Of a stretch of DNA of 64,000 nucleotides, positions 1 through 64,000 are shown piece after piece. Within the stretch, counting starts at the first letter, position 1; every line of letters begins with the position of its first letter. The translations under genes and the position numbers were made by a program. The notes beneath the pieces are model-generated. The model was given only the letters and a program-made list of their open reading frames with translations, was not told where the DNA came from and did no database searches. Source of the DNA: Isosphaeraceae bacterium EP7 (GTDB lineage Bacteria > Planctomycetota > Planctomycetia > Isosphaerales > Isosphaeraceae); contig CP151667.1 in NCBI GenBank assembly GCA_038400315.1, forward strand, positions 124,001 through 188,000, given 5' to 3'.

Positions 1-547
<547 letters not shown>

Positions 548-759
548 CGGAGGAGACCCCATTGAAACGCAACGCGCAGGCCCGAGGCGAGACCCCGCCC
601 GCACGCGGCCCCGGGATGTCTCCCGGGCCGGCGGTCGGTCGATCTTGCGTCTCAGAGCATCTGCGAGACCTTCCCCGTGCGCCCCGAATGAATGGGGCGA
701 CCGAGGGCCATGAACGCGGAGTGACAGCGTCGAGGCGGCCCGGACGTCATTGATGACGT

Positions 760-1332
760 TCAGGCGAAGGTCTGGGTTTCCGGCGGTTCATCCGGGCGTG
801 AGAGGAAAGGTGAGCTCCAGCGAGCGGAGTCCGTCATCCGCACGAACCCGGGGCCGCTCACCGGCAACGATCCGCCGAGCGGCGATGCCACCAGCGCCGC
901 CTTGCCTAGCGGCCCGACGGGCGTCGGGGTTGGCACTCCCGCATCGCCGCATGGGGTCTGGCTGAAGCAAGGCCCCGAGCCCTTGACCGGCGCGGCGGCA
1001 TTTTTCGAAGGGCCGGCCGGCGATTTCTTCGACTTGGCCCCTTTGGGCGCACAGCAGCATTTCTCGCCGCTGCATCGGGCGCAGGCGCATGAGTGCGACT
1101 CGCCCGCGCCGGACGAGTGAGAGATCGAACCGGATGCCGAAGCCGCCGCGTTCCACCCGGACGCAACCATCAACGTCGCCGCGGCCATCAGCCAGCGTGC
1201 GAGCGATCGTCGCCAGGTGTCGGGGGCCTGAAGTCTCAAGTGGGTGGGCTCTTGGGGCGGGCGGCCCGGCCCGCCCGATTGCCGGGGAGGCCGCGATCCG
1301 ATGGGCTCATCATCAGAGACGGCCGGGGCCAT
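760..1332 (-). CDS. Hypothetical secreted Cys-rich protein
   Basis: Not a recognised family. A hydrophobic stretch (WLMAAATLMVASGWNAAASA) after an Arg-rich segment looks like a signal peptide, followed by a cysteine cluster (HSCACARCSGEKCCCAPKG) and a Lys/Ala/Pro-rich low-complexity part with two further Cys. The cluster could bind metal or form disulfides after export. The start is uncertain: ATG 1332 is given (190 aa), but a TTG at 1239 or ATG at 1188, nearer the signal peptide, is equally possible. Reading frame is open and codon use fits neighbours. It stands alone, with no operon partner. Similar short proteins with a His/Cys-rich N-terminal half are common in this group, but function is unknown. 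Confidence 0.5.
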   Translation of the reverse strand: MAPAVSDDEPIGSRPPRQSGGPGRPPQEPTHLRLQAPDTWRRSLARWLMAAATLMVASGWNAAASASGSISHSSGAGESHSCACARCSGEKCCCAPKGAKSKKSPAGPSKNAAAPVKGSGPCFSQTPCGDAGVPTPTPVGPLGKAALVASPLGGSLPVSGPGFVRMTDSARWSSPFLSRPDEPPETQTFA

Positions 1333-1816
1333 GTCAAGAAGCCCGAATGTCCGGGCTGGGTGCGCCTTCGCGCGAATGGAAAACGGGCACGATCCCCCGC
1401 CGTCTCGCACAGGGCGGCGTGCACCGAGGAGGGGTCCACCAAGGCTTGACCACCGATTCCGCCTCGACGGGCGGATGTCACTCACCGGGACGCCTGTCAA
1501 TTTCGTTCAGCCTGTCGCGCCAGGACAGGTTCCCAGGGCGCAATTTCGCGACCCCTCTGCTCTGCCTCAAGGACGAAGTCGACAGACCCGGAAAAATCCC
1601 GGACGCTATCGCTTCCCTCCAACGGCCGCTTGCCCTGCCGCATCGACGTGGGATCGGGGCGGGTGATGCGTACTGCGCGGCACGATTTCGCGCCCGTGAA
1701 GCGCGAGGACGGGCGATACCCACCCATAACGTCTGTTGCCAGAATGCAACACCGTGCAACGGGCTTTGGGGCTGAACGAAGCGCGTCTGGCCGTGATGCA
1801 ACGATCAAGGCGCATG
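1333..1816. other. Intergenic, no gene supported
   Basis: Open frames exist on both strands but none has coding-like composition, a ribosome site or a recognisable motif. On the minus strand a TTGACA hexamer (1492-1497) has no matching -10 at normal spacing. Nothing else seen. Confidence 0.5.
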
Positions 1817-1819
1817 AAA

Positions 1820-1858
1820 AATCCCCTCGGCCGGGCGAGTCGCCCAACCGAGGGGATT
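1820..1858 (-). terminator. Intrinsic terminator of the RRM gene
   Basis: Perfect 11-bp stem (1820-1830 with 1848-1858, AATCCCCTCGG / CCGAGGGGATT) around a 17-nt loop. Read on the minus strand the stem is followed by a run of T (positions 1820-1817), the form of a rho-independent terminator. It lies about 100 bases past the stop of the RRM protein gene at 1956. Confidence 0.85.
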
Positions 1859-1955
1859 GATTTTGGTCGAAGTTCTCTCAACCGGGAGCCCCGATCGGAC
1901 AAAACCAGGAGGCCTACCTCAGCATGCCCCCGTGTCTCGCCAATCGGGCAAGTGA

Positions 1956-2369
1956 TCAATAACGGCCGCCGCCGCCGCCGTAGCCGCCGCTGCTGCCGCC
2001 GCTCCGGCCGCCGCCGCCGCCGCCGTAGCCGCCGCCACCGCCGCTCCGGCCACCGCCGCCGCCGCCGTAGCCGCCGCCACCGCCGCCGCCACCGTAGCCA
2101 CCACCGCCACCGCTCCTGGGCTCGCGGGGCTTGGCTTCGTTGACGGTCAGATTGCGGCCATCGTGGTCACGCCCGTCCAGCTCCTGGATGGCGGTTTGTG
2201 CTTCAGCGTCGGTGCTCATCTCCACGAACCCGAAACCCTTGGAGCGGTTCGTGTCGCGATCGATGATGATCTGCGCGCTTTGCACGGTGCCGAACTGGGA
2301 GAACAAGGCCTCCAGATCGGTCTCGTTGACGTTGTACGTAAGATTTCCGACGTAAAGCTTCTTACCCAC
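1956..2369 (-). CDS. RNA-binding protein, RRM plus glycine-rich tail
   Basis: Single RNA-recognition-motif protein of the bacterial Rbp type (137 aa), similar in layout to cyanobacterial and plant glycine-rich RNA-binding proteins. The GTG at 2369 is chosen because it gives a start right at the RRM (MGKKLYVGNL) and has GGGAG eight bases upstream; the open frame continues 23 codons further but without support. RNP2 is LYVGNL (residues 5-10), RNP1 is KGFGFVEM (44-51). From residue 87 the protein is almost only G with regular Y, R and S (GGYGGGG units), a low-complexity tail encoded by GCC/CCG-type triplet repeats. Likely binds single-stranded RNA in the cytoplasm; cold-shock association is known for the family but not shown here. 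Own terminator downstream. Confidence 0.93.
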   Translation of the reverse strand: MGKKLYVGNLTYNVNETDLEALFSQFGTVQSAQIIIDRDTNRSKGFGFVEMSTDAEAQTAIQELDGRDHDGRNLTVNEAKPREPRSGGGGGYGGGGGGGGYGGGGGGRSGGGGGYGGGGGGRSGGSSGGYGGGGGRY

Positions 2370-2717
2370 GATCGAACTCCCGGACGGCAGCAAAACGACC
2401 CGCGGTGTGCTTTCCGGGCCGAGAAGAAAGGGGCTCAAGGCGAGCCCAACGGGCGAAAAGGCGAGAGAGGAGCAGAGACCGGTTCGTTGGAAGCCAGCAG
2501 TGCGACTCGGTCGTCAGACCAGCCCACCGAAGCTTAATCAAATTGGTCACCCATGAAAACAACAATCCACACGGATTCTGAGAATCTTTTCGATTACCCC
2601 TTCGGCGCGCACTCCCACCGATGGCACCACACCCCCGCCGCCCGTACGATCGCGGGCCGAATTCGGCCGCCCGGCGACGGCCCCACCCCGATTCCAACGC
2701 GGGCGGAGACCACCACG

Positions 2718-3626
2718 ATGCAGCCGTCAAGACGTCGACGCCCGGCCCTCGGCCTCGCCTTGGTGGCCCTCATGGCCGGCGCGACTCCGCCCGGACCCGC
2801 CCCGGTCGACCCCTTCGAGGCCGTCGACCTCGACTTCCGCGCCCTCTACGCGGGCGGCCGCGCCGCGACCCTCGCCCGCCTCGGCCCGCTCATCATCGTC
2901 GACCAAGACCGGCTCATCCTCGTGCGCGACGGCAGCCGGACCGAGGCGAACGTCATCCCCCTGCACTACCATCGCCTGAAGGCCGTCTGCCACGTCCCGC
3001 TCTCCCTCTATGTCGCGCTCGCCCCTCACGGTGACGCCCCCATCGACGCCGACCGCGTCACGAATCTCCGGACCTTTCGCAACCACATCCAGACGGCCGC
3101 CCACGCCGTAGACACCGCCGGTTTCACCGAGGACCAGCGGGCCCGCTCGCGTCGACTCCTTGACATGAGCCTCACCTTCCTCGACGACACCCTCGCCGCG
3201 GGCAACCACGACCCCGCCGCCCTGAAGCGGCTCACCCGCGCCACGGGCCCCCTCGTCCTGGCCCACGCCGCCGACGCCGCCCGCGCCCAGATCGACGCCT
3301 ATCATGCGCAGGTGAAACTCTGGCGCAAGCAGATCCCAGCGGACGACTGGTTCCGCCTCAGGGTCCTGGTCATGGGCCGGGCCCTGCCGCGCAAGCACAA
3401 CACCGCCGTCCAGTTCTTCGCCAAGCTCCTGGGCACCCCCGGAGAGTCCCGCCGCCTGGTCTACGCCGAGCAGCTCGAAGGCGAGGCCCGCTCCGTCGAC
3501 CTCCTGGCCGCCCACCTCCTGGACAGCGATCTCGGGGCCGCCTTCTTCGACGACCCCGAACGCATGGAACTCGACCTCCTCGGCAACGCCGCCGCCTCCT
3601 ACCTCGACACCCTGGACCTCGATTGA
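2718..3626 (+). CDS. Hypothetical exported protein
   Basis: Family not recognised. ATG 2718 is preferred (302 aa) because it gives a basic start (MQPSRRRRP) and a hydrophobic signal-like segment (ALGLALVALMAGA) ending near residue 25; the frame is open back to 2553 but that part lacks coding character. The mature part is mostly alpha-helical by composition, rich in Arg, Ala, Asp and Leu, with no Cys cluster or catalytic motif that I can name. A DQDRLILVRDGSRTEANVIPLHYHRLK segment near residue 65-90 is the most distinctive part. Single-gene unit, convergent with the following minus-strand gene. Confidence 0.7.
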   Translation: MQPSRRRRPALGLALVALMAGATPPGPAPVDPFEAVDLDFRALYAGGRAATLARLGPLIIVDQDRLILVRDGSRTEANVIPLHYHRLKAVCHVPLSLYVALAPHGDAPIDADRVTNLRTFRNHIQTAAHAVDTAGFTEDQRARSRRLLDMSLTFLDDTLAAGNHDPAALKRLTRATGPLVLAHAADAARAQIDAYHAQVKLWRKQIPADDWFRLRVLVMGRALPRKHNTAVQFFAKLLGTPGESRRLVYAEQLEGEARSVDLLAAHLLDSDLGAAFFDDPERMELDLLGNAAASYLDTLDLD

Positions 3627-3767
3627 ACCCAATCCCGGCGAACCCATGTCGCCCGCGTCAAGCAAGCCTTGCTCGCCCGGAACCGCCGAGGCGTCCGCCT
3701 CCCGGGCCATCTTCCAAAGCGGCGACGACACCCTCCTTGACAACCCGGACCCGATCTACGACGCTTG

Positions 3768-4307
3768 TCATAGGGTGTGCCCGCCGTGCTTTGCGTCTGC
3801 CTCGAGTCGGTCACGGACCGCGCGGAGCGTCTTGCACGCATCTAGGGCGAGCAGGATCAGTGCGGGGAGGATGAGGGATGAGACCGTGAAGGCCCCGGAA
3901 TAGATGGCAGCCTGAAGGCTGGCGGCGGATCGAGCCCCCGTGGAATGATTCGATTCCCCGAGCCCAATGAAGACCCCGATCGTTCCTCCGACAACCCCGA
4001 TGAAGATCCCGAAGTAGGCCAGGAACTCGAGGAACTTGTAGTACCAGGGCAACCCGGAGGCTACTTGATCCGGACTGGATGGGCTGTCAGTGGAAACGAT
4101 CCGTCGACGGGGAGGCATCGGCAGAGCCGGCGGAGTCTCGGCCTCTCCGATCTCGATGCCCAACTCGAACATCTCGCCCGACGCCGACTCGACCGCGGCC
4201 GACACGGCCATGATCGTCGAGCACTTCGGGCATTTTGCCTGCACGCCCGCGTCATCGTCGGAGATCTTGCCGCTTTGCCCGCAACCAGGGCATGTCACCG
4301 TTCGCAT
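3768..4307 (-). CDS. Zinc-ribbon membrane protein
   Basis: 179-residue protein starting with a short zinc ribbon (CPGCGQSGKISDDDAGVQAKCPKC, four Cys as CxxC-N14-CxxC), the kind found at the N-terminus of many planctomycete membrane proteins. An acidic/proline linker follows, then two hydrophobic helices (about residues 90-115, with a glycine-rich GxxxG pattern, and 133-155), then a short basic C-terminal tail. Function unknown; the topology suggests a small inner-membrane protein with a cytoplasmic metal-binding head. The ATG at 4307 lies 7 bases after the stop of the HNH gene, and it is overlapped by that gene's alternative reading frame. Confidence 0.8.
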   Translation of the reverse strand: MRTVTCPGCGQSGKISDDDAGVQAKCPKCSTIMAVSAAVESASGEMFELGIEIGEAETPPALPMPPRRRIVSTDSPSSPDQVASGLPWYYKFLEFLAYFGIFIGVVGGTIGVFIGLGESNHSTGARSAASLQAAIYSGAFTVSSLILPALILLALDACKTLRAVRDRLEADAKHGGHTL

Positions 4308-4313
4308 GCTTCA

Positions 4314-4652
4314 TCACCTCCGCTGACATGGTCGCCTGATCGAGGGGCGTATTGTCGTGGTGGATGTACACCCCCGCAATGCGAAGGCGTGGCGATGTTC
4401 CCTCGGGTGGAAGAGCCGCTCGATCCGGCCCGTGTCGGGGTCGATGCCCGCCAGGTTCGGTCCTTTGTGGCCGTTGCAATGGTGGCACGCCAGCGCCAGG
4501 TTCCCGGCCTCATCGCCGCCTGCATGCTGCCTGGCGACGATCTGCTCGACGTGGAATGTGGCGAGCGGCAACGCGTCCTGGGGCAGCGGGCAAAATTCGC
4601 AGCGATCACCGGCCCGGTCCCGGACAAGCGTCCGCAGCACGCGCGGGAGCAT
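4314..4652 (-). CDS. HNH endonuclease, probably frameshifted near the C-terminus
   Basis: HNH-family nuclease, 112 codons as read. It has CEFC (first zinc knuckle), FHVEQIVARQHAGG (the His-containing metal/catalytic strand), NLALACHHCNGHKGPNL (second CxxC with the N and H of the HNH finger) and RLFHPREH, all typical of the small planctomycete and cyanobacterial HNH family. After FALRG this frame becomes CTSTTTIRPSIRR, which does not look like the family, while the next frame reads GVYIHHDNTPLDQATMSAEV, which does. The change happens at a run of five C on the plus strand (4371-4375), so a one-base indel there is likely. ATG 4652 overlaps the stop of the small upstream gene (ATGA), indicating translational coupling. 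Confidence 0.75.
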   Translation of the reverse strand: MLPRVLRTLVRDRAGDRCEFCPLPQDALPLATFHVEQIVARQHAGGDEAGNLALACHHCNGHKGPNLAGIDPDTGRIERLFHPREHRHAFALRGCTSTTTIRPSIRRPCQRR

Positions 4653-4933
4653 CAGGCAGTCCCGCCGGCCTTCAGCGCCCTGCGGGCCTTGGCCTGCAAG
4701 ATGCCAATCAGGTGAATGGCTTGAACGTAACCGTCGTACTCGGCCCGTTCCGCGTCGTCCAGCGTCCCTTCGTTGCAACCCTCGGCCAACTCGTCAAGGC
4801 GAGCCTGCACCTCGGGCGCCGCGCGCAAATCGGCCAACTCCTGGGCAAGCTCCGGGGTCATCGCGCGGCCCACGGGCTGGAGCATCAGGCCCAGGATGTC
4901 CCCCGGGCCCTTGGTTTCGCGCATCGAACTCAT
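4652..4933 (-). CDS. Small partner protein of the HNH nuclease
   Basis: 93-residue acidic helical protein, start at ATG 4933 (MSSMRETKGPGDILG). The central part (RLDELAEGCNEGTLDDAERAEYDGYVQ) and the end (HLIGILQAKARRAL) match a short protein that I recall commonly precedes HNH nucleases of this type in planctomycetes and cyanobacteria. Its stop overlaps the HNH start by the ATGA sequence, so the two are almost surely co-translated. A role as inhibitor or antitoxin-like partner is an inference from size, order and coupling; no DNA-binding motif is obvious. The longer open frame to 5152 is rejected because it runs across the divergent promoter region. Confidence 0.72.
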   Translation of the reverse strand: MSSMRETKGPGDILGLMLQPVGRAMTPELAQELADLRAAPEVQARLDELAEGCNEGTLDDAERAEYDGYVQAIHLIGILQAKARRALKAGGTA

Positions 4934-5015
4934 GGCATCGAGCTTACCACGCAGGCGACCCCCTCCGCCAAGCTCCGACCTCGCCCCCGCACGACTCAAC
5001 CTCAATTGTGAGGCC

Positions 5016-5044
5016 TTGACAGCCCCGGACTCGTCTATGACAAT
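5016..5044 (+). promoter_or_regulatory. Candidate sigma-70 promoter of the DUF1559 gene
   Basis: A perfect -35 TTGACA (5016-5021), 17-base spacer and -10-like GACAAT (5039-5044, four of six). It lies about 107 bases before ATG 5151 in the divergent gap. Two CAATTG-centred motifs (around 5003 and 5041) flank it and could be an operator; that is speculative. Confidence 0.45.
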
Positions 5045-5150
5045 TGTCTGACTCGGCCGGTGTTGCTCCGTCCCGAACACAAGCCCGGCCGACCTCATCT
5101 CTCGTCTCTTGCCGCCAGCTCCTCCGAGCACATCCCGGGGCGCCGAAGCC

Positions 5151-6167
5151 ATGACGACACCGACGCCTCGCGCCCGTCACGGGCTGACGCTGGTTGAGCT
5201 GCTCGTGGTCGTCTCCATCATCGGCCTTCTCCTGGGCCTGCTGCTGCCCGCGGTACAATCCAGCCGGGAATCGGCCAGGCGGGCGACTTGCCAGGCGAAC
5301 CTGCGCCAGCAGGGCATCGCCCTGCAATCGCACGAAGAGACGCATCAGGCCCTGCCCTCGCTTTACAACGGCACGTTTCTGCCTCAGCCCAGGTGGGCAC
5401 TCGACGAGTTCTACTTCCATTCGTGGCGCACGGCCATCCTCCCGCGCATCGAGCAGTCGACGGTCTCCAATCAGCTGAATCTCGCGCTGGCGGCGACCGA
5501 TCCGGCGAATCAGACCTCGGTCAATGTCAGCCTATCGCTGTTCCTCTGCCCGTCGACGACCACCCCGACCCCGAACGTCCCCGACCTCTACGCCTGGCAT
5601 CGGGAGAGTTTCCCGGTCTGGGATCCGGCGAGGTTCCCGCCGGTCAAGGTCGGCTCGGCGGCCCGCAATGACTACGAGGTGGTCTGCGGCGTCGTGGTCG
5701 CGGCCCAGAGGACGACCAGCGGGGATCTCAGCGGCATCCGCTTCGGGGCGTGGGGCGAGCCGACCTATGACATCTCGAACGGCCATTCCTTGCGCTATCG
5801 CAGAGCGAGGCTCGCCGACGTCACCGACGGCCTTTCGAACACGATCCTGGTGGGCGAGCGAGCCGGGCGCCCCGACCTCCACGAGAAAGGGAAATCCGTC
5901 GATCCCTACCCCTACCTCAATCCGTCCAATGGGATGGATACCGCGCAGGCCGCATGGGCCACCAGCACGCACATCTGGTGGATGGTCTACGGCGAGACCC
6001 AATCCATCAACCAGACCAACCGTACCGGCGTCTTCTCCTTCCACCCCGCCGGCGCCAACGTCGCCCTCGCCGACGGCTCGGTCCGCTTCCTGAAAGAATC
6101 CACCGCCTCGGCCATCCTCAAGGCCCTGGCAACCCGATCCGGGGGCGAGGCCGTCAGCTTCGACTGA
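5151..6167 (+). CDS. DUF1559 family pseudopilin-like protein
   Basis: Full-length DUF1559 protein, 338 aa. Start ATG 5151 gives a short basic leader and prepilin motif (MTTPTPRARHGLTLVELLVVV, cleavage expected after G11, with the +5 Glu), a hydrophobic helix, and LLLPAVQSSRESARRATCQ. The C-terminal part has the family's second signature: DGLSNTILVGERAG near residue 225 and GANVALADGSVRFL (the H-X9-DG region) near the end. Expected to be processed by prepilin peptidase and placed on the membrane or cell surface; substrate or partner unknown. Monocistronic; divergent from the HNH module. Confidence 0.95.
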   Translation: MTTPTPRARHGLTLVELLVVVSIIGLLLGLLLPAVQSSRESARRATCQANLRQQGIALQSHEETHQALPSLYNGTFLPQPRWALDEFYFHSWRTAILPRIEQSTVSNQLNLALAATDPANQTSVNVSLSLFLCPSTTTPTPNVPDLYAWHRESFPVWDPARFPPVKVGSAARNDYEVVCGVVVAAQRTTSGDLSGIRFGAWGEPTYDISNGHSLRYRRARLADVTDGLSNTILVGERAGRPDLHEKGKSVDPYPYLNPSNGMDTAQAAWATSTHIWWMVYGETQSINQTNRTGVFSFHPAGANVALADGSVRFLKESTASAILKALATRSGGEAVSFD

Positions 6168-6199
6168 CACAAGGCGACCGGCGAACCTCGCGGAAACGA

Positions 6200-6508
6200 T
6201 CAGGCCGAGGACGGGTCCAGGTCCCGAACTGTGATGCCCAGGGCGGCGGCGATCTTCTGAAGCGTGATGAAGGTGGCGCTGTGCTCGGCTCGTTCCAGGC
6301 GGCTGATATGGCTCTGCGGGAGGCCTGATGCTAACGCAAGTTGGGCCTGGGTCAGGCCGGCCGCGTCGCGGGGTTCGCGGATCCGCCGGCCGACTTGTTC
6401 CGTCCAGACTTTGCGGCCGGGGCCCGGAGAAGTGCACTCGGTTGTGCCTATTCCATGTTCGCCGCCGTGAAAAGCATGCGATGGAAGGTCGCTGAGAATG
6501 ACGGTCAA
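6200..6508 (-). CDS. XRE-family transcriptional regulator
   Basis: Helix-turn-helix protein of the Cro/CI (XRE) type. The HTH is in the C-terminal half: VGRRIREPRDAAGLTQAQLA then SGLPQSHISRLERAEHSATFITLQKIAAALG, ending in VRDLDPSSA. This is nearly the whole domain, so the protein is little more than a DNA-binding module. The first 35 residues are of odd composition and the true start may lie further downstream (a GTG before WTEQVG is possible). Such proteins are often antitoxins, but no toxin gene adjoins: the downstream neighbour is convergent and the upstream one is a Tat protein. Target unknown. Confidence 0.75.
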   Translation of the reverse strand: MTVILSDLPSHAFHGGEHGIGTTECTSPGPGRKVWTEQVGRRIREPRDAAGLTQAQLALASGLPQSHISRLERAEHSATFITLQKIAAALGITVRDLDPSSA

Positions 6509-6572
6509 TAGTCCCGAACGGTGCCGACCTTAGGGCTGGCTCCTCTGAGTCCGACTCCATGACAGCGGTATC

Positions 6573-8105
6573 TCAGCTTAATTCCGCGCGAACTTGGACC
6601 AAGGCGGGTGTATCCGGGCTCTTCGATCCGTGCAATGCATGAACCGACGCGGCGAGCGCGTAGGGACGCCATTCCGGGCTCATCCGCGACGCATCTTCGA
6701 AGGCCGCCGCCGGATACTTGATGTCGTGGGGGTCGGGCGAAGCCTTAACACAGAGCAACGTTCGCGCGGCTTGCTGGAAAGCTCGGATGTTCGACGGGTC
6801 GCTCAGGAGGGTGAAAGACATCCGGCACGCCTCATCGCTCGCCGATCGCTCGCTAGGCTCCTTCTCAACATATTCCTTCGCCTTGTAGGGCAGCGAAGAA
6901 AAAATCTCCGTGAAGCCGAACGCCCTGCCGCCATCCGTCTTCAATTCAAGCAGGTCCATTGCCCGCAACATCCCATCCGCCTCGGCAGGCCGGACGAAGG
7001 TATCGCCGACCACGCCGGCCCCTTGCAGCAGCATGAGCAGGCGGACCCGATCCTCTCCGCAGCAGTCGAACCCGAAATGCAACGCGTTGGTGGAGGTGAT
7101 CGCGTGGATCAACGCCCCTCCGATCGGCGTTCCCCCCGTCTTGTAGCGGAAAATAAGGTCCGCCGCGACCAGGTGGAAGGCCTCCCAGATGGCCCCCGCC
7201 TTCACCTGGCCGGAGGCTAGCTGGGCGCAGATCAGGTCAGACGTGCCATCCGTCTCCCCCTGCCGGAGCAGCCGATAGATCGCAATCGTGGCCCCGCGAT
7301 CACGCTCATCGCTCGCCCAGTCGGCCGGGAGACCGGGCAGGACCCTCTCGACGCGCGCCAAATTCGGCGCGAAGGTTCGATCCGGGGGGCCATTCGGCAG
7401 GCTTCGAGCGATGAAGCGGAGGACCGGCTCGGCATGGTCCCACCCGATCGCTTCGAGGGTCCGCCAGGAATTCGCAATCAGGATCGGGTGATGCCCCAAA
7501 GTCCCGGCGGCGCGTCGGGCCCCGTGCTCCCAGAGCTGGGACATCGCTTGGCGCGGCCCCCGGCTGCGAGCGATCGCCGCGATCGCACGCTCCGCCTGAT
7601 CGGGATCGGACCGGGCGATCGAGCCCCGGAGGACGTCCGCCGCCGTGTTGGCGGTGGGAAGAGTGCCACCGATGTGTCGGGGAGACTTGCCCTCGCCCAC
7701 GCGTTCCAAGCCCTCCTTGACTCGGTCCAACACCCAGAACAAGGGCAGTAGGCGTTCTTCCGTGCGGGCCTCGCTACCGATCCGGTGCGCCGAATAGACC
7801 TGAGCGACTTGGTGCGGGTCGCCGTCTTCGAGAGAGAGGAGGAAGAGGCCTGAGAGGAACTCTTGATATGACAGGCCGGCCTGAAATTGCCGCAGGAAGA
7901 CCGGGACGCATTTGTCTCGCGGCGTCTCGCGAATCAGTCGAAGTAGGGCGGAGAGGTCCGGACCCAACCGGACTCGGGCCGGATCGATTGTCACATCACC
8001 GGCGGCAGCCTGGCTAATAGGTAGCAGGAATCCGAGATCGGCCAGAGCGCCGGAGGCGCCGGCGGTCGCCGAGGCCCTGAGAAATGAGCGACGCGAGCTG
8101 ATCAT
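6573..8105 (-). CDS. Tat-exported protein of unknown function
   Basis: 510 residues starting MISSRRSFLRASATAG, a textbook twin-arginine signal (RRSFLR) followed by a hydrophobic stretch and an AAA cleavage region near residue 35. The mature protein is mostly helical, with an HAITSTNALHFGF segment and FDCCGEDRVRLLMLLQGAGVVG around residues 330-360. I recall related planctomycete proteins annotated only as 'TAT leader-containing'; a distant link to questin-oxidase-like proteins is possible but not provable by eye. Tat export suggests folding with a cofactor in the cytoplasm. Single gene; base composition is slightly less GC-rich than its neighbours. Confidence 0.8.
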   Translation of the reverse strand: MISSRRSFLRASATAGASGALADLGFLLPISQAAAGDVTIDPARVRLGPDLSALLRLIRETPRDKCVPVFLRQFQAGLSYQEFLSGLFLLSLEDGDPHQVAQVYSAHRIGSEARTEERLLPLFWVLDRVKEGLERVGEGKSPRHIGGTLPTANTAADVLRGSIARSDPDQAERAIAAIARSRGPRQAMSQLWEHGARRAAGTLGHHPILIANSWRTLEAIGWDHAEPVLRFIARSLPNGPPDRTFAPNLARVERVLPGLPADWASDERDRGATIAIYRLLRQGETDGTSDLICAQLASGQVKAGAIWEAFHLVAADLIFRYKTGGTPIGGALIHAITSTNALHFGFDCCGEDRVRLLMLLQGAGVVGDTFVRPAEADGMLRAMDLLELKTDGGRAFGFTEIFSSLPYKAKEYVEKEPSERSASDEACRMSFTLLSDPSNIRAFQQAARTLLCVKASPDPHDIKYPAAAFEDASRMSPEWRPYALAASVHALHGSKSPDTPALVQVRAELS

Positions 8106-8713
8106 CGAATTTGTTCTCGCAATGACCGTTTGCCGAGCTTTCGATCCGACCCTTTCGATTCATGGTACCCCCGCGGAACGGTCATCACTACCCTCCCGTC
8201 GGTGGATTGAGACGCGGCCACCCTCGCCTCGGTCCTCCGTAGTGGCAAGGTAGGGTCGGGCGAGCACCAGCCTCCCTGTCCCTTCGTCATTTCAGCGAAT
8301 CGGGATTCACTTCGGCTCGACGCCGCCGGTGCCGCGAGGCCGGGCGACGTCTGTGTCTCCTGGCTGGGCTTGTCATCGGCTCCCTGCGGGTTGCGGGGGG
8401 CATTGTCGTGCTGCGTGTTCGCCATCGTGGTGCCGATCAGGGAGACCGCTCCGGGCGCACAACAGACCACACCGGGGTGTCAACATTGGCCGCGTGCGAG
8501 GTCGGGGGAGGATTCTGGCATGCTGGAATTCCGGGGCTTCGCGTGGGATCGCCGTTATTTTGGCGAGATAAGGAAAAATGGTGGTGGAAATCTCCCGCAT
8601 TCGGGATAAGATCTTGGGGAGCCAATCCGCGCGATGCCGCGCGGGACGGGGCGGCCGTCAACATCGACGAGCCGAGCCCCAAAAATCCACACCCCAGGAA
8701 GCGATGAAGCATC
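8106..8713. other. Intergenic / upstream region of two divergent genes
   Basis: Separates the Tat protein gene (minus) and the next plus-strand gene. A minus-strand frame of 107 codons from ATG 8425 ends by overlapping the Tat gene start (ATGA), but it has no ribosome site and low-complexity polar sequence, so I do not call it. The stretch 8540-8610 is relatively AT-rich (GCCGTTATTTTGGCGAGATA) and may hold the promoter of the gene at 8714. Confidence 0.4.
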
Positions 8714-9835
8714 ATGGGCAACCCCGAAGTCAGCCAGAGGCGCATCGACGCCAACCGCCGCAATGCGTTGCGCAGCACCGGGCCGAGATCGGCCGAGGGG
8801 AAGGCGAAGGCTCGCAGGAATAGCCTGATTCATGGGCTGGCCGGTGACGGGGTGGTGGTGCCGGACGCCGAGGGGAAGGCGATCCAGGAGCGGGCCGATC
8901 AGTGGAACTCGTCGCTCCGGCCGACGAATGCGTTCGAGATGGGGCTCGTCGAGACGATTGCGATCGAGAGCATCCGGATTGATCGCTGCAGGGTCGAGGA
9001 GCGGTTGGTGCGCGACTTCCGGGCGCGACGCGCCCAGGCCTGCTGGGGCGACGAGCGCAAGGCCGAGATCGCCAGGTTGGGGCGCTCGCTGGCCGCCCGA
9101 CCCGAGGAAATCTCCGCCAAGCTGGGCACGACCTCGCCGGGCTGCGACTGGATGATCGCCCGCTGGCGGATGCTGGGGCACGCGCTCGACAAGACGGGCA
9201 CCTGGACCGACGCCCAGGCCTCGATGGCGCTCGACCTGCTGGGAATTGCGCCCGAGCTGCGCGACCTCGCCTCGCCGATCGATCCCGAGGACGGCTACGA
9301 CACAGTCGGCCACCGCCAGGAACTCGTCGACGACGAGCTTGAACGCCTCCAGGCACGCAAGGAGTGGACCCTCGACGAGATCGAGGACGAGCACAGGGAG
9401 GCCGCCATCCGGGGCCTGAACACCGTCGACGACCCGACGCTGGTGCTGCTGCGCCGGTATGAGACGGCCAGCCTGCGTCGCATGAAATGGGCGCTCGACC
9501 TGATGCACAAGAGCGACAAGACGCGGCCCGTCGACCACGGCTTCGGCAAGCGCGACTTCGACCCTCCCGCCTGGAAGGGCCCGAACCCGGCCGCCGTCCC
9601 CAACTTCCCGACCCCCCGAGCAATGCCGCCCGCTCCGCCCGCTGCCGGCGCCGAACGAACCCATCTCGACGGGATCCTCAACGCCCGGATCTCCGAGGCC
9701 CTCCCCCGAGTTATCCCTCCGACGACGCCCCCCGCCCCGCAATCCTTCGCCGGGCCACGCAACGAGTCCGGCCCGCAACCTCGCCGCGACGCGGTCGACT
9801 CGCCCATCACGCCGCCACCGTCGCCGGGCTCCTGA
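8714..9835 (+). CDS. Planctomycete 'NALRSTGPRSAEGKA' family protein
   Basis: 373 aa. The N-terminus carries QRRIDANRRNALRSTGPRSA with EGKAKARRNSLIHGLAG, a motif I recognise from an abundant, uncharacterised family in planctomycetes and some proteobacteria. The basic character of the first 45 residues suggests nucleic-acid binding. The middle (60-250) is helical and rich in Arg/Glu, with a possible coiled coil around the ELVDDELERLQARKEWTLDEIEDEHREA segment. From about 285 it becomes proline-rich and disordered. No signal peptide. Start ATG 8714 fits the family. Function unknown; families with this motif often occur in many copies, which raises the question of a mobile or nucleoid-linked role (speculative). 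Confidence 0.8.
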   Translation: MGNPEVSQRRIDANRRNALRSTGPRSAEGKAKARRNSLIHGLAGDGVVVPDAEGKAIQERADQWNSSLRPTNAFEMGLVETIAIESIRIDRCRVEERLVRDFRARRAQACWGDERKAEIARLGRSLAARPEEISAKLGTTSPGCDWMIARWRMLGHALDKTGTWTDAQASMALDLLGIAPELRDLASPIDPEDGYDTVGHRQELVDDELERLQARKEWTLDEIEDEHREAAIRGLNTVDDPTLVLLRRYETASLRRMKWALDLMHKSDKTRPVDHGFGKRDFDPPAWKGPNPAAVPNFPTPRAMPPAPPAAGAERTHLDGILNARISEALPRVIPPTTPPAPQSFAGPRNESGPQPRRDAVDSPITPPPSPGS

Positions 9836-10267
9836 CCCGTCGATTGTTAACCGGGGTTAGCTGCTTAACGTCTTTAAATTCAAGGGTTTGCGTTGTGTTT
9901 GCGTGGCCGGGGTGACGAACTTCGCCCGCTCTTGCCGCCATTGGTTCGACGCGAGCTCGTCGCGCCGAAGTGCGATCCAATGCGCCCGGTCGGACGACTG
10001 GTCGGTTTGTCGACATTCTGGCGCTTCGCAAATGGACGGCAGCGACCAACGCCGTGAACCGCTCGTCTTTGACAATTCGGATGATGGCGGCGACCTCGGG
10101 CGAGCCTCGGAGGCCGGCCTATTCTCGACGCTGACACCGACGGAACCGCGTGACACCCGGGGGCCTGGGTTTCGGGGCGTGCTGGAATGGGGCGGGTCTG
10201 GCGGGTAGAATCGATCTGGGTCGTCGTGGCATTCTGGGCATCGCTCGGTGGGGGCGGATCGGCGGAT
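9836..10267. other. Intergenic region before the haem operon
   Basis: No coding frame supported. The AT-richer stretch around 9845-9895 (GATTGTTAACC, AACGTCTTTAAATTC) is the likeliest regulatory DNA; it could belong to a promoter for hemX/hemA, but no clear -35/-10 pair is seen. Confidence 0.4.
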
Positions 10268-11137
10268 ATGGACCGACTGAGCGTCCTCTGCTTCGGCGGC
10301 ACGTATGCCCTGGCGCTCCTGGGCGACCTGGCCAGGGTCGCGGTGCGCGGGTCGGCCCGCTGGTATCTGACGCTGGGGCTGACCGCCCTGGCCTGGCTGG
10401 TTCAGGGGGCTTATCTGGCCAACCGGGGGCTGTCCGAAGGGATGCCGCCGGTGACCTCGGCCTCGGAGTCTCTGCTCGTCCTGTCCTGGCTGCTGGCCCT
10501 GGCTGGCCTCTACCTGATGGCCCGGTCGTCGAGGTCGGTGGCGGTGGGGGTCTTCGTGCTGCCGGCGGTGCTGGCGATGATCGTGATGGCCGGCACGGCG
10601 CCGCACGACGGCTGGTCGGACTGGGGGGGCGCCCGCCGGTTCTGGGGGATGGCCCACGGCCTGTTCCTGCTGTTCGGGGCGGCCAGCTCGTGCGTGGGGT
10701 TCCTGGCGGGCCTGATGTACCTGATCCAGTCGCGGCGCCTGAAGCAGAAGCGGCCCCCGCAGCCGGGATTCGCCCTGCCGAGCCTGGAGCAGTCGGAGCG
10801 GCTCAACCGGGGCGCGATCACGCTTGCCTTCCCGCTGCTGACGCTGGGGCTGGTGATCGGGATGGCCCTGATCGCGTCGACCCGGCCGGCCGACGGCTCC
10901 ACGGCGGTGCGCTGGACCGACCCCAAGGTGCTGAGCACCGGGGCGATGTGGCTGGCCTTCGCGGTGCTGCTGCACGCGAGGTTCCGGCCGTCGATGCGAG
11001 GGCGGCGGATGATGGTGCTGACGATGGTGGCCTTCGCCTTCCTGGCCTTCACCTGGGTGGGCGTCGACCTGCTCTTCCACACCGACCACGGCACGTCCCT
11101 TCCCGCGGTCGCGCCCGCGGTGGGAGGGGCGTCGTGA
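10268..11137 (+). CDS. HemX/CcsA-like membrane protein (cytochrome c assembly family)
   Basis: 289-residue integral membrane protein with eight hydrophobic helices, of the CcsA/HemX cytochrome-assembly family. It is placed immediately before hemA with a GTGA overlap, the same order as hemX next to hemA in many bacteria. Recognisable parts: VTSASESLLVLSWLLA after the second helix, GMAHGLFLLFGAASSCVGFLAGLMYLIQSRRLKQK, and a late helix ending in TWVGVDLLFHTDHGT; His and Trp residues at these places fit haem handling. HemX is thought to modulate glutamyl-tRNA reductase level or to help haem export/cytochrome c maturation. Start ATG 10268 is preferred over ATG 10187, which would add a long poorly supported N-terminus. 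Confidence 0.85.
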   Translation: MDRLSVLCFGGTYALALLGDLARVAVRGSARWYLTLGLTALAWLVQGAYLANRGLSEGMPPVTSASESLLVLSWLLALAGLYLMARSSRSVAVGVFVLPAVLAMIVMAGTAPHDGWSDWGGARRFWGMAHGLFLLFGAASSCVGFLAGLMYLIQSRRLKQKRPPQPGFALPSLEQSERLNRGAITLAFPLLTLGLVIGMALIASTRPADGSTAVRWTDPKVLSTGAMWLAFAVLLHARFRPSMRGRRMMVLTMVAFAFLAFTWVGVDLLFHTDHGTSLPAVAPAVGGAS

Positions 11138-12471
11138 CGGTTCACGCCCTGGGGGTCGACCACCGCTCGGCCCCGACCCGGATCCGAGAGCTGCTGGCCT
11201 TCGACGGCCGCAAGCTCGACTCGGCGCTGGCTTCGCTGCCGGAGCGGTTCCCCGGCTCCGAGTTCGTGGTCCTCTCCACATGCAACCGGGTCGAGCTGTA
11301 CACCGCCGGCGAGCCCGAGGACGTGCCCGGCTTCGACGCCCTGATCGACTTCCTGGCCGACCTGCACGGCTCGCCGGCCGACACGTTCTCGTCCCACCTG
11401 GTCACCTACCGCGACAGCGGGGCCGTGGGGCACCTCTTCCGCGTGGCCTCCAGCCTGGAGAGCCTGGTGCTGGGCGAAGGGCAGATCCTCGGCCAGGTGC
11501 GCGACGCCTACAAGGCCGCCGGCCAGGCCAGGACCGTCGGGCCGATCCTGCACACGGTCTTCCAGAACGCCCTGCGCGTGGGCAAGAAGGTCCGCGAAGA
11601 GACGGGCATGGACCAGGGGAAGCTGTCGGTGGCCAGCGTCGCCGTGGACGTCGCCCGCGACGTCTTCGACACGTTCACCGACAAGGCCGTGCTGGTCATC
11701 GGCGCCGGCAAGATGGGCGACCTGACCCTGACGCACCTGGCCAGCCTGAAGCCCGGGCGCATCCTGGTCACCAACCGCAACCCCGAGCGCGCCGAGGCCG
11801 CCGCCGCCCGCTTCGGCGGCCGGGCCGTCCCCTTCGAACGGCTGGAGCAGGCGCTCGTCGAGGCCGACGTCGTCATCAGCACCACCGCCGCCGAGGACCC
11901 GGTCGTCCCGCTGGAGCTCTACCTCCGCGTGCAGAAGGCCCGCCGCAACCGCCTGGCCCTGATCCTGGACATCGCCATCCCTAGGGACTTCGACCCGCGC
12001 ATCGGCGACCTGGAGCAGGTGACCCTCTACAACGTCGACGACCTGAGCGCCCAGGCCGAGCGCAACCGGACCCGCCGCCAGAAGGGGGTCGACCCGGCGC
12101 TGGAGATCATCGAGCGCGAGACCGCCGCCTGCCTGGCCGACATCCACCACAAGCGCTCGGCCGGGAGCCTGCTGCGACAGCTTGGCGACTACGCCGACGA
12201 GGCCCGCAGGCGCGAGCTCGAGCGCCTCTACGCCTCGCTGCCCGGCCTGACCGACCCCGACCGCGACAAGATCGCGCACATGGCCTTCCGCCTCCAGAAC
12301 CAGTTCCTGCATCACCCGAGGGCCGCGCTGCGGACGGCCGCCAAGGCGGACCTCGCCGCCGACAACCCGCACCCGCTGCTGAACGCCGTCCGTCACCTCT
12401 TCGGCCTGGGAGACCTGCACTCCGAAGGGGCCGAGCCCGACGAGCTGGCGCACCCCCGGCCCGGCGGATGA
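11134..12471 (+). CDS. hemA: Glutamyl-tRNA reductase
   Basis: First committed enzyme of C5-pathway tetrapyrrole synthesis: reduces glutamyl-tRNA(Glu) to glutamate-1-semialdehyde with NADPH. Start is the GTG at 11134 (445 aa), overlapping the hemX stop by GTGA, with a GGGAGGGG ribosome site. Family motifs: ALGVDHRSAPTRIRE at the N-terminus, catalytic Cys50 in LSTCNRVELY, FRVASSLESLVLGEGQILGQ (tRNA/substrate region), NADPH fold VIGAGKMGDLTL near residue 188, and the C-terminal helical dimerisation domain. Length is usual for the family. Co-transcribed with the upstream hemX-like gene. No other hem genes lie in the window. Confidence 0.97.
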   Translation: MTVHALGVDHRSAPTRIRELLAFDGRKLDSALASLPERFPGSEFVVLSTCNRVELYTAGEPEDVPGFDALIDFLADLHGSPADTFSSHLVTYRDSGAVGHLFRVASSLESLVLGEGQILGQVRDAYKAAGQARTVGPILHTVFQNALRVGKKVREETGMDQGKLSVASVAVDVARDVFDTFTDKAVLVIGAGKMGDLTLTHLASLKPGRILVTNRNPERAEAAAARFGGRAVPFERLEQALVEADVVISTTAAEDPVVPLELYLRVQKARRNRLALILDIAIPRDFDPRIGDLEQVTLYNVDDLSAQAERNRTRRQKGVDPALEIIERETAACLADIHHKRSAGSLLRQLGDYADEARRRELERLYASLPGLTDPDRDKIAHMAFRLQNQFLHHPRAALRTAAKADLAADNPHPLLNAVRHLFGLGDLHSEGAEPDELAHPRPGG

Positions 12472-12480
12472 ACGGGTCGA

Positions 12481-12508
12481 TTGATTCGTTAAGTGAACTT
12501 GTTATGAT
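12481..12508 (+). promoter_or_regulatory. Candidate sigma-70 promoter of the TPR/cytochrome operon
   Basis: TTGATT (12481-12486), 16-base spacer, TATGAT (12503-12508), in an unusually AT-rich island (12480-12520) within GC-rich DNA. It lies 50 bases before ATG 12559. The hexamers match sigma-70 consensus at four and five of six positions. Confidence 0.6.
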
Positions 12509-12558
12509 ATAAAAGATTATGCGACGTATTGCGCCGGCCCAAACCCCCCGGTGAACCC

Positions 12559-13788
12559 ATGGCCCGCCGCCCCAACCCGCCGCGTCGGCCGCCCGCCCGG
12601 GGCCCCCGTGCCCGCCCCGTTCCGGCTGAAATCAGGCCGACGAGGCGCGTGCCGGCCATCGCCGCCGCGGCCTTCGCCCTGGCCCTGCTCGTCGCCGGCG
12701 GCGCCTGGTGGATGCACGGCCGGGCCGACCCGGCCGCGCTGGCCGAGTCCGAGGCGAGGGCCGGACGCTGGCCGGAGGCCTTGCGGGCCTGGCGGGCGGT
12801 CAACGCGACCCCCCGAGCCCGGGGCTCGACGCACCTGGCCGAGGCCCGCGCCTGCCTGAAGCTGGACCTGGCCGCGCAGGCCGAGGTCGCCCTGAGGCGG
12901 GCCACCGAGGTCGGGCCGTCCGACCCCGACGCCTGGCGCACCTGGCTCGACCTGCTCCGCGTCGAGGAGCGGCCGCTGGACGCCCTCGAGGTCGGCTGGG
13001 CGGCCTACCTCGCCGTGCCGCCTGCGTCGCGCCGGGAGATCCTGCGGGCTATGACCCTGGCCCTGCTGGCCGCCCCGCCCGAGGACCTCGTCCGCGAGAC
13101 CCTCTACCGCTGGTCCCTGGCCGACCCCGCCGACCTCGACGCCCGATCGGCCCTGGACCGGGCGATCACCGATGCTCCCCGGGGCGACGACCCCGGCCGG
13201 CCCGACCGGATCGCCGAGCTCTCCGCCCTGCTGGAACGGGCCCCGGGGCATGTCGGCCTGCGCGAGGCCCTGATCATCGACCTTGCCGAGGCCGGCGAGC
13301 CCGACCGCGGCCGGGCGCTGCTGGACGCCTGGCCCGAGGCCCGTCGCGACGCCCGCTACCAGCGGCTGAAGGGGCGCTGGGACCTGGAATACGACCGTCG
13401 CCCCGACCGCGCCGTCGCCGCGTTCGAGTCGTCCCTCGTCCCCCTGCCCCACGACGTCCGGACCTGGTATCGCCTGGCCCGCGCCCTGGCCAATGCCGGC
13501 CAGCCCGCCGCCGCCCGCACGGCCGCCGCCCGCATCTCGGCCCTCCGAGAGCTGCTCGACCCGATCCCCCTCGGACGCCGGCTGGCCGCCGACCTGAAGC
13601 GTCCGGACGACCCCGAGACCATGCGCGACCTGGCCTCCCTCTGCCGCGCGGTCGGTCTGGCCCGCCTGGCCGACGCCTGGGACCTGGAGGCCTCGAACGC
13701 GCCCGCGACCGGTTTGACAGCCGAACCGGGTGCCCCGACAATGACCCCCGGGGACGTCCGAAAACAGGCCGGGGGCGGCCGATATTAA
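12559..13788 (+). CDS. Membrane-anchored TPR-like protein
   Basis: 409 residues: a basic, proline-rich N-terminus (MARRPNPPRRPPARGPR...), one hydrophobic anchor at about residues 34-52 (AIAAAAFALALLVAGGAWW), then a long helical domain of degenerate TPR repeats (for example ALAESEARAGRWPEALRAW and EVALRRATEVGPSDPDAW) through about residue 350. A periplasmic protein-interaction scaffold is the natural reading. The next gene begins 12 bases after its stop and is itself a TPR protein carrying haems, so the two probably form one complex. ATG 12559 is chosen; TTG 12529 is possible. An 11-codon frame (12519-12554) overlaps the leader but looks accidental. Confidence 0.8.
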   Translation: MARRPNPPRRPPARGPRARPVPAEIRPTRRVPAIAAAAFALALLVAGGAWWMHGRADPAALAESEARAGRWPEALRAWRAVNATPRARGSTHLAEARACLKLDLAAQAEVALRRATEVGPSDPDAWRTWLDLLRVEERPLDALEVGWAAYLAVPPASRREILRAMTLALLAAPPEDLVRETLYRWSLADPADLDARSALDRAITDAPRGDDPGRPDRIAELSALLERAPGHVGLREALIIDLAEAGEPDRGRALLDAWPEARRDARYQRLKGRWDLEYDRRPDRAVAAFESSLVPLPHDVRTWYRLARALANAGQPAAARTAAARISALRELLDPIPLGRRLAADLKRPDDPETMRDLASLCRAVGLARLADAWDLEASNAPATGLTAEPGAPTMTPGDVRKQAGGGRY

Positions 13789-13800
13789 GGGGGCTGCGGC

Positions 13801-15720
13801 ATGGCGGGCGAAGCCCTGTCCGGGCGTGTGCATCGGCGGTGGTGGCTGGCTCTCGGAAGCGGCGTGCTGCTGGCCCTGGCCCTCGGGGCAGCGGCCATTT
13901 TCACCATCGACCCGACCCGGGCACCCGCCTGGTGGCCGGCCACCGGCCCGCTCGCCCGCGCCTTCCACGCCGAGCGCCTGGGCGACTGGGAGCAGGTCTC
14001 GCAACTCGCCCGCGAGGTGGCCCGCGCCAACCCCAAGGACTCCGACGCCCTGCTGCTGCTGGCCCGGTCCTCAGCACACCTTGGCCGGCACGACCAGGCC
14101 CTCGCCCAGTTCAAGCGGGTGGGCCCCGCCGCGATGGACGCCGAGGACAACCGCCTACTCAGCGCCAGCCTGCTGGCCACCGGCCGGGACAACGCCCGCC
14201 TGGCCGGCCAGATCCTCGAGAAGTCGCTGACCAGGACCCCCGACCACGCTCCCTCCCTGGCCGATCTCGCCCGGATCCTGGCCGTCCAGGGCGACCTGCC
14301 CGGCGCCGTCATGCGGGCCGAGGCCCTGTCCAACCTCCCGGGCCACGAGCCCTCCGGGCTGCTGCTCGTCGGCCTGCTCCGATCCAGGCAAGGGGACCAC
14401 GCCGGCGCCGCCAAGGCCCTGGCCCGCGCCTTCGAGCTGGACCCCGCCGCGACCGAGCCCCCGCTGACCTTATCCGCCGGCCGCAAGTTGCTGGCAACCT
14501 CTCTGCTGAAGCTGGGCCGGGGCGACCAGGCCGCCGAGGCGATTGAACCCCTGCTCGCCCATGGCCCCGACCCCGACGCGAGCTGGCTCCTGAGCCGCGC
14601 CTTGATCCAGCGAGGAGATGCCCCGGGCGCGATCAGGGCCCTGGCCCAGGCCGGCAACCCGGCCGACCGCGATCCCCTGGCTCCCGAGCCCGCCCCCTAC
14701 GTCGGCTCCGACTCATGCACCTCGTGCCACCCGGCCATCGCCAGGGCCCAGGCGGCCAGCCGTCACGCCCGGACGTTCGCCACGGGGGCGGGGCTGGAGG
14801 GCCTCGCTGTCCCGTCCTCCGCCCTTCCCGACCCCCACGCCTCGGGCGTCCGGCATGCCTGGAAATCGTCCCCCGGGGCGTTACGCGTCGAGGCCCACGC
14901 CGGCGATCGTGCCTATCGGGCCCTGGTCGAGTTTGCCCTCGGCACCGGCGATCGCGGGATGACCCTGGTCGGGCCCGACGACCGCGGGGTGATGCGAGAG
15001 CTGCGGATGTCCCGATATGACGAAGGCCGGGTCTGGGACGTGACGACCGGCCACCAGGCCACGCCCGCCGACCACGCCGACTACCTGGGCAAGGCCCTGA
15101 CCGCCGCCGAGCTGGCCCGCTGCATCGGCTGCCACACCACCGTGCCGGGCGCCGGCGGCGACGCGGCCAGGGATCCGGAGGTCGCCTCGGCACACGCCCA
15201 GGGGATCCGCTGCGAGCGCTGCCACGGGCCCGCGGGCAACCACCTGAAGGCCGTCGCCCTGAAGCTCTCCGACCCGGCCATCGCCCGGCCCTCGAAGGCC
15301 GGCGTCGCGGCCGTCACGCGGCTCTGCGGCCAGTGCCACAGCCCGGGGCATCCGGTCGACCCCGATGCCCCCGCCTCGGCCCGGTTCCAGGCCGAGACGC
15401 TCCCCCTGAGCGCCTGCGTGGTCCGCTCCGGGGGCGCCCTCGGCTGCGTGACTTGCCACGCCCCGCACCGCGACGTCGAGACCTCGGCCGCCGCCTACGA
15501 GCCCAGATGCCTGGCCTGCCACTCACCCGAAGGCGGCGGCGCCAAGGAGGCGCCGGGCGGGGTCAAGGTGGTCCCCTGCCCGGTCAACCCGCGGTCGGGG
15601 TGCATCGCCTGCCACATGCCCAAGGTGGGCGGCGACGTGCCCCATTCGACCTTCACCGACCACTTCATCCGGGCCCATCCCGGGGGGAAGGCACCCCCGA
15701 AACAGGCCGCCCCCAACTAG
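13801..15720 (+). CDS. TPR / heptahaem cytochrome c family protein
   Basis: 639 residues. A membrane anchor (residues 15-35) is followed by TPR repeats (about 45-290) and then a multihaem cytochrome domain with seven CxxCH motifs: CTSCH (306), CIGCH (441), CERCH (471), CGQCH (509), CVTCH (549), CLACH (570) and CIACH (601). The HARTF segment just after the first motif and GIRCERCHGPAGNHL are typical of the tetratricopeptide-cytochrome (cytochrome c554-like) family common in planctomycetes. Acts outside the cytoplasmic membrane as an electron carrier or oxidoreductase; the substrate is not deducible. Follows the TPR gene by 12 bases; convergent with ugd, whose stop is 6 bases away. Confidence 0.92.
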   Translation: MAGEALSGRVHRRWWLALGSGVLLALALGAAAIFTIDPTRAPAWWPATGPLARAFHAERLGDWEQVSQLAREVARANPKDSDALLLLARSSAHLGRHDQALAQFKRVGPAAMDAEDNRLLSASLLATGRDNARLAGQILEKSLTRTPDHAPSLADLARILAVQGDLPGAVMRAEALSNLPGHEPSGLLLVGLLRSRQGDHAGAAKALARAFELDPAATEPPLTLSAGRKLLATSLLKLGRGDQAAEAIEPLLAHGPDPDASWLLSRALIQRGDAPGAIRALAQAGNPADRDPLAPEPAPYVGSDSCTSCHPAIARAQAASRHARTFATGAGLEGLAVPSSALPDPHASGVRHAWKSSPGALRVEAHAGDRAYRALVEFALGTGDRGMTLVGPDDRGVMRELRMSRYDEGRVWDVTTGHQATPADHADYLGKALTAAELARCIGCHTTVPGAGGDAARDPEVASAHAQGIRCERCHGPAGNHLKAVALKLSDPAIARPSKAGVAAVTRLCGQCHSPGHPVDPDAPASARFQAETLPLSACVVRSGGALGCVTCHAPHRDVETSAAAYEPRCLACHSPEGGGAKEAPGGVKVVPCPVNPRSGCIACHMPKVGGDVPHSTFTDHFIRAHPGGKAPPKQAAPN

Positions 15721-15726
15721 CCTGGC

Positions 15727-17046
15727 CTAGCCCTCGGTCGTGGCCGCGGGCCGTCCGATCCCCTGGTAGTTGAACCCCAGCGAGGCCATCCGCTCGGGGT
15801 CGTAGAGGTTCCGGCCGTCGAAGATCACCGGCTGGCGGAGCAGCCCGCGGATGACCTCGAAGCTGGGGTTGCGGAACTCGTTCCACTCGGTGGCAATCGC
15901 CAATGCGTCGGCCCCTTCCAGGGCGCCGTAGGGGCGGTCGCAGTAGATCAGCTTGTCACCGTAGATCGCCCGGACGTTGGAGATGGCCTCCGGGTCGTGC
16001 ACCCGGACGTGGATCCCCTCGGCCAGCAGGGCATCGATGATCACCAGCGCGGGGGCCTCGCGGATGTCGTCGGTCCTGGGCTTGAAGGCCAGCCCCCAGA
16101 TCGCCACCGTCTTGCCCTCGGCCTCGGCGCCGAAGTGGTCGAGGATCTTGCGGACGAGGACGTTCTTCTGGGCCTCGTTGACCAGGTCAACGGCCTCCAT
16201 CATCCGCGCGGGCAGTCCGCGCGACTGGGCCATGTGGATCACGGCGCGGATGTCCTTGGGGAAGCACGAACCGCCGTAGCCGACGCCCGGGAACAGGAAG
16301 CTGAAGCCGATCCGCTGGTCGTGGCCGATCCCGCGCCGGACGTCGTCGATGTCCGCGCCGTAGGACTCGCAGAGGTTGGCCATCTCGTTGATGAAGCTGA
16401 TCTTCGTGGCCAGCATGCAGTTGGCCACGTACTTGGTCATCTCGGCGCTCTCGGGCGTCATGACCAGGAACGGCCGCTCGGTGCGCAGGAACGGCGCGTA
16501 GAGCTCGCGCAGCTGCTCGCCGACCTCCTCGCGCCTCACGCCGACGACGACGCGGTCGGGCTTGTTGAAGTCATCGATGGCCGCCCCTTCCTTGAGGAAC
16601 TCGGGGTTGCTTGCCACGTCGAACGGGACGTCGGTGATGGCGGCCATCCTGCGGGCCAGCTCGGCGTTGGTCCCCACCGGCACGGTGCTCTTGATGATGA
16701 TCGTCTTGCGGCCGGTCAGGTGCCTGGCAAGCTGCTCGCCCACCGCCCAGATGCCCGCCAGGTCGGCGCCGCCGTCGGCGCCCTGCGGCGTCCCCACGGC
16801 GATGAAGACCAGCTCGGCGTCGGCGATCCCGCCGGCCAGGTCGGTGGTGAACTTCAGGCGGCCGTCGCGGCTGCCCCGATGCACCAGCTCGGCCAGCCCC
16901 GGCTCGTAGATCGGGATGTCTCCACGCAGGAGCATCTCGACCTTGTCGGCCGCCTTGTCGATGCAGATGACCTCATTGCCACTCTCGGCAAGGCAAGTCC
17001 CGGTCACCAAGCCGACGTATCCCGTGCCCACGACAGCGATTTTCAA
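15727..17046 (-). CDS. ugd: UDP-glucose 6-dehydrogenase
   Basis: Oxidises UDP-glucose to UDP-glucuronate with two NAD+, a precursor for polysaccharides and LPS sugars. The start is TTG 17046 (439 aa): it puts the Rossmann strand at the N-terminus ([15 protein letters not shown]) and has GAAGGGG six bases before it; longer frames to 17199 lack support. Other motifs: [59 protein letters not shown], catalytic Cys in [12 protein letters not shown], and [17 protein letters not shown] in the UDP-binding domain. Full length. Single gene, convergent with the cytochrome gene. GDP-mannose dehydrogenase is less likely given the sequence around the catalytic site. Confidence 0.95.
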
Positions 17047-17203
17047 CGGTAGCCCCTTCGTCGCGACCTCGTCCCGCCACCCTCGGCGCGGCATCGCACC
17101 GATTATCCCGGCCGGGGGCCGCCTCGTGCAAGTCCGCAACTGCCCGACCCTCTCGGCTCGCCCGGGTTCCACGCAATCGGCCTGGACGATGCGACCCACG
17201 GGT

Positions 17204-17968
17204 CTACCTCCCCGTCCCCCGCCTGAGAAGCCCCTCGTCGACGGGCCCCGTCAACCCAAGCCGCCCCGTCAGGGCCACCGAGGCCGCATTTTCCGCCCCA
17301 CACGTCCAGGTCGGCCGCTTCCCCCGGACCTCGACCACGTGCCGCATCAGCGCGGCCGCCGCCGAATACCCCAGCCCCAGCCTCCGATACCCCGGCCCGG
17401 TCCAGACCGCCAGCGCATCCCGACTTTCATCCTGCTCGTGGACCCAGGCCAGCGCCGCGAACCCGAAGCCGCCCCGTGCCTCGACCCCGAACGCCGCCCC
17501 CGCCCCGATCAATCGCCCGAACGAAGACCAGGTCAAGCCCGCCCAGGCCGGCGCCGCCGCCCGGAAACCCGGCTCATCCCCCGCCCCGAGCCGCCTGACC
17601 CGCGCCAGACCTGCCGCAGGCAACTCCTCCGGGGCCTCGGTCCAGGTGCGTATCATCGCCCCGCCCCGTACCCCGATCGCCGCCGAAGCCGGCCCCGCCC
17701 ACTCCTCGGGGGCCAGGAGCGCCAGCGGCCCGATCTGTTCATATTCCGCCAGCCATTCCAGCGCCGGCCCAGGCTTGCCGAGCCCCATCACCTCGACCTG
17801 CCCCGCACCCCGCCGCACCACCAGCACGCTCGAAGCCCGGTCATCGGCCAGCACCCTGGCGGTCCCTTCCGCCAAGGCCTGCCGCACGGCCAGGTCTCGG
17901 CAAGGAGCCAGCCTCCCCGGCCACATCCCGGCCCTCAGCACCAGATTCCCCGGCACCACCTCGACCAT
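17204..17968 (-). CDS. GNAT-family acetyltransferase
   Basis: 254-residue protein. The acetyl-CoA-binding signature is in the C-terminal half: [20 protein letters not shown] (the Q/RxxGxG/A loop and following helix), then [22 protein letters not shown], as in GNAT enzymes where an Asn and following residues complete the site. The N-terminal 130 residues are less conserved and may be a substrate-selecting half of a tandem GNAT fold. Start ATG 17968, four bases after the stop of the Uma2 gene, so both are likely co-transcribed. The substrate is unknown. Confidence 0.8.
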
Positions 17969-17972
17969 CCCC

Positions 17973-18551
17973 CTACCCCTCGGCCCCCTGCACCCCGAGG
18001 ACCTCATCGACCGCGACATTCCAGCCGGGCACTGCCGGCTCGGCCTCGGCGATCTGCCCGCGCCCGTAGGTCGCGTCGGGAACTGCCGACGGCCCGCGGA
18101 AGACGTGGACCAGCCCGGCGACGGGGTCGACATCCCAGACGACGGCTGTACCGGCCTCGAAGTAGTCGGCGCGCTTGGCGGCCATGGCACGCTCGGCGGC
18201 GGGTCCGTAGTCTCCCTCGCTGCGGACCTCGACGGCCAGCGTCGGCGGGCCCTGGGCGAACTTCATCGAGGTGGCGGGTGTGGAGCCTTCGTAATAGGAG
18301 GCGTCGGGGCTGAAAGATTCGCGGCCGGAAGCGAGCTCGGGGACGACGAAGGCAACGCCATCGGTCATCGCCAGGCCCTTCCCCCTGGCCTTCGAGTACA
18401 GCCTCAGGGAGACGAAAATCTCGGAGGCCACGTATGCGGGCCTGACGCCGGTACCCATGAATCGGACGATCCTCCCGCCGATCAGCTCGGCCTTCCCCTC
18501 GACCTGATACAGGTCGTCGACGGTGGCTCGCGTCTCGGTCGCCTGGGCCAT
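17973..18551 (-). CDS. Uma2 family (DUF820) putative restriction-like endonuclease
   Basis: 192 aa, Uma2/DUF820 family with a PD-(D/E)XK nuclease fold. Seen: TVDDLYQVEGKAELIGGRIV at the start, FSPDASYY (the catalytic Asp strand), LAVEVRSEGDYG (the ExK-like strand with E and a replaced Lys), and KRADYFEAGTAVVWDVDP, which is the family's most typical piece. The family is massively expanded in cyanobacteria and planctomycetes; a biological role has not been settled, though nuclease activity is assumed from the fold. Upstream partner of the GNAT gene. No methyltransferase or other restriction gene is close. Confidence 0.9.
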   Translation of the reverse strand: MAQATETRATVDDLYQVEGKAELIGGRIVRFMGTGVRPAYVASEIFVSLRLYSKARGKGLAMTDGVAFVVPELASGRESFSPDASYYEGSTPATSMKFAQGPPTLAVEVRSEGDYGPAAERAMAAKRADYFEAGTAVVWDVDPVAGLVHVFRGPSAVPDATYGRGQIAEAEPAVPGWNVAVDEVLGVQGAEG

Positions 18552-18633
18552 GGCGGGTGCCTCCTGGGCGGGCGGGTCTCGGGGGCGGGCGGACTGCGAT
18601 GATGGGGCCGCCCCCGAGAGGATTGTACCGCGG

Positions 18634-21864
<3,231 letters not shown>

Positions 21865-22160
21865 GTCAGGTCTCATCCTCAGCGTCCGCCCGCCGCGTCC
21901 CCCCGCAAGGAGGCCGCAGTCCGGCAGGACCCGCCACTAAGCCGCGCATCGGCCCGCGATTCCCCGTCCGCTCCAGGGTCGCGCAAGCCGCAAAATTTCA
22001 CGATCCTAGCAATTCGGACGTACCTTCGGCAAGATCGTCGGCCAGCCCGCTTGCTGTAACCTCAAAGGAGTCAACAGCTTTAGTTAAGGCGAATTTCTGC
22101 GAAGGTGGCCGGGATGACTCACGCCGCTCGCCGGGACGGCCAACCGCCGTGCCCCGCGGC

Positions 22161-22712
22161 CTACTTGATCTTCCAGACGCTCGCATACTTCTTGCGGTAC
22201 TTCGGGTCGTCTTCCGTCGCGATCAGCTCCAGGGCCTTCTCCCGGATCGTCTCGTCCTTCACCCGGTCGTAGAGCTTCCTCAGCCCCTGGAGGATGTCGA
22301 AGCGGATCAGGGTGAAATTCTTCTCCGCGGCGCAGTCCGAGAAGCGGCCCGCAAGGCCGTCGACCACCCTTCGCTTCTGCGGCTCGCCGGCGACCCCGAT
22401 CTTCCAGAGGGCGAGCAGGCAATGTCTCGCGGTCACGAACCGTTCATCCCTGGTGACCGCCAGCAGGGCGTCGAAGTCGTGGAGCATCCGGCCTTCGGGG
22501 TCGCTCGCGGACAGGTTGCAGAGGAGCTGAGCGGCGATCGCCCTCTGGTGGTTATCCTTGTGCGTCAGGGCCGCCAGCAGGTCGTCCCAGGCCTCATAGG
22601 CCCAGTCGACCGGGCGATCGGTGGCTTCCATGAGGAAGTCGAAGGCTCGCCCCTGCGTGGCCCGGTCGGCGGACTGGATTTCCGCGATTTGTGCCCTGAC
22701 GACTTCGTCCAT
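22161..22712 (-). CDS. HEAT-repeat-like protein
   Basis: 183 aa from ATG 22712 (MDEVVRAQIAEIQSADR). All-helical protein with HEAT-type pairs: AFDFLMEATDRPVDWAYEAWDDLLAAL, HQRAIAAQLLCNLSASDP, FVTARHCLLALWKIG and EKALELIATEDDPKYRKKY. No signal peptide or catalytic motif, so a cytoplasmic scaffold or binding protein is likely. The frame is open to 22769, but the extra 19 residues are atypical. It lies alone, about 300 bases upstream of carB in the same direction; co-transcription is possible but not shown. Confidence 0.75.
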   Translation of the reverse strand: MDEVVRAQIAEIQSADRATQGRAFDFLMEATDRPVDWAYEAWDDLLAALTHKDNHQRAIAAQLLCNLSASDPEGRMLHDFDALLAVTRDERFVTARHCLLALWKIGVAGEPQKRRVVDGLAGRFSDCAAEKNFTLIRFDILQGLRKLYDRVKDETIREKALELIATEDDPKYRKKYASVWKIK

Positions 22713-23198
22713 CGGTCGCTCCTGGGGGGCCGTGCCGAGAGATTCCAGCGAATAGGCCACGTCGGTCAATCGGGGCTATGGGCGGAAATCTTGAGAAGCG
22801 ACAGGATCATGCGTCTCGCTTCCGGCACCCATGAACCTCGATTGGGAAGGGGCCTGGGCGAATCTTCGGTCACCCGCGGCGGCCGGCGAGAGTGCCGCCA
22901 AGCGGCTGCGTCACCGGTCGCGCCTCGCGGCGAACGAATCGGCCCAGGGGGGTGGTCAGGGGGCTTCCAGCGGTTTACGTTGGGGCGGAAACGCGGTACG
23001 TCGGCCCCAGCTCGGGGGCGGGCTTGTCGAACTGGTCAATCGGCGAGCGACATCGGCGAGGCTGCGGGATCGGTTTCGAGGGGGTTCTCGCGTGGCGAGA
23101 GGCCTCGGCGCCGGCACCGGATTCGCCCGTCGGATGCGTGACTTGCGTCGGTCCGGGCCGCTTGCCCGGGCACGCGGATGGACATTTCGGAGGTCGGA
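22713..23198. other. Intergenic, divergent upstream region
   Basis: Between the HEAT gene (minus) and the superoxide dismutase gene (plus). Overlapping frames on the plus strand are Arg/Gly/Ser-rich shadows without ribosome sites. Nothing else recognised. Confidence 0.45.
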
Positions 23199-23987
23199 AT
23201 GATGGTTGGTCAGAATCAGGACCGCAGGGATTTGCTGCTCGGCGGGCTCGGGATCCTCGGGGCCGCCGCGATGCTGCCCCAGGCCGCGCTGGCCCAGGCC
23301 GGTGGCAAGAAGGCCGAGGAGACTGGCGGGCCGATCGCCGCGTCTCTGGCCGCGTCCGTCGGCCCCAAGGGCGAATACACCCTGCCCAAGCTGCCCTATG
23401 CCTACGAGGCGCTCGAGCCGTCGATCGACGCCGAGACCATGAAGCTGCACCACGACAAGCACCACGCGGCCTACGTCAAGGGGGCCAATGACGCCCTGGG
23501 CAAGCTGGCCGACGTCCGCTCGGGCAAGCTCGACGCCGCGGCGGTCTCGGAGTGGACCGAGAAGCTGGCGTTCAACGTCAGCGGGCACCTGCTGCACTCG
23601 GTCTTCTGGGCCAACATGGGACCCAAGGGGAGCAAGCTCGACGGCAAGCTGGCCGCCGACATCGACACGCAGTTCGGCGGGCTCGACAAGCTGAAGGCCC
23701 ACTTCTCGGCCTCGGCCACGCAGGTCCAGGGCAACGGCTGGGGCGTGCTCGCCTACGAGCCGATCGCCAAGAGCCTGATCGTCCTCCAGGCCCGCAACCA
23801 CCAGGTGAACGTCGTCTGGGGGGCCATCCCCCTGCTGGTGCTCGACGTCTGGGAGCACGCCTACTACCTGAAGTACAAGAACGTCCGCGCCGACTACGTG
23901 AAGGCGTTCTGGGACGTCGTCAACTGGCAGGCCGTCGGCCAGTGGTACGGCCACGTCTCGTCCGCTCACGGCAGCCACCACGGTTGA
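23199..23987 (+). CDS. Exported Fe/Mn superoxide dismutase
   Basis: Converts superoxide to oxygen and peroxide. ATG 23199 has GGAGG five bases upstream (262 aa). The N-terminus (MMVGQNQDRRDLLLGGLGIL then AAAMLPQAALAQA) carries an RR pair and a cleavable hydrophobic stretch, so Tat export is probable, unlike most cytosolic SODs. The metal ligands are all present: His84 (KLHHDKHHAAYV), His133 (SGHLLHSVFW), Asp216 and His220 (DVWEHAYYL). GNGWGVLAY and the DVVNW segment fit the family. Fe versus Mn preference cannot be decided by eye. Monocistronic; convergent with the methyltransferase gene, with a hairpin between them. Confidence 0.95.
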   Translation: MMVGQNQDRRDLLLGGLGILGAAAMLPQAALAQAGGKKAEETGGPIAASLAASVGPKGEYTLPKLPYAYEALEPSIDAETMKLHHDKHHAAYVKGANDALGKLADVRSGKLDAAAVSEWTEKLAFNVSGHLLHSVFWANMGPKGSKLDGKLAADIDTQFGGLDKLKAHFSASATQVQGNGWGVLAYEPIAKSLIVLQARNHQVNVVWGAIPLLVLDVWEHAYYLKYKNVRADYVKAFWDVVNWQAVGQWYGHVSSAHGSHHG

Positions 23988-24000
23988 GCTGATTGGATGA

Positions 24001-24040
24001 CGCCCCCGGGGCTGGGTCCGAATGCCCGGACCCGGGGGCG
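24001..24040. terminator. GC-rich hairpin between convergent genes
   Basis: CGCCCCC (24001-24007) pairs with GGGGGCG (24034-24040) and GGGTCCG (24014-24020) with CGGACCC (24027-24033), giving a 14-bp stem with one bulge. It lies 13 bases after the SOD stop and 14 before the methyltransferase stop. There is no T-run, but the location suggests a bidirectional terminator. Confidence 0.6.
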
Positions 24041-24053
24041 ATTCCGCCGCGGC

Positions 24054-25238
24054 TCAAACGCCCGAGGCGGGGCCGACGATCGCCGCCTTGCGACTCTTGG
24101 CGGTCGTCGCCTTGACTGCCTTGGTCGCCGCCGCCTTGGTCGGCTTGGCGGTCGTCTTCGAACTCTTGGCTGTCGCCTTGGTCGTCTTGGCGGCTGTCAC
24201 CTTGGCCGCCGCCTTTGAAGTCCGTTCGGTCTTCGCGTTGGCTTCCGCGTTCGAAGCCTTGACGATCTTCGTTCTGGCTGCCGCCGCCTTCGAGCTCATC
24301 GCTGGCTTGGCCGCCTTGGCTGGCTCGACGACGGATTTGCTTACCCTGGCGACGACCGGCCTGCCGCGTTTGGTCGGTGCGGCGGTCGGATCAACCTGGG
24401 GCTCGTCGCCGCCTTGTAGGGGCGCGCCGGGTTCGCACGCGTCGAGGCGGGTTTGCGCTTGCGCGGCGTAATCGGGCGAGAGCTCGAAGCCCAGATAGTC
24501 TCGGCCCAGCTTCTTGGCCGCGACGAGCGTGGTGCCGCTGCCGGCGAAGGGGTCGAGGACCAGGTCGCCGGGGCGCGAGCTGACGCGGATGATCCGGCCC
24601 AGGAGCTGCTCGGGCATCTGGCAGCCGTGGAACCCGGCGCGTTCCTTGAAGGTCCCGCAGACGCGCGGGATGTACCAGGTATCCTCGACGGGCTTGAAGC
24701 CGCCTTTGCCGGGGATGTCCTGCGGCCTGAGGATCCAGGTGTCGTCGGGGAGCCGGCCCGTGGGGTTGGCCCGGCGGTCTCCGTAGATGAGCTGGCGGGC
24801 CGACGGGACGCGGATCGACTCGTCCTCGAAGGTGAACCGGGCCGGGTCCTTGACGAAGTGGAACAGGTGGGCGTGGCTCCGGCTGAACTTGCGTTTGCAG
24901 TTCACGCCGAAGGTGTAGTACCAGATCACCCAGCTGCGCGGGACGAGGCCGGCCTCGCGGTGGGCAATGACCTTGAGCTCGGCGGCGAACTCGTCGCCGA
25001 TGGCCATCCAGAAGGTGCCGTCGGGCTTGAGCACGCGCGCGACCTGGCCGATCCAGCGGCGGCACCAGTCGAGGTACTGGTCGGCCTTCTTGCGGTCGTC
25101 GTAGATGTCGTATTTGTAGCCGATGTTGAACGGCGGATCGGCGAAGGCCAGGTCGACCGTGCCGTCGCCCAGGGCGGCCATGCCGTCGATGCAGTCGGCG
25201 GTCATCAGGCGGTTGCGTGGCGCGAGGGGGCTGGTCAT
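24054..25238 (-). CDS. Beta-class DNA methyltransferase with AT-hook and histone-H1-like tail
   Basis: 394 aa from ATG 25238. The catalytic domain (1-265) has motif [10 protein letters not shown] (34-41) before motif [10 protein letters not shown] (229-237), the permuted order of beta-class N6-adenine or N4-cytosine methyltransferases. [17 protein letters not shown] and [24 protein letters not shown] fit the CcrM/HpaI-like group. After residue 285 comes an AT-hook-like [11 protein letters not shown] (289-298), then a Lys/Ala/Thr-rich tail of about 85 residues (many AKxxKA units) like histone H1 or AlgP. No restriction nuclease gene adjoins, so it is probably an orphan, perhaps regulatory, enzyme. 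The long upstream open frame (to 25442) is not supported. Target sequence unknown. Confidence 0.9.
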
Positions 25239-25488
25239 CGGGCGTGCCCTTGCTGGCGGGGCGAGTCGTGTCGATCCGTGTTGGGCCGGCCCTTGGAGTC
25301 GGGGCGAGGTCGCGCCGATGGGGCTCATCGCCGCGGTCGTCCCGCCCGGGCCGCATGGAGCAAGTATACCCGCCGCGGCGGAGATCGCGCAAACTTCGGC
25401 TTGCGCGACCCTGCCGGTTGGTGGGGTCGGCGCGGCCGGCATGGTGCCTGAGGGCCCTGAATTCCTGGAGTCTCGCCGCGGCCGGCCG

Positions 25489-26589
<1,101 letters not shown>

Positions 26590-26708
26590 CGCGTCCTCCA
26601 CCCACGGGCGTCGGCCCGGCCCCTCGCGTCGTCCTGCCGACCTGGTCCAGGCTCACGTTGATTTGCCTCGTCTCCCCTCACTCGGTCGCCGCATCGTCGT
26701 CCGTCGGT

Positions 26709-29063
26709 TCAGGGGCGTGCGGGCTTCTTGGCGGAGCCCTGTCCCCGGCCGTCTGCGAGCTGCCGGGCCTTCATCGACTCGACCACCTGCCTCAGGGCGT
26801 CGCCTAGCGGCGAGCCGGCGGCCTCCGCGCGGAGCTGGTCGAGCCGCGCCCCCTGGTCGGGCGCGAGCAGGTTGCCATATCGGCCCAGGCTGGTGGCCAG
26901 CGCCTCGGCCAGGCCGGCACGCCGCTCGGGCGACCGGGCCGGGTCGAGCAGGGCCTCGGCCAGGCTTCGCTGGGCCTCGACGGTGGGCAGGAACGCGAGC
27001 GCCTTGGCGGCCGGCACGGCAATCTCATAGGCATTCAGGCCGCGGACCAGGGCCGGAATCGCCTGCGGCAGGTCGGCCCGGAACGGACCGCTCTGACCCT
27101 CGCCCAGCCGGGCCAGCATGGCGGCGGACTCGGCGGCATAGGCCACGCGGTCGGCGGTCGTCAGCGGCGCCGGAGTCAGGCCGGCGACCGGTCGATCGAG
27201 CAGGTGGCGGAGGATGGTCGGCGAGGCGGGCGTGACCAGGAACTGGGCGTCGCGGAAGCCGTCGAGGGCATGCTCCACCTCGTCGGACATGCCCAGCGGT
27301 CCGACGACGAAGGCGGGCAGGTTCGCCGTCCGGGCGTCGGCCCTCAGGTTGGTCAGCGTGTCATTCAGTCGCCAGGCGCCCTGCACCAGGCTGGGGTCGA
27401 TGAAGACCAGCTCAACGCTCGACGAGCTGGCCGCCAGGCGGAACCCCTCGGCGCCGGTGATGGCCATCAGGGGGGAATAGCCGATCGACTCCAGCATGCC
27501 GCCGAGCTGGCCGCCGCGGGCGATGTTGCCGTCGATGACGACCGCGTGCCGCTCGGGTCGGCTGCCCGCGAAGTAGGCCAGGGTCGGTACCACCTTGCCC
27601 GAGCCCAGGAACGGCGCCGAGGGGGACAGGTCGACCAGCGCACGGGCCGCGGCGAACCGGACGCGGGGGTCGGGGGCCGACAGTGCGCGGACCAGGGCAT
27701 GGGGCCGGCTGCCCGACCCGGCCAGGGTGCGTGCCACGGCCGCCCGGTCGATCGCCTGCGCGGTCGGGGTGACCTCGGCGGGCCCCGACTTGCCGCCGGG
27801 GCCGGCCAGGACCTCTCCCTTGATCGCCTTGCCGAGCGCCCCGGCGGTCGCGGCGGCCAGCGGATACTCGCGGTCGGCGATGGCCTCGTCGAGCACCCTG
27901 GAGAGGTTGGCGGGGCCCGATGCCAGGGCGAGCTTCAGGTCGTCCGACGGGGCCTCGCCCGGGAACGCGGCCAGGCCACTGCGCTCGACCTCGTCCTCGA
28001 TGGCGATGGCGGTCGAGAGCGAACGGACGTCGGCGTCGTCGGGGGCGATGGCGCGGGCCGCGAGGGCGAAGGCCGTGGCGAAGTGCCGCTCGGCCTCGCG
28101 CCGGGGGGCCGTCACCGGCTTGATCTCGGTGCCGTCGGCCGTCCAGTAGGTGACGCGCTCTCCGGGGAACCTGATCCGGCCCAGCCGGTAGTTTCGCGAC
28201 TGGCCGACGAGCAGGTTCTTCGCCGCCTGCGGGCGGGCGTCGAAGGCGACGCCGGTGATCCGGACGATGGCCGTGCGTGCGGCCTGGCGTGCGGCGGGGT
28301 CGGCCTTGGGGTTGGATTCGAGGGCGACCAAGGCGGCAAGAGCACGTGCGTCGCGGATCTTGCCGATGGCGTCGGCCAGGGCCTCGGCCTGCGGTCCGGC
28401 TGCCAGCGCGGCGGCGGCCATCGGCGGCACGGCGCGGTCGTCGAGGGCGTTCAGGGCGTCCTTCAAGACCTGCCGGGTCTCGTCGCCAAGGCCGTCTTTG
28501 GCCAGGGCTTGCGCCAGGAGCGGCACGGCGTACGGGCCGGCCTCGCGGAGCCGCTGCTGGGCGAAGGCACGCTCCTCGGGCGACTTCTCCAGCGAGTCGA
28601 TGGCCGCTTCCAGCCGGCCCGGTGCGGTCACGGCTCGGCGTTCGGCATCGGCCAGCCTGCCGAGCAGCTTCGGGGCCTGGGCGCGGGTCTCTGGGGCGTC
28701 CTGGAGCCGCAGGATCGAGGCCTCGCCGAAGCGGTCGCGGATGTCCAGCCAGGTGGCGTCGGACGGCTCGGAGGCCAGGAACTGGCGGAGGTAGGGCAAG
28801 GCGGCGGGCGCCTGTTCGGTCCGGACCAGGTAGTCGACGGCTCCCCAGAGCTCGATGGGCGTCTGCGGCTGGACGGCGAAGGTCTCGGGGCCCGGGGCCT
28901 GCGCGAAGGATGACGAGGGCGACATCGCGGCGAACCCGGCCAGCGCGACCAGGGGCCAGGCGCCGGCGACAGCGGCGCGGATCGCGGCCGCGATCGAGCG
29001 GGCCCGTCGGCGTGCGGTCTCGGGCTTGGTCGTCCGGCGGCTCAAGGTCTGGGTTCGACGCAT
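26709..29063 (-). CDS. Exported HEAT-repeat protein with embedded receiver-like domain
   Basis: 784 residues. A long basic N-terminus is followed by a hydrophobic signal (AWPLVALAGFAAMSPSSSFAQA, about residues 35-56). Helical HEAT-like repeats run through about 300 and again 440-500 and 640-760 (RFAAARALVDLSP, AAKALAFLPTVEAQRSLAEALL). A block at about 504-622 looks like a response-regulator receiver: AVVIDGNIARGGQLGGMLE, then GYSPLMAITGAEGFRLA, then VELVFIDPSLVQGAW, then ADARTANLPAFVVGP; the phospho-acceptor Asp of strand 3 is present but the acidic pair and conserved Lys are incomplete. Expected in the periplasm. Same strand as lysA and argH, 139 bases downstream of lysA. Confidence 0.8.
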   Translation of the reverse strand: MRRTQTLSRRTTKPETARRRARSIAAAIRAAVAGAWPLVALAGFAAMSPSSSFAQAPGPETFAVQPQTPIELWGAVDYLVRTEQAPAALPYLRQFLASEPSDATWLDIRDRFGEASILRLQDAPETRAQAPKLLGRLADAERRAVTAPGRLEAAIDSLEKSPEERAFAQQRLREAGPYAVPLLAQALAKDGLGDETRQVLKDALNALDDRAVPPMAAAALAAGPQAEALADAIGKIRDARALAALVALESNPKADPAARQAARTAIVRITGVAFDARPQAAKNLLVGQSRNYRLGRIRFPGERVTYWTADGTEIKPVTAPRREAERHFATAFALAARAIAPDDADVRSLSTAIAIEDEVERSGLAAFPGEAPSDDLKLALASGPANLSRVLDEAIADREYPLAAATAGALGKAIKGEVLAGPGGKSGPAEVTPTAQAIDRAAVARTLAGSGSRPHALVRALSAPDPRVRFAAARALVDLSPSAPFLGSGKVVPTLAYFAGSRPERHAVVIDGNIARGGQLGGMLESIGYSPLMAITGAEGFRLAASSSSVELVFIDPSLVQGAWRLNDTLTNLRADARTANLPAFVVGPLGMSDEVEHALDGFRDAQFLVTPASPTILRHLLDRPVAGLTPAPLTTADRVAYAAESAAMLARLGEGQSGPFRADLPQAIPALVRGLNAYEIAVPAAKALAFLPTVEAQRSLAEALLDPARSPERRAGLAEALATSLGRYGNLLAPDQGARLDQLRAEAAGSPLGDALRQVVESMKARQLADGRGQGSAKKPARP

Positions 29064-29202
29064 GGGTCTCGCACTTCCGCCCGGCTTGGGGGCCGACAGG
29101 GAGGCCAGGCCTGACCGGCTCCGGGGCCGGCCAGGCCGCGTGTGGATCGTGACGCGTCGCGGGGAGCAGCAAGGCAGAAGAGGACGGGGGCCCTGCCCGG
29201 GC

Positions 29203-30492
29203 TCAGTCGAGGGCGCCCCGTTCCTGGAGGATCAGGTCGTCGTAAGTCTCGCGCCGGCGGACCAGCTTGACTTCGGAGCCGTCGACCAGGATCTCGGCGG
29301 CCCTCGGCCTGGTGTTGTAGTTGGACGCCATGACCATGCCGTAGGCCCCGGCCGAGAAGATGGCGAGCAGGTCGCCTCGGTCGAGCGGGGGCAGGGCGCG
29401 GTCCTTGGCCAGGAAGTCTCCGCTCTCGCAGACCGGGCCGACCACGTCCCAGGGCTCGGTGCCGCCGATGGCGGCCTCGTAGTCCTCGGGGGGCGCGGGA
29501 AGTCCGGCGGGGACACTCACGGGCCAGATCCGGTGGAAGCTCTCGTAGAGCGCCGGCCGGATCAGGTCGTTCATCGCGGCGTCCTGGATGAGGAACCGCT
29601 TGTCACCCGACTGCTTCGTATATAACACACGGCTCAGCAAGATGCCGGCATTGCCCGCCACGACTCGCCCCGGTTCCATCGCCAGACGGCAGCCTGTGCG
29701 CCTCAGCGAAGGTAGGACGGCCGCGGCGAACTCGGCGATCGGCCGGGCCTCGCTGCCCCGATAATTAATCCCGAACCCGCCGCCCATGTTGAACCAGCCG
29801 ATCGGGTGGCCCATCCCGCGCAGCCGCTCGATGATGTCCACCGCCTTGTTGGCGGCGCCCGCGTAGGGCTCGGCCGTGGTGATCTGCGAGCCGATGTGCA
29901 TGTGCACGCCGATCATCGAGATGCCGGCCAGCCCCTTCGATCGCTCGGCCAGGGCCAGCGACCGGTCGATGTCCATGCCGAACTTCGACTCTTTCTTGCC
30001 GGTGGAGATGTACCGGTGCGTCTTGGGGTCGACGTCGGGATTGACCCGCAGCGCCACCGGCGCCACCAGGCCGAGGCCGACGGCCACCCGCGCGATCGCG
30101 TCGAGCTCGGCCTCGCTCTCGACGTTGAACATCAGGACGCCGGCCTTCAAGGCCGCGGCGATCTCCTCATCGGTCTTGCCCACCCCGGCGAAGACCGTCT
30201 TGCCCGGGTCGCCCCCGGCGAGCAGCACCCGATAGAGCTCGCCGCCCGAGACGACGTCGAAGCCCCCGCCCTGTGCGGCCACGACCTTCAGGACGCCAAG
30301 GTTCGAGTTCGCCTTGACCGAGTAGCAGACCAGCGGGTCGAGCGCGGCGAACTCGACCTGGAGCTTGTTCAGGACGTCGACGATCTCCCCCTTGCTGTAC
30401 ACGTATAGGGGGGTGCCGAACTGCTCGGCCAGGCGGGCTGCCGGGATCTCGTCGCAGTAGAGCTGGCCGTCTCGGTAGTTGAAGTGGTCCAT
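29203..30492 (-). CDS. lysA: Diaminopimelate decarboxylase
   Basis: PLP-dependent decarboxylation of meso-diaminopimelate to lysine, last step of lysine synthesis. 429 aa. Seen: FGTPLYVYS, YSVKANSNLGVLKVVAAQGGGFDVVSGGEL with the PLP Lys in VKANSN, GVHMHIGSQI, NMGGGFGI (phosphate-binding glycine loop), EPGRVVAGNAG, and the C-terminal CESGDFLAKDR with the catalytic Cys and substrate-binding residues, then YNTRPRAAEILVDG. Full length. It lies 67 bases after argH on the same strand, so the two amino-acid genes probably share a transcript started at the argH promoter. Confidence 0.97.
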   Translation of the reverse strand: MDHFNYRDGQLYCDEIPAARLAEQFGTPLYVYSKGEIVDVLNKLQVEFAALDPLVCYSVKANSNLGVLKVVAAQGGGFDVVSGGELYRVLLAGGDPGKTVFAGVGKTDEEIAAALKAGVLMFNVESEAELDAIARVAVGLGLVAPVALRVNPDVDPKTHRYISTGKKESKFGMDIDRSLALAERSKGLAGISMIGVHMHIGSQITTAEPYAGAANKAVDIIERLRGMGHPIGWFNMGGGFGINYRGSEARPIAEFAAAVLPSLRRTGCRLAMEPGRVVAGNAGILLSRVLYTKQSGDKRFLIQDAAMNDLIRPALYESFHRIWPVSVPAGLPAPPEDYEAAIGGTEPWDVVGPVCESGDFLAKDRALPPLDRGDLLAIFSAGAYGMVMASNYNTRPRAAEILVDGSEVKLVRRRETYDDLILQERGALD

Positions 30493-30559
30493 GGATCGGT
30501 TCGCCGGGGCTTCGGAGGTTGGGTCGATTCGGACTCGAGGGCGGCCGGATTCAAAAGGA

Positions 30560-31957
30560 TCAAACGGAGCCGGGCGTCGCGGCCAGCCGAGCTTTCCAGC
30601 CGGCCAGCTGCTTGCCGACCTCGTCGGGGGCGGTCGAGCCCTCCGACCGGAACGCCTTGACGGCGTTGGCCACGCCGAGGATCTGCTTGACGCCGGGGCC
30701 GAGCTCGGGGTGCGCCGCGGTCAGGTCGGCGTCGGGCAGGTCGACCAGCCGCTTCAGGTTCAGGCGGACACACTGGCCCACGAGGTGGCCGATGACCTCG
30801 TGCGCGGCACGCTGCGGCACGCCCCGCTTGATGAGGTATTCCATCAAGGTCGTGGCGTCGAGGAACCCCTCGTCCAGCCGCTCATTGATGCGATCGGCCC
30901 GGAGGGTGGCGCCGTCGACCAGGACGGCGGCGATCCCCAGGCACGACTCGACGGTGTCGAAGGCCTCGAACAGCGGCTGCTTGTCTTCCTGGAGGTCGCG
31001 GTTGTAGGCCAGCGGCAGCCCCTTGACCAGCACGAGCAGCGTGGTGAGCGCCCCGACGACCCGACCGGTCCGGCCGCGGATCAGCTCGACCACGTCGGGG
31101 TTCTTCTTCTGGGGCATGATGCTGCTGCCGGTGCAGAGGTTGTCCGGCAGCGCCAGGAACGAGAATTCCTGCGTGCTCCAGATCACCCATTCCTCGGCCC
31201 AGCCCGACAGATGCTCGGCGATCATCGTCAGGACGAAGACCGACTCCAGCGCGAAGTCGCGATCGCCCGAGGCGTCGAGGCTGTTGGCGGCGATCCCCTC
31301 GAACCCGAGCGCCGAGGCCACGTGGCGGCGGTCGATCGGCAGGGTGGTGCCGGCCAGTGCGGCGGCCCCCAGGGGCAGGACGTTCACCCGCTTGCGGCAG
31401 TCGGCCAGGCGGTCGCGGTCGCGCTGAAGCTTCTCGACATAGGCGAGGAAGTAGTGGGCCGCCAGCACCGGCTGGGCGCGTTGCAGGTGGGTGTAGCCGG
31501 GCAAGATCACGCCGTCATGCCGCTCGGCCGCGCGGACGAAGGCGGATTGCAGGCCGACCAGGACCTGGTCGACGCGGTCGAGCGCGTCTCGCGTCCAGAG
31601 GCGGACGTCGGTGGAAACCTGGTCGTTGCGGCTGCGGGCGGTATGCAGTTTGCGGCCGACATCCCCGAGCCGGTCGATCAGGGCCGCCTCGATGTGCATG
31701 TGGATGTCTTCGCGTTCCAGGACGAACGGGAAGGTGCCCGCCTCGATCTCGCCGCGGATCTCGGTCAGGCCGAGCACAATTTGCTGGCACTCTTCGGGGG
31801 AGATCAGGCCGACGTGGGAGAGCATCCGGGCGTGCGCGATCGAGCCCCGGACGTCGTGCTCGAAGAGACGACGATCAAACGAGATCGACTCGGTAAACTC
31901 CTCGACGCGGCGGTCTGTGGACTCGCCGAACCGCCCGCCCCACGGTTTATCCGCCAC
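30560..31957 (-). CDS. argH: Argininosuccinate lyase
   Basis: Cleaves argininosuccinate to arginine and fumarate (final step of arginine synthesis; fumarase/aspartase superfamily). GTG 31957 is chosen (465 aa) because it gives the family's usual start VADKPWGGRFGE; the open frame runs on upstream without homology. Motifs: EDIHMHIEAALIDRLG, KLHTARSRNDQVSTD, PGYTHLQRAQPVL, and the signature GSSIMPQKKNPD with the catalytic Ser loop. A promoter is visible 57 bases upstream. With carB (18.6 kb) the window holds two arginine-pathway genes, though not adjacent. Confidence 0.97.
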   Translation of the reverse strand: MADKPWGGRFGESTDRRVEEFTESISFDRRLFEHDVRGSIAHARMLSHVGLISPEECQQIVLGLTEIRGEIEAGTFPFVLEREDIHMHIEAALIDRLGDVGRKLHTARSRNDQVSTDVRLWTRDALDRVDQVLVGLQSAFVRAAERHDGVILPGYTHLQRAQPVLAAHYFLAYVEKLQRDRDRLADCRKRVNVLPLGAAALAGTTLPIDRRHVASALGFEGIAANSLDASGDRDFALESVFVLTMIAEHLSGWAEEWVIWSTQEFSFLALPDNLCTGSSIMPQKKNPDVVELIRGRTGRVVGALTTLLVLVKGLPLAYNRDLQEDKQPLFEAFDTVESCLGIAAVLVDGATLRADRINERLDEGFLDATTLMEYLIKRGVPQRAAHEVIGHLVGQCVRLNLKRLVDLPDADLTAAHPELGPGVKQILGVANAVKAFRSEGSTAPDEVGKQLAGWKARLAATPGSV

Positions 31958-32013
31958 CCGAATTTGCCCCGACTTCGATGAGTTCTGCGCAGGTTTTCCG
32001 CACGACGCCCCAT

Positions 32014-32043
32014 AGTTTAGGCTCCCCTTCCGGCGCGTGTCAA
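32014..32043 (-). promoter_or_regulatory. Candidate sigma-70 promoter of argH-lysA
   Basis: Minus strand: TTGACA (32043-32038), 18-base spacer, TAAACT (32019-32014). The -35 is perfect and the -10 matches four of six. About 57 bases before the argH GTG. No ARG-box-like palindrome was recognised next to it. Confidence 0.55.
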
Positions 32044-32151
32044 CCAACTCGACGGCCCGGGCCTTGCAGTGATAAAAATGAACCGATGTCGGCAAGATCG
32101 AGCCAGGATGTCGCCTAACCTGGTTGGGGTCGTGCTGCGGAGAGGGCAGGC

Positions 32152-32451
32152 GTGGCCGAAAATTGCGACAGCAGTGCGGACGCTCGAGAGCAGGCCGTCG
32201 CGATTCGTCGGATGCGTGCCCGCCGCTCGCGCACGATGGCCCTCGGCCTGATCGTCGGCGTCGTCTGGATGGGACTCTGGCTCGATCCCCTTGCCCGGCC
32301 CTTGCTCGTCTGTGTGTTGCTGGCCGTCGGAAGTTCCTTGGCGATCCTGCTCGCCGCGATGGCACTCGGGGGACTCGGCCTGCTCGGCCTGAAGGCGTTC
32401 GACCTGACGATCGCCCGCGTCCGCCGAGCGGGACGCTGGCCCGAGAAATGA
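32152..32451 (+). CDS. Small membrane protein
   Basis: 99 aa from GTG 32152, preceded by GGAGAGGGCAGG. Two hydrophobic helices (about residues 29-47 and 51-77: MALGLIVGVVWMGLW and LLVCVLLAVGSSLAILLAAM) separated by a short DPLARP turn, with basic residues on both ends (RRMRARRSR and RVRRAGRW), so both ends should face the cytoplasm. Family unknown. Divergent from argH; probably a single gene, since the next 420 bases lack coding sequence. Confidence 0.7.
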   Translation: MAENCDSSADAREQAVAIRRMRARRSRTMALGLIVGVVWMGLWLDPLARPLLVCVLLAVGSSLAILLAAMALGGLGLLGLKAFDLTIARVRRAGRWPEK

Positions 32452-32872
32452 CGATGGTACTCGCGTCGGACGCGGCGCGAGGAGGATCGCAGACATGTCG
32501 GCATCCACGCGCAAATCGACCGCGATGACCGGGAGAACCGCGAACTGACCCAGTGTACCGGCCCAGGAATTGCTCGCCAGTGAGGCTGCGATGCCGCGGA
32601 TTCCCAGGCATGATCGACGCCGAAAGACTGCGGATTGCCCCGAAGGCGACGCCAGCCCCGACCCCGACCTGAGCCGCCGTGCCGAGTCGGCCGTCTCGTT
32701 CCTAATCTGGCTTGGCCTCGACGACTGCGGCAGGCCGTTGACCGTGCATTGACACTGAAACACTTCAGGGTCGGTTGCTTGCTGGGCCCGTCTTGTGGCC
32801 TGGGCCGCCGGTGAGCATCATAGGGGAGTCTATTTATAGTACTGCGCTTTGTGCTTCGCGGGAGTAAGCGTT
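32452..32872. other. Intergenic, possible promoter of the coiled-coil gene
   Basis: No gene supported. A TATAGT hexamer (32835-32840) in a local AT-rich spot, 33 bases before ATG 32873, may be a -10 element, but no -35 is evident at 16-18 bases, so an alternative sigma or activator could be involved. Confidence 0.35.
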
Positions 32873-34369
32873 ATGTTCCGGCAATTGGAAGAATTAGAGC
32901 AACTTGTGCGGCAGGCCAAGGCTGGCGCGCGGGCCCAGAAGCTGGAGGCCGAGACAACGCAGGCGGCCGAAGTTCTGCGCGAGGCGGAGCGGACGATGAT
33001 GGCCGTCGAGCAGAGGGCGGCCCGCGAGCGGCCCGACGCGGCGAAGGCGGTCGAGCAGGCCGAGCTCGCCAGGAAGCGGCTCGACGAGGCGATACGCGAG
33101 GTCGCCAAGAATCACCTCAATCAAGACCCGGGGATCCTCAGGACGATCGAGGGGGCCCGCGCCGAGATCGACGGCACTCGAATCAAAGCACAGGCAACGC
33201 TCGATGAAATAGGCCGCGACCGCGAGGAGTCGAAGAAGGCCCTCCAGGTCGCGAGAGATGCTTATCTAAAGTTGCGTCAGGAATTGGACGAGCTCCAGCC
33301 GGCTCTGGCCCCGCGGTTCGGCGATTCGGATAGGCTGGTCCGACAGGCCGGCGAGCACCTGCCCGAGGGCCAGGTCAGGATTCTGGCCGAGGAGGTCGAC
33401 GACAGCCGCAGCGTCTTCGGCATGCTCGATCGCGAGCAGCAGCACGCCCAGCTCATGATCTGGATGGGACGCTACCGCAGGATCCAGGACCGGGTCGACG
33501 TCGAGCACGACCTGACGCCCGAGTCGATGACGCAGCTCGATCGCATCTTCCCCATGCTCAGGGATTTATCGCATCAGTATATGCCGGGATATATCGAGGC
33601 CTTCAGCCGCGCCTTCACGACCGACTGGGAGGCGTACGTCGCCGATGCCCAGGCGAGGCTGCTGGCTGCCACCGAGGGGAGCCGCCGAGCGCGGGAGGTC
33701 GAGTCGGTCAGGGCCGAGCGACAGGTGCGCGACCAGGACCAGGCGAAGCGGGCCGCCGAGGTGCTCAGGCAGGCCATCGAGGGGCTGAAGATGGCGATGG
33801 TCGGCGCGGATCCCGACTCCGAGGAGGGCTCGGCCGAGTTCTTCGACGCTCTCCGGAAGGTCGTGCTCGCCGGCGGCTCGTCCGACACCCGCGTCCTCCA
33901 ACTCGTCGCTCCGTATCAGAGCCGGCTCGACGGCAAGGACTTCCGGGCCCTGCGGCGGAACCTCGACCGGTCGACCGATGACGACGCCAGGGTCCAGGAG
34001 GACAACTCCCTGCGCGAGCGCCTGGCCGACCTGATCGCGCAGACCCGCGGCAAAGATGTCTTGATGATCGGCGGCGCGGTCCGCGAGGACGCCCGGCGGT
34101 CGCTGCAACGCGTCTTCGAGTTCGACGAACTCGACTGGGAGCCCTACGAGGCGGCGCGGCCCGCCATGCTCAGCTCGCTGGAGGAGCGCATCCGCAACAG
34201 GACGGTCGACTACGTCCTGATCCTGAAGGAATTCGTCAGCCACTCGGTCAGCGGCCGGCTGCGCCCGCTCTGCGAGGAGCACGGCATTCCCTGCTTGATG
34301 ATCGAGCATGGATACGGGGCAAGCCAGGTGGCCGAGGCACTGGGCGGGGCCCTGGCCCGCTCGGCCTGA
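32873..34369 (+). CDS. Coiled-coil protein with C-terminal DUF2325-like domain
   Basis: 498 aa from ATG 32873 (GGGAG site 7 bases upstream). Residues 1-140 form a long charged coiled coil (QLEELEQLVRQAKAGARAQK, EEVLREAERTMMAVEQRA-type heptads). A middle helical part (150-390) contains RRAREVESVRAERQVRDQDQ and ALRRNLDRSTDDDARVQED. The C-terminal domain (about 394-490) starts DVLMIGGAVREDARRSLQ, then VDYVLILKEFVSHSVSGRLRPLCEEHGIPCLMIEHGYG, which has the Rossmann-like pattern and conserved SH..SxR..C of DUF2325. That domain is found in otherwise unlike proteins whose biochemistry is poorly known. No signal peptide. Function unknown; not in an obvious operon. Confidence 0.75.
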   Translation: MFRQLEELEQLVRQAKAGARAQKLEAETTQAAEVLREAERTMMAVEQRAARERPDAAKAVEQAELARKRLDEAIREVAKNHLNQDPGILRTIEGARAEIDGTRIKAQATLDEIGRDREESKKALQVARDAYLKLRQELDELQPALAPRFGDSDRLVRQAGEHLPEGQVRILAEEVDDSRSVFGMLDREQQHAQLMIWMGRYRRIQDRVDVEHDLTPESMTQLDRIFPMLRDLSHQYMPGYIEAFSRAFTTDWEAYVADAQARLLAATEGSRRAREVESVRAERQVRDQDQAKRAAEVLRQAIEGLKMAMVGADPDSEEGSAEFFDALRKVVLAGGSSDTRVLQLVAPYQSRLDGKDFRALRRNLDRSTDDDARVQEDNSLRERLADLIAQTRGKDVLMIGGAVREDARRSLQRVFEFDELDWEPYEAARPAMLSSLEERIRNRTVDYVLILKEFVSHSVSGRLRPLCEEHGIPCLMIEHGYGASQVAEALGGALARSA

Positions 34370-34551
34370 GCCCCTCTGTCAAGTCGCGGCACGGCGCGTG
34401 CAAGCGAGCTGGCGACGGCGGCGAGTTCCCCCCCCTCTCGTCGCGGGCCTTTGTCCCCGTACTTCTGGTTCTCTGAGATCGGCCGAAACCGATTCGACCG
34501 CGCGGGACCGGTACGGTAGACCTGGCTAATCTGAGGGGCGTTTCGAAAGAG

Positions 34552-35835
34552 ATGAATCAAGCCATCGAAGGTCGGCGGCGCAAGTCGAGCAGCCCGTCGC
34601 AGGTCAGCCTCAGGGCATTGGACGCCCTGAATGTGTTCCTGGCCGATGTCCGAGACGGGCTCGGCCCGTACCTGGCCGTGTACCTGGCCGCGCACAACTG
34701 GGAGCAGGGCCGGGTGGGAATCGCCATGGCGGCGATGGGCGTCTCCACGGTGGTCGCCCAGACTCCCGCCGGCGCGTTCATCGACCGGACCCGCCACAAA
34801 CGCATGGCGATCGTGATCGCGGCCGTGCTGGTCGCGATCGGGACGGTCGCGATGGCCACCCGGACGACCTTCCCGGTGATCGTGGGGGCTCAGGTGCTGA
34901 CCGGTGCGGCGGCCGCGATCTTCCCGCCGGCGATCGCTGCGCTGAGCCTCGGCATGGTCGGCCATGACCGACTGGCCTCGAGGACCGGCCGCAACGAGGC
35001 GTTCAACCATTCCGGCAACGTCGTCGCGGCGGTGCTCGCCTGGCTGATCGGCGACTACGTCGCCTTCGAGGGCATCTTCTACCTTCTGGCGGCCATGGCC
35101 CTGGCCGCCTCGGTCGCGACCCTGATGATCCGGCCCGGCGACGTCGACGACGACCTGGCCCGCGGGGGCGAGGACGACGCGGATGCCGACGGCGCCGAGC
35201 TCCAGGTGAGCCGCCTGGGGACGCTCTTCTCGGATCGTCGCGTCCTGGTCTTCATCGGGTCGATCACCCTGTTCCACCTGGCCAACGCCGCGATGCTCCC
35301 CTGGGCCGGGATGAAGGTCGCCGGCGACGACGCCCAGGGAATGGCCGGCGCGATGTCGGCCTGCATCATCGCGGCGCAGCTGGTCATGGTCCCCGTGGCG
35401 GTGCTCGCCGGCCGCCTGGCCGAGACCTGGGGGCGTCGCGCGGTCTTCCTCGTCGGATTCGCCGTGCTGCCAATCCGCGGGGTGCTTTATACGATGACCT
35501 CCGATCCGCGCGGGCTGGTGGCCGTCCAGCTCCTGGACGGCATCGGGGCGGGCATCTTCGGCGTCGTGGGGGTGCTCGTCATCGCCGACCTGACACGCGG
35601 GACCGGCCGGTTCAACCTGATGCAGGGCGCACTGGCCACGGCGACGGGCCTGGGCTCGGCGCTGAGCAACGTGATCACTGGATATGTGGTGACCTCCTTC
35701 GGCTTCAACGCGGGCTTCCTCGTGCTGGCGGGAATCGCCGCGTCGGCCCTGGCCTTCTTTGGCCTGGCGATGCCCGAGACCAGGCCCGGCCACGCCACCG
35801 CCACCCCTGCCCCCATGCCAGCCGAGGTCTCGTGA
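34552..35835 (+). CDS. MFS transporter
   Basis: 427 aa, twelve hydrophobic segments in two blocks with a charged central loop (DVDDDLARGGEDDADADGAELQ), the shape of the major facilitator superfamily. The loop between helices 2 and 3 reads GAFIDRTRHKRMAIV, the MFS signature G-x-x-x-D-R-x-x-R-K. A second copy is LAGRLAETWGRRAVFL. Closest remembered relatives are planctomycete and proteobacterial drug-resistance-type (multidrug or sugar efflux) permeases; the substrate cannot be told. Start ATG 34552 has a weak upstream purine run. Followed after 112 bases by the glycosyltransferase gene. Confidence 0.93.
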   Translation: MNQAIEGRRRKSSSPSQVSLRALDALNVFLADVRDGLGPYLAVYLAAHNWEQGRVGIAMAAMGVSTVVAQTPAGAFIDRTRHKRMAIVIAAVLVAIGTVAMATRTTFPVIVGAQVLTGAAAAIFPPAIAALSLGMVGHDRLASRTGRNEAFNHSGNVVAAVLAWLIGDYVAFEGIFYLLAAMALAASVATLMIRPGDVDDDLARGGEDDADADGAELQVSRLGTLFSDRRVLVFIGSITLFHLANAAMLPWAGMKVAGDDAQGMAGAMSACIIAAQLVMVPVAVLAGRLAETWGRRAVFLVGFAVLPIRGVLYTMTSDPRGLVAVQLLDGIGAGIFGVVGVLVIADLTRGTGRFNLMQGALATATGLGSALSNVITGYVVTSFGFNAGFLVLAGIAASALAFFGLAMPETRPGHATATPAPMPAEVS

Positions 35836-35947
35836 ACCGAGGCGTCCGTTTCGCTCCTCCCTACGCGCCCCGTTGGGGTTCTGGTAAGGTGCGCCGGATC
35901 GTGCCGGACGGTCCGAGGTTGACCTCGAACCCGATTCCGGCGGTGCC

Positions 35948-37861
35948 ATGGGTGGGCCGAGCATGGGGGGGCGAGGCGTGTCGCGGCCGAGGCAAGAAGC
36001 CAGGGCCAGGCTCGAAGGTGTGGTGTCCGGGGCTCGCCCCCTGGTCCGGCCGTCGCCGCGATCGGCGATGTCGTTCCCGCTGGTTGTGCTCATCGCCGTG
36101 CTCCCCGGCCTCTATGCCCTGGGAAGCTGGGACCTGGACCCCCCCGGACCCTGGTGGGGCTTGCGGTCCTTGGCCGTGCTCGACGGCCTGGTCTTCGACC
36201 AGGTGCCCGACATCACGCAAGTGCGCCCCGGAGCCGAGGCCGACGCCTACCGCGCGGTGGCCTTCCAGCCGCCGCTTTATGCCTGGCTGGCCGCGCTGGG
36301 GCGGCCCGACCTGAACCCGAGGATGGCGGTCATCCCCAGCTACCTGGCCGGGGCGGCCGTGGTGGTGCTGGCCTATCTGCATGCCAGGCTCTGGAAAGGG
36401 CCCCGCACCGCCGTGATCGCCGCCGTGCTCACGGGCTTCAACCGGCACCTCTTATCCCACATGCAGCTGCCCGCCCCCTGGACCCTCGGGCTGGCCGGAA
36501 CTCTGGTCGTTCTTTACGGTTATGGCAGGCACCTGCACATCGGCTCGGGAAGCGGCCGGTCCTGGGGCTCGAGTGGCGGCGGGACCTGGGGCGTGCTGAC
36601 CGGCCTGGCACTGGCTGGATCGCTGCTGGCCGTTGGCGGGTTTGGCCTGATCACGCTCCCCCTGATCGTGTTGCACCTGGCTTACCTGCGGGCCGGTTCC
36701 CCGCCCGGCGAACGGCCGCCGCACTGGTGGCTTGCCTGGCGTGGACACCCCAGCCTGCTCGCCGGAATTCTGGCCGTGCTGGTCGCCGTGCTCCTGACGG
36801 CCCCCTGGTATGGCATGATGCTCTCCCGATATGGCGGAGACTTCACCCTGTCCCTGGTCAACCCACCGAACCCCCCCGGTGTTGACCGGATGGGCCTGCT
36901 GACCCGGCTGATCGACCTGTCGCCGGCCGCTCTCCCGCTGGGCATCTTCGCCGCGATTCGAGCCCTCAAGCGAGCACTGACCGCCGAAGATGATGAGCGC
37001 GATGCCGTCGGCGGGGCGCTCTGGGTCATCTGGCTAGCAGTTGCCGCCCTTGCACCGGCATTCTGGCCAAATGGGCCGCGGCCGACGATGGGCTTGTTCC
37101 TCTTGATCCCCCTGAACCTGCTGGCGGCCCAAGGGATGACCGACCTGGCCAGCCGCAGGGCCCCGGTCAGGTCGCTGCTCTGGCTGGCGCCGGCGACGGC
37201 CGTCTGCATCGCCTGGTGGGCCAGCGCCAGTCTCAGGGGCGCGGCCATGGACCTGACCCGGGGCCAGGCCTCGTCGGCCACCGCGCTGGGCCTGCACCTG
37301 GCGCTGGACCTGACACTGGCCGTCGTGATCTTGACCCGAGTCCTCGACCGCTGGGCCAGGCGCCGTGATGACCGCCAGCGCACCGTGATTGGCGTGTTCC
37401 TCGGCCTTGTCGTGCTCATCACCGTGGCCAGTGGTATCCGAGAGGTCGAGTTCCGTCACCGCGAGACCCGCGACTTGCTGCAATTGCGCGAGGCGGTTTT
37501 GCGCCTCCATCAGTCGAAGCCCTTCAACCTGGTCGCGGTTGTCGGCCCCGACGCCCTGCGTGTCGCCAATGAAGGCCCCGCCCCCGGTGGCCGCCTCGAC
37601 TTCATCCTTCGTTCTGCCCTGCCCAATGTCCCGCGCCGCAATCTCGACACTGTCGACGAGTTGCTGATCCTGCCCGAAACCCGCCGCCTGGTTGTTCTGG
37701 TGGGAACCGAGCAACGTCTTTCCTATTCTGTACAGGCCAGGCTCGGCCTGGAAGCCATCTCGCAAAGCAAGGAAGGCGTGTTGGTCGCCTTCGCGACGAC
37801 CAACAACGACCATTCCCACCCCATCGGCTCCCCCGCCACCACGCTCGATATCGAGCCCTAA
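35948..37861 (+). CDS. ArnT/PMT-like membrane glycosyltransferase (GT-C fold)
   Basis: 637 residues with about ten hydrophobic helices, followed by a soluble C-terminal part from about residue 510. The first periplasmic loop has GSWDLDPPGPW and the next YRAVAFQPPLYAWLAALG, the Asp-containing loop and Q/PPLY pattern of the PMT/ArnT (GT39/83) family. These enzymes move a sugar from a polyprenyl phosphate to lipid A, a glycan or protein on the outer face of the membrane. The first 40 residues are Arg/Gly-rich and may be artefactual: ATG 36068 is an alternative start. Acceptor and donor unknown. Same strand as the MFS gene. Confidence 0.8.
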   Translation: MGGPSMGGRGVSRPRQEARARLEGVVSGARPLVRPSPRSAMSFPLVVLIAVLPGLYALGSWDLDPPGPWWGLRSLAVLDGLVFDQVPDITQVRPGAEADAYRAVAFQPPLYAWLAALGRPDLNPRMAVIPSYLAGAAVVVLAYLHARLWKGPRTAVIAAVLTGFNRHLLSHMQLPAPWTLGLAGTLVVLYGYGRHLHIGSGSGRSWGSSGGGTWGVLTGLALAGSLLAVGGFGLITLPLIVLHLAYLRAGSPPGERPPHWWLAWRGHPSLLAGILAVLVAVLLTAPWYGMMLSRYGGDFTLSLVNPPNPPGVDRMGLLTRLIDLSPAALPLGIFAAIRALKRALTAEDDERDAVGGALWVIWLAVAALAPAFWPNGPRPTMGLFLLIPLNLLAAQGMTDLASRRAPVRSLLWLAPATAVCIAWWASASLRGAAMDLTRGQASSATALGLHLALDLTLAVVILTRVLDRWARRRDDRQRTVIGVFLGLVVLITVASGIREVEFRHRETRDLLQLREAVLRLHQSKPFNLVAVVGPDALRVANEGPAPGGRLDFILRSALPNVPRRNLDTVDELLILPETRRLVVLVGTEQRLSYSVQARLGLEAISQSKEGVLVAFATTNNDHSHPIGSPATTLDIEP

Positions 37862-38455
37862 ATGCTCGCTGAGCTCCGTTTTCCGGCGTAAGCGTGTAGG
37901 CCGCCTCGCCCGGAAATCTGGCCCGATGGGTTCGTTCCGCGCCGGCTGGAATGGGTTCGTTCCGCGCCGGCTGGAATGGGTTCGTTCCGCGCCGGCTGGA
38001 ATGGGTTCGTTCCGCGCCGGCTGGAATGGGTTCGTTCCGCGCCGGCTGGAATGGGTTCGTTCCGCGCCGGCTGGAATGGGTTCGTTCCGCGCCGGCTGGA
38101 ATGGGTTCGTTGGGCCATCTCCAAAAGTGGGTTCGCTTGGTGGCCTTTGTGGCGACCATTCCCGATCCAGATTGCCAAAGAGTGGGGCGGGTCATGATCG
38201 CTTGAACGCGACGGGGACGGGCCTCCCCTTGAAGTTGCAATTGCCGGAGAAAACCGGCGGACATTCCGGGCATATTTCCAGAAAAGTTCGGGCTCGATGG
38301 ATTGGAGAGGTCGGGATTGCTCGTCGATGGGCTCCGGAATAGGAACCTTTGTGCGCCTGAATATTCGGCAAGATCCTTGCCATTGGTCGTGGGTCTGCGT
38401 ACAGTTGTGGACGTAAGGTCGGTAGACGGGCGATCAGAAGCACGGAGGGAAGGCG
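37862..38455. other. Intergenic region with tandem repeat
   Basis: No gene supported apart from the 25-bp repeat block described separately. Beyond the repeat, GTGGGTTCGCTTGG (about 38127-38140) is a diverged relative of the repeat core. The part 38190-38455 has no coding features. Confidence 0.5.
37926..38110 (+). repeat. Perfect 25-bp tandem repeat, seven copies plus partial
   Basis: Unit ATGGGTTCGTTCCGCGCCGG followed by CTGGA (25 bp). Seven identical copies (37926-38100) and a 10-base partial copy (38101-38110). Because 25 is not a multiple of three, all reading frames cycle and short repetitive peptides appear on both strands (for example NEPI and RTNP units on the minus strand). These peptides are artefacts. 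Perfect identity implies recent expansion. I recall similar TTCGTT/AACGAA-centred intergenic repeats in other planctomycete genomes. Confidence 0.97.
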
Positions 38456-38683
38456 ATGACAACCTTGCTCCAGCGACTGCGTCGAAAGTCCGGGCGGGTA
38501 GGAGCGGGGTCGGAGTCGAACGTCGGGCCCTCGGTGCGGGAAATCTGCCTGATCGGATCCGCGTCTCCGGTGGGTGAGCCGGGGCAGCAGATCGTGCGGC
38601 AGGGGCGCGGATACTCGGTGGCGGCGACCCAGGCCAGGGCCGGCGGATCGGCCTATTACTCTCATGTCGGGCCCGCCGGGTGA
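38456..38683 (+). CDS. Small hypothetical protein
   Basis: 75-residue protein from ATG 38456, preceded by GGAGGG seven bases upstream, which is the main reason to call it. Sequence: basic start (MTTLLQRLRRKSGRVG), then Gly/Ser/Gln-rich with no hydrophobic core or known motif. It may be a true small gene or an open frame with a chance ribosome site. No partner is obvious; the SWIM-like gene starts 108 bases downstream. Confidence 0.35.
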   Translation: MTTLLQRLRRKSGRVGAGSESNVGPSVREICLIGSASPVGEPGQQIVRQGRGYSVAATQARAGGSAYYSHVGPAG

Positions 38684-38790
38684 GCTGATCCGAACGGATT
38701 CGGGCGGCTGTCGCCCGTGGCCTCGGGGCTGTCTCGGCCTTGTCTTGAACCTCTGCACCGGGCGCCCTGGCGTCGCGGCGGAGTGCCTCC

Positions 38791-39393
38791 ATGCCCGCAG
38801 GGCACCGACAAAACCTCGTGGCCCGCCGGCCGGCTCATCCCGCCGCCGCCGCCGCCGCCGCCACCGCTCGCGTCGCGGTCGACGCCAGGACCGTGGAGAT
38901 TGTCCAGCGTGCCAGGCTCATCGTCGAGGTGGCCGAGGTCGATCTGGAGGTGGCCGAGGGGCGGCTCGGGCCGTTCCACGAGGTCACCTGGCACTTTCGG
39001 AATGCCCTGGCCGAATCCAGGCGCGACTGGGATCGCCTGCGTGCCGAGCTGGGCACCCCGAAGCTCGACGCTGCGCTCGCGAGGCCGTCCGTCGCGGTGC
39101 TGACGCTAGGCTGCGACGTCAGCGGCCGGCAGCGGGTGGCCACCTTCATCGCGATCACAGGGCGGGCCTATCACGTCGAGCCCGTGCCCGGGACCCGGCT
39201 CGCCCCCGTCCAGTGGCACATCGGTCGATTCGACGCCACGCCCGATGACGGCCTTTACTACGCCTGCCGGCTGGCCGATCGCTCGACCCAGTGCGATTGC
39301 GCCGAGTGGGCCTATCAGGCCGACTCCGAAGTCGGTGCCCCCCCCCGCCCTTGCAAGCACCTGGCCGCCCTCATCGCCCTGGGATGGCTCTGA
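38791..39393 (+). CDS. SWIM-zinc-finger-like protein
   Basis: 200 aa. The C-terminus has CDCAEWAYQ then about 15 residues and CKHLAALIALGWL, the CxC...CxH pattern of SWIM zinc fingers, which bind DNA or proteins. The preceding part (LTLGCDVSGRQRVATFIAIT, AYHVEPVPGTRLAPVQWHIGRF) is a beta-rich module. The first 40 residues are Ala/Pro-rich. The family occurs in planctomycetes as a short standalone protein of unknown role. Start ATG 38791 is tentative. Followed by the KTSC gene on the same strand. Confidence 0.72.
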   Translation: MPAGHRQNLVARRPAHPAAAAAAATARVAVDARTVEIVQRARLIVEVAEVDLEVAEGRLGPFHEVTWHFRNALAESRRDWDRLRAELGTPKLDAALARPSVAVLTLGCDVSGRQRVATFIAITGRAYHVEPVPGTRLAPVQWHIGRFDATPDDGLYYACRLADRSTQCDCAEWAYQADSEVGAPPRPCKHLAALIALGWL

Positions 39394-39516
39394 CGCACGA
39401 TCGGCTGCGTGGGAACCGTGTCGGGCATCCTTGGCATTGGCGAAGATGACGTCGGCCGATCCTGCTGCGAGGCACGCCGATTGCGGGCTGGAGTGGGAGG
39501 TGAAAGGGGGGCACGA

Positions 39517-39756
39517 ATGAGGAATGGCCAGCCGGTCGAGTCATCGCTGATCAATGCCGTCCGGTACGACGCCGCGTCGAGCTTCCTCGACGTGGAACTG
39601 CGGCCGGAGATGCGGCGGTATCGGTTCTTCGACGTCCCCTACTCAACCTATGCGGAACTGATGGAGGCTCCGTCGAAGGGGTCTTATTTCAATGACTTCA
39701 TCCGCGAGCAGTACCCGATGAAGCCCCTTCGCAGTCGCCGGGCCAAGCTGCCCTGA
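39517..39756 (+). CDS. KTSC domain protein
   Basis: 79 aa from ATG 39517 with GGGGGG about six bases upstream. Matches the KTSC domain throughout: VESSLINAVRYDAASSFLDV, then YRFFDVPYSTYAELMEAPSKGSYFNDFIREQYP. KTSC is found alone or fused in many bacteria, sometimes with RNA-related proteins such as lysyl-tRNA synthetase; its role is unresolved. Start placed here because the upstream extension to 39409 is unlike the domain. Third of a cluster of small plus-strand genes. Confidence 0.85.
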   Translation: MRNGQPVESSLINAVRYDAASSFLDVELRPEMRRYRFFDVPYSTYAELMEAPSKGSYFNDFIREQYPMKPLRSRRAKLP

Positions 39757-39866
39757 GCGCTTTCGGTTTTCCCTGGACCTGGTCGGTACAATCTGGCGAA
39801 TGGCCCGGCCGGCATGGCCGACGAGCCCGGATGCGTCTCCCCTTCGACTGGTTAGGTCACACGCAA

Positions 39867-40427
39867 ATGGACTGGTCCGCCGCCTTCGACGAGGCCCTCA
39901 CCTACACCGGGTTCCTCGACCGGCACGCCACCCCCCCTCAGCGTGCTCGCTGGGACGACAGCCACGCCGCCACGACCCTGACGCCCGCACAGGCCGAACT
40001 CCTCGGCGGATTCAAGCGGACCCTGAACGTCCTGGTGCTTGCGGGCACGTGGTGCGGCGACTGCGTGAACCAGTGCCCCGCCTTCGACCACTTCGCCCGC
40101 GCCGCCAGGACCCTCAACCTCCGCTTCCTCGACCGCGACGCCCGCCCCGACGCAGCCGACGCCCTGTCGATCAACGGCGGCCACCGAGTTCCGGTCATCC
40201 TGGCCCTGAGCGAAGACTTCGAAGAAGTCCTCCGCTACGGCGAAAGGACCCTTTCCATCTATCGCAAGCTGGCCGCCGACCAGTTGGGCTCCTCCTGCCC
40301 CACCGGCTTCGTTCCCCCGGATACGGAATTGCGAGCCCGGGTCACCGCCGAGTGGCTCGACGAATTCGAGCGAGCCCACCTCATCCTCCGCCTCTCCCCC
40401 AAGCTCAGGGCCCGCCACGGCGACTGA
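39867..40427 (+). CDS. Thioredoxin-fold protein
   Basis: 186 aa from ATG 39867 (MDWSAAFDEALTYTGFLDRH). Thioredoxin family with active site WCGDC (62-66) in NVLVLAGTWCGDCVNQCPAFDHFA, and the cis-Pro loop in NGGHRVPVILAL, followed by FEEVLRYGERTLSIYRKLA. The extra Cys at position 70 (CVNQC) is a family feature in planctomycetes. No signal peptide, so cytoplasmic thiol-disulfide chemistry is likely; partner unknown. ATG 39831 in the same frame is the alternative start. Monocistronic, convergent with the PrsW gene. Confidence 0.88.
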   Translation: MDWSAAFDEALTYTGFLDRHATPPQRARWDDSHAATTLTPAQAELLGGFKRTLNVLVLAGTWCGDCVNQCPAFDHFARAARTLNLRFLDRDARPDAADALSINGGHRVPVILALSEDFEEVLRYGERTLSIYRKLAADQLGSSCPTGFVPPDTELRARVTAEWLDEFERAHLILRLSPKLRARHGD

Positions 40428-40502
40428 CGGCCGCATAGTCGAGCGGCGAGGCGTGTCGCCCCCGAGATCTGGCTTGCCGGGCCTTGAGGGCCGAGCTTCG
40501 GG

Positions 40503-40537
40503 GGCCTCGGGCGGCTTGTCCTCGCCGGCCCGAGGCC
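40503..40537. terminator. Hairpin between convergent genes
   Basis: Perfect 10-bp stem GGCCTCGGGC (40503-40512) with GCCCGAGGCC (40528-40537), 15-base loop, no T-run. It sits between the thioredoxin-fold gene and the PrsW-like gene. Confidence 0.45.
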
Positions 40538-40566
40538 ATGCGAGCGGGGCTCGGACCCGCTCGATC

Positions 40567-41913
40567 TCAATAGGCCATCTTCTTCGCCGCCTTGGCCCGC
40601 CCCGCGCCGGGGTATGTGACCCGCGCCAGCTCGATGTGCCAGGCCAGCCAGCCGAATGAGAGCAGGGCCACGACGAGGGCGCCGGCGTTCATGTCTTGCT
40701 TGAGCAGGGTGTCATAAAATCCGTGCAGGAGCATGGGCACGGCCATGACACGGAGCATGAACAGGCCGAATTCGCCTGCGTCATCGATATGCTCATAGTG
40801 ATCGACGTTCCGCGAGATGGCGATGCCGACCGAAGCCGACCACATCGCGTGCAGCGCGACGCAGGAGACGAACCGGACGAGGTAGATGTCGAACCCGCTG
40901 ATCCCGTTGTAATATCGAGACGAGTACATGATTCCTTCCGAGATGCCGAAGCCGACGCCAGAGGCGAGGCCCCAGAGGCAGGCGCCTCTCCAGCCCATCT
41001 CGGCGTGGCGCTTGAAGTAGAAGAAGAGCGGGATCGCCTTGGCGAACTCCTCGCAGAGCCCGACGCCGAAGGTGAAGCCCAGGGCGCTGAGGAGGAAGTT
41101 GCTGTCGGGATCGTTCGCCGAGTCGTACGACCAGCCGATGAAGGTCAGGATCAGCATGATGATCATGAACACGCCCCGACCCCCGAAACGACGGAGCCGG
41201 AAATTCGAGCAGAACTGCACGAGCAGCAGGACGATGACACCGACGGTCCCCGTGAACGCCCCGATCCCGAGCAGGTGCAGCGTCTGGGCCCGCTCGACCG
41301 AGAAGAAGAGGCCGATCAGCAGCAGGAAACCGACCGTGGCGATGGCCGCGTAAACCCAGTGGGCCGAAGTGTCGCGGGAAAGGTGGGCGCCGTCGAGCTT
41401 ATGGCCGGGAAGCACCGCGATCGCATCGTCGAGCGATAGCTCGACGTTGGAGAGCGCCCCTTCGATTCGCTTCTGCTCCTCGGGCGTCGCCTTCTGGACC
41501 GTCTGGGTGAACCGGTCCTGGATGTCGGATTTGTCTTCCTTGCTCAGCAGCGAGATGACCAGCGGGATCAGGGCAAAGGCCAGTAGCAAGTACGAATATT
41601 CGAGGAGTGATGACTCCCCGCCCGCCCGGGCCCTGGCCTTCGTGGCCGCAGGCTGCGGCGAAGGCGTCCGGGACCTCGACGTCCTCGTCTCGGCCTGCGG
41701 GCTCGGTTGATACGTCGACGGTGTTGCGGGCCGGTGCGACGGCTCGTCTTCATGGAGCGAGTACGTCAGGTCGGGCTCGGGATCGAAGGCGACGGCCTCC
41801 GGCTGCGGGATCGGCAAGGTCGTGCCGCATTGAGGGCACCTCGCCTTCCTGCCCGCCAACTCGTCGCGGGCCTTGAGGACTTTACCGCATCCGCATTCGA
41901 ATGTGATCGCCAT
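40567..41913 (-). CDS. PrsW-type intramembrane protease with zinc-ribbon head
   Basis: 448 aa from ATG 41913. An N-terminal zinc ribbon (CGCGKVLKARDELAGRKARCPQCG) and a Pro/Ser/Arg-rich linker precede eight or nine membrane helices. The PrsW/CAAX-type motifs are there: GLCEEFAKAIPLFFYFK (the EExxK glutamates), GLASGVGFGISEGIMY (the ExxxN-like second motif) and ALHAMWSASVGIA (catalytic His). PrsW proteins cut membrane anti-sigma factors or prenyl-type proteins in the membrane; the substrate here is unknown. The ECF anti-sigma factor at 55.3 kb is a possible but unproven client. ATG 41961 in the same frame is an alternative start. Confidence 0.88.
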   Translation of the reverse strand: MAITFECGCGKVLKARDELAGRKARCPQCGTTLPIPQPEAVAFDPEPDLTYSLHEDEPSHRPATPSTYQPSPQAETRTSRSRTPSPQPAATKARARAGGESSLLEYSYLLLAFALIPLVISLLSKEDKSDIQDRFTQTVQKATPEEQKRIEGALSNVELSLDDAIAVLPGHKLDGAHLSRDTSAHWVYAAIATVGFLLLIGLFFSVERAQTLHLLGIGAFTGTVGVIVLLLVQFCSNFRLRRFGGRGVFMIIMLILTFIGWSYDSANDPDSNFLLSALGFTFGVGLCEEFAKAIPLFFYFKRHAEMGWRGACLWGLASGVGFGISEGIMYSSRYYNGISGFDIYLVRFVSCVALHAMWSASVGIAISRNVDHYEHIDDAGEFGLFMLRVMAVPMLLHGFYDTLLKQDMNAGALVVALLSFGWLAWHIELARVTYPGAGRAKAAKKMAY

Positions 41914-42070
41914 CCATCGTCCCTTTTGCTCGACCTGAATCCATGCATCGTCCGTGGACAAAGCCTCATCGGTGATCGACGGACGCCATGGAAAAATTGA
42001 TTGAATTCTGCCGGCAACAGGATCTTCACGTCGAAGGCTTCGAACGGCCGGGCGTCGACGTGGTCCGCGC

Positions 42071-42910
42071 TCAGTCGATGAAGACGCGGAGGGCGTGGCT
42101 GGCGCTGCGGTTGTACCAGGAGTTTTCGCGGAAGGGGCGGAGGTGGACTCCGCAGGGGATGGGCTGGCCTTCGGAGTCCCGGACGTCTTCGCCGTGGCTG
42201 TCGAGGACCAGCGGGGTGCCGTCGGGCGACCGGCCGATGGGGCCGACCCAGAGGACGACGTGGCTGATCTTGCCGCCTGGTTTGCCTCGGATGAAGAGGA
42301 GGTCGCCGGTGCGTAGGGTCGCCAGGCGATCGTCGTAGGAGGAGGGAAGCTCGACGGCGTGGAGGCGCGTGGCTCGCCCGTCGGTCCCCTTGACGGATCG
42401 CTCCTCGGACTGTTTGTGGACGTCGGAGTTGAGGCGCAGGCCGAAGCCCTGGTTGTAGACGAAGCCGGTCAGGTTGCTGCAATCCACCCCTTTGCCGTTG
42501 CTGCCGGCACAGGTCGGCATCCAGGGCCAGGCCTCTGGCGGGCTCCAGTCGGGGATGTGGTGATGCTGGTAGGCGTAGCCCTGAAACCGCAGCGCGACGG
42601 CGATGACCCGCTCTCGCTTCCGCTCGGCCGGCCAGTGCTCGACGCCTGGGGGCCTGGGATAGAAGGCGGCGGGCGGACCCCACGCATGCCAGCGTTCCAG
42701 CGTCCTTGGCGTATACCACTGATGGAACGGGACTTCCGATTCGAGCCGATGATCCCCGCGTTCCGTCCGCTCCAGGTCGCCGATCACTTCGGCCGCCCGA
42801 TGGGTGAACTCGACCCGGTAGGGCGAGCGATAGGTCAACTCCTGGGCATGCACGGGAAGCCCGAGGCTTGCCAGGACAATGCAGGCGAACACGAACAGAG
42901 ACCGAGGCAT
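42071..42910 (-). CDS. Exported NlpC/P60-like cysteine peptidase
   Basis: 279 aa with a signal peptide (MPRSLFVFACIVLASLGLPVHA, cleaved before QELT). The C-terminal half has the NlpC/P60 triad: Cys in GKGVDCSNLTGFVYN, His in GKISHVVLWVGPIG and a polar third residue in LDSHGEDV, with LRTGDLLFIRG before it. Such enzymes cut peptides of peptidoglycan or related glycans outside the cytoplasm. Planctomycetes have thin peptidoglycan, so that remains the most natural substrate. Monocistronic; the 126-base gap to the next gene upstream has nothing clear. Confidence 0.88.
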   Translation of the reverse strand: MPRSLFVFACIVLASLGLPVHAQELTYRSPYRVEFTHRAAEVIGDLERTERGDHRLESEVPFHQWYTPRTLERWHAWGPPAAFYPRPPGVEHWPAERKRERVIAVALRFQGYAYQHHHIPDWSPPEAWPWMPTCAGSNGKGVDCSNLTGFVYNQGFGLRLNSDVHKQSEERSVKGTDGRATRLHAVELPSSYDDRLATLRTGDLLFIRGKPGGKISHVVLWVGPIGRSPDGTPLVLDSHGEDVRDSEGQPIPCGVHLRPFRENSWYNRSASHALRVFID

Positions 42911-43036
42911 CGCCGCCCTCCCCGCCGAACAACTTGTGGGCGCGACGACGCGGCCCCGGAATCAAGTCTAGGACATGGGAGCGGAGGGAGCCGGATGGCC
43001 GGTTTCGGTCGGTCCTTGAGGGTGGGAACCCCCGCT

Positions 43037-44383
43037 TCAGTCGGCCGGCACGCCGAAGGCTTCGGGGAGGTTCTTCCGGGTCTCGCGGAGGATCTCCAGG
43101 ATTGCGCGGCGGTCTTCGGCGGAGAGGTGGGCGAAGGTGGGGGACTGGTCCTTGCCGGTGAGGATCTCGGAGAGGCGCAGGTAAACGCGGGACCTGGCGG
43201 GGGGCGGCAGGGCTTCGAAGGCTTCGGAGCCGATCAGGTCGCTGCATGGATATTTGAACATTCGACGGGTCAGGTCGAAGTCGCGGAGTGAGCGGCCCTT
43301 GGTGTCGCGGGCCGCGTGGCCGGCGTAGTCGTGGGCGAAGGACGTGGTGCCGACGATAGGGTCGGTGAGCTTCGCCTCTTCGACGAAGAGGAGCTGGCGG
43401 ACGAGCTTCTCGGCGGCGCCCTCGATGCGGCGGCGGGTGCCGTCCGACATGGTGCCGGGCGGGTCGTTGAACGCCTTGTTCATGCCGTCTTGCTGGAACA
43501 GGGCGATGCGCGACTCGTAGCCGGCCAGGGTGATCGCGTTGTGGGTCTGCGTCTGATGTTCCAGGACCATCAGGGCCACGATATCGCTGTGGGGCGTGAG
43601 ATAGGGGTCCGTGTTGACCAGAGATTCGAGGTCGGTCCGGTTCGCGCCCGCCGCGGTGTCGAGCGTCGCATCGGCGTCCCGGCCTTGTGAGGTCTCCGCC
43701 GATGCGACGTTGCCCATATGAGTTTGCGTGCCGTGGGTGCCGGTGACGTACCAGCCGCCCCAGCGCCGGTCGAGCGGGCTGGCGTGGGTCGTCACGTGCG
43801 TCCCGGCGCTGAAGATGGGGGAGCCGGTGCGGTCGGGCACCACCGACCGGACGAAGTGGCCGGGGACGCCCATCGTCTTGGGCGAGACGTGACATTGCAG
43901 GCATTCGTGCGTCTGCCGCACGAACTTCGGCCGCTCGTCCTCGGCCTGGTCGAGCAGGTAGAAGACGGCCCCGAGCTTGGGGTCCACCGACGAGACTTCC
44001 AGCACGTCGCCCCCACGCACCCAGCCGACATACGCATCATCGCCGAAATAGAGGGCCCGCGGCCGCGTGCGCGAGATCTTGGTGTGCTGGAAGCTCGTCT
44101 TGCTGAAGACCAGGGCCTGAGACGATTTCGGGATCTTCAAGTGTTCAAGCAACGATGGAAGGTAGCCGTGCCTGATGTCATGGACAAGCTTCGCCTCGCC
44201 CGAGTCCAGCCGCTTCTGGAGCCTGGCGATGGGGTCGTCGGGCTGCGAGGTGGCGTAGTCGATGGGGGGCATCTCATAGGGCTGGTCGGCGCCGGCCGAC
44301 ATGCCAGGCCAGGCGACGATGGTCGCCATCAGGAGGAAGGATACCCACGCAACTCGCTTGCCCGATGCGTCACGGCCCGTCAT
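43037..44383 (-). CDS. Exported protein with a single haem c motif
   Basis: 448 aa from ATG 44383, with signal segment (RVAWVSFLLMATIVAWPGMSAGA). One CxxCH, in HECLQCHVSPKTMGVPG at about residue 170. The surrounding pattern (VPGHFVRSVVPDRTGSPIF, HVTTHASPLDRRWGGWYVTG, HGTQTHMGNVAS, LEHQTQTHNAI) is a conserved planctomycete/acidobacterial family known only as 'cytochrome-type' hypothetical protein. Its many His residues suggest haem or metal ligation. Periplasmic redox function is inferred. ATG 44431 in the same frame lies before the signal peptide and is less likely. Confidence 0.8.
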   Translation of the reverse strand: MTGRDASGKRVAWVSFLLMATIVAWPGMSAGADQPYEMPPIDYATSQPDDPIARLQKRLDSGEAKLVHDIRHGYLPSLLEHLKIPKSSQALVFSKTSFQHTKISRTRPRALYFGDDAYVGWVRGGDVLEVSSVDPKLGAVFYLLDQAEDERPKFVRQTHECLQCHVSPKTMGVPGHFVRSVVPDRTGSPIFSAGTHVTTHASPLDRRWGGWYVTGTHGTQTHMGNVASAETSQGRDADATLDTAAGANRTDLESLVNTDPYLTPHSDIVALMVLEHQTQTHNAITLAGYESRIALFQQDGMNKAFNDPPGTMSDGTRRRIEGAAEKLVRQLLFVEEAKLTDPIVGTTSFAHDYAGHAARDTKGRSLRDFDLTRRMFKYPCSDLIGSEAFEALPPPARSRVYLRLSEILTGKDQSPTFAHLSAEDRRAILEILRETRKNLPEAFGVPAD

Positions 44384-44480
44384 CCGACCACCTTTCCCCG
44401 AGATTCCCCGGATGAACGCGGACTGGCTCACTCGGCTTGATTATCAGGACATGGACGTCCAATTTCAAGCGTTTCGTCGT

Positions 44481-45830
44481 TCAGCCCGGGGACGGGCAAT
44501 ACGTCAGGCCGCCTCGGGGAAAGACGCGGATGGTTCGGGGAGGGCCGTTCAGGGCCTTTTCTGCGGCGTTCCAGAGCTTCGACTGGTCGTCGAAGAGGCG
44601 GACGGGGCCGAGGCGGGGGCCGATTCGGGCGTGGAGGGGCGGGGCGTAGACGAGGACGTGGCGGTCGACGACGAGCTCGGCGGCCCAGCGGATCATGAAT
44701 TCGGCCGGGTGCTTCATGATCGAGGTCGCGAGGCAGGCGGCCTTCAGGCCACGGCGGATGAACCAGCCGCCGGGGGCGCCCGTCGCGGCGATGGCGCGGA
44801 GCGCGGAGAGGGGCATCGAGCGGTCGAGCTCGTCGGGGTCGGTCCAGAAGGCGCCGAGGAGGACCCCGCCGGGGCGGCAGGCGGCCCGGTGCTGGAGCAG
44901 GACCTTGAAGCTCATCAAGGGGTCGCCCGGCCAGGGGTTGTTGCCGGCGATGACGAGGTCGGCCTCGGGGCGGTCGGGGGCACGGAGGCGGCGGGTGGCC
45001 TCGGCGGCGAGGGTGTCCTGGACCGCGTCGACCGGGCCGGAGGCCACGCGCAGGACCGTGCCGGGGGGGCCGAGCAGGTGGCTGACCGAGGCGCACGGGC
45101 CGAGCAGTCGCGCGGCCGCGCGAATCGAGTGGCGCATCGGGTTGTCGGCCGCAGTTCCGCCCAGCAACCGCCGGGTGTCGCCATCCAGGCCACCTCGATG
45201 CAGGGCGATCAGGGTGGAGCGGTGGCTGGTGCCGGGGAAGACGAGCTTGTAGCCGCCACCGAAACCCGCCTGCAGGTGCGGGAGCACCGAGCCGACGAGG
45301 ACGCGCAAGTCGGCCCGGGCCACAGTCCGGAAGACGCGGACGGGGATGCCTTCGGGGGTCGTCCCGAGGTCATCGTACGCCGAGAGGTCGTCCACGGGGG
45401 GGCTTTGGCAGGAGTACGCCTCGAAGATTGCGTCTCCGACTCGTTTACGCATGGAGTCTGCGTCCACGGCGTGATGGCGGCCGACTCCGACGCTGATCGA
45501 GACGTCGTCGGTGCGTACTCCGGCTGCGTGGATACGGTCGAGGAGGACGGGGAGGGCCTGCCGCACGGGAGTCCATCGCGAGGGGTCGTCGACGACGATG
45601 GCGACCTTCGAGCCGGGGCCGAGCGACCTCTCGAACGGGGCCGCGCCCGACTCGGGGGTGTCGAGGGCGGCATTCAGGGCGGCCGCGTAGTCGGGCAGTC
45701 CGCCATCGAGGTCGGGCGAGAAGGTCTCGGGCTCCGGCCAGGTTCCCGGGGGATGGAGGTTGAGCCGGCCCGAGTCTCCCCAGGGGATCTCGATCCTCGA
45801 GGCATACCGGCCGTCGGTGGGGTCGATCAT
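44481..45830 (-). CDS. LarA-like lactate racemase family protein (DUF2088)
   Basis: 449 aa from ATG 45830, with AAGGA nine bases upstream. Sequence features of the nickel-pincer LarA family: VAIVVDDPSRWTPVRQ (the DxxRxTP motif that holds the cofactor), SISVGVGRHHAVD (the G-x-GxHR loop), and PHLQAGFGGGYKLVFPGTSHRSTL (the Lys and following residues that carry the pincer in LarA). LarA interconverts L- and D-lactate or similar 2-hydroxy acids. No larB, larC or larE genes are next to it, so the cofactor must be made elsewhere in the genome, or the substrate differs. The longer frame upstream (to 46835) is antisense to kdsD. Confidence 0.85.
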   Translation of the reverse strand: MIDPTDGRYASRIEIPWGDSGRLNLHPPGTWPEPETFSPDLDGGLPDYAAALNAALDTPESGAAPFERSLGPGSKVAIVVDDPSRWTPVRQALPVLLDRIHAAGVRTDDVSISVGVGRHHAVDADSMRKRVGDAIFEAYSCQSPPVDDLSAYDDLGTTPEGIPVRVFRTVARADLRVLVGSVLPHLQAGFGGGYKLVFPGTSHRSTLIALHRGGLDGDTRRLLGGTAADNPMRHSIRAAARLLGPCASVSHLLGPPGTVLRVASGPVDAVQDTLAAEATRRLRAPDRPEADLVIAGNNPWPGDPLMSFKVLLQHRAACRPGGVLLGAFWTDPDELDRSMPLSALRAIAATGAPGGWFIRRGLKAACLATSIMKHPAEFMIRWAAELVVDRHVLVYAPPLHARIGPRLGPVRLFDDQSKLWNAAEKALNGPPRTIRVFPRGGLTYCPSPG

Positions 45831-46178
45831 CCGGCGCAAGTCCTTTGTCTGACCGCATTCTGGCGATCCCGGTCGGGCGGGTCGGCCGCAAGACGCCACG
45901 CTAACGGAACTCGGCCCCGGCCGCCACGTCGGTAAAGCTGACTGGACCCGGCCTTCTCCGGCGGCCAAGAGTCGAGGGGGCAGATCCGCGCGAATCGTCG
46001 AGGTCGACCGCAAGTTTGCCGACCGGGGAGGCCGATGATACGGGAAGGGTAAGGTTGGCGGAGGGGCGCGATCGACGGGATTCGGGCCGCGTTGACGACC
46101 GGGCGAGGATGGGCTATGGTTCCGCCCCGGGTCGCTGGGTCGGCCCCGAAGCTCGTCGTGGCGCAAGGAGGCTCCTCG
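45831..46178. other. Divergent intergenic region between larA-like and kdsD
   Basis: No gene supported. It should hold promoters for both directions; no clear -35/-10 pair is visible on either strand. Confidence 0.35.
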
Positions 46179-47210
46179 ATGGCGATGATCACCGACGCGT
46201 CGCTGGATTTCGAGACCGAGGCCGAGGGCCTGGCCTTCGCCCGGGATGTCCTGCGTATCGAGGCTGAAGCACTCGGCCAGGTCCGCCTGCGGCTCGGTAC
46301 CTCGATCGTGCGGGCCGCCGAGCTGCTGTTCCGCTGCCGGGGCGCGGTGGCCGTGATGGGCATGGGCAAGGCGGGCCAGGTCGGCCAGAAGCTCGCCGCG
46401 ACGCTGGCGTCGACCGGCACGCGGGCCTACCCGCTGCATCCGGCCGAGGCGGTTCACGGCGACCTGGGCCGGGTTCGCGAGGGCGACGCGGTCATCGCGC
46501 TGTCGTCGAGCGGCGAGACCGAGGAGATCCTGCGACTCGTCCCCTCGCTCAGGCGGATCGGGGCGACCCTGGTGGCGATCACTCAGACGGCGACCAGCAG
46601 CCTGGGCCGCGCGGCCGATTTCTGCATCGCGATGGGGCCGATCGAGGAGGCTTGCCCGCTGGGCCTGGCCCCCACGGCGAGCACCACGGCGATGATGGCG
46701 GTCGGCGATGCCCTGGCCCTGCTGGTCAGTCGTCGCCGCGACTTCAGGGCCGAGGACTTCGCCGTCTACCACCCCGGCGGGAGCCTGGGGAGGCGTCTGG
46801 GTCGGGTCGAGGACCTGATGAGGACCGGGCCCCACGTCCGGTTGGCCAGCGGCGACGAGACGGTACGCGAGGTTTTCGTCAGGCTCGCCGGCCCGAGGCG
46901 CAGGACCGGGGCCGTGCTGGTGGTCGACGAGACCGAGCGGCTGTCGGGGATCTTCACCGACTCGGACCTGGCCCGGCTGTTCGAGCGTCGGCGCGAGGCC
47001 CTGCTCGACCGGCCGATGTCCGAGGTGATGACGCGCGACCCGGTGCGGGTGCAGGTGGGCGCGTCGGTCGCCGAGGCGGTCGAGGCACTCAAGGCACGCA
47101 AGATCAGCGAGCTGCCGGTGGTCGACCGGGGCGGGCGGCCCGTGGGTCTGCTCGACCTGACCGACCTGATCGGCCTGGTGCCCGCGGGCGCCGGGGGGGC
47201 CGACGTATGA
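46179..47210 (+). CDS. kdsD: Arabinose-5-phosphate isomerase (KpsF/GutQ family)
   Basis: Converts ribulose-5-phosphate to arabinose-5-phosphate, first step toward KDO for LPS. ATG 46179 (343 aa) has AAGGAGG seven bases upstream. SIS domain (about residues 30-175): VAVMGMGKAGQVGQKLAATLASTGTRA, HGDLGRVREGDAVIALSSSGETEEIL, and ACPLGLAPTASTTAMMAVGDALA. Two CBS domains follow (about 205-335), ending ARKISELPVVDRGGRPVGLLDLTDLI. Length is usual. Its stop overlaps the kdsC start (ATGA). The operon continues into the LptA-like gene, matching the role in KDO-LPS supply. Confidence 0.93.
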   Translation: MAMITDASLDFETEAEGLAFARDVLRIEAEALGQVRLRLGTSIVRAAELLFRCRGAVAVMGMGKAGQVGQKLAATLASTGTRAYPLHPAEAVHGDLGRVREGDAVIALSSSGETEEILRLVPSLRRIGATLVAITQTATSSLGRAADFCIAMGPIEEACPLGLAPTASTTAMMAVGDALALLVSRRRDFRAEDFAVYHPGGSLGRRLGRVEDLMRTGPHVRLASGDETVREVFVRLAGPRRRTGAVLVVDETERLSGIFTDSDLARLFERRREALLDRPMSEVMTRDPVRVQVGASVAEAVEALKARKISELPVVDRGGRPVGLLDLTDLIGLVPAGAGGADV

Positions 47211-47770
47211 CCGAGTTTCCCCCGGACTCCGACGAGCTGATGCGGAGGTGCGGCGGCATCGAGCTGCTGCTCCTGGATGTTGACGGCGTCTTGACCGACG
47301 GCGTCATCGCGGTGGACGACCGAGGGGTCGAGACCAAGCATTTTCATGTCCGCGACGGCTGGGCGATCGCCCGCTGGCGCGAGCTTGGTCATCGCGCGGC
47401 GATCCTCTCGGGCCGGAGGTCGGCCGCGGTCGACGTCCGCGCGGCCGAGCTGGGGATCAGCCCGGTGATCCAGGGGGCCGCGGAGAAGCGTGGGCCCTTC
47501 CTGGCCTTGCTTGCCGAGCTTGAATTGAGGCCCGACCAGGTCGCTTACATGGGGGACGACCTCCCCGACCTTCCGCTCCTGCGGTCGGTTGGCCTGGCGG
47601 CCTGCCCCTCGGACGCGGCGCCCGAAGTGGCGGAGTTCGCCCACGTCGTCACCCGTGCCGGCGGCGGCCGCGGGGCCGTCCGGGAACTGGTCGAGCTGAT
47701 CCTGACCCATCAAGGATCGTGGCACGAGCTGGTCGACCGCTGCCGGGCCCCGGCCATCGCCAGCGGCTAG
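47207..47770 (+). CDS. kdsC: KDO-8-phosphate phosphatase (HAD family)
   Basis: 187 aa; the start overlaps the kdsD stop by ATGA. HAD phosphatase: LLLLDVDGVLTDGVI (nucleophile Asp in DVDGV), AILSGRRSAAVD, and the third motif AYMGDDLPDLPLL with the Mg-binding Asp pair. KdsC removes phosphate from KDO-8-P. Short for HAD proteins, and without a cap domain, as the family is. Closely coupled with kdsD; then 135 bases to the LptA-like gene. Confidence 0.92.
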   Translation: MTEFPPDSDELMRRCGGIELLLLDVDGVLTDGVIAVDDRGVETKHFHVRDGWAIARWRELGHRAAILSGRRSAAVDVRAAELGISPVIQGAAEKRGPFLALLAELELRPDQVAYMGDDLPDLPLLRSVGLAACPSDAAPEVAEFAHVVTRAGGGRGAVRELVELILTHQGSWHELVDRCRAPAIASG

Positions 47771-47905
47771 GTTCTCTCTCGTGCGTGGGGTCTGTGCAAG
47801 TCAGGCCCGAGGTTCGCCGCAGTTGCTGTCGCCGTTGTTGCCGTCTTTTACGCCCGGCCCGACGCCGATCCTGGCCCCTGAAGCCCTCCGACGCGGGGAG
47901 CCGCC

Positions 47906-50900
47906 GTGTTCAAGAAAGCGTTCCAGGTCGCCGTCTCCTTCGCCCTGCTCTGCGGTGGGTACCTCGGCTATGCCGAGGTGTTCGCCGTCCTGGTGGCGCG
48001 AAGCCAGGCCAAGCTGACGCACGACACGCAGGCGAAACGGCCCCCAAAGGTCGAGAATGCCAGCCTGCGCGAGGCCACGCAGCTCGCCGGCAAGCATTTC
48101 GGGGCCGACCACTGGAGTGCCAGGCCGGACCTCCAGTACCGGTTCTATCACCACGATAAGGGCTACTGGTTCTACGCGGAGAATCTGGTACGGTCGGTTG
48201 ACGGCAAGACCCTGACGCTGAATCCGTTCGTTTCCATCTGGCGAGAGCCGGAGAAGGACGGCAAGAAGGACGGCAGGGCTGTCAAGACGATCTCCAGCAA
48301 GGAAGCGATCATCCAGATGGACCAGCCGATCGGGCTGGGCAAGGGGCCGGGCGGGGCCGAGAGCCGGATCGTCAACGTCCGGATCAACCATGACGTGCAG
48401 ATCCGCGACGACAAGGGGACGACCACCCCGAACGACGACCTGAAGATCGCCATGAACTCGGTCGAGTACGATGAAGGGGCGATGGAGATCAGGACCGACT
48501 CGGAAGTCGTCGTGCAGGACCGCGACTTCTGGATGACCGGCACCGGCCTGCGGATGCAGCTCTTCCCCAAGCCTGGCGGCGCGTCCGGCTTTCAGGGGGT
48601 GCGCACCGCCACGTTCAAGCATGACGTCCACATCATCATCAAGGACGTGGGCCGATCGGGCGTGCTTCCGGGCAAGGCGACGGCCGAGGCCACCGGCCGG
48701 ACTCCCCTGGACCTGACCAACGACGGCTCGATGGTCATCCTGTTCCCCAGGCCGGCGGCCAAGGTGATCATCGGGCCCCCCGAGGCCCCCCGGCCCACCA
48801 TCGCCGAGTTCGCCACCAATGTCCGCGTCCTGCGCGGGGCGACCAACCCCGACCAGCTCAATAGCGACTTCCTGCGCCTGATCTTGCTTCCGATCGACAA
48901 GGAAAAGGCGGCCGCCGAGCGGAAGGCCAAGCAGGCGGAGACCCTGGCCGCAGCGGGCCCGAAGTCTTCGGCACCGGCCCCCGTGCCGGTTGTGTTCGTG
49001 GCGAAGGCCGACGGCGCTTCGCCCGGCGAAGGCTCGGCCGAGGGCGTCGAAGCTGAAGCGAGCGGGCCGATGACCGAGCTCGGCCTGAAGGAGGCGATGG
49101 CCACCGGGCACGCGGTCTGGCTGCGGTCCCCCTCGCAGGGGGTCACCGGTCGCGGCAACCAGCTGATCTACAAGAATCTCTCTCCCGAGCGCCCGAACGA
49201 GACCTACTTCCGCGGCGACGCCGGCCGAGGCATGGAGATTGACAAGGTCGACCTGGCGGACGTCGACCCCAAGGCGCCCGCCGGCACGCCCAGGGCGGTG
49301 AAGTCGGTGACCAAGATCCGGGCGGTCGACGCGACGAACTACGACGCGGGCCCCGGGCCTCAGGGGGGCTCGGTGGTCATCGCCCGCGGCCCGGGAACCC
49401 TGGAGAGTCGCCCCGCGGCCACCCTGCCGGTCGAGCGATCGGCGGCCTGGCGCGATCAGCTCATCATGGAGACAACCGGCGTCGGGCTCGCGCAGCGACG
49501 CAAGATCACGCTGACCGACCACCCCAGGCTGTCGATGTCTCCCAAGCCGGGTGCCAAACCGGCCGTCGCGGCGGCCCAGGGCATCGTAGGCTCGATCGCG
49601 TCGCCGGTGTCGTCCGAGGGACCGACGATCCTCGACGCGGACAAGATGATCGTCGCCTATCTGAGTCCCAAGGCCCCCGCGGCCGCCCCGGGCACGGTCG
49701 CCGCTGCCCCCCGGGACGCGGCCTTGGTCCGCACCGCCGCGGGCCCTGCCCCCGTCGCCGAGTCGGTCGAGTCCGGAACCGTCAGGGTGACCGCACCGGC
49801 CACGGGGACCGACTCGATGAAGGTGGACAAGCTGCTGGCGCTGGAGAACGTGCATCTCCAGGCGCCCGGTAAGACGATGCGGGCCCGCGACCAGCTCGAC
49901 GTCGAGTTCGAGCAGGGCACTGTCCTGGAGAAGCCCGCCCCGGCGAAGGCTCCGGCCCCCGTCGTCGCAGCCCCTGCCGAGCCCGCGGCCCTGGCTGAAT
50001 TGCCGCCGCCGATGAACGCAGGGCCCGAGGTCACGCCGCCGGTGCACGTCTCGGCCAACCGAGTCTGGGCGAAGATCATCCAGGCGGCTGGAAAGGGCAA
50101 TGAGGGCGGCGATGTCCGCGAGGTCAGGCTCAGGGGCTCGGTGGCCTATCACCAGGACGCGGCTCCGACCAAGGAACGCGGCACCGACGTGACCGGCGAG
50201 GCGCTCGACCTGAACCGCGACGTGGCGGGCCTGGCCAAGCTGGTCGTCTTCCATCGCGACCCGTCCGGCGCGGCCCCCAAGGCGGCGGGCCGACCACTGG
50301 CTCCTGCGACCGGGGCCGCCGTCAAGGCGCCCGAACGCATGGCCCGCGTCGTCATGCCCGAGATGCAGGTCGAAGGGCCCGTCATCGGCCTCGACCAGGC
50401 GGCCGACCACTCCTGGGTGCGCGGGCCGGGTCTCCTGACCATGATGGCCGACCGCGCGGCCGCCGGATCGGACACCGGCCTGGGCGGCGGGTCCAAGAAC
50501 AAGGACAAGGACGGCTCGGCGAAGGCGACCGCATCGGTCAGGCCCTCGACGGTCAACGAGCTGGATCTTCCCCTGCTCAATCGCCGCCCCACGGCCGACC
50601 CCGAGGCCGCCGACCGGGTGCCGATGACGATCACCTGGGTCGACCGGATGGACTTCTACGGCCAGCCCGCGGGCGCCGACGGCCGGCCCGGCCCGGGCAA
50701 GATCAACTTCGTCGGCGGGGTGCGTGCCGCCTCGGACGAGGGCCTGATCAACAGCGACACCCTGGACGCCACCCTCGACGGGCCGATCGCCTTCAACCGT
50801 GCCGCCTCCGGGACCGCCACTCCGGGCGCGCCCAAGCCCCAGATCTCGCGGGTGCACCTCCGGGGCAAGGCTCTGGTCGTCAACTCGGAACGGAACCCGG

Positions 50901-51793
50901 TCACCGGCGAGGTCGACGAGAAGCAGCGCATCCTGAGCGAGGAAGTGATCTACGACCGTCTGAGCGGCTACTTCAACGCACCCGGCCCCGGCACCGTGTT
51001 CCTCTACAGCCGCAGTGATGCCCAGGACTCGACCGGCCTTGGCGGAATGTCGGATGTGGGCGGCATGGCCTCTCGGACCAAGCCTAGCATCACCAACGCT
51101 TCGAATTCAAACGCGGGCGCATCGACCAAGGGAGTTGCCGCGGCCGGGGCGAAGAGGCCGCTCAACTTGACGCAGATTTCCTTCCAGAATGGGATGTACG
51201 GCAAGTTCGGTTCCGGGCCGGCCTCCGACCCCCGCGGCGGGCCCCGTCAGGCCGAGTTCTTCAAGGATGTTGACGTGATGCACGCCGAGGTCCCCAGCGT
51301 TGACGTCATCCTCAACCCCGACCGCCCCCCGCGCAAGTTCGTCACCCTCACGTCGCAGTCGCTCAGGGTCATCAGCGAGCCCTCCCGCAAGCCAGGCGGC
51401 CGGGCCAGGAACCTGCTCGACGCCTGGGATGAAGCCTACGCACGGACCGAGAACTCGACGATCCAGGCCGACCGGATCCGGTATGACTCGGCCACCGAGC
51501 TGTTCAACGCCTACGCGTTCAGCGGCCGAGACGTGGTGATGTCGCAGCAGACGATCGTCGGTCAGCCGCCGACGCAGGCCGTGGGCCGTGGCATCATCTT
51601 CAACCGCCTGACGGGCGAGCGAGAGCTGATCGAGCCGCAGACGGTGCAGCTCCTGAACCAGAAGCAAGGGGCCCGCCCGACTCCGCTGCCGCCCCCCTCC
51701 GACAAGCCCGCCCCCAAGGACAGACGCAAGGGCTTCGCCCCGCCGCAGCAGAACAACAAGGAACGCCGAGGGTTCTCCGGCGGCCGGTTCTGA
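47906..51793 (+). CDS. Giant membrane-anchored LptC/LptA-like (OstA-type) protein
   Basis: 1295 aa. One N-terminal anchor (residues 5-29, FQVAVSFALLCGGYLGYAEVFA) and a large periplasmic part. Beta-rich segments with alternating hydrophobic residues, such as LNPFVSIWREP, ATFKHDVHIIIKDVG, INFVGGVRAASDEGLINSD and ADRIRYDSATELFNAYAFSGRDVVMSQQ, resemble the OstA/LptA jellyroll repeats of LPS transport. Ala/Pro/Lys-rich linkers (about 330-385 and 580-690) separate blocks. Context supports this: E. coli has the order kdsD-kdsC-lptC-lptA, and here the same two kds genes lead straight into this protein. Inference: a single protein replaces and expands LptC and LptA. Followed by a perfect terminator. 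Confidence 0.72.
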   Translation: MFKKAFQVAVSFALLCGGYLGYAEVFAVLVARSQAKLTHDTQAKRPPKVENASLREATQLAGKHFGADHWSARPDLQYRFYHHDKGYWFYAENLVRSVDGKTLTLNPFVSIWREPEKDGKKDGRAVKTISSKEAIIQMDQPIGLGKGPGGAESRIVNVRINHDVQIRDDKGTTTPNDDLKIAMNSVEYDEGAMEIRTDSEVVVQDRDFWMTGTGLRMQLFPKPGGASGFQGVRTATFKHDVHIIIKDVGRSGVLPGKATAEATGRTPLDLTNDGSMVILFPRPAAKVIIGPPEAPRPTIAEFATNVRVLRGATNPDQLNSDFLRLILLPIDKEKAAAERKAKQAETLAAAGPKSSAPAPVPVVFVAKADGASPGEGSAEGVEAEASGPMTELGLKEAMATGHAVWLRSPSQGVTGRGNQLIYKNLSPERPNETYFRGDAGRGMEIDKVDLADVDPKAPAGTPRAVKSVTKIRAVDATNYDAGPGPQGGSVVIARGPGTLESRPAATLPVERSAAWRDQLIMETTGVGLAQRRKITLTDHPRLSMSPKPGAKPAVAAAQGIVGSIASPVSSEGPTILDADKMIVAYLSPKAPAAAPGTVAAAPRDAALVRTAAGPAPVAESVESGTVRVTAPATGTDSMKVDKLLALENVHLQAPGKTMRARDQLDVEFEQGTVLEKPAPAKAPAPVVAAPAEPAALAELPPPMNAGPEVTPPVHVSANRVWAKIIQAAGKGNEGGDVREVRLRGSVAYHQDAAPTKERGTDVTGEALDLNRDVAGLAKLVVFHRDPSGAAPKAAGRPLAPATGAAVKAPERMARVVMPEMQVEGPVIGLDQAADHSWVRGPGLLTMMADRAAAGSDTGLGGGSKNKDKDGSAKATASVRPSTVNELDLPLLNRRPTADPEAADRVPMTITWVDRMDFYGQPAGADGRPGPGKINFVGGVRAASDEGLINSDTLDATLDGPIAFNRAASGTATPGAPKPQISRVHLRGKALVVNSERNPVTGEVDEKQRILSEEVIYDRLSGYFNAPGPGTVFLYSRSDAQDSTGLGGMSDVGGMASRTKPSITNASNSNAGASTKGVAAAGAKRPLNLTQISFQNGMYGKFGSGPASDPRGGPRQAEFFKDVDVMHAEVPSVDVILNPDRPPRKFVTLTSQSLRVISEPSRKPGGRARNLLDAWDEAYARTENSTIQADRIRYDSATELFNAYAFSGRDVVMSQQTIVGQPPTQAVGRGIIFNRLTGERELIEPQTVQLLNQKQGARPTPLPPPSDKPAPKDRRKGFAPPQQNNKERRGFSGGRF

Positions 51794-51820
51794 CCACGGG
51801 CTGACCTCACCGACATCGTC

Positions 51821-51860
51821 ACCGATCCCGACTCGCCCCAGCTGGCGAGTCGGGATCGGT
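51821..51860 (+). terminator. Perfect 17-bp hairpin after the LptA-like gene
   Basis: ACCGATCCCGACTCGCC (51821-51837) pairs exactly with GGCGAGTCGGGATCGGT (51844-51860), six-base loop. It begins 28 bases after the LptA-like gene stop. The following CTCGTCTTGG has few T, so it is a strong stem with a weak T-tract. Confidence 0.75.
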
Positions 51861-51933
51861 CTCGTCTTGGCCTGTCGATTCCGCAACGTGTTGCGTTGGT
51901 CGGCCTGCTCGCCCCGGCTTGGCCGTAACGCGA

Positions 51934-51969
51934 GACGGCCACGATCGCGGGGGTGCGATCGTGGCCGTC
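51934..51969 (-). terminator. Perfect 15-bp hairpin after the aldolase gene
   Basis: GACGGCCACGATCGC (51934-51948) pairs with GCGATCGTGGCCGTC (51955-51969), six-base loop of mostly G. It lies 31 bases past the stop of the minus-strand aldolase gene. With the previous hairpin it insulates the two convergent genes. Confidence 0.7.
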
Positions 51970-51999
51970 CTGGATTCGTTCTTGTGCGGCCGAGTCGGG

Positions 52000-53127
52000 T
52001 CAGTAGACCTCGCCGGCGCGGACGACGTGGCCACCGGTGCCGCCGGCGGCGGAGGCCCAGGGGGCGTAGCGGGCGTGCCAGCCTTCGGCGGCGCGGATGC
52101 CGAGGAAGTCGTCCTTGGCCAGGCCGTACTTGGCCCACCAGGGGGAGCCGTGCTCGATGACGACCTTGGCGACCTCGGAGACGCGGTTGAAGCCGGTCTC
52201 GGCGGCGAACTTGCTTCGGCCTTCGGCGCCGTCCTGGAGGAAGTATTCCTTCCAGAAGGCACGGCCGCCGAGCACGCCGGAGCAGCCGCTTTCCATGGCC
52301 ATGTGCACCTGCTTGAGGTACTGGTCATAGTCGACGCCGGCGGAGAGGAGCACCCAGGGGCGCTCGCTAGCTTCGCTCAGGGCGTGAAGGTTGTCGGCGA
52401 GCTGGTCGTCGGACTCGTGCCCCAGGGTGCCGGGGAACTCGGCCTTGTAGACGTCGCAGAAGCGGCTGAGCTGGCGGGCCGCCTCGATGGTGGTCTCGGC
52501 CTTGCGGTCGAAGTAGGTCTTGTCGGTCTTCTTCTCGGTGCCGTAGTTGAAGGAGACCGGCTCGAGCAGGAAGAGGATGTCGTACTTCTTGCACTCTTCG
52601 TAGACGTGCTGGATGAAGGCGAACTGGTGCTCGGCGGAGATCAGCTCGCCGGGCTCGAACGGGGCGAGCAGCTTGACGGCGTCGGCGCCCATCAGCTTGA
52701 TCTTCTCGACCGACCAGCCGGCCTCGATCTCGCCCATCGGGCCGCCGAGCTTGTTCTTGGGGCTGCCGGACTTCTCGACGCGGACGAGCAGGCCCTTGTC
52801 GGCCGGCGCGGCGCCGGTGGCGATGGCCGGCCAGGCGCCGTAGTAGCTGTCGATGAGGATGCCCGAGGCGGCCGGGGCCATGTGCCGCATCATGTCGAGC
52901 TTGGCGTCGACGACCTCTTCGTAGGTCGGCTCGCGATCCTGGCCCTTGCCCTTGAGGGCCTTGGCGGCCATCTCGATCATCGAGCTGTTCTGGTCGAGGG
53001 CCAGCATGGTCAGCGTGCCGTTGGGGTTGCTGATCCGTTGCAGGCCGCGGAGCTTGCCGGGGGTCAGTCCCTTGCCGAGCAGTGCGGTCGCGCCCAGGAG
53101 GCGCGGGGTGGTGGCGGCGACAGCCAT
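52000..53127 (-). CDS. Class I aldolase, LacD (tagatose-1,6-bisphosphate aldolase)-like
   Basis: 375 aa from ATG 53127. TIM-barrel aldolase of the LacD/FbaB/DeoC type: TLTMLALDQNSSM at strand 1, ATGAAPADKGLLVRVEKSG, MGADAVKLLAPFEPGE (with the Schiff-base-type Lys region), ILFLLEPVSFNYG, DVYKAEFPGTL and WVLLSAGVDYDQYLKQVHMAMESGCSGVLGGRAFWKEYF. Related proteins act on tagatose-1,6-bisphosphate or similar sugar phosphates; the true substrate in planctomycetes is unknown. The upstream frame (to 53202) lacks support. Single gene; GGGAG lies 11 bases before the ATG. Confidence 0.8.
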   Translation of the reverse strand: MAVAATTPRLLGATALLGKGLTPGKLRGLQRISNPNGTLTMLALDQNSSMIEMAAKALKGKGQDREPTYEEVVDAKLDMMRHMAPAASGILIDSYYGAWPAIATGAAPADKGLLVRVEKSGSPKNKLGGPMGEIEAGWSVEKIKLMGADAVKLLAPFEPGELISAEHQFAFIQHVYEECKKYDILFLLEPVSFNYGTEKKTDKTYFDRKAETTIEAARQLSRFCDVYKAEFPGTLGHESDDQLADNLHALSEASERPWVLLSAGVDYDQYLKQVHMAMESGCSGVLGGRAFWKEYFLQDGAEGRSKFAAETGFNRVSEVAKVVIEHGSPWWAKYGLAKDDFLGIRAAEGWHARYAPWASAAGGTGGHVVRAGEVY

Positions 53128-53988
53128 CGCTAGCAAGACTCCCAGATCAAAAAGGGGAAAGAAAGGACGCGCCCGGGGGGCCGACTCGGGTCGGCCGGCC
53201 AACCGAGGAGGAGAATTCCAGCTCGGGCGAGAAACCCGGACAGGGCGGTGGATCGGCCGCGGCCGTCCGCCGACTTCGCGCGGCGAGGGGGGCCGCGTGA
53301 GGGTGATTTGCGACGTCTGAGGACGGCCTGCGCAGGCCGATGATCGGGACTGGTCGCGGGCGATCAGCCGGGCCCGAAGGCCCGAATGGACCCGATTGAG
53401 AGGGGGTCCGACCTCGGCCGGATTCGATTGTAACGACCTAGATTCCGGACCGCAATCCTCCGCGGGAGCCCGGTGCGAGGCCGCCCGGCCGCCTCTGCGG
53501 GCGCATTCCGCGCGAAATCGTTGAGGAGCGGGCCACGCCCGGGCCGATAAAGAGGTTGTCCGGCAGGGATTCCGGACGCGTCAGGGAAGGCGTTTGGTGG
53601 CACCGCGTCAACGGTCGCGTCCAGGGACGGATCGTCGCCCAGCGGGCCGCACGGGCCATGGATTCGGCCCAATCGTGAGATCAAAGCGACGTCCCGCGTG
53701 GGGAGTCGTCGACGTCGGCCGGGGGCCTTCAAACGCCCCGGGTCCGGTCTTCGGCCGCTCCCGTCACCTCCGGACGTCGCGGTCGGCCGCCGCCCCGTTG
53801 CCGGTCCTCGTTCGGCGAGGCCCATCATCCAGGGGCGGCGGCCGTACTCTTTTCGAACGCCCGGCCAGGTTGGCCGGAATTCCCGGGCATGCCTGGAATC
53901 TTCACGGAAGGTGCGGCAACGTGTCGCCTTGACGCCCGGGCCTTCGCGTCTGGCGCGGGCGGCATCATGCCCTTCCTGGAGAGCGACG
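53128..53988. other. Long intergenic region, no gene supported
   Basis: 861 bases between the aldolase gene and the phosphodiesterase gene. Open frames exist on both strands but are Arg/Gly/Pro-rich without ribosome sites. Could hold regulatory DNA or an RNA gene; nothing recognised. Confidence 0.4.
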
Positions 53989-54771
53989 ATGACCTGGATC
54001 CTGGCCGCGGCGGTGTTGGGCTTCGGGGCCCCGAAGTCGGTCGAGTGGGTGGCCCATCGGGGCGAGTCGGCCGATGCGCCCGAGAATACGATGGCGGCGT
54101 TCCAGCTCGCCTGGGAGCGCAAGGTACCGGCCATCGAGCTGGACGTCCACCTGGCCCGCGACGGTAGCCTCGTCGTCATCCACGACGCCGACGCCAAGCG
54201 GACGACCGGGGTTTCCCGCTTGATCAAGGAGAGCACGCGCGACGAGCTGACCTCGCTCGACGCCGGCACCTGGAAGGCCCCCCGTTTTTCCGCCGAGCGT
54301 CTGCCGCTGCTTGGCGAGGCCCTGACCACCATCCCCGATGGGAGCCGCTGCTTTATCGAGGTGAAGGTCGGCCCCGAGGCGATCCCCGCGCTGGTCGACG
54401 CGGTCCGGGCCTCGGGCAAGAAGCCCGAGCAGCTCGTGATCATCGCGTTCAACCCCGAGACGGTCGCCGAGGCCAAGCGCAAGCTGCCCGAGCTGAAGGC
54501 TTATTTCCTGGCCAGCCCCAAGCGAAACGACGCCGGCGAGTGGACGCCGGGCGTGGCTTCCCTGATCGCCAAGGCCAGGGAACTGGGCGCCGACGGCCTC
54601 GACCTTGGCGCCGCGGCAGTTGACGCCGAATGGGTCAAGCAGATCAAGGGGGCTGGCCTGGGGCTCTACGTCTGGACCGTCGACAGCCCGGACGAGGCAC
54701 GCAGGTTGATTGACGCCGGGGTCGACGGCATCACGTCGAACAAGCCGTCCTGGCTCAGAGATCAGTTCTGA
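53989..54771 (+). CDS. Glycerophosphodiester phosphodiesterase
   Basis: 260 aa from ATG 53989 (GGAG seven bases upstream). GDPD TIM-barrel: WVAHRGESADAPENTMAAFQLAWE (catalytic HRG and the EN), IELDVHLARDGSLVVIHDADAKRTT (the metal Asp/Glu and catalytic His), FIEVKVGPEA and a C-terminal LYVWTVDSPDEARRLIDAGVDGI. Hydrolyses glycerophosphodiesters to alcohol and glycerol-3-phosphate. Only a short hydrophobic N-terminus (MTWILAAAVLGFGA), so export is possible but weakly supported. Convergent with the secreted protein gene downstream. Confidence 0.94.
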   Translation: MTWILAAAVLGFGAPKSVEWVAHRGESADAPENTMAAFQLAWERKVPAIELDVHLARDGSLVVIHDADAKRTTGVSRLIKESTRDELTSLDAGTWKAPRFSAERLPLLGEALTTIPDGSRCFIEVKVGPEAIPALVDAVRASGKKPEQLVIIAFNPETVAEAKRKLPELKAYFLASPKRNDAGEWTPGVASLIAKARELGADGLDLGAAAVDAEWVKQIKGAGLGLYVWTVDSPDEARRLIDAGVDGITSNKPSWLRDQF

Positions 54772-54808
54772 ACTTCGACCTTCGAGACGATCGACGGCTG
54801 GCCGACGT

Positions 54809-55309
54809 TCAGCGCGCGCCCATGCCCAGCAGCAGGCGCGAGCCGTCGGCCAGCGGACGGTCGGCGAAGAAGAGCTGGTTGGCCGGCGTGGTGACGATCG
54901 TGACGTGCTCCTGTCCGTCCACCGTCAGGCCGAAGCGGAGCTGCACCTTGCCGTTGGCGTCGAGCGGGTCCAGCAGCTCGGCGCTGGCCTCGATCTCGCT
55001 GCCCATCTTGCATTTCATCGCCTCATCCACGCCCAGCCGCCTGGTCCGGGCGTCGATCAGCTTGAAGCCATGCCCCGGGAGGATCTGCCTGAGCTGAGGC
55101 GCGATGGTGGAGAGTCTCGGGTCGACGTACTTGGACCCCGGGGTGGCCCGGATGCCGAAGAGGGTCACCTGCTTGGACTCTTCCTGGGCGCTGGCCTCGC
55201 CCGCGCCGAATGTCAGGGCCAGCATGAGCGCCGCCAGGCAGACGCCCGGGACGCGGACGCCGCGGCGGCCTGCTCGGCTCGGGGAGACTGGCGGGGCGGT
55301 CGTCGGCAT
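54809..55309 (-). CDS. Secreted protein, third gene of the ECF sigma operon
   Basis: 166 aa. Signal segment VPGVCLAALMLALTFGAGEASAQ (residues about 20-42), then a small domain with TLFGIRATPGSKYVDPRL, LRQILPGHGFKLIDARTRRL and QEHVTIVTTPANQLFFADRPLADGSRLLLGMG. Family not recognised. It begins 36 bases after the anti-sigma factor gene in the same direction, so it is probably co-transcribed and may be the envelope output or partner of that regulator. Confidence 0.8.
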   Translation of the reverse strand: MPTTAPPVSPSRAGRRGVRVPGVCLAALMLALTFGAGEASAQEESKQVTLFGIRATPGSKYVDPRLSTIAPQLRQILPGHGFKLIDARTRRLGVDEAMKCKMGSEIEASAELLDPLDANGKVQLRFGLTVDGQEHVTIVTTPANQLFFADRPLADGSRLLLGMGAR

Positions 55310-55345
55310 GGTCCGCGGGGCTCGCTCGGGTTGCTGGGGCGGGGC

Positions 55346-55924
55346 TCAGTCGGCCAGGGTTCTCGGGGCGCTGAAGAGGTTGTCGGCGGGCCCGACCTCG
55401 CGGACCGCGAGGCTCGGGACGGCCTCGCTCTCCATGGCGTTGAAGATGTCGTTTCCGAGCCCGACCTCGCGTTCGCGGACGGACTGGACCGTCACGCCGC
55501 CGCGTGCGTCGAGCCTGAGGAAGCTGATCTCACCGGCGGGCAGATCGACCTGGGCCACCTGATCCACCGAGGTCCGGGTCGCGGGGCCTGACGACAGGGT
55601 CAGGGTCAGCGCCACCACGGCCACGGCGGCCATGGCCAGGCCGATCCAGGCGAGGCGGGCTGCGCCGCGGCGGGCGACCATCGGCAGGACGGCGGGCTCG
55701 GGGGTGTCCAGGGCGAGGGCGACGCGGGCCCAGGCGGAGTCCCAGGCGGGCTCGGTCGGCTCGTCGGGGGTGGTGGCCGACCATGCGTCGTCGACGGCCC
55801 GGGCGCGCGCGGCGATTCGGGCGCACGCGGGGCAGTCGTCCAGGTGCCCTGCCAGCGCGGCGGGGGAAACCCGGCCGGCGGGCGTGGCCAGCTCTCGCTC
55901 GATCTCGCGGCAAATCCCGGCCAT
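55346..55924 (-). CDS. Anti-sigma factor with zinc-finger (zf-HC2-like) domain
   Basis: 192 aa. N-terminal zinc motif HLDDCPACARIAA (HxxxCxxC, about residues 27-36) typical of ZAS/zf-HC2 anti-sigma factors. One membrane helix at about residues 91-112 (RLAWIGLAMAAVAVVALTLTL) and a periplasmic C-terminal part. It should hold the ECF sigma factor in the cytoplasm until released. Start ATG 55924 with AGGAGAAGG upstream, 31 bases after the sigma factor stop. The order sigma, anti-sigma, secreted protein is standard for self-regulated ECF modules. Confidence 0.9.
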   Translation of the reverse strand: MAGICREIERELATPAGRVSPAALAGHLDDCPACARIAARARAVDDAWSATTPDEPTEPAWDSAWARVALALDTPEPAVLPMVARRGAARLAWIGLAMAAVAVVALTLTLSSGPATRTSVDQVAQVDLPAGEISFLRLDARGGVTVQSVREREVGLGNDIFNAMESEAVPSLAVREVGPADNLFSAPRTLAD

Positions 55925-55955
55925 CTCTGCCTTCTCCTCGGGCGTCGTCTCCGGC

Positions 55956-56534
55956 TCAGAGGCCGTCCACGCCCGCCAAGAATGACTGCAACTTCTTTCT
56001 CGCGTAATGGATCCGGCTCATCACGGTGCCGATCGCCACGTCCTGCGCCTCGGCGATCTCTTTGTAGCTCAGGCCCGCCTCGGCGAACAGGACGAAGGTG
56101 GCTCGGGTGTCGGCTCCCAGTCGGTTCAGTCCCGCGTCGATCGCGTCGCGGAGGTCACGGCGGCGGAGGCCGACGGTCGGGTCGACCTCGATGCCCGGCT
56201 CGTTCCCGTCCCGCTCGGCCTGGGCCAGGGGGGTGGTCGCCCTGCGTTTCCGCCGGCGGCCGGCGTCGAGTGAGGTATTGGTCACGATCTTCAGGAGCCA
56301 GGTCCGGAACCCGCTACGGCCGTCGAAGTCGTCCAGATGGCCGAGAGCCTTGATGAAGGCGTCCTGCACGGCATCCAGGGCGTCTTCGTCGTTGCCCAGG
56401 CAGCGGTGTGCCACCCGATAGGCGATGGCCCGATGCCTGCGGAAGAGTTCCTCGCGTGCCGGAGCGTCGCCTCCGCGTGCCAGGGCCACCAGGTGCTCAT
56501 CGGGCGCGATGGCGCCGGCGATCATCTCGGTCAT
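55956..56534 (-). CDS. ECF RNA polymerase sigma factor
   Basis: 192 aa, sigma-70 family extracytoplasmic-function type. Region 2: EELFRRHRAIAYRVAHRCLGNDEDALDAVQDAFIKALGHLDDFD then FRTWLLKIVTNTSLDAGRRRKRR; region 4: ADTRATFVLFAEAGLSYKEIAEAQDVAIGTVMSRIHYARKKLQ. Regions 1 and 3 are absent, as usual. Directs polymerase to its own regulon, probably including this operon. Start ATG 56534 (ATG 56525 is also possible). Followed by its anti-sigma factor. Confidence 0.95.
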   Translation of the reverse strand: MTEMIAGAIAPDEHLVALARGGDAPAREELFRRHRAIAYRVAHRCLGNDEDALDAVQDAFIKALGHLDDFDGRSGFRTWLLKIVTNTSLDAGRRRKRRATTPLAQAERDGNEPGIEVDPTVGLRRRDLRDAIDAGLNRLGADTRATFVLFAEAGLSYKEIAEAQDVAIGTVMSRIHYARKKLQSFLAGVDGL

Positions 56535-57049
56535 CGGCGCCCCCGTCCCATCGTCTCATAGGTCGACGCCGGGCCTGGCCGGATTATTCGACCGACCCGG
56601 TCGGGCCGGCCCCTTCCCTCTCATTTGATTCTTGTTGGCCCGCGCCCGGGTTTCAATGCGGGCCGCCCGACGGGCTGGGTTCTCGGCTGCGGCGCGGGTC
56701 GAACTTGACCTTGACCGTCGTCGGAGCTTGTCGTTAAATCCCCGCCGCGACTTGAGCGGATGTTTGGTCAGCCTTGAAGACACACCTTGATCTGCTCTCA
56801 CGCCTAGAGTCACACCTCGGAAACCCCCGGAGGTCGGGCCCCCGCCCCGTCCTGCGTCGCCATGCCGCGCCGCCTGGACGGACTGGCCGAGGGCCCGGGA
56901 TGCGGGACAGGCACGCCTCGGGCTCGGACGTCCGATGCGGCCGGAACCTTCGGCCGGGCACGGACATGCCGGGCCGTCGGCGATGGTGGGTTCGGGAGTC
57001 AAAAGAGTCGGCTTTTGCGTACGTCTCGCGTTCAAGGAGGAACACCGCC
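56535..57049. other. Divergent intergenic region
   Basis: Between the ECF sigma gene (minus) and the PEP-CTERM gene (plus). Should contain the autoregulated ECF promoter, but no clear motif was identified. No gene supported. Confidence 0.4.
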
Positions 57050-57649
57050 GTGATGAGTCGTCTCGCCTTGCTGACCGCCGCGTTGTTTGCCGTCTCCGGG
57101 TTCGTGGCCGCCGACCGGGCCCAGGGCTCGTCGCTGCCCGCCGGCGCCTCGGCGTCCTACCGCCTGACCAACACCTCGACGACGAGCGTGTCCCAGGTCA
57201 TCTTCAACGTCCTGCCGCCGGGCTCGGTGGTCCCCGTCTCCGAGGCCATCAGCCCGCTGACGATCCTGCCCAGCTCGAAGGGGTTCGACCAGGGTGCGCT
57301 CCAGGTCGCGCTGGGCACCGGCAAGAGCCCCGACGGGGAGACGCTGCAAGGCCTGGCGCTCGACTTTGGCGCCGCGGGCCTGGGAGCGGGCGGCCAGCTC
57401 GACTTCAACCTCAGCCTGGACAAGGCGTTCCAGGGGGTCCCGCAGCTGGTGCTCCCCACGACCACGACCGGCCTGTCGATCGTGCCGATGAGCTTCACCG
57501 ACCCCGTCACCACCCCGGGCACGGGGACCGGAACCCCGCCGACGACGCAGGTGCCCGAGCCCGCCGCCTGGCTGCTCTGGGCGACCCTGGCCGGCCTGGG
57601 CTGGCTGCGTGCCAGCACCTACCGCCGTCGTCGGCTGGCCCTGGCCTGA
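57050..57649 (+). CDS. PEP-CTERM sorting-signal protein
   Basis: 199 aa from GTG 57050, with AAGGAGG nine bases upstream (ATG 57053 is one codon later). Signal peptide LALLTAALFAVSGFVAADRAQG; beta-rich middle with NTSTTSVSQVIFNVLPPGS, a Pro/Thr-rich linker (TTPGTGTGTPPTTQ), then VPEPAAWLLWATLAGLGW and a basic end (RASTYRRRR), the PEP-CTERM pattern: PEP motif, hydrophobic helix, positive tail. Such proteins are recognised by exosortase and placed on the surface. No exosortase gene is in the window. A GCCGGGCG/CGCCCGGC stem (57715-57743) follows the gene. Confidence 0.88.
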   Translation: MMSRLALLTAALFAVSGFVAADRAQGSSLPAGASASYRLTNTSTTSVSQVIFNVLPPGSVVPVSEAISPLTILPSSKGFDQGALQVALGTGKSPDGETLQGLALDFGAAGLGAGGQLDFNLSLDKAFQGVPQLVLPTTTTGLSIVPMSFTDPVTTPGTGTGTPPTTQVPEPAAWLLWATLAGLGWLRASTYRRRRLALA

Positions 57650-57714
57650 TTTGGCCGCACGCCCAGTCCCGATCCGCACGCTCGCCCGGCCCCCCTTGCC
57701 CTTGGCATCGGGGC

Positions 57715-57743
57715 GCCGGGCGACCATGATAATGACGCCCGGC
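57715..57743 (+). terminator. Possible terminator of the PEP-CTERM gene
   Basis: 8-bp perfect stem GCCGGGCG (57715-57722) with CGCCCGGC (57736-57743), 13-base loop, no T-run; 66 bases after the gene stop. Confidence 0.4.
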
Positions 57744-57790
57744 CGACCTCGGGCCTTTCCGCCGAACTCGGCCCGTTTGGGGGCGTCTCA

Positions 57791-58306
57791 GTGCGAGTCT
57801 TGATCGACAGGGACCGGATCCGCGAACGCGTCGAGGCGCTCGGACGGCAGATCGAGGCCGACTATCAGGGACAGCCCCTGACCATCGTCGCCGTGCTCAC
57901 CGGCAGCCTTGTGCTGCTGGCCGACCTGATCCGCGCGATTCAGATCCCCCTGCGCGTGGCCGTGCTCCAGGCGGGCAGCTATCGGGGGGCCTCCACCACC
58001 CCGGGAGAGCTGACGATCAGCGACGCCTTCGAGCCCGACATCCGGGGCCGCGACGTCCTCCTGCTGGACGACATCCTGGATACCGGCCAGACCCTCTCCG
58101 CCCTGGTGAGTCGCCTGGCCGATCGAGGGCCCCTGCGGGTGCGCACCGCCGTGCTCCTGCGCAAGGTGGGCAGGCAGGTCATCGAGATCGAGCCCGACTA
58201 CTGCGGCTTCACCATCCCCGACGAGTTCGTCGTCGGCTACGGCCTGGACTACAACGACGACTACCGCCACCTGCCCGATATCGCGGTGCTGGATGCCCCC
58301 GCCTGA
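57791..58306 (+). CDS. hpt: Hypoxanthine phosphoribosyltransferase
   Basis: 171 aa from GTG 57791. Salvages hypoxanthine/guanine with PRPP. PRPP motif DVLLLDDILDTGQTL (about residues 93-107), the earlier VLTGSLVLLADLI loop, AVLLRKVGRQVIEIEPDYCGFTIPDEFVVGYGLDYNDDYRHLPDIAVL at the C-terminus, where the Lys and the DEFVVGYGLDY segment bind the base. Slightly shorter than usual. The next gene overlaps its end by 14 bases, so it heads an operon with two glycosyltransferases, an unexpected partner set. Confidence 0.94.
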   Translation: MRVLIDRDRIRERVEALGRQIEADYQGQPLTIVAVLTGSLVLLADLIRAIQIPLRVAVLQAGSYRGASTTPGELTISDAFEPDIRGRDVLLLDDILDTGQTLSALVSRLADRGPLRVRTAVLLRKVGRQVIEIEPDYCGFTIPDEFVVGYGLDYNDDYRHLPDIAVLDAPA

Positions 58307-59447
58307 CCCGAACGGGCCGTTGCGCCTGGCCCTGATCTCTCGACGTTATCCGCCTCAGATCGGCGGGGGCGAGAAAGTCATGAGCTACCTGGCCGTGGCC
58401 CTCGCCGCCGAGGGGGCCGAGGTCACCGTCCTCTGCTGCCAGGCCTTCGACGTCGATCCCCCGTCGCACGCGGACGAAGGGCCGAGGGTCGTCCGCCTGC
58501 CGTCGTCGCCCGTCCGGGGCTGGGGCACCGTGCGCTATATGACGGCGCTGAACGGCTGGCTCCGGAAGAATCCCGTCGATCTGGCCTATGTGTCGATGCT
58601 CAAGCATGATGCCTTCGCCGCGCTGGGGGCGGGCCGTGCCCGGGGGTTCCCGGTCGTCCTGCGTCCTGAAGGGGCCGGGGCCACGGGCGACATCGCCTGG
58701 CAGGGCTGGGGGCGCGGGGGCCGGATCATCGCCCGGCGATGCAAGCGGGCCGACGCGGTCGTGGCGATCTCTCCCGCGGTTCGCGCCGAACTCCTCGCCG
58801 CGGGCTACGAACCCGCCCGCGTCGTCGACCTGCCCAACGGCGTGCCCGTGCCCGATCTCGCCTGGTCGCCCCGACCCGACTGGTCCCGGGCGCCAACGGC
58901 CGTCTTCGTCGGCCGCCTGGCCCCCGAGAAAGAGCTCGGGGCGCTCGTCGACGCCTGGCCGATCGTCCGGCGCTCCCACCCGGCGGCCCGTCTGATCCTG
59001 ATCGGCGAGGGGCCCGAGCGGCTCGCCCTGGAATCGAGGATCGCCGGCCTCGGGCTGACCGGCGCGATCGAGCTGCCCGGGATCTGTCTCGACCCCCGCC
59101 CTGCCCTGCGCTCGGCCGACCTGTTCGTGCTGCCGTCGCGCGAGGAGGGGATGAGCATCGCGCTGCTGGAGGCGTTGGCCCTGGGCCTGCCCGCGGTCGC
59201 TTCGGACATCCCCGGGAATCGACGACTCATCGACGACTTCGAGACCGGCCGGCTGGCCTCCCCCGACGACCCGCCCGCCCTGGCCGCCGCGATCCTCGAC
59301 CAGTGGCTGGGCTTCGATCGCGCCGTCCGGATGGGGCGGAAGGCCCGAGAGCGGGTGATCGCCGAGTTCTCCGTCTCCGCTTCGGCGCGGCTGCACCTTT
59401 CGCTGTTCCGCCGCCTGGTCGCCGCCCGCGACCGGACCTCCCTATGA
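58293..59447 (+). CDS. GT4-type glycosyltransferase
   Basis: 384 aa, GT-B fold of family 4. N-terminal acceptor domain starts LRLALISRRYPPQIGGGEKVMSYLA (the G-rich loop), C-terminal donor domain has AVFVGRLAPEKELGALVDAWPIV, RLILIGEGPERLALE and SADLFVLPSREEGMSIALLEALALGLPAVASDIPGN, with the EGMSIALLEA that holds the catalytic/nucleotide-binding Glu. Retaining transferase using a sugar nucleotide; sugar and acceptor unknown, presumably cell-surface polysaccharide. Overlaps hpt by 14 bases; the next GT4 gene starts 22 bases later. Confidence 0.92.
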   Translation: MPPPDPNGPLRLALISRRYPPQIGGGEKVMSYLAVALAAEGAEVTVLCCQAFDVDPPSHADEGPRVVRLPSSPVRGWGTVRYMTALNGWLRKNPVDLAYVSMLKHDAFAALGAGRARGFPVVLRPEGAGATGDIAWQGWGRGGRIIARRCKRADAVVAISPAVRAELLAAGYEPARVVDLPNGVPVPDLAWSPRPDWSRAPTAVFVGRLAPEKELGALVDAWPIVRRSHPAARLILIGEGPERLALESRIAGLGLTGAIELPGICLDPRPALRSADLFVLPSREEGMSIALLEALALGLPAVASDIPGNRRLIDDFETGRLASPDDPPALAAAILDQWLGFDRAVRMGRKARERVIAEFSVSASARLHLSLFRRLVAARDRTSL

Positions 59448-59469
59448 ATCCGGGCCGGGGGCCTTCGAC

Positions 59470-60591
59470 GTGCTGAATGTGCTGCAACTGATCCCGACCC
59501 TCGACCGCTCGGGCGCCGAGAAGCAGATGGTGATGCTCTCGGCCGGCCTGCCGCGCGACCGCTTCCGCGTCGAGGCCGCCGCGCTCACCCGACTCGGGCC
59601 GCTGGAGGCCGACCTGGAGGCCGCGGGCGTGCCCGTCACGTTGATCGGCAAGCACCTGAAGGTCGATCCGTTCGCGCTGGGGCGCCTGACCCGGTTCATC
59701 CGCGTGCGCAAGTTCGACGTGGTGCAGACCTGGATCTTCGCCGCCAGCACCTATGGCCGGGTCGCCGCGCACCGCGCGGGTGTTCCTGTGGTGGTCACCG
59801 CCGAGATGGCCGTCGACCTCTGGAAGGGTCGCGGGCACCTCTGGATCGACCGCAAGCTGGCCAACTGGACCGACGCCCTGGTGGGCAACTCGGACGCCGT
59901 GGTCGACTTCTACCGCAAGGCGGGCGTGCCCGAGGACCGGCTGGTGATGATCCCGTCAGGCATCGGCGACGAGGAGCCGCCGGCCGTCGACCCCGAGGCG
60001 ATCCGTGCCGAGCTGGGTCTTCCCCCGGGCTGCCCCCTGGCCCTGTTCGTCGGCCGGCTGGCGCCCCAGAAAGCGGTCTCCGACCTGCTGGAAGCGCTCG
60101 ACGTGCTCCAGCACATCCGCCCCGGCCTGCGCACCTTGATCGTCGGCGACGGCCCCCTGCGCGACGACCTCATGGGCCGCGCCTCCGCCTACTGTCTGAC
60201 CGACGCGGTGCGGTTCCTGGGCCATCGCGACGACGTCCCCCGGCTGCTCGCGGCGGCCGACCTGCTCGTCTTACCCAGCCTTTACGAAGGCCTGCCCAAC
60301 GTGGTGCTGGAGGCGATGCGCTACAGCAAGCCCGTGGTGGCCACCGCCGCGCCAGGCACCACCGAGGTCGTCGCCGACGGCCTAACCGGCCTGCTCGTGC
60401 CGATGCGCAACCCCCGCGAGCTGGCCCGCGCCATCCGCTCGGTCATCGACGACCCCGCCCTGGCAAGTCGCCTGGGCCAGGCCGGCCGGGCCCGCGTCGA
60501 GGCCGAGTTCCGGGCCCAGACGATGATCGACCGCTTCGCCGCGCTCTACGAGTCGATCGCCGCCCGCAAAGGGCTGCCCGTCCGATCCTAG
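59470..60591 (+). CDS. GT4-type glycosyltransferase
   Basis: 373 aa from GTG 59470. GT-B/GT4: LNVLQLIPTLDRSGAEKQMVMLS at the N-terminus, LALFVGRLAPQKAVSDLLEALDVLQ, LRTLIVGDGPLRDDL and AADLLVLPSLYEGLPNVVLEAMRYSKPVVATAAPGTTEVV, with the EGLPNVVLEA motif. The best-remembered relatives act in exopolysaccharide or LPS assembly. Together with the preceding GT4 gene and, at a distance, ugd and kdsDC it suggests the organism invests in surface glycans. Ends an operon with hpt. Confidence 0.92.
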   Translation: MLNVLQLIPTLDRSGAEKQMVMLSAGLPRDRFRVEAAALTRLGPLEADLEAAGVPVTLIGKHLKVDPFALGRLTRFIRVRKFDVVQTWIFAASTYGRVAAHRAGVPVVVTAEMAVDLWKGRGHLWIDRKLANWTDALVGNSDAVVDFYRKAGVPEDRLVMIPSGIGDEEPPAVDPEAIRAELGLPPGCPLALFVGRLAPQKAVSDLLEALDVLQHIRPGLRTLIVGDGPLRDDLMGRASAYCLTDAVRFLGHRDDVPRLLAAADLLVLPSLYEGLPNVVLEAMRYSKPVVATAAPGTTEVVADGLTGLLVPMRNPRELARAIRSVIDDPALASRLGQAGRARVEAEFRAQTMIDRFAALYESIAARKGLPVRS

Positions 60592-60603
60592 AGCGGTCCC
60601 CGC

Positions 60604-60687
60604 GTGCTCTCCGTGGGCGAGATCGCCAAAAGCATCGCCCTCCTGGCCGCGCTTGCCGAAATCCCCCAGACGTGGCAAGATGGCTAG
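60604..60687 (+). pseudogene. Relic of a VapC (PIN) toxin
   Basis: In frame from GTG 60604: VLSVGEIAKSIALLAALAEI then a stop at 60685-60687. The first 14 residues match VLTVGEIVKGIALL of the intact VapC at 60951, 11 of 14 identical, including the catalytic Glu of the PIN domain. No start, N-terminal domain or C-terminal part remains. Reads as the fragment of a second, decayed toxin placed just before the functional pair. A coincidental match is unlikely at this length and position. Confidence 0.7.
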
Positions 60688-60701
60688 ACTGGCTAGCCAT
60701 C
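60679..60701 (+). promoter_or_regulatory. Perfect palindrome, operator of the toxin-antitoxin pair
   Basis: GATGGCTAG (60679-60687), five-base spacer ACTGG, CTAGCCATC (60693-60701). A 9-bp perfect inverted repeat ending just before the AAGGAGG ribosome site of the antitoxin gene. Position and symmetry fit autoregulation by the Phd-type antitoxin or its complex. Confidence 0.85.
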
Positions 60702-60714
60702 AAGGAGGTGCCCA

Positions 60715-60954
60715 ATGACCTGGAATCTCGCCGAAGCGAAGAACCGATTGAGCGAGGTCGTGAACCTCGCCCTCTCCGAGGGGCCGCAGACCATCACCCG
60801 TCGCAACGACACCGTCGTCGTCATCTCGGCCGACAAGTACGCGGAGCTGACCGGCAAGAAGCTCGACTTCAAGGAATACTTGCTCCAAGGGGTCGGCCTC
60901 GATGAGCTCGATTTGACGAGGGACCAGAGCCCAATGCGAGACGTCGAGCTGTGA
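60715..60954 (+). CDS. Phd/YefM-type antitoxin
   Basis: 79 aa from ATG 60715, with AAGGAGG six bases upstream. Phd/YefM fold: TWNLAEAKNRLSEVVNLALSEGPQTITRRNDTVVVISADKYAELTG, where the first half is the DNA-binding dimer and the end (KLDFKEYLLQGVGLDELDLT) wraps the toxin. Directly follows the palindromic operator. Its stop overlaps the GTG of the toxin gene (GTGA). Neutralises the PIN toxin in the cytoplasm. Confidence 0.93.
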   Translation: MTWNLAEAKNRLSEVVNLALSEGPQTITRRNDTVVVISADKYAELTGKKLDFKEYLLQGVGLDELDLTRDQSPMRDVEL

Positions 60955-61376
60955 AGGCCCTGCTCGATACCAACATCCTCGCCGAGCTGGTGAAGCCGAA
61001 TGGCAGCGAGGCGGTGCATGCCGCTCTGGCCGAGATTCCCACGGCGAGCGTGTTCCTGAGCGTGCTCACGGTGGGTGAGATTGTGAAGGGCATCGCCCTC
61101 CTGCCCCCAGGTCCGAAGAAGAAACACCTCGCGAAATGGCTCGCCGGGATTGAGAGCGACTACGGAGAACGGGTCCTCCCCATCGACGTCGAAACCGCAC
61201 GAATCTGGGGCGAGCTGACGGCTCGGGCTCAGAAGAAGGGCGTCATCATCCCGCCCGCCGATGGCCTGCTCGCCGCGACGGCCCTTCGGCACGGCCTTCA
61301 CCTCATGACCCGCAACACCAAGCACTTCGAGGCGAGCGGAGCCCTCATCATCGACCCTTGGCAGGATCAGGATTAG
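60951..61376 (+). CDS. vapC: VapC-type PIN ribonuclease toxin
   Basis: 141 aa from GTG 60951, overlapping the antitoxin stop. PIN fold with the acidic metal residues: Asp6 (MKALLDTNIL), Glu43 (TVGEIVKGIAL), Asp104 (PPADGLLAATALRHGL), and the TRNTKHFE segment near the C-terminus. Likely an Mg-dependent RNase acting on tRNA or rRNA when freed. Order antitoxin-toxin and the 4-base overlap are standard for these modules. Full length. Confidence 0.95.
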   Translation: MKALLDTNILAELVKPNGSEAVHAALAEIPTASVFLSVLTVGEIVKGIALLPPGPKKKHLAKWLAGIESDYGERVLPIDVETARIWGELTARAQKKGVIIPPADGLLAATALRHGLHLMTRNTKHFEASGALIIDPWQDQD

Positions 61377-61570
61377 CCCCGGATCAAGGGAATTATCTCC
61401 GGCAAAGCCGGGCGGCGAGCCAGGCGATTTGTTGAATATCTGTATAACTCGACCTGAAACAAGTATAACTCTGGCCGACTCTCTTTGGGGGCGGTCCATG
61501 CCGCATGCCGGGCGGCTCGAAGTTGGGGGTTCCGATACGACCCCATGACCGGCAATTCGAGGGCTGAGCA

Positions 61571-61777
61571 ATGGCTAAGCAGGTCGCCGTGACGGACAAG
61601 GTGAACAAACTTTTAGACACCCAGACGGCCAATCTGGGTCTGCGGACCAAGGAAGGTCTCGCTCATGCAATCTTTGAACTGGCTCTGACCAACGAGTCCT
61701 TTATGGCCCAAGCAGCGGCGATGAGCCGCCTCCGTAGCGACAAAGGCTCAGAGGCTCTTGAGAAGATGGGCCTCTGA
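61571..61777 (+). CDS. Small protein, possibly ribbon-helix-helix-like
   Basis: 68 aa from ATG 61571. Starts MAKQVAVTDKVNKLLDTQTANLGLRTKEGLAHAIFELALTN, which has the strand-helix-helix pattern of small RHH-type DNA-binding proteins, but without a clear family hit. The rest is helical and ends SDKGSEALEKMGL. Could be an orphan antitoxin or regulator; it lies 194 bases after vapC on the same strand. Lower GC than the surroundings. Confidence 0.5.
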   Translation: MAKQVAVTDKVNKLLDTQTANLGLRTKEGLAHAIFELALTNESFMAQAAAMSRLRSDKGSEALEKMGL

Positions 61778-62079
61778 CAACCAGACGCCCAGCGGCCAAG
61801 GGGACATTGTCCCCTTGGCCAAAAGCCCTCAACGGGTCGCGTCCTCGGGCCTCGCGACAGATATACGGCGTTATCCTGCACAAACTCCGGCGACTCGCGG
61901 ACAATCGAGCCGTGTACCTCGGACACGGCGACTTATCGGCGAGAGCTGGAACCGGCCAACCTCTTCAGCCGCCTCGGTGGTTTGGCCCCGGGGGGAAAAA
62001 AAAGTGTATGAAGCTGACCCACATCCGGTAATAAGACTTGTGGGCCAAGATTCGCCACCCGCCGTGAAGAGGCTGTCGC
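61778..62079. other. Intergenic region with inverted repeat
   Basis: Contains the 61794-61820 inverted repeat. Otherwise no gene. An A-rich run (GGGGGGAAAAAAAAGTG, 61990-62006) precedes the sigma factor gene by about 75 bases. Confidence 0.45.
61794..61820 (+). repeat. Perfect 12-bp inverted repeat
   Basis: GGCCAAGGGGAC (61794-61805), ATT, GTCCCCTTGGCC (61809-61820), three-base spacer. It lies 17 bases after the small gene at 61571-61777 and is followed by AAAAG, not T, so it may be a weak terminator of that gene or an operator; not resolved. Confidence 0.65.
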
Positions 62080-63486
62080 ATGGAGGCGAGGTTCCTGAAG
62101 GCTCTACCAGTCAAGGAGTTGCAATCTCTCTTCGCCCATGGAGCGATGGGCAGCCGCTCGGACGCAGAGCTGCTGGGAATCTTCGTATCAAAGCCTGACG
62201 AGGTCGTCTTCGAGGCGATAATCCGCCGCCACGGGCCGATGGTCTGGGGCGTCTGTCGCAGAGTCCTCCGGGACCATCACGACGCCGAGGACGCATTCCA
62301 GGCCACGTTCCTCGTCCTGGCCCGCAAGGCAGCTTCCATCACACCTCGGGAGAAGCTCGGCAACTGGCTCTACGGCGTGGCATACCAGACAGCCAGGAAG
62401 GCGAGAGCGACGACGTCAAATCGCAAGGCTATGGAGAAGCAGGTGCCGGACATGCCGGAGCCCGTAGCGGACCGAGAGGGCCGCCGGGACGACTTGCTCC
62501 CGCTACTGGACCAGGAGTTGAGCCGCCTGCCCAAGAAATACCGCCTGCCCATCGTGCTCTGCGACCTGGAGGGCAAGACCCACAAGCAGGCGGCCGAGCA
62601 GCTCGGCTGGCCCATCGGGACGGTCTCTGGGCGACTGTCAAGGGGCAGGACGATGCTGGGCGAGCGGTTGACTCGGCGTGGGTTCACGCTCGCTGGTGGC
62701 TCGTTGGCGATGGCATTGTTGCAGGGTTCGGCATCGGCCGGCATCGGCATGCCGACCCGATTGTTCGGTTCCACGGCTCGGGCCGCAAGCCTGTTCGCAG
62801 CGGGAGCGGAGCCGGCGGGGATGGTCTCTGCCGGGGTCGCTGCCCTGACGAGGGAGGTGTTGAAGATGATGCTCCTGTCTAAGCTGAAGGTCGCCACGCT
62901 GCTGTTCCTGGTCCTCACCGGCACCGGCCTTATCTGGAACGGCTCCAGAGCAGCCGGGGCGGGACCTTCCCCGGCCCCCACTAGGCCGGATACGCCTACA
63001 GATGTAGGTCCTAATCGAGCCGTCGAAGCGGCGAAGTCGCCCGTAACCGAGTTGGAAGGGACGTGGGTCCTCGTGTCCATCGAGAGGGAAGGCAAAACGG
63101 AGGGGTTTGAACAGGGCGGTCCCATGTCCATGACGTTGACGTTCAGGGGGGACCATTACGAGGTGCGAGAACAGAAGGTGACCCCAGGAAATCGGGAGGT
63201 CCATACCGAGACGGGCCGTTTCATTGTGGATGAATTCGACGGCCTCAAGGCGGTCACAATGGTCCCCCCGGACGGCAAGCGGGCTGGCGTCGTGCTCGCC
63301 CTCTACAGGATGGGGGACGGCATGCTCAAGCTTTGCGGCCCCCCCAGCGGCAGCGGGGACCGACCTCAGTCATTCGACTCCGACGAGAAACGCTACATCG
63401 AAACCTTTAAGCGTGGCGAGGGTGGCGAGACAAGTCCTCTCGGTCCGCAAGGCTCTAGCGAGACTTCCGTCCGGTCGGGCAAGTAA
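62080..63486 (+). CDS. ECF sigma factor fused to a membrane-anchored TIGR03067 domain
   Basis: 468 aa. Sigma region 2 at 42-110 (FEAIIRRHGPMVWGVCRRVL, DAFQATFLVLARKA, LGNWLYGVAYQTARKAR), region 4 at 140-200 (LPKKYRLPIVLCDLEGKTHKQAAEQLGWPIGTVSGRLSRGR). A membrane helix at 268-286 (SKLKVATLLFLVLTGTGLIW) follows, then a Pro-rich linker and a TIGR03067-like domain from 327 (ELEGTWVLVSIEREGK... to the YIETFKR end). This layout, a sigma factor with its own transmembrane and outer domain, is known in planctomycete ECF groups. Probably regulated by proteolysis or membrane sequestering. No separate anti-sigma gene follows. Confidence 0.92.
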   Translation: MEARFLKALPVKELQSLFAHGAMGSRSDAELLGIFVSKPDEVVFEAIIRRHGPMVWGVCRRVLRDHHDAEDAFQATFLVLARKAASITPREKLGNWLYGVAYQTARKARATTSNRKAMEKQVPDMPEPVADREGRRDDLLPLLDQELSRLPKKYRLPIVLCDLEGKTHKQAAEQLGWPIGTVSGRLSRGRTMLGERLTRRGFTLAGGSLAMALLQGSASAGIGMPTRLFGSTARAASLFAAGAEPAGMVSAGVAALTREVLKMMLLSKLKVATLLFLVLTGTGLIWNGSRAAGAGPSPAPTRPDTPTDVGPNRAVEAAKSPVTELEGTWVLVSIEREGKTEGFEQGGPMSMTLTFRGDHYEVREQKVTPGNREVHTETGRFIVDEFDGLKAVTMVPPDGKRAGVVLALYRMGDGMLKLCGPPSGSGDRPQSFDSDEKRYIETFKRGEGGETSPLGPQGSSETSVRSGK

Positions 63487-63652
63487 CCCGCAAAGTGATG
63501 CGGGGGCTTAGACCACGTTGGTTAGCAGGCCCCTAGGCCGTCACCGACGGCTCGGGGGCTTCGTCGTCGACAATTTATGCCCAAATAATGGAACGGAACG
63601 TAAAGGGCATTATGGGCTCGTTGCCTTTCCAGATCGCCAAAACTCATCTCGG

Positions 63653-63952
63653 ATGGCGGGTCTTGACACTCTGCTTTCGGAATCCGATCGGGAGAAGGCA
63701 TTCAGGACGTTTCTGTCCATGTTGCCCGGTCATGTGGGAACATCCCGAAACCGACCGGATTCTGTTGGCGAATTTGGCCGGTTCGTCAGTGATCGCGGGC
63801 TTTCAAGGTCCCCTCTTTCCAAGACTCAGGTCGATACGTTTCGTTGGGAATTCGCCGACAGAGTCGTGCAGTCATCGGGCCCGACCGAAGAAAGTTTGGA
63901 AAATTCCCAAGAAAGTAGGGAGGGAACGGCCGTTTTTTCAGATTGTTCTTGA
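63653..63952 (+). CDS. Hypothetical protein, uncertain
   Basis: 99 codons from ATG 63653 (MAGLDTLLSESDREKAFRTF). Contains SDREKAFRTFLSMLPGHVG and RPDSVGEFGRFVSDRGLSRS, plausible helices, but no known family and no strong ribosome site. Local GC is lower than in the rest of the window, so it may be acquired DNA or not a gene. Reading is open from 63518 as well. Confidence 0.35.
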   Translation: MAGLDTLLSESDREKAFRTFLSMLPGHVGTSRNRPDSVGEFGRFVSDRGLSRSPLSKTQVDTFRWEFADRVVQSSGPTEESLENSQESREGTAVFSDCS

Positions 63953-64000
63953 TAGGGGCCTCGATTGCGCGACGTCGCGCACGGGGGCCAACGCCACGCC

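Follow-up and report, generated by a model that had tools for sequence, protein, structure and literature searches.

In Escherichia coli the gene order is kdsD-kdsC-lptC-lptA-lptB. LptC (YrbK), of about 190 residues, combines a single N-terminal membrane helix with a periplasmic jellyroll; LptA (YhbN) can join head to tail into an oligomer with its jellyrolls in series; and LptD carries an N-terminal jellyroll of the OstA type together with an outer-membrane barrel. A bridge of different construction is the Mla system of Veillonella parvula, whose fold is of the MCE type, unlike the jellyroll, and which serves phospholipid traffic. This system has been presented as an ancestral bridge that spans the envelope of a diderm and moves lipids across it (PMC10665443). 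E. coli LptA is described as a free periplasmic protein that is able to oligomerize, with an uncertain stoichiometry in cells (PMC6164715). For planctomycetes, LptD was reported in all genomes published by 2012 (PMC3422733), a 2022 survey calls the Lpt system "largely reduced" (PMC8871954), and the periplasm of Planctopirus is described as enlarged and variable (PMC5394234). A transposon study of Planctopirus limnophila reports nearly every gene of lpxABCDKL to be essential (PMC10632474). Within a limited search of open-access titles and abstract openings, we found no description of a fused or multi-unit planctomycete LptC/LptA.

Our analysis of a 64,000-nucleotide stretch of DNA (the window) from the planctomycete Isosphaeraceae bacterium EP7 makes it very probable that such a protein exists. 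A long gene downstream of kdsD and kdsC most likely encodes a natural LptC-LptA fusion, an LptC-LptA(n) bridge made of a single chain through which LPS, the presumed cargo, would be exported. The features of the locus are as follows:

46179..47210, + strand: kdsD, arabinose-5-phosphate isomerase with a SIS and two CBS domains (Pfam SIS, CBS; TIGR00393 above cut-off)
47207..47770, + strand: kdsC, Kdo-8-phosphate phosphatase (TIGR01670; ATGA shared with kdsD)
47906..51793, + strand: long LptC-LptA-type protein, 1295 aa, GTG start (profile matches, homologues, model)
47918..47995, + strand: predicted N-terminal membrane anchor, about aa 5-30 (hydropathy; outside the modelled stretch)
48137..48640, + strand: LptC-like beta-jellyroll, about aa 78-245 (model strands; TIGR04409 and PF06835 below cut-off; alignment to the L165 protein discussed below)
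48710..50914, + strand: LptA-like jellyroll units joined by disordered linkers rich in Pro/Ala, about aa 269-1003 (internal repeats; L165 LptA alignment; low-confidence linkers)
50915..51556, + strand: C-terminal LptA-like jellyroll with a disordered insert, about aa 1004-1217 (VIA-align to LptA 2r1a_E)
51557..51790, + strand: basic C-terminal tail, ending in a conserved ER-x-GF (alignment A1)

The kdsD frame runs from an ATG at 46179 to a TGA at 47210 (343 aa) and kdsC from an ATG at 47207 to 47770 (187 aa), which makes the genes overlap in an ATGA; coordinates and sequence thus bear out the coupling seen in an earlier note on this DNA. The kdsD product exceeds the cut-off of TIGR00393 KpsF/GutQ (263.7 bits against 203.7), and its top-scoring model is KdsD, at 289 bits under that model's cut-off of 505. 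The kdsC product scores 145.6 bits with the TIGR01670 KdsC-phosphatase model, above the cut-off of 106.95. The long gene begins with a GTG at 47906, 135 bases past kdsC, and ends at 51793, and the note was correct in placing an anchored, beta-rich protein of 1295 residues here. Its highest Kyte-Doolittle average over 19 residues is 1.79, in an N-terminal segment starting at residue 12, and the strongest value past residue 60 is 1.06, leaving one hydrophobic segment. By hydropathy the protein therefore has the single N-terminal transmembrane anchor of an LptC, and a helix is modelled at residues 2-30 of a Blastopirellula homologue. This predicted anchor sets it apart from LptA, a free soluble periplasmic protein. 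In comparison with E. coli LptC, whose gene likewise lies next to kdsC, the window protein is about seven times longer and appears to carry LptA-type units in the same chain; in comparison with the LptA oligomer, its units would be covalently joined and membrane-anchored. The OstA-type fold is common to it and the N-terminal jellyroll of LptD, but it has no outer-membrane barrel.

Curated profiles barely register this protein. No Pfam family matches it at E<=1, and so it lacks the TamB or AsmA domain that would mark a TamB/AsmA-like bridge. The lone NCBIfam match is TIGR04409 LptC at aa 158-219, which with an E-value of 2.8e-4 is sub-threshold (20.4 bits against a cut-off of 38). The LptC profile PF06835 matches at 48383-48562, also below its cut-off (11.5 bits against 21), and the curated LptA cut-offs of PF03968 and TIGR03002 are not reached. 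The large size, the Pro/Ala-rich linkers and the want of a Pfam family are what one might expect of a beta repeat protein with a structural or adhesive role lying near kdsD/kdsC by chance, but the class-wide conservation, the conserved position and the Lpt fold described below make that reading extremely improbable.

Evidence for the fold comes from two AlphaFold models, one for the window protein and one for the 1002-aa Blastopirellula homologue. With VIA-align, the C-terminal domain of the window model superposes on LptA 2r1a_E (Z 13.1, rmsd 2.3, 129 of 132 residues) and that of the Blastopirellula model on LptA 4uu4 (Z 13.0, rmsd 1.9, 122 residues). The periplasmic beta-jellyroll typical of LptC (PDB 3my2/4b54) is clearest in the Blastopirellula model, where residues 78-236 align to LptC with Z 10.0 and rmsd 2.4 over 122 of 125 residues. 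The window model matches LptC 4b54_B by Foldseek (E 8.5e-4, aligned range not shown), and its best VIA-align LptC placement is the C-terminal unit, not the N terminus. Hence the structure prediction suggested earlier as a check for beta-jellyrolls returned the Lpt jellyroll: both models resemble LptA at the C terminus, and one of them resembles LptC at the N terminus. An OstA-type jellyroll is supported by both models and also by a search of PDB sequences with the Planctomycetia profile A4, in which all eight matches at E<=10 were LptA (best E 0.0048). LptD, LptA and LptC occupy the top VIA-align rows in both models, and LptD entries the top Foldseek rows, where TM-scores for the whole-chain matches to LptD are low, at 0.10-0.18 when scaled to query length. 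Foldseek also listed teneurins, Tc toxin, DDB1, Tse5 and spliceosome parts at E<=0.001 with low probability, which we regarded as unrelated and gave no weight.

The long-protein profile gave 14 internal repeat matches at probability >=80%, whereas one reversed and five shuffled controls gave none. Read by eye, the repeat matches suggest an LptC unit followed by about five homologous units. Hand counts found 53 strands in the Blastopirellula model and 58 in the window model, which corresponds to about 3.3-3.6 jellyroll equivalents per chain at 16 strands each (the number per jellyroll given in PMC6164715). We assign the chain no definite number of units. We considered whether 1295 residues reflect more units than in other planctomycetes and rejected this, because the surplus over Blastopirellula is mostly low-confidence linker: 830 residues are well modelled in the window protein and 791 in the homologue. 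The earlier note's observation that the protein is several times longer than LptA plus LptC holds for its length, but according to the model that length is partly disordered linker, not all jellyroll.

Distant planctomycetes supply forms that link the long protein to curated families. At locus L165, a 660-aa protein after kdsD-kdsC exceeds the cut-offs for both LptC (TIGR04409, 72.8 bits against 38; PF06835, 64.8 against 21) and LptA (TIGR03002, 80.9 against 71.7; PF03968, 82.3 against 20.4). Related proteins of L162 and L158 also reach the PF06835 cut-off. The L165 LptC domain aligns to residues 157-219 of the window protein with a probability of 78% using profile A3 and only 21% using A4, and its LptA domain aligns to later units with 93% using A4 and 73% using A3 (aa 269-446); reversed profiles yielded nothing at probability >=20%. 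A 343-aa protein after kdsC matches PF03968 above cut-off in its second half and LptC below cut-off in its first, which makes it an LptC-LptA pair, if a weaker case than L165. Homologues and linking forms thus come in lengths of 343, about 660 and about 1000 residues and reach 1539, the longest partly by virtue of linkers.

Homologue matches, some of them partial, occur in 78 of 79 sampled genomes of the class and in 43 of 45 of the same family (own genome counted in each); in the other two family genomes the long protein was not found. Of 113 genomes sampled from the rest of the phylum, 97 gave no match with A4. Since the alignment of the long protein is short of conserved stretches, loci were located by searching contigs with a KdsD alignment. 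The homologue lies downstream of kdsD in 74 of 80 named loci; in L132 it is absent from the available 2.4 kb past kdsD. A kdsC gene intervenes in 52 of the 74 by a strict rule and in three more by inspection, and none was found in the remaining 19. The expectation that homologues always sit next to kdsC is therefore untrue, but they are nearly always next to kdsD. An N-terminal hydrophobic stretch exceeds the threshold in only 50 of the 74 class homologues, a count that is partly a start-site matter because starts were taken as called. In the C-terminal tail, E1286 and R1287 are at least 90% conserved (alignment A1).

The gene downstream of the long protein varies between loci. Relatives have a LacD/DeoC aldolase there (tblastn), and L059, L112 and L117 an ORF that is glgC-like by its motif. 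An operon with lptB was sought by eye among the downstream ORFs of ten loci, and none was recognized. In at least two Singulisphaera-type genomes, a copy of the LptC-like part of the bridge is fused to an ECF sigma factor. Among ten distant genomes inspected, two (L162 and L163) have LptD directly after the long protein. This arrangement, the 74 loci with the Kdo gene kdsD alongside and the predominance of LptD, LptA and LptC among the highest VIA-align rows all speak against a jellyroll bridge for some lipid other than LPS (phospholipid, hopanoid or another glycolipid). Fold alone does not specify what is carried, and the Foldseek matches of both models include the LPD-3 complex, a eukaryotic bridge-like lipid transfer protein; even so, we consider another cargo very unlikely.

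The genome itself encodes LptB, LptF and LptG (the latter two near a lipid A acyltransferase) and, as a separate gene (L003), a divergent LptD. The LptD candidate has no Pfam or NCBIfam match, and phmmer against PDB gave nothing useful; its identity comes from a sub-cut-off PF04453 match and from BLAST matches to proteins that are PF04453-positive. Pfam detects no separate LptA or LptC in this genome, and no separate LptC exceeds the Pfam cut-off in the 79 class genomes. The LptA domain PF03968 exceeds its cut-off in 16 of these, in 15 of them inside the long protein. In the sixteenth, G177, an OstA domain forms the C-terminal part of a separate protein of 421 residues, the sole such candidate. 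For LptA this silence carries little weight, because most units of the long protein likewise escape Pfam: PF03968 sees one in only 15 of the 78 genomes that have the protein, so a divergent separate LptA could escape as well. The long protein might then be an enlarged LptC only, its N-terminal domain serving LptB2FG while a very divergent separate LptA completes the bridge. G177 speaks for this, but it stands alone among 79 genomes, the C-terminal domain is LptA-like in two models, and each linking form is a single polypeptide with both an LptC and an LptA domain; we therefore judge this alternative improbable.

The one-chain bridge accords with the earlier proposal that planctomycetes use one expanded protein as the periplasmic LPS bridge, which gains support from the fold, the adjacency to kdsD and the Pfam search for separate LptC and LptA. 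Our computations show the order of the genes, their conservation, the repeats within the protein, its LptC-like N terminus and LptA-like C terminus, and the genes for LptB, LptF/G and LptD. Beyond these, we propose that an LptC-type jellyroll anchored in the inner membrane, with several LptA-type jellyrolls strung behind it on one polypeptide, would dock to LptFG and take over LPS from LptB2FG. Lipid A would be handed along the continuous groove of the jellyroll chain, and the C-terminal LptA-type unit may dock onto the N-terminal jellyroll of LptD. Because LptC- and LptA-type units would span from LptB2FG to LptD in one chain, the long protein would stand in for both LptC and LptA, which are separate in E. 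coli. More tentatively, a covalent chain of fixed length, with a unit number that changed in evolution, might have taken the place of the self-assembling bridge and act as a ruler for LPS export over an unusually variable periplasm, and the ECF sigma fusion could sense the bridge directly.

If the one-chain reading is true, a single fused protein fills the missing LptC/LptA part of the planctomycete Lpt system. It would also be a natural system in which to ask what number of units an LPS bridge needs, whether assembly and disassembly are necessary to such a bridge, and whether bridge length is matched to the periplasm.

The window carries a kdsD-kdsC pair followed by a long open reading frame, whose product we call the giant:

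46179-47210, kdsD, KpsF/GutQ family match above cut-off
47207-47770, kdsC, KdsC-phosphatase family match above cut-off
GTG at 47906 to 51793, the giant, 1295 aa, beginning 135 bases past kdsC

An ATGA overlap joins kdsD and kdsC, and the giant has one hydrophobic segment, which is N-terminal. The frames, the overlap, this segment and a mainly beta structural model agree with the earlier note, which had described ATGA-coupled kdsD and kdsC followed by an anchored, beta-rich protein of 1295 residues. No Pfam family matches the giant at E≤1, and an NCBIfam scan returns LptC alone, below cut-off (E 2.8e-4, residues 158-219). A LacD/DeoC-type aldolase gene (window 52000-53202, (-) strand) is convergent with the giant; of 19 relatives, 11 have a homologue 3′ of the giant, at a distance of 1.9 kb in locus L043 and of 5 kb in L047, where the homologue is cut.

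The giant is a real, conserved gene. Of 45 whole genomes from its family, its own included, a protein search finds it in 43, the misses being G014 and G026. Profile A4, made from 45 Planctomycetia homologues that each score at most 209 bits against the family profile A1 (the window protein plus 19 family members), matches 78 of 79 class genomes, its own included and some only partially, with G014 as the single miss. Among 19 chosen relatives fetched with flanks, kdsD always lies 5′ of the giant on the same strand, with kdsC in between in 16; no kdsC was found there in L044, L050 and L056. A1 detects the giant in 74 of 80 named loci, which were retrieved for their similarity to KdsD. By their coordinates, five of the other six (L080, L089, L090, L130, L131) offer at most 739 bases past kdsD, and in L132 the giant is absent from the 2.4 kb available. 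A position next to kdsC, whose constancy the earlier note proposed to test, thus holds for most loci but not for all: kdsC intervenes in 52 of the 74 by a strict rule, and in three more where a long frame call masks it, but none was found between kdsD and the giant in 19. In 18 of these 19, the giant starts at most 146 bases from kdsD.

With starts as called, uncut giants above 800 bits with A1 span 1182-1539 aa (n=19) and the remaining uncut ones 958-1182 aa (n=35); a simple hydropathy threshold finds a hydrophobic stretch within the first 90 residues of 50 of the 74. Named carriers include Singulisphaera sp. GP187, Aquisphaera insulae, Paludisphaera soli, Tautonia sociabilis, Blastopirellula marina DSM 3645 and two Botrimarina species. 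An Isosphaeraceae-like giant is also present on two contigs whose records are titled Candidatus Kuenenia stuttgartiensis (L087 and L095, the latter with its giant cut by the contig end), at 993 and 747 bits with A1, respectively; these record names may be wrong.

The jellyroll fold expected of the giant is borne out by predicted structures, in which the C-terminal part superposes on LptA in both proteins modelled and the N-terminal part on LptC in the Blastopirellula homologue. Residues 36-1235 of the window protein were modelled with a mean pLDDT of 76.6 and pTM of 0.62 (37 homologues in the alignment), and the whole 1002-aa Blastopirellula homologue with 82.2 and 0.66 (44 homologues); both models are mainly beta. 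The top Foldseek rows for both are LptD, at low whole-chain TM-scores, and lower rows hold single LptA and LptC chains amid some unrelated large proteins. By VIA-align, the C-terminal part of the window protein superposes on LptA 2r1a_E (Z 13.1, rmsd 2.3, 129/132 residues) and that of the Blastopirellula protein on LptA 4uu4 (Z 13.0, rmsd 1.9, 122 residues), while Blastopirellula residues 78-236 superpose on LptC (Z 10.0, rmsd 2.4, 122/125 residues); the top non-Lpt rows reach Z 8.8 and 8.3 for the window and Blastopirellula models, respectively. LptC aligns best to the C-terminal unit of the window model (Z 10.5), and support for an LptC identity of its N terminus therefore comes from sequence and from the homologue. 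Residues with pLDDT of at least 70 number 830 of the 1200 modelled in the window protein versus 791 of 1002 in Blastopirellula, and the extra length of the former is predicted to be mostly linker.

Apart from the models, A4 has eight matches at E≤10 among 177,635 PDB sequences, all of them LptA (best E 0.0048); A3, another profile, has three: an LptA, which is the best at 0.029, and two unrelated proteins. PF03968, the LptA/LptD N-terminal domain, is above cut-off in 16 of the 79 class genomes, and in 15 of the 16 the match lies within the giant (coordinates compared by hand), variously in the N-terminal third, the middle or the C terminus. It falls below cut-off in two more, G182 and G194, and the G182 frame looks by eye like LptD. 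PF06835 (LptC) exceeds its cut-off in none of the 79; its sole weak match (G047) is within the giant, at about residues 163-220 as reckoned from the match start. When A4 segments were compared with the rest of A4, 14 matches reached a probability of at least 80%, in overlapping windows where one pair may count from both sides, and one reversed and five shuffled control runs gave none; these internal matches, missing from the controls, indicate a protein composed of homologous units. Outside the giant, the only above-cut-off PF03968 match in the 79 genomes is a separate 421-aa protein of G177 (L157:7111-8376, (-) strand), whose central part is Pro-rich and whose OstA/LptA domain is C-terminal.

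Elsewhere in the window's own genome, LptB is represented by one TIGR04406 match above cut-off, and LptF and LptG by two genes in tandem; some 3 kb upstream of these lies a gene for a lipid A acyltransferase. A divergent LptD lies in L003, a locus of this genome:

L003:7600-11625, (-) strand, LptD, 1341 aa as called, start uncertain

PF04453 matches it below cut-off (E 0.005), scanning the protein itself with Pfam and NCBIfam returns nothing, and BLAST to PF04453-positive proteins gives E 2e-23 (L163) and 2e-26 (L162). Separate lptA and lptC genes, whose absence the earlier note proposed to check, were not found in this genome: PF03968, here also blind to the giant's own units, detects no separate LptA at E≤10, and the search for LptC yields sub-cut-off matches to the giant and LptD alone.

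Linking forms occur farther out in the phylum. At 1e-6, A4 matches 22 of 119 phylum-sample genomes and has no match in 97; the matches are strong in the six members of the class and weak in the other sixteen. Ten of the sixteen were chosen and their loci fetched; in eight, a kdsC homologue lies 5′ on the same strand, either no more than 0.5 kb away or, as called, overlapping, and BLAST saw none in L161 and L164. The proteins measure 343 to 1182 aa as called, and eight of the ten loci (all except L160 and L166) were scanned with Pfam and NCBIfam. The 660-aa protein of L165 passes curated cut-offs for LptC and LptA alike, and that of L167 (343 aa) joins an LptC-like half below cut-off to an LptA-like half above the Pfam cut-off. 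L164 passes PF03968, L162 and L158 pass PF06835, and L163, L161 and L159 pass no cut-off in these scans; LptD (PF04453 above cut-off) is the next gene in L162 and L163. For L165/L166, the LptC domain maps to residues 157-219 of the window protein at a probability of 78% (A3) or 21% (A4), and the LptA domain to later units at 73% (A3) or 93% (A4); the reversed-profile control gave nothing at or above 20%.

In two genomes of one genus, G038 and G037, a single protein combines an ECF sigma factor (Pfam Sigma70_r2, r4_2) with a hydrophobic segment and an N-terminal portion of the giant:

L155:5357-7747, (-) strand, sigma-giant fusion, LptC-like and first LptA-like part (A1 E 1e-139)
L156:4342-6057, (+) strand, sigma-giant fusion, about the LptC-like part (A1 E 5e-74)

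The fused sigma factor could sense the LPS bridge.

A 2012 study reported LptD in all published planctomycete genomes searched, and by term counts its main text never mentions LptA or LptC (PMC3422733). According to a 2022 survey, the Lpt system of planctomycetes is largely reduced (PMC8871954), and in P. limnophila nearly every lipid A gene is essential (PMC10632474). The top-ranked matches in the open-access literature include no report of a fused planctomycete LptC/LptA.

Fold, sequence and linking forms together uphold the main proposal of the earlier note, a single expanded LptC/LptA-like protein as LPS bridge. We class the giant as a probable LPS-bridge protein within the OstA jellyroll superfamily and, by architecture, as an LptC-LptA fusion; it is not a canonical LptC or LptA, because the window protein falls short of both cut-offs and is no free soluble LptA. 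In E. coli, the jellyrolls of LptC, LptA and LptD stand head to tail and form a continuous lipid A groove; LptA is able to oligomerise, with an uncertain in-cell stoichiometry, and one LptA is said to suffice for a 100 A gap (PMC6164715). Whereas that system joins separate proteins, the planctomycete giant would be a single chain of LptC and several LptA-type units, held at its LptC end by the anchor. The periplasm of Planctopirus limnophila is enlarged and variable (PMC5394234), and a reach beyond LptC plus one LptA would fit such a compartment.
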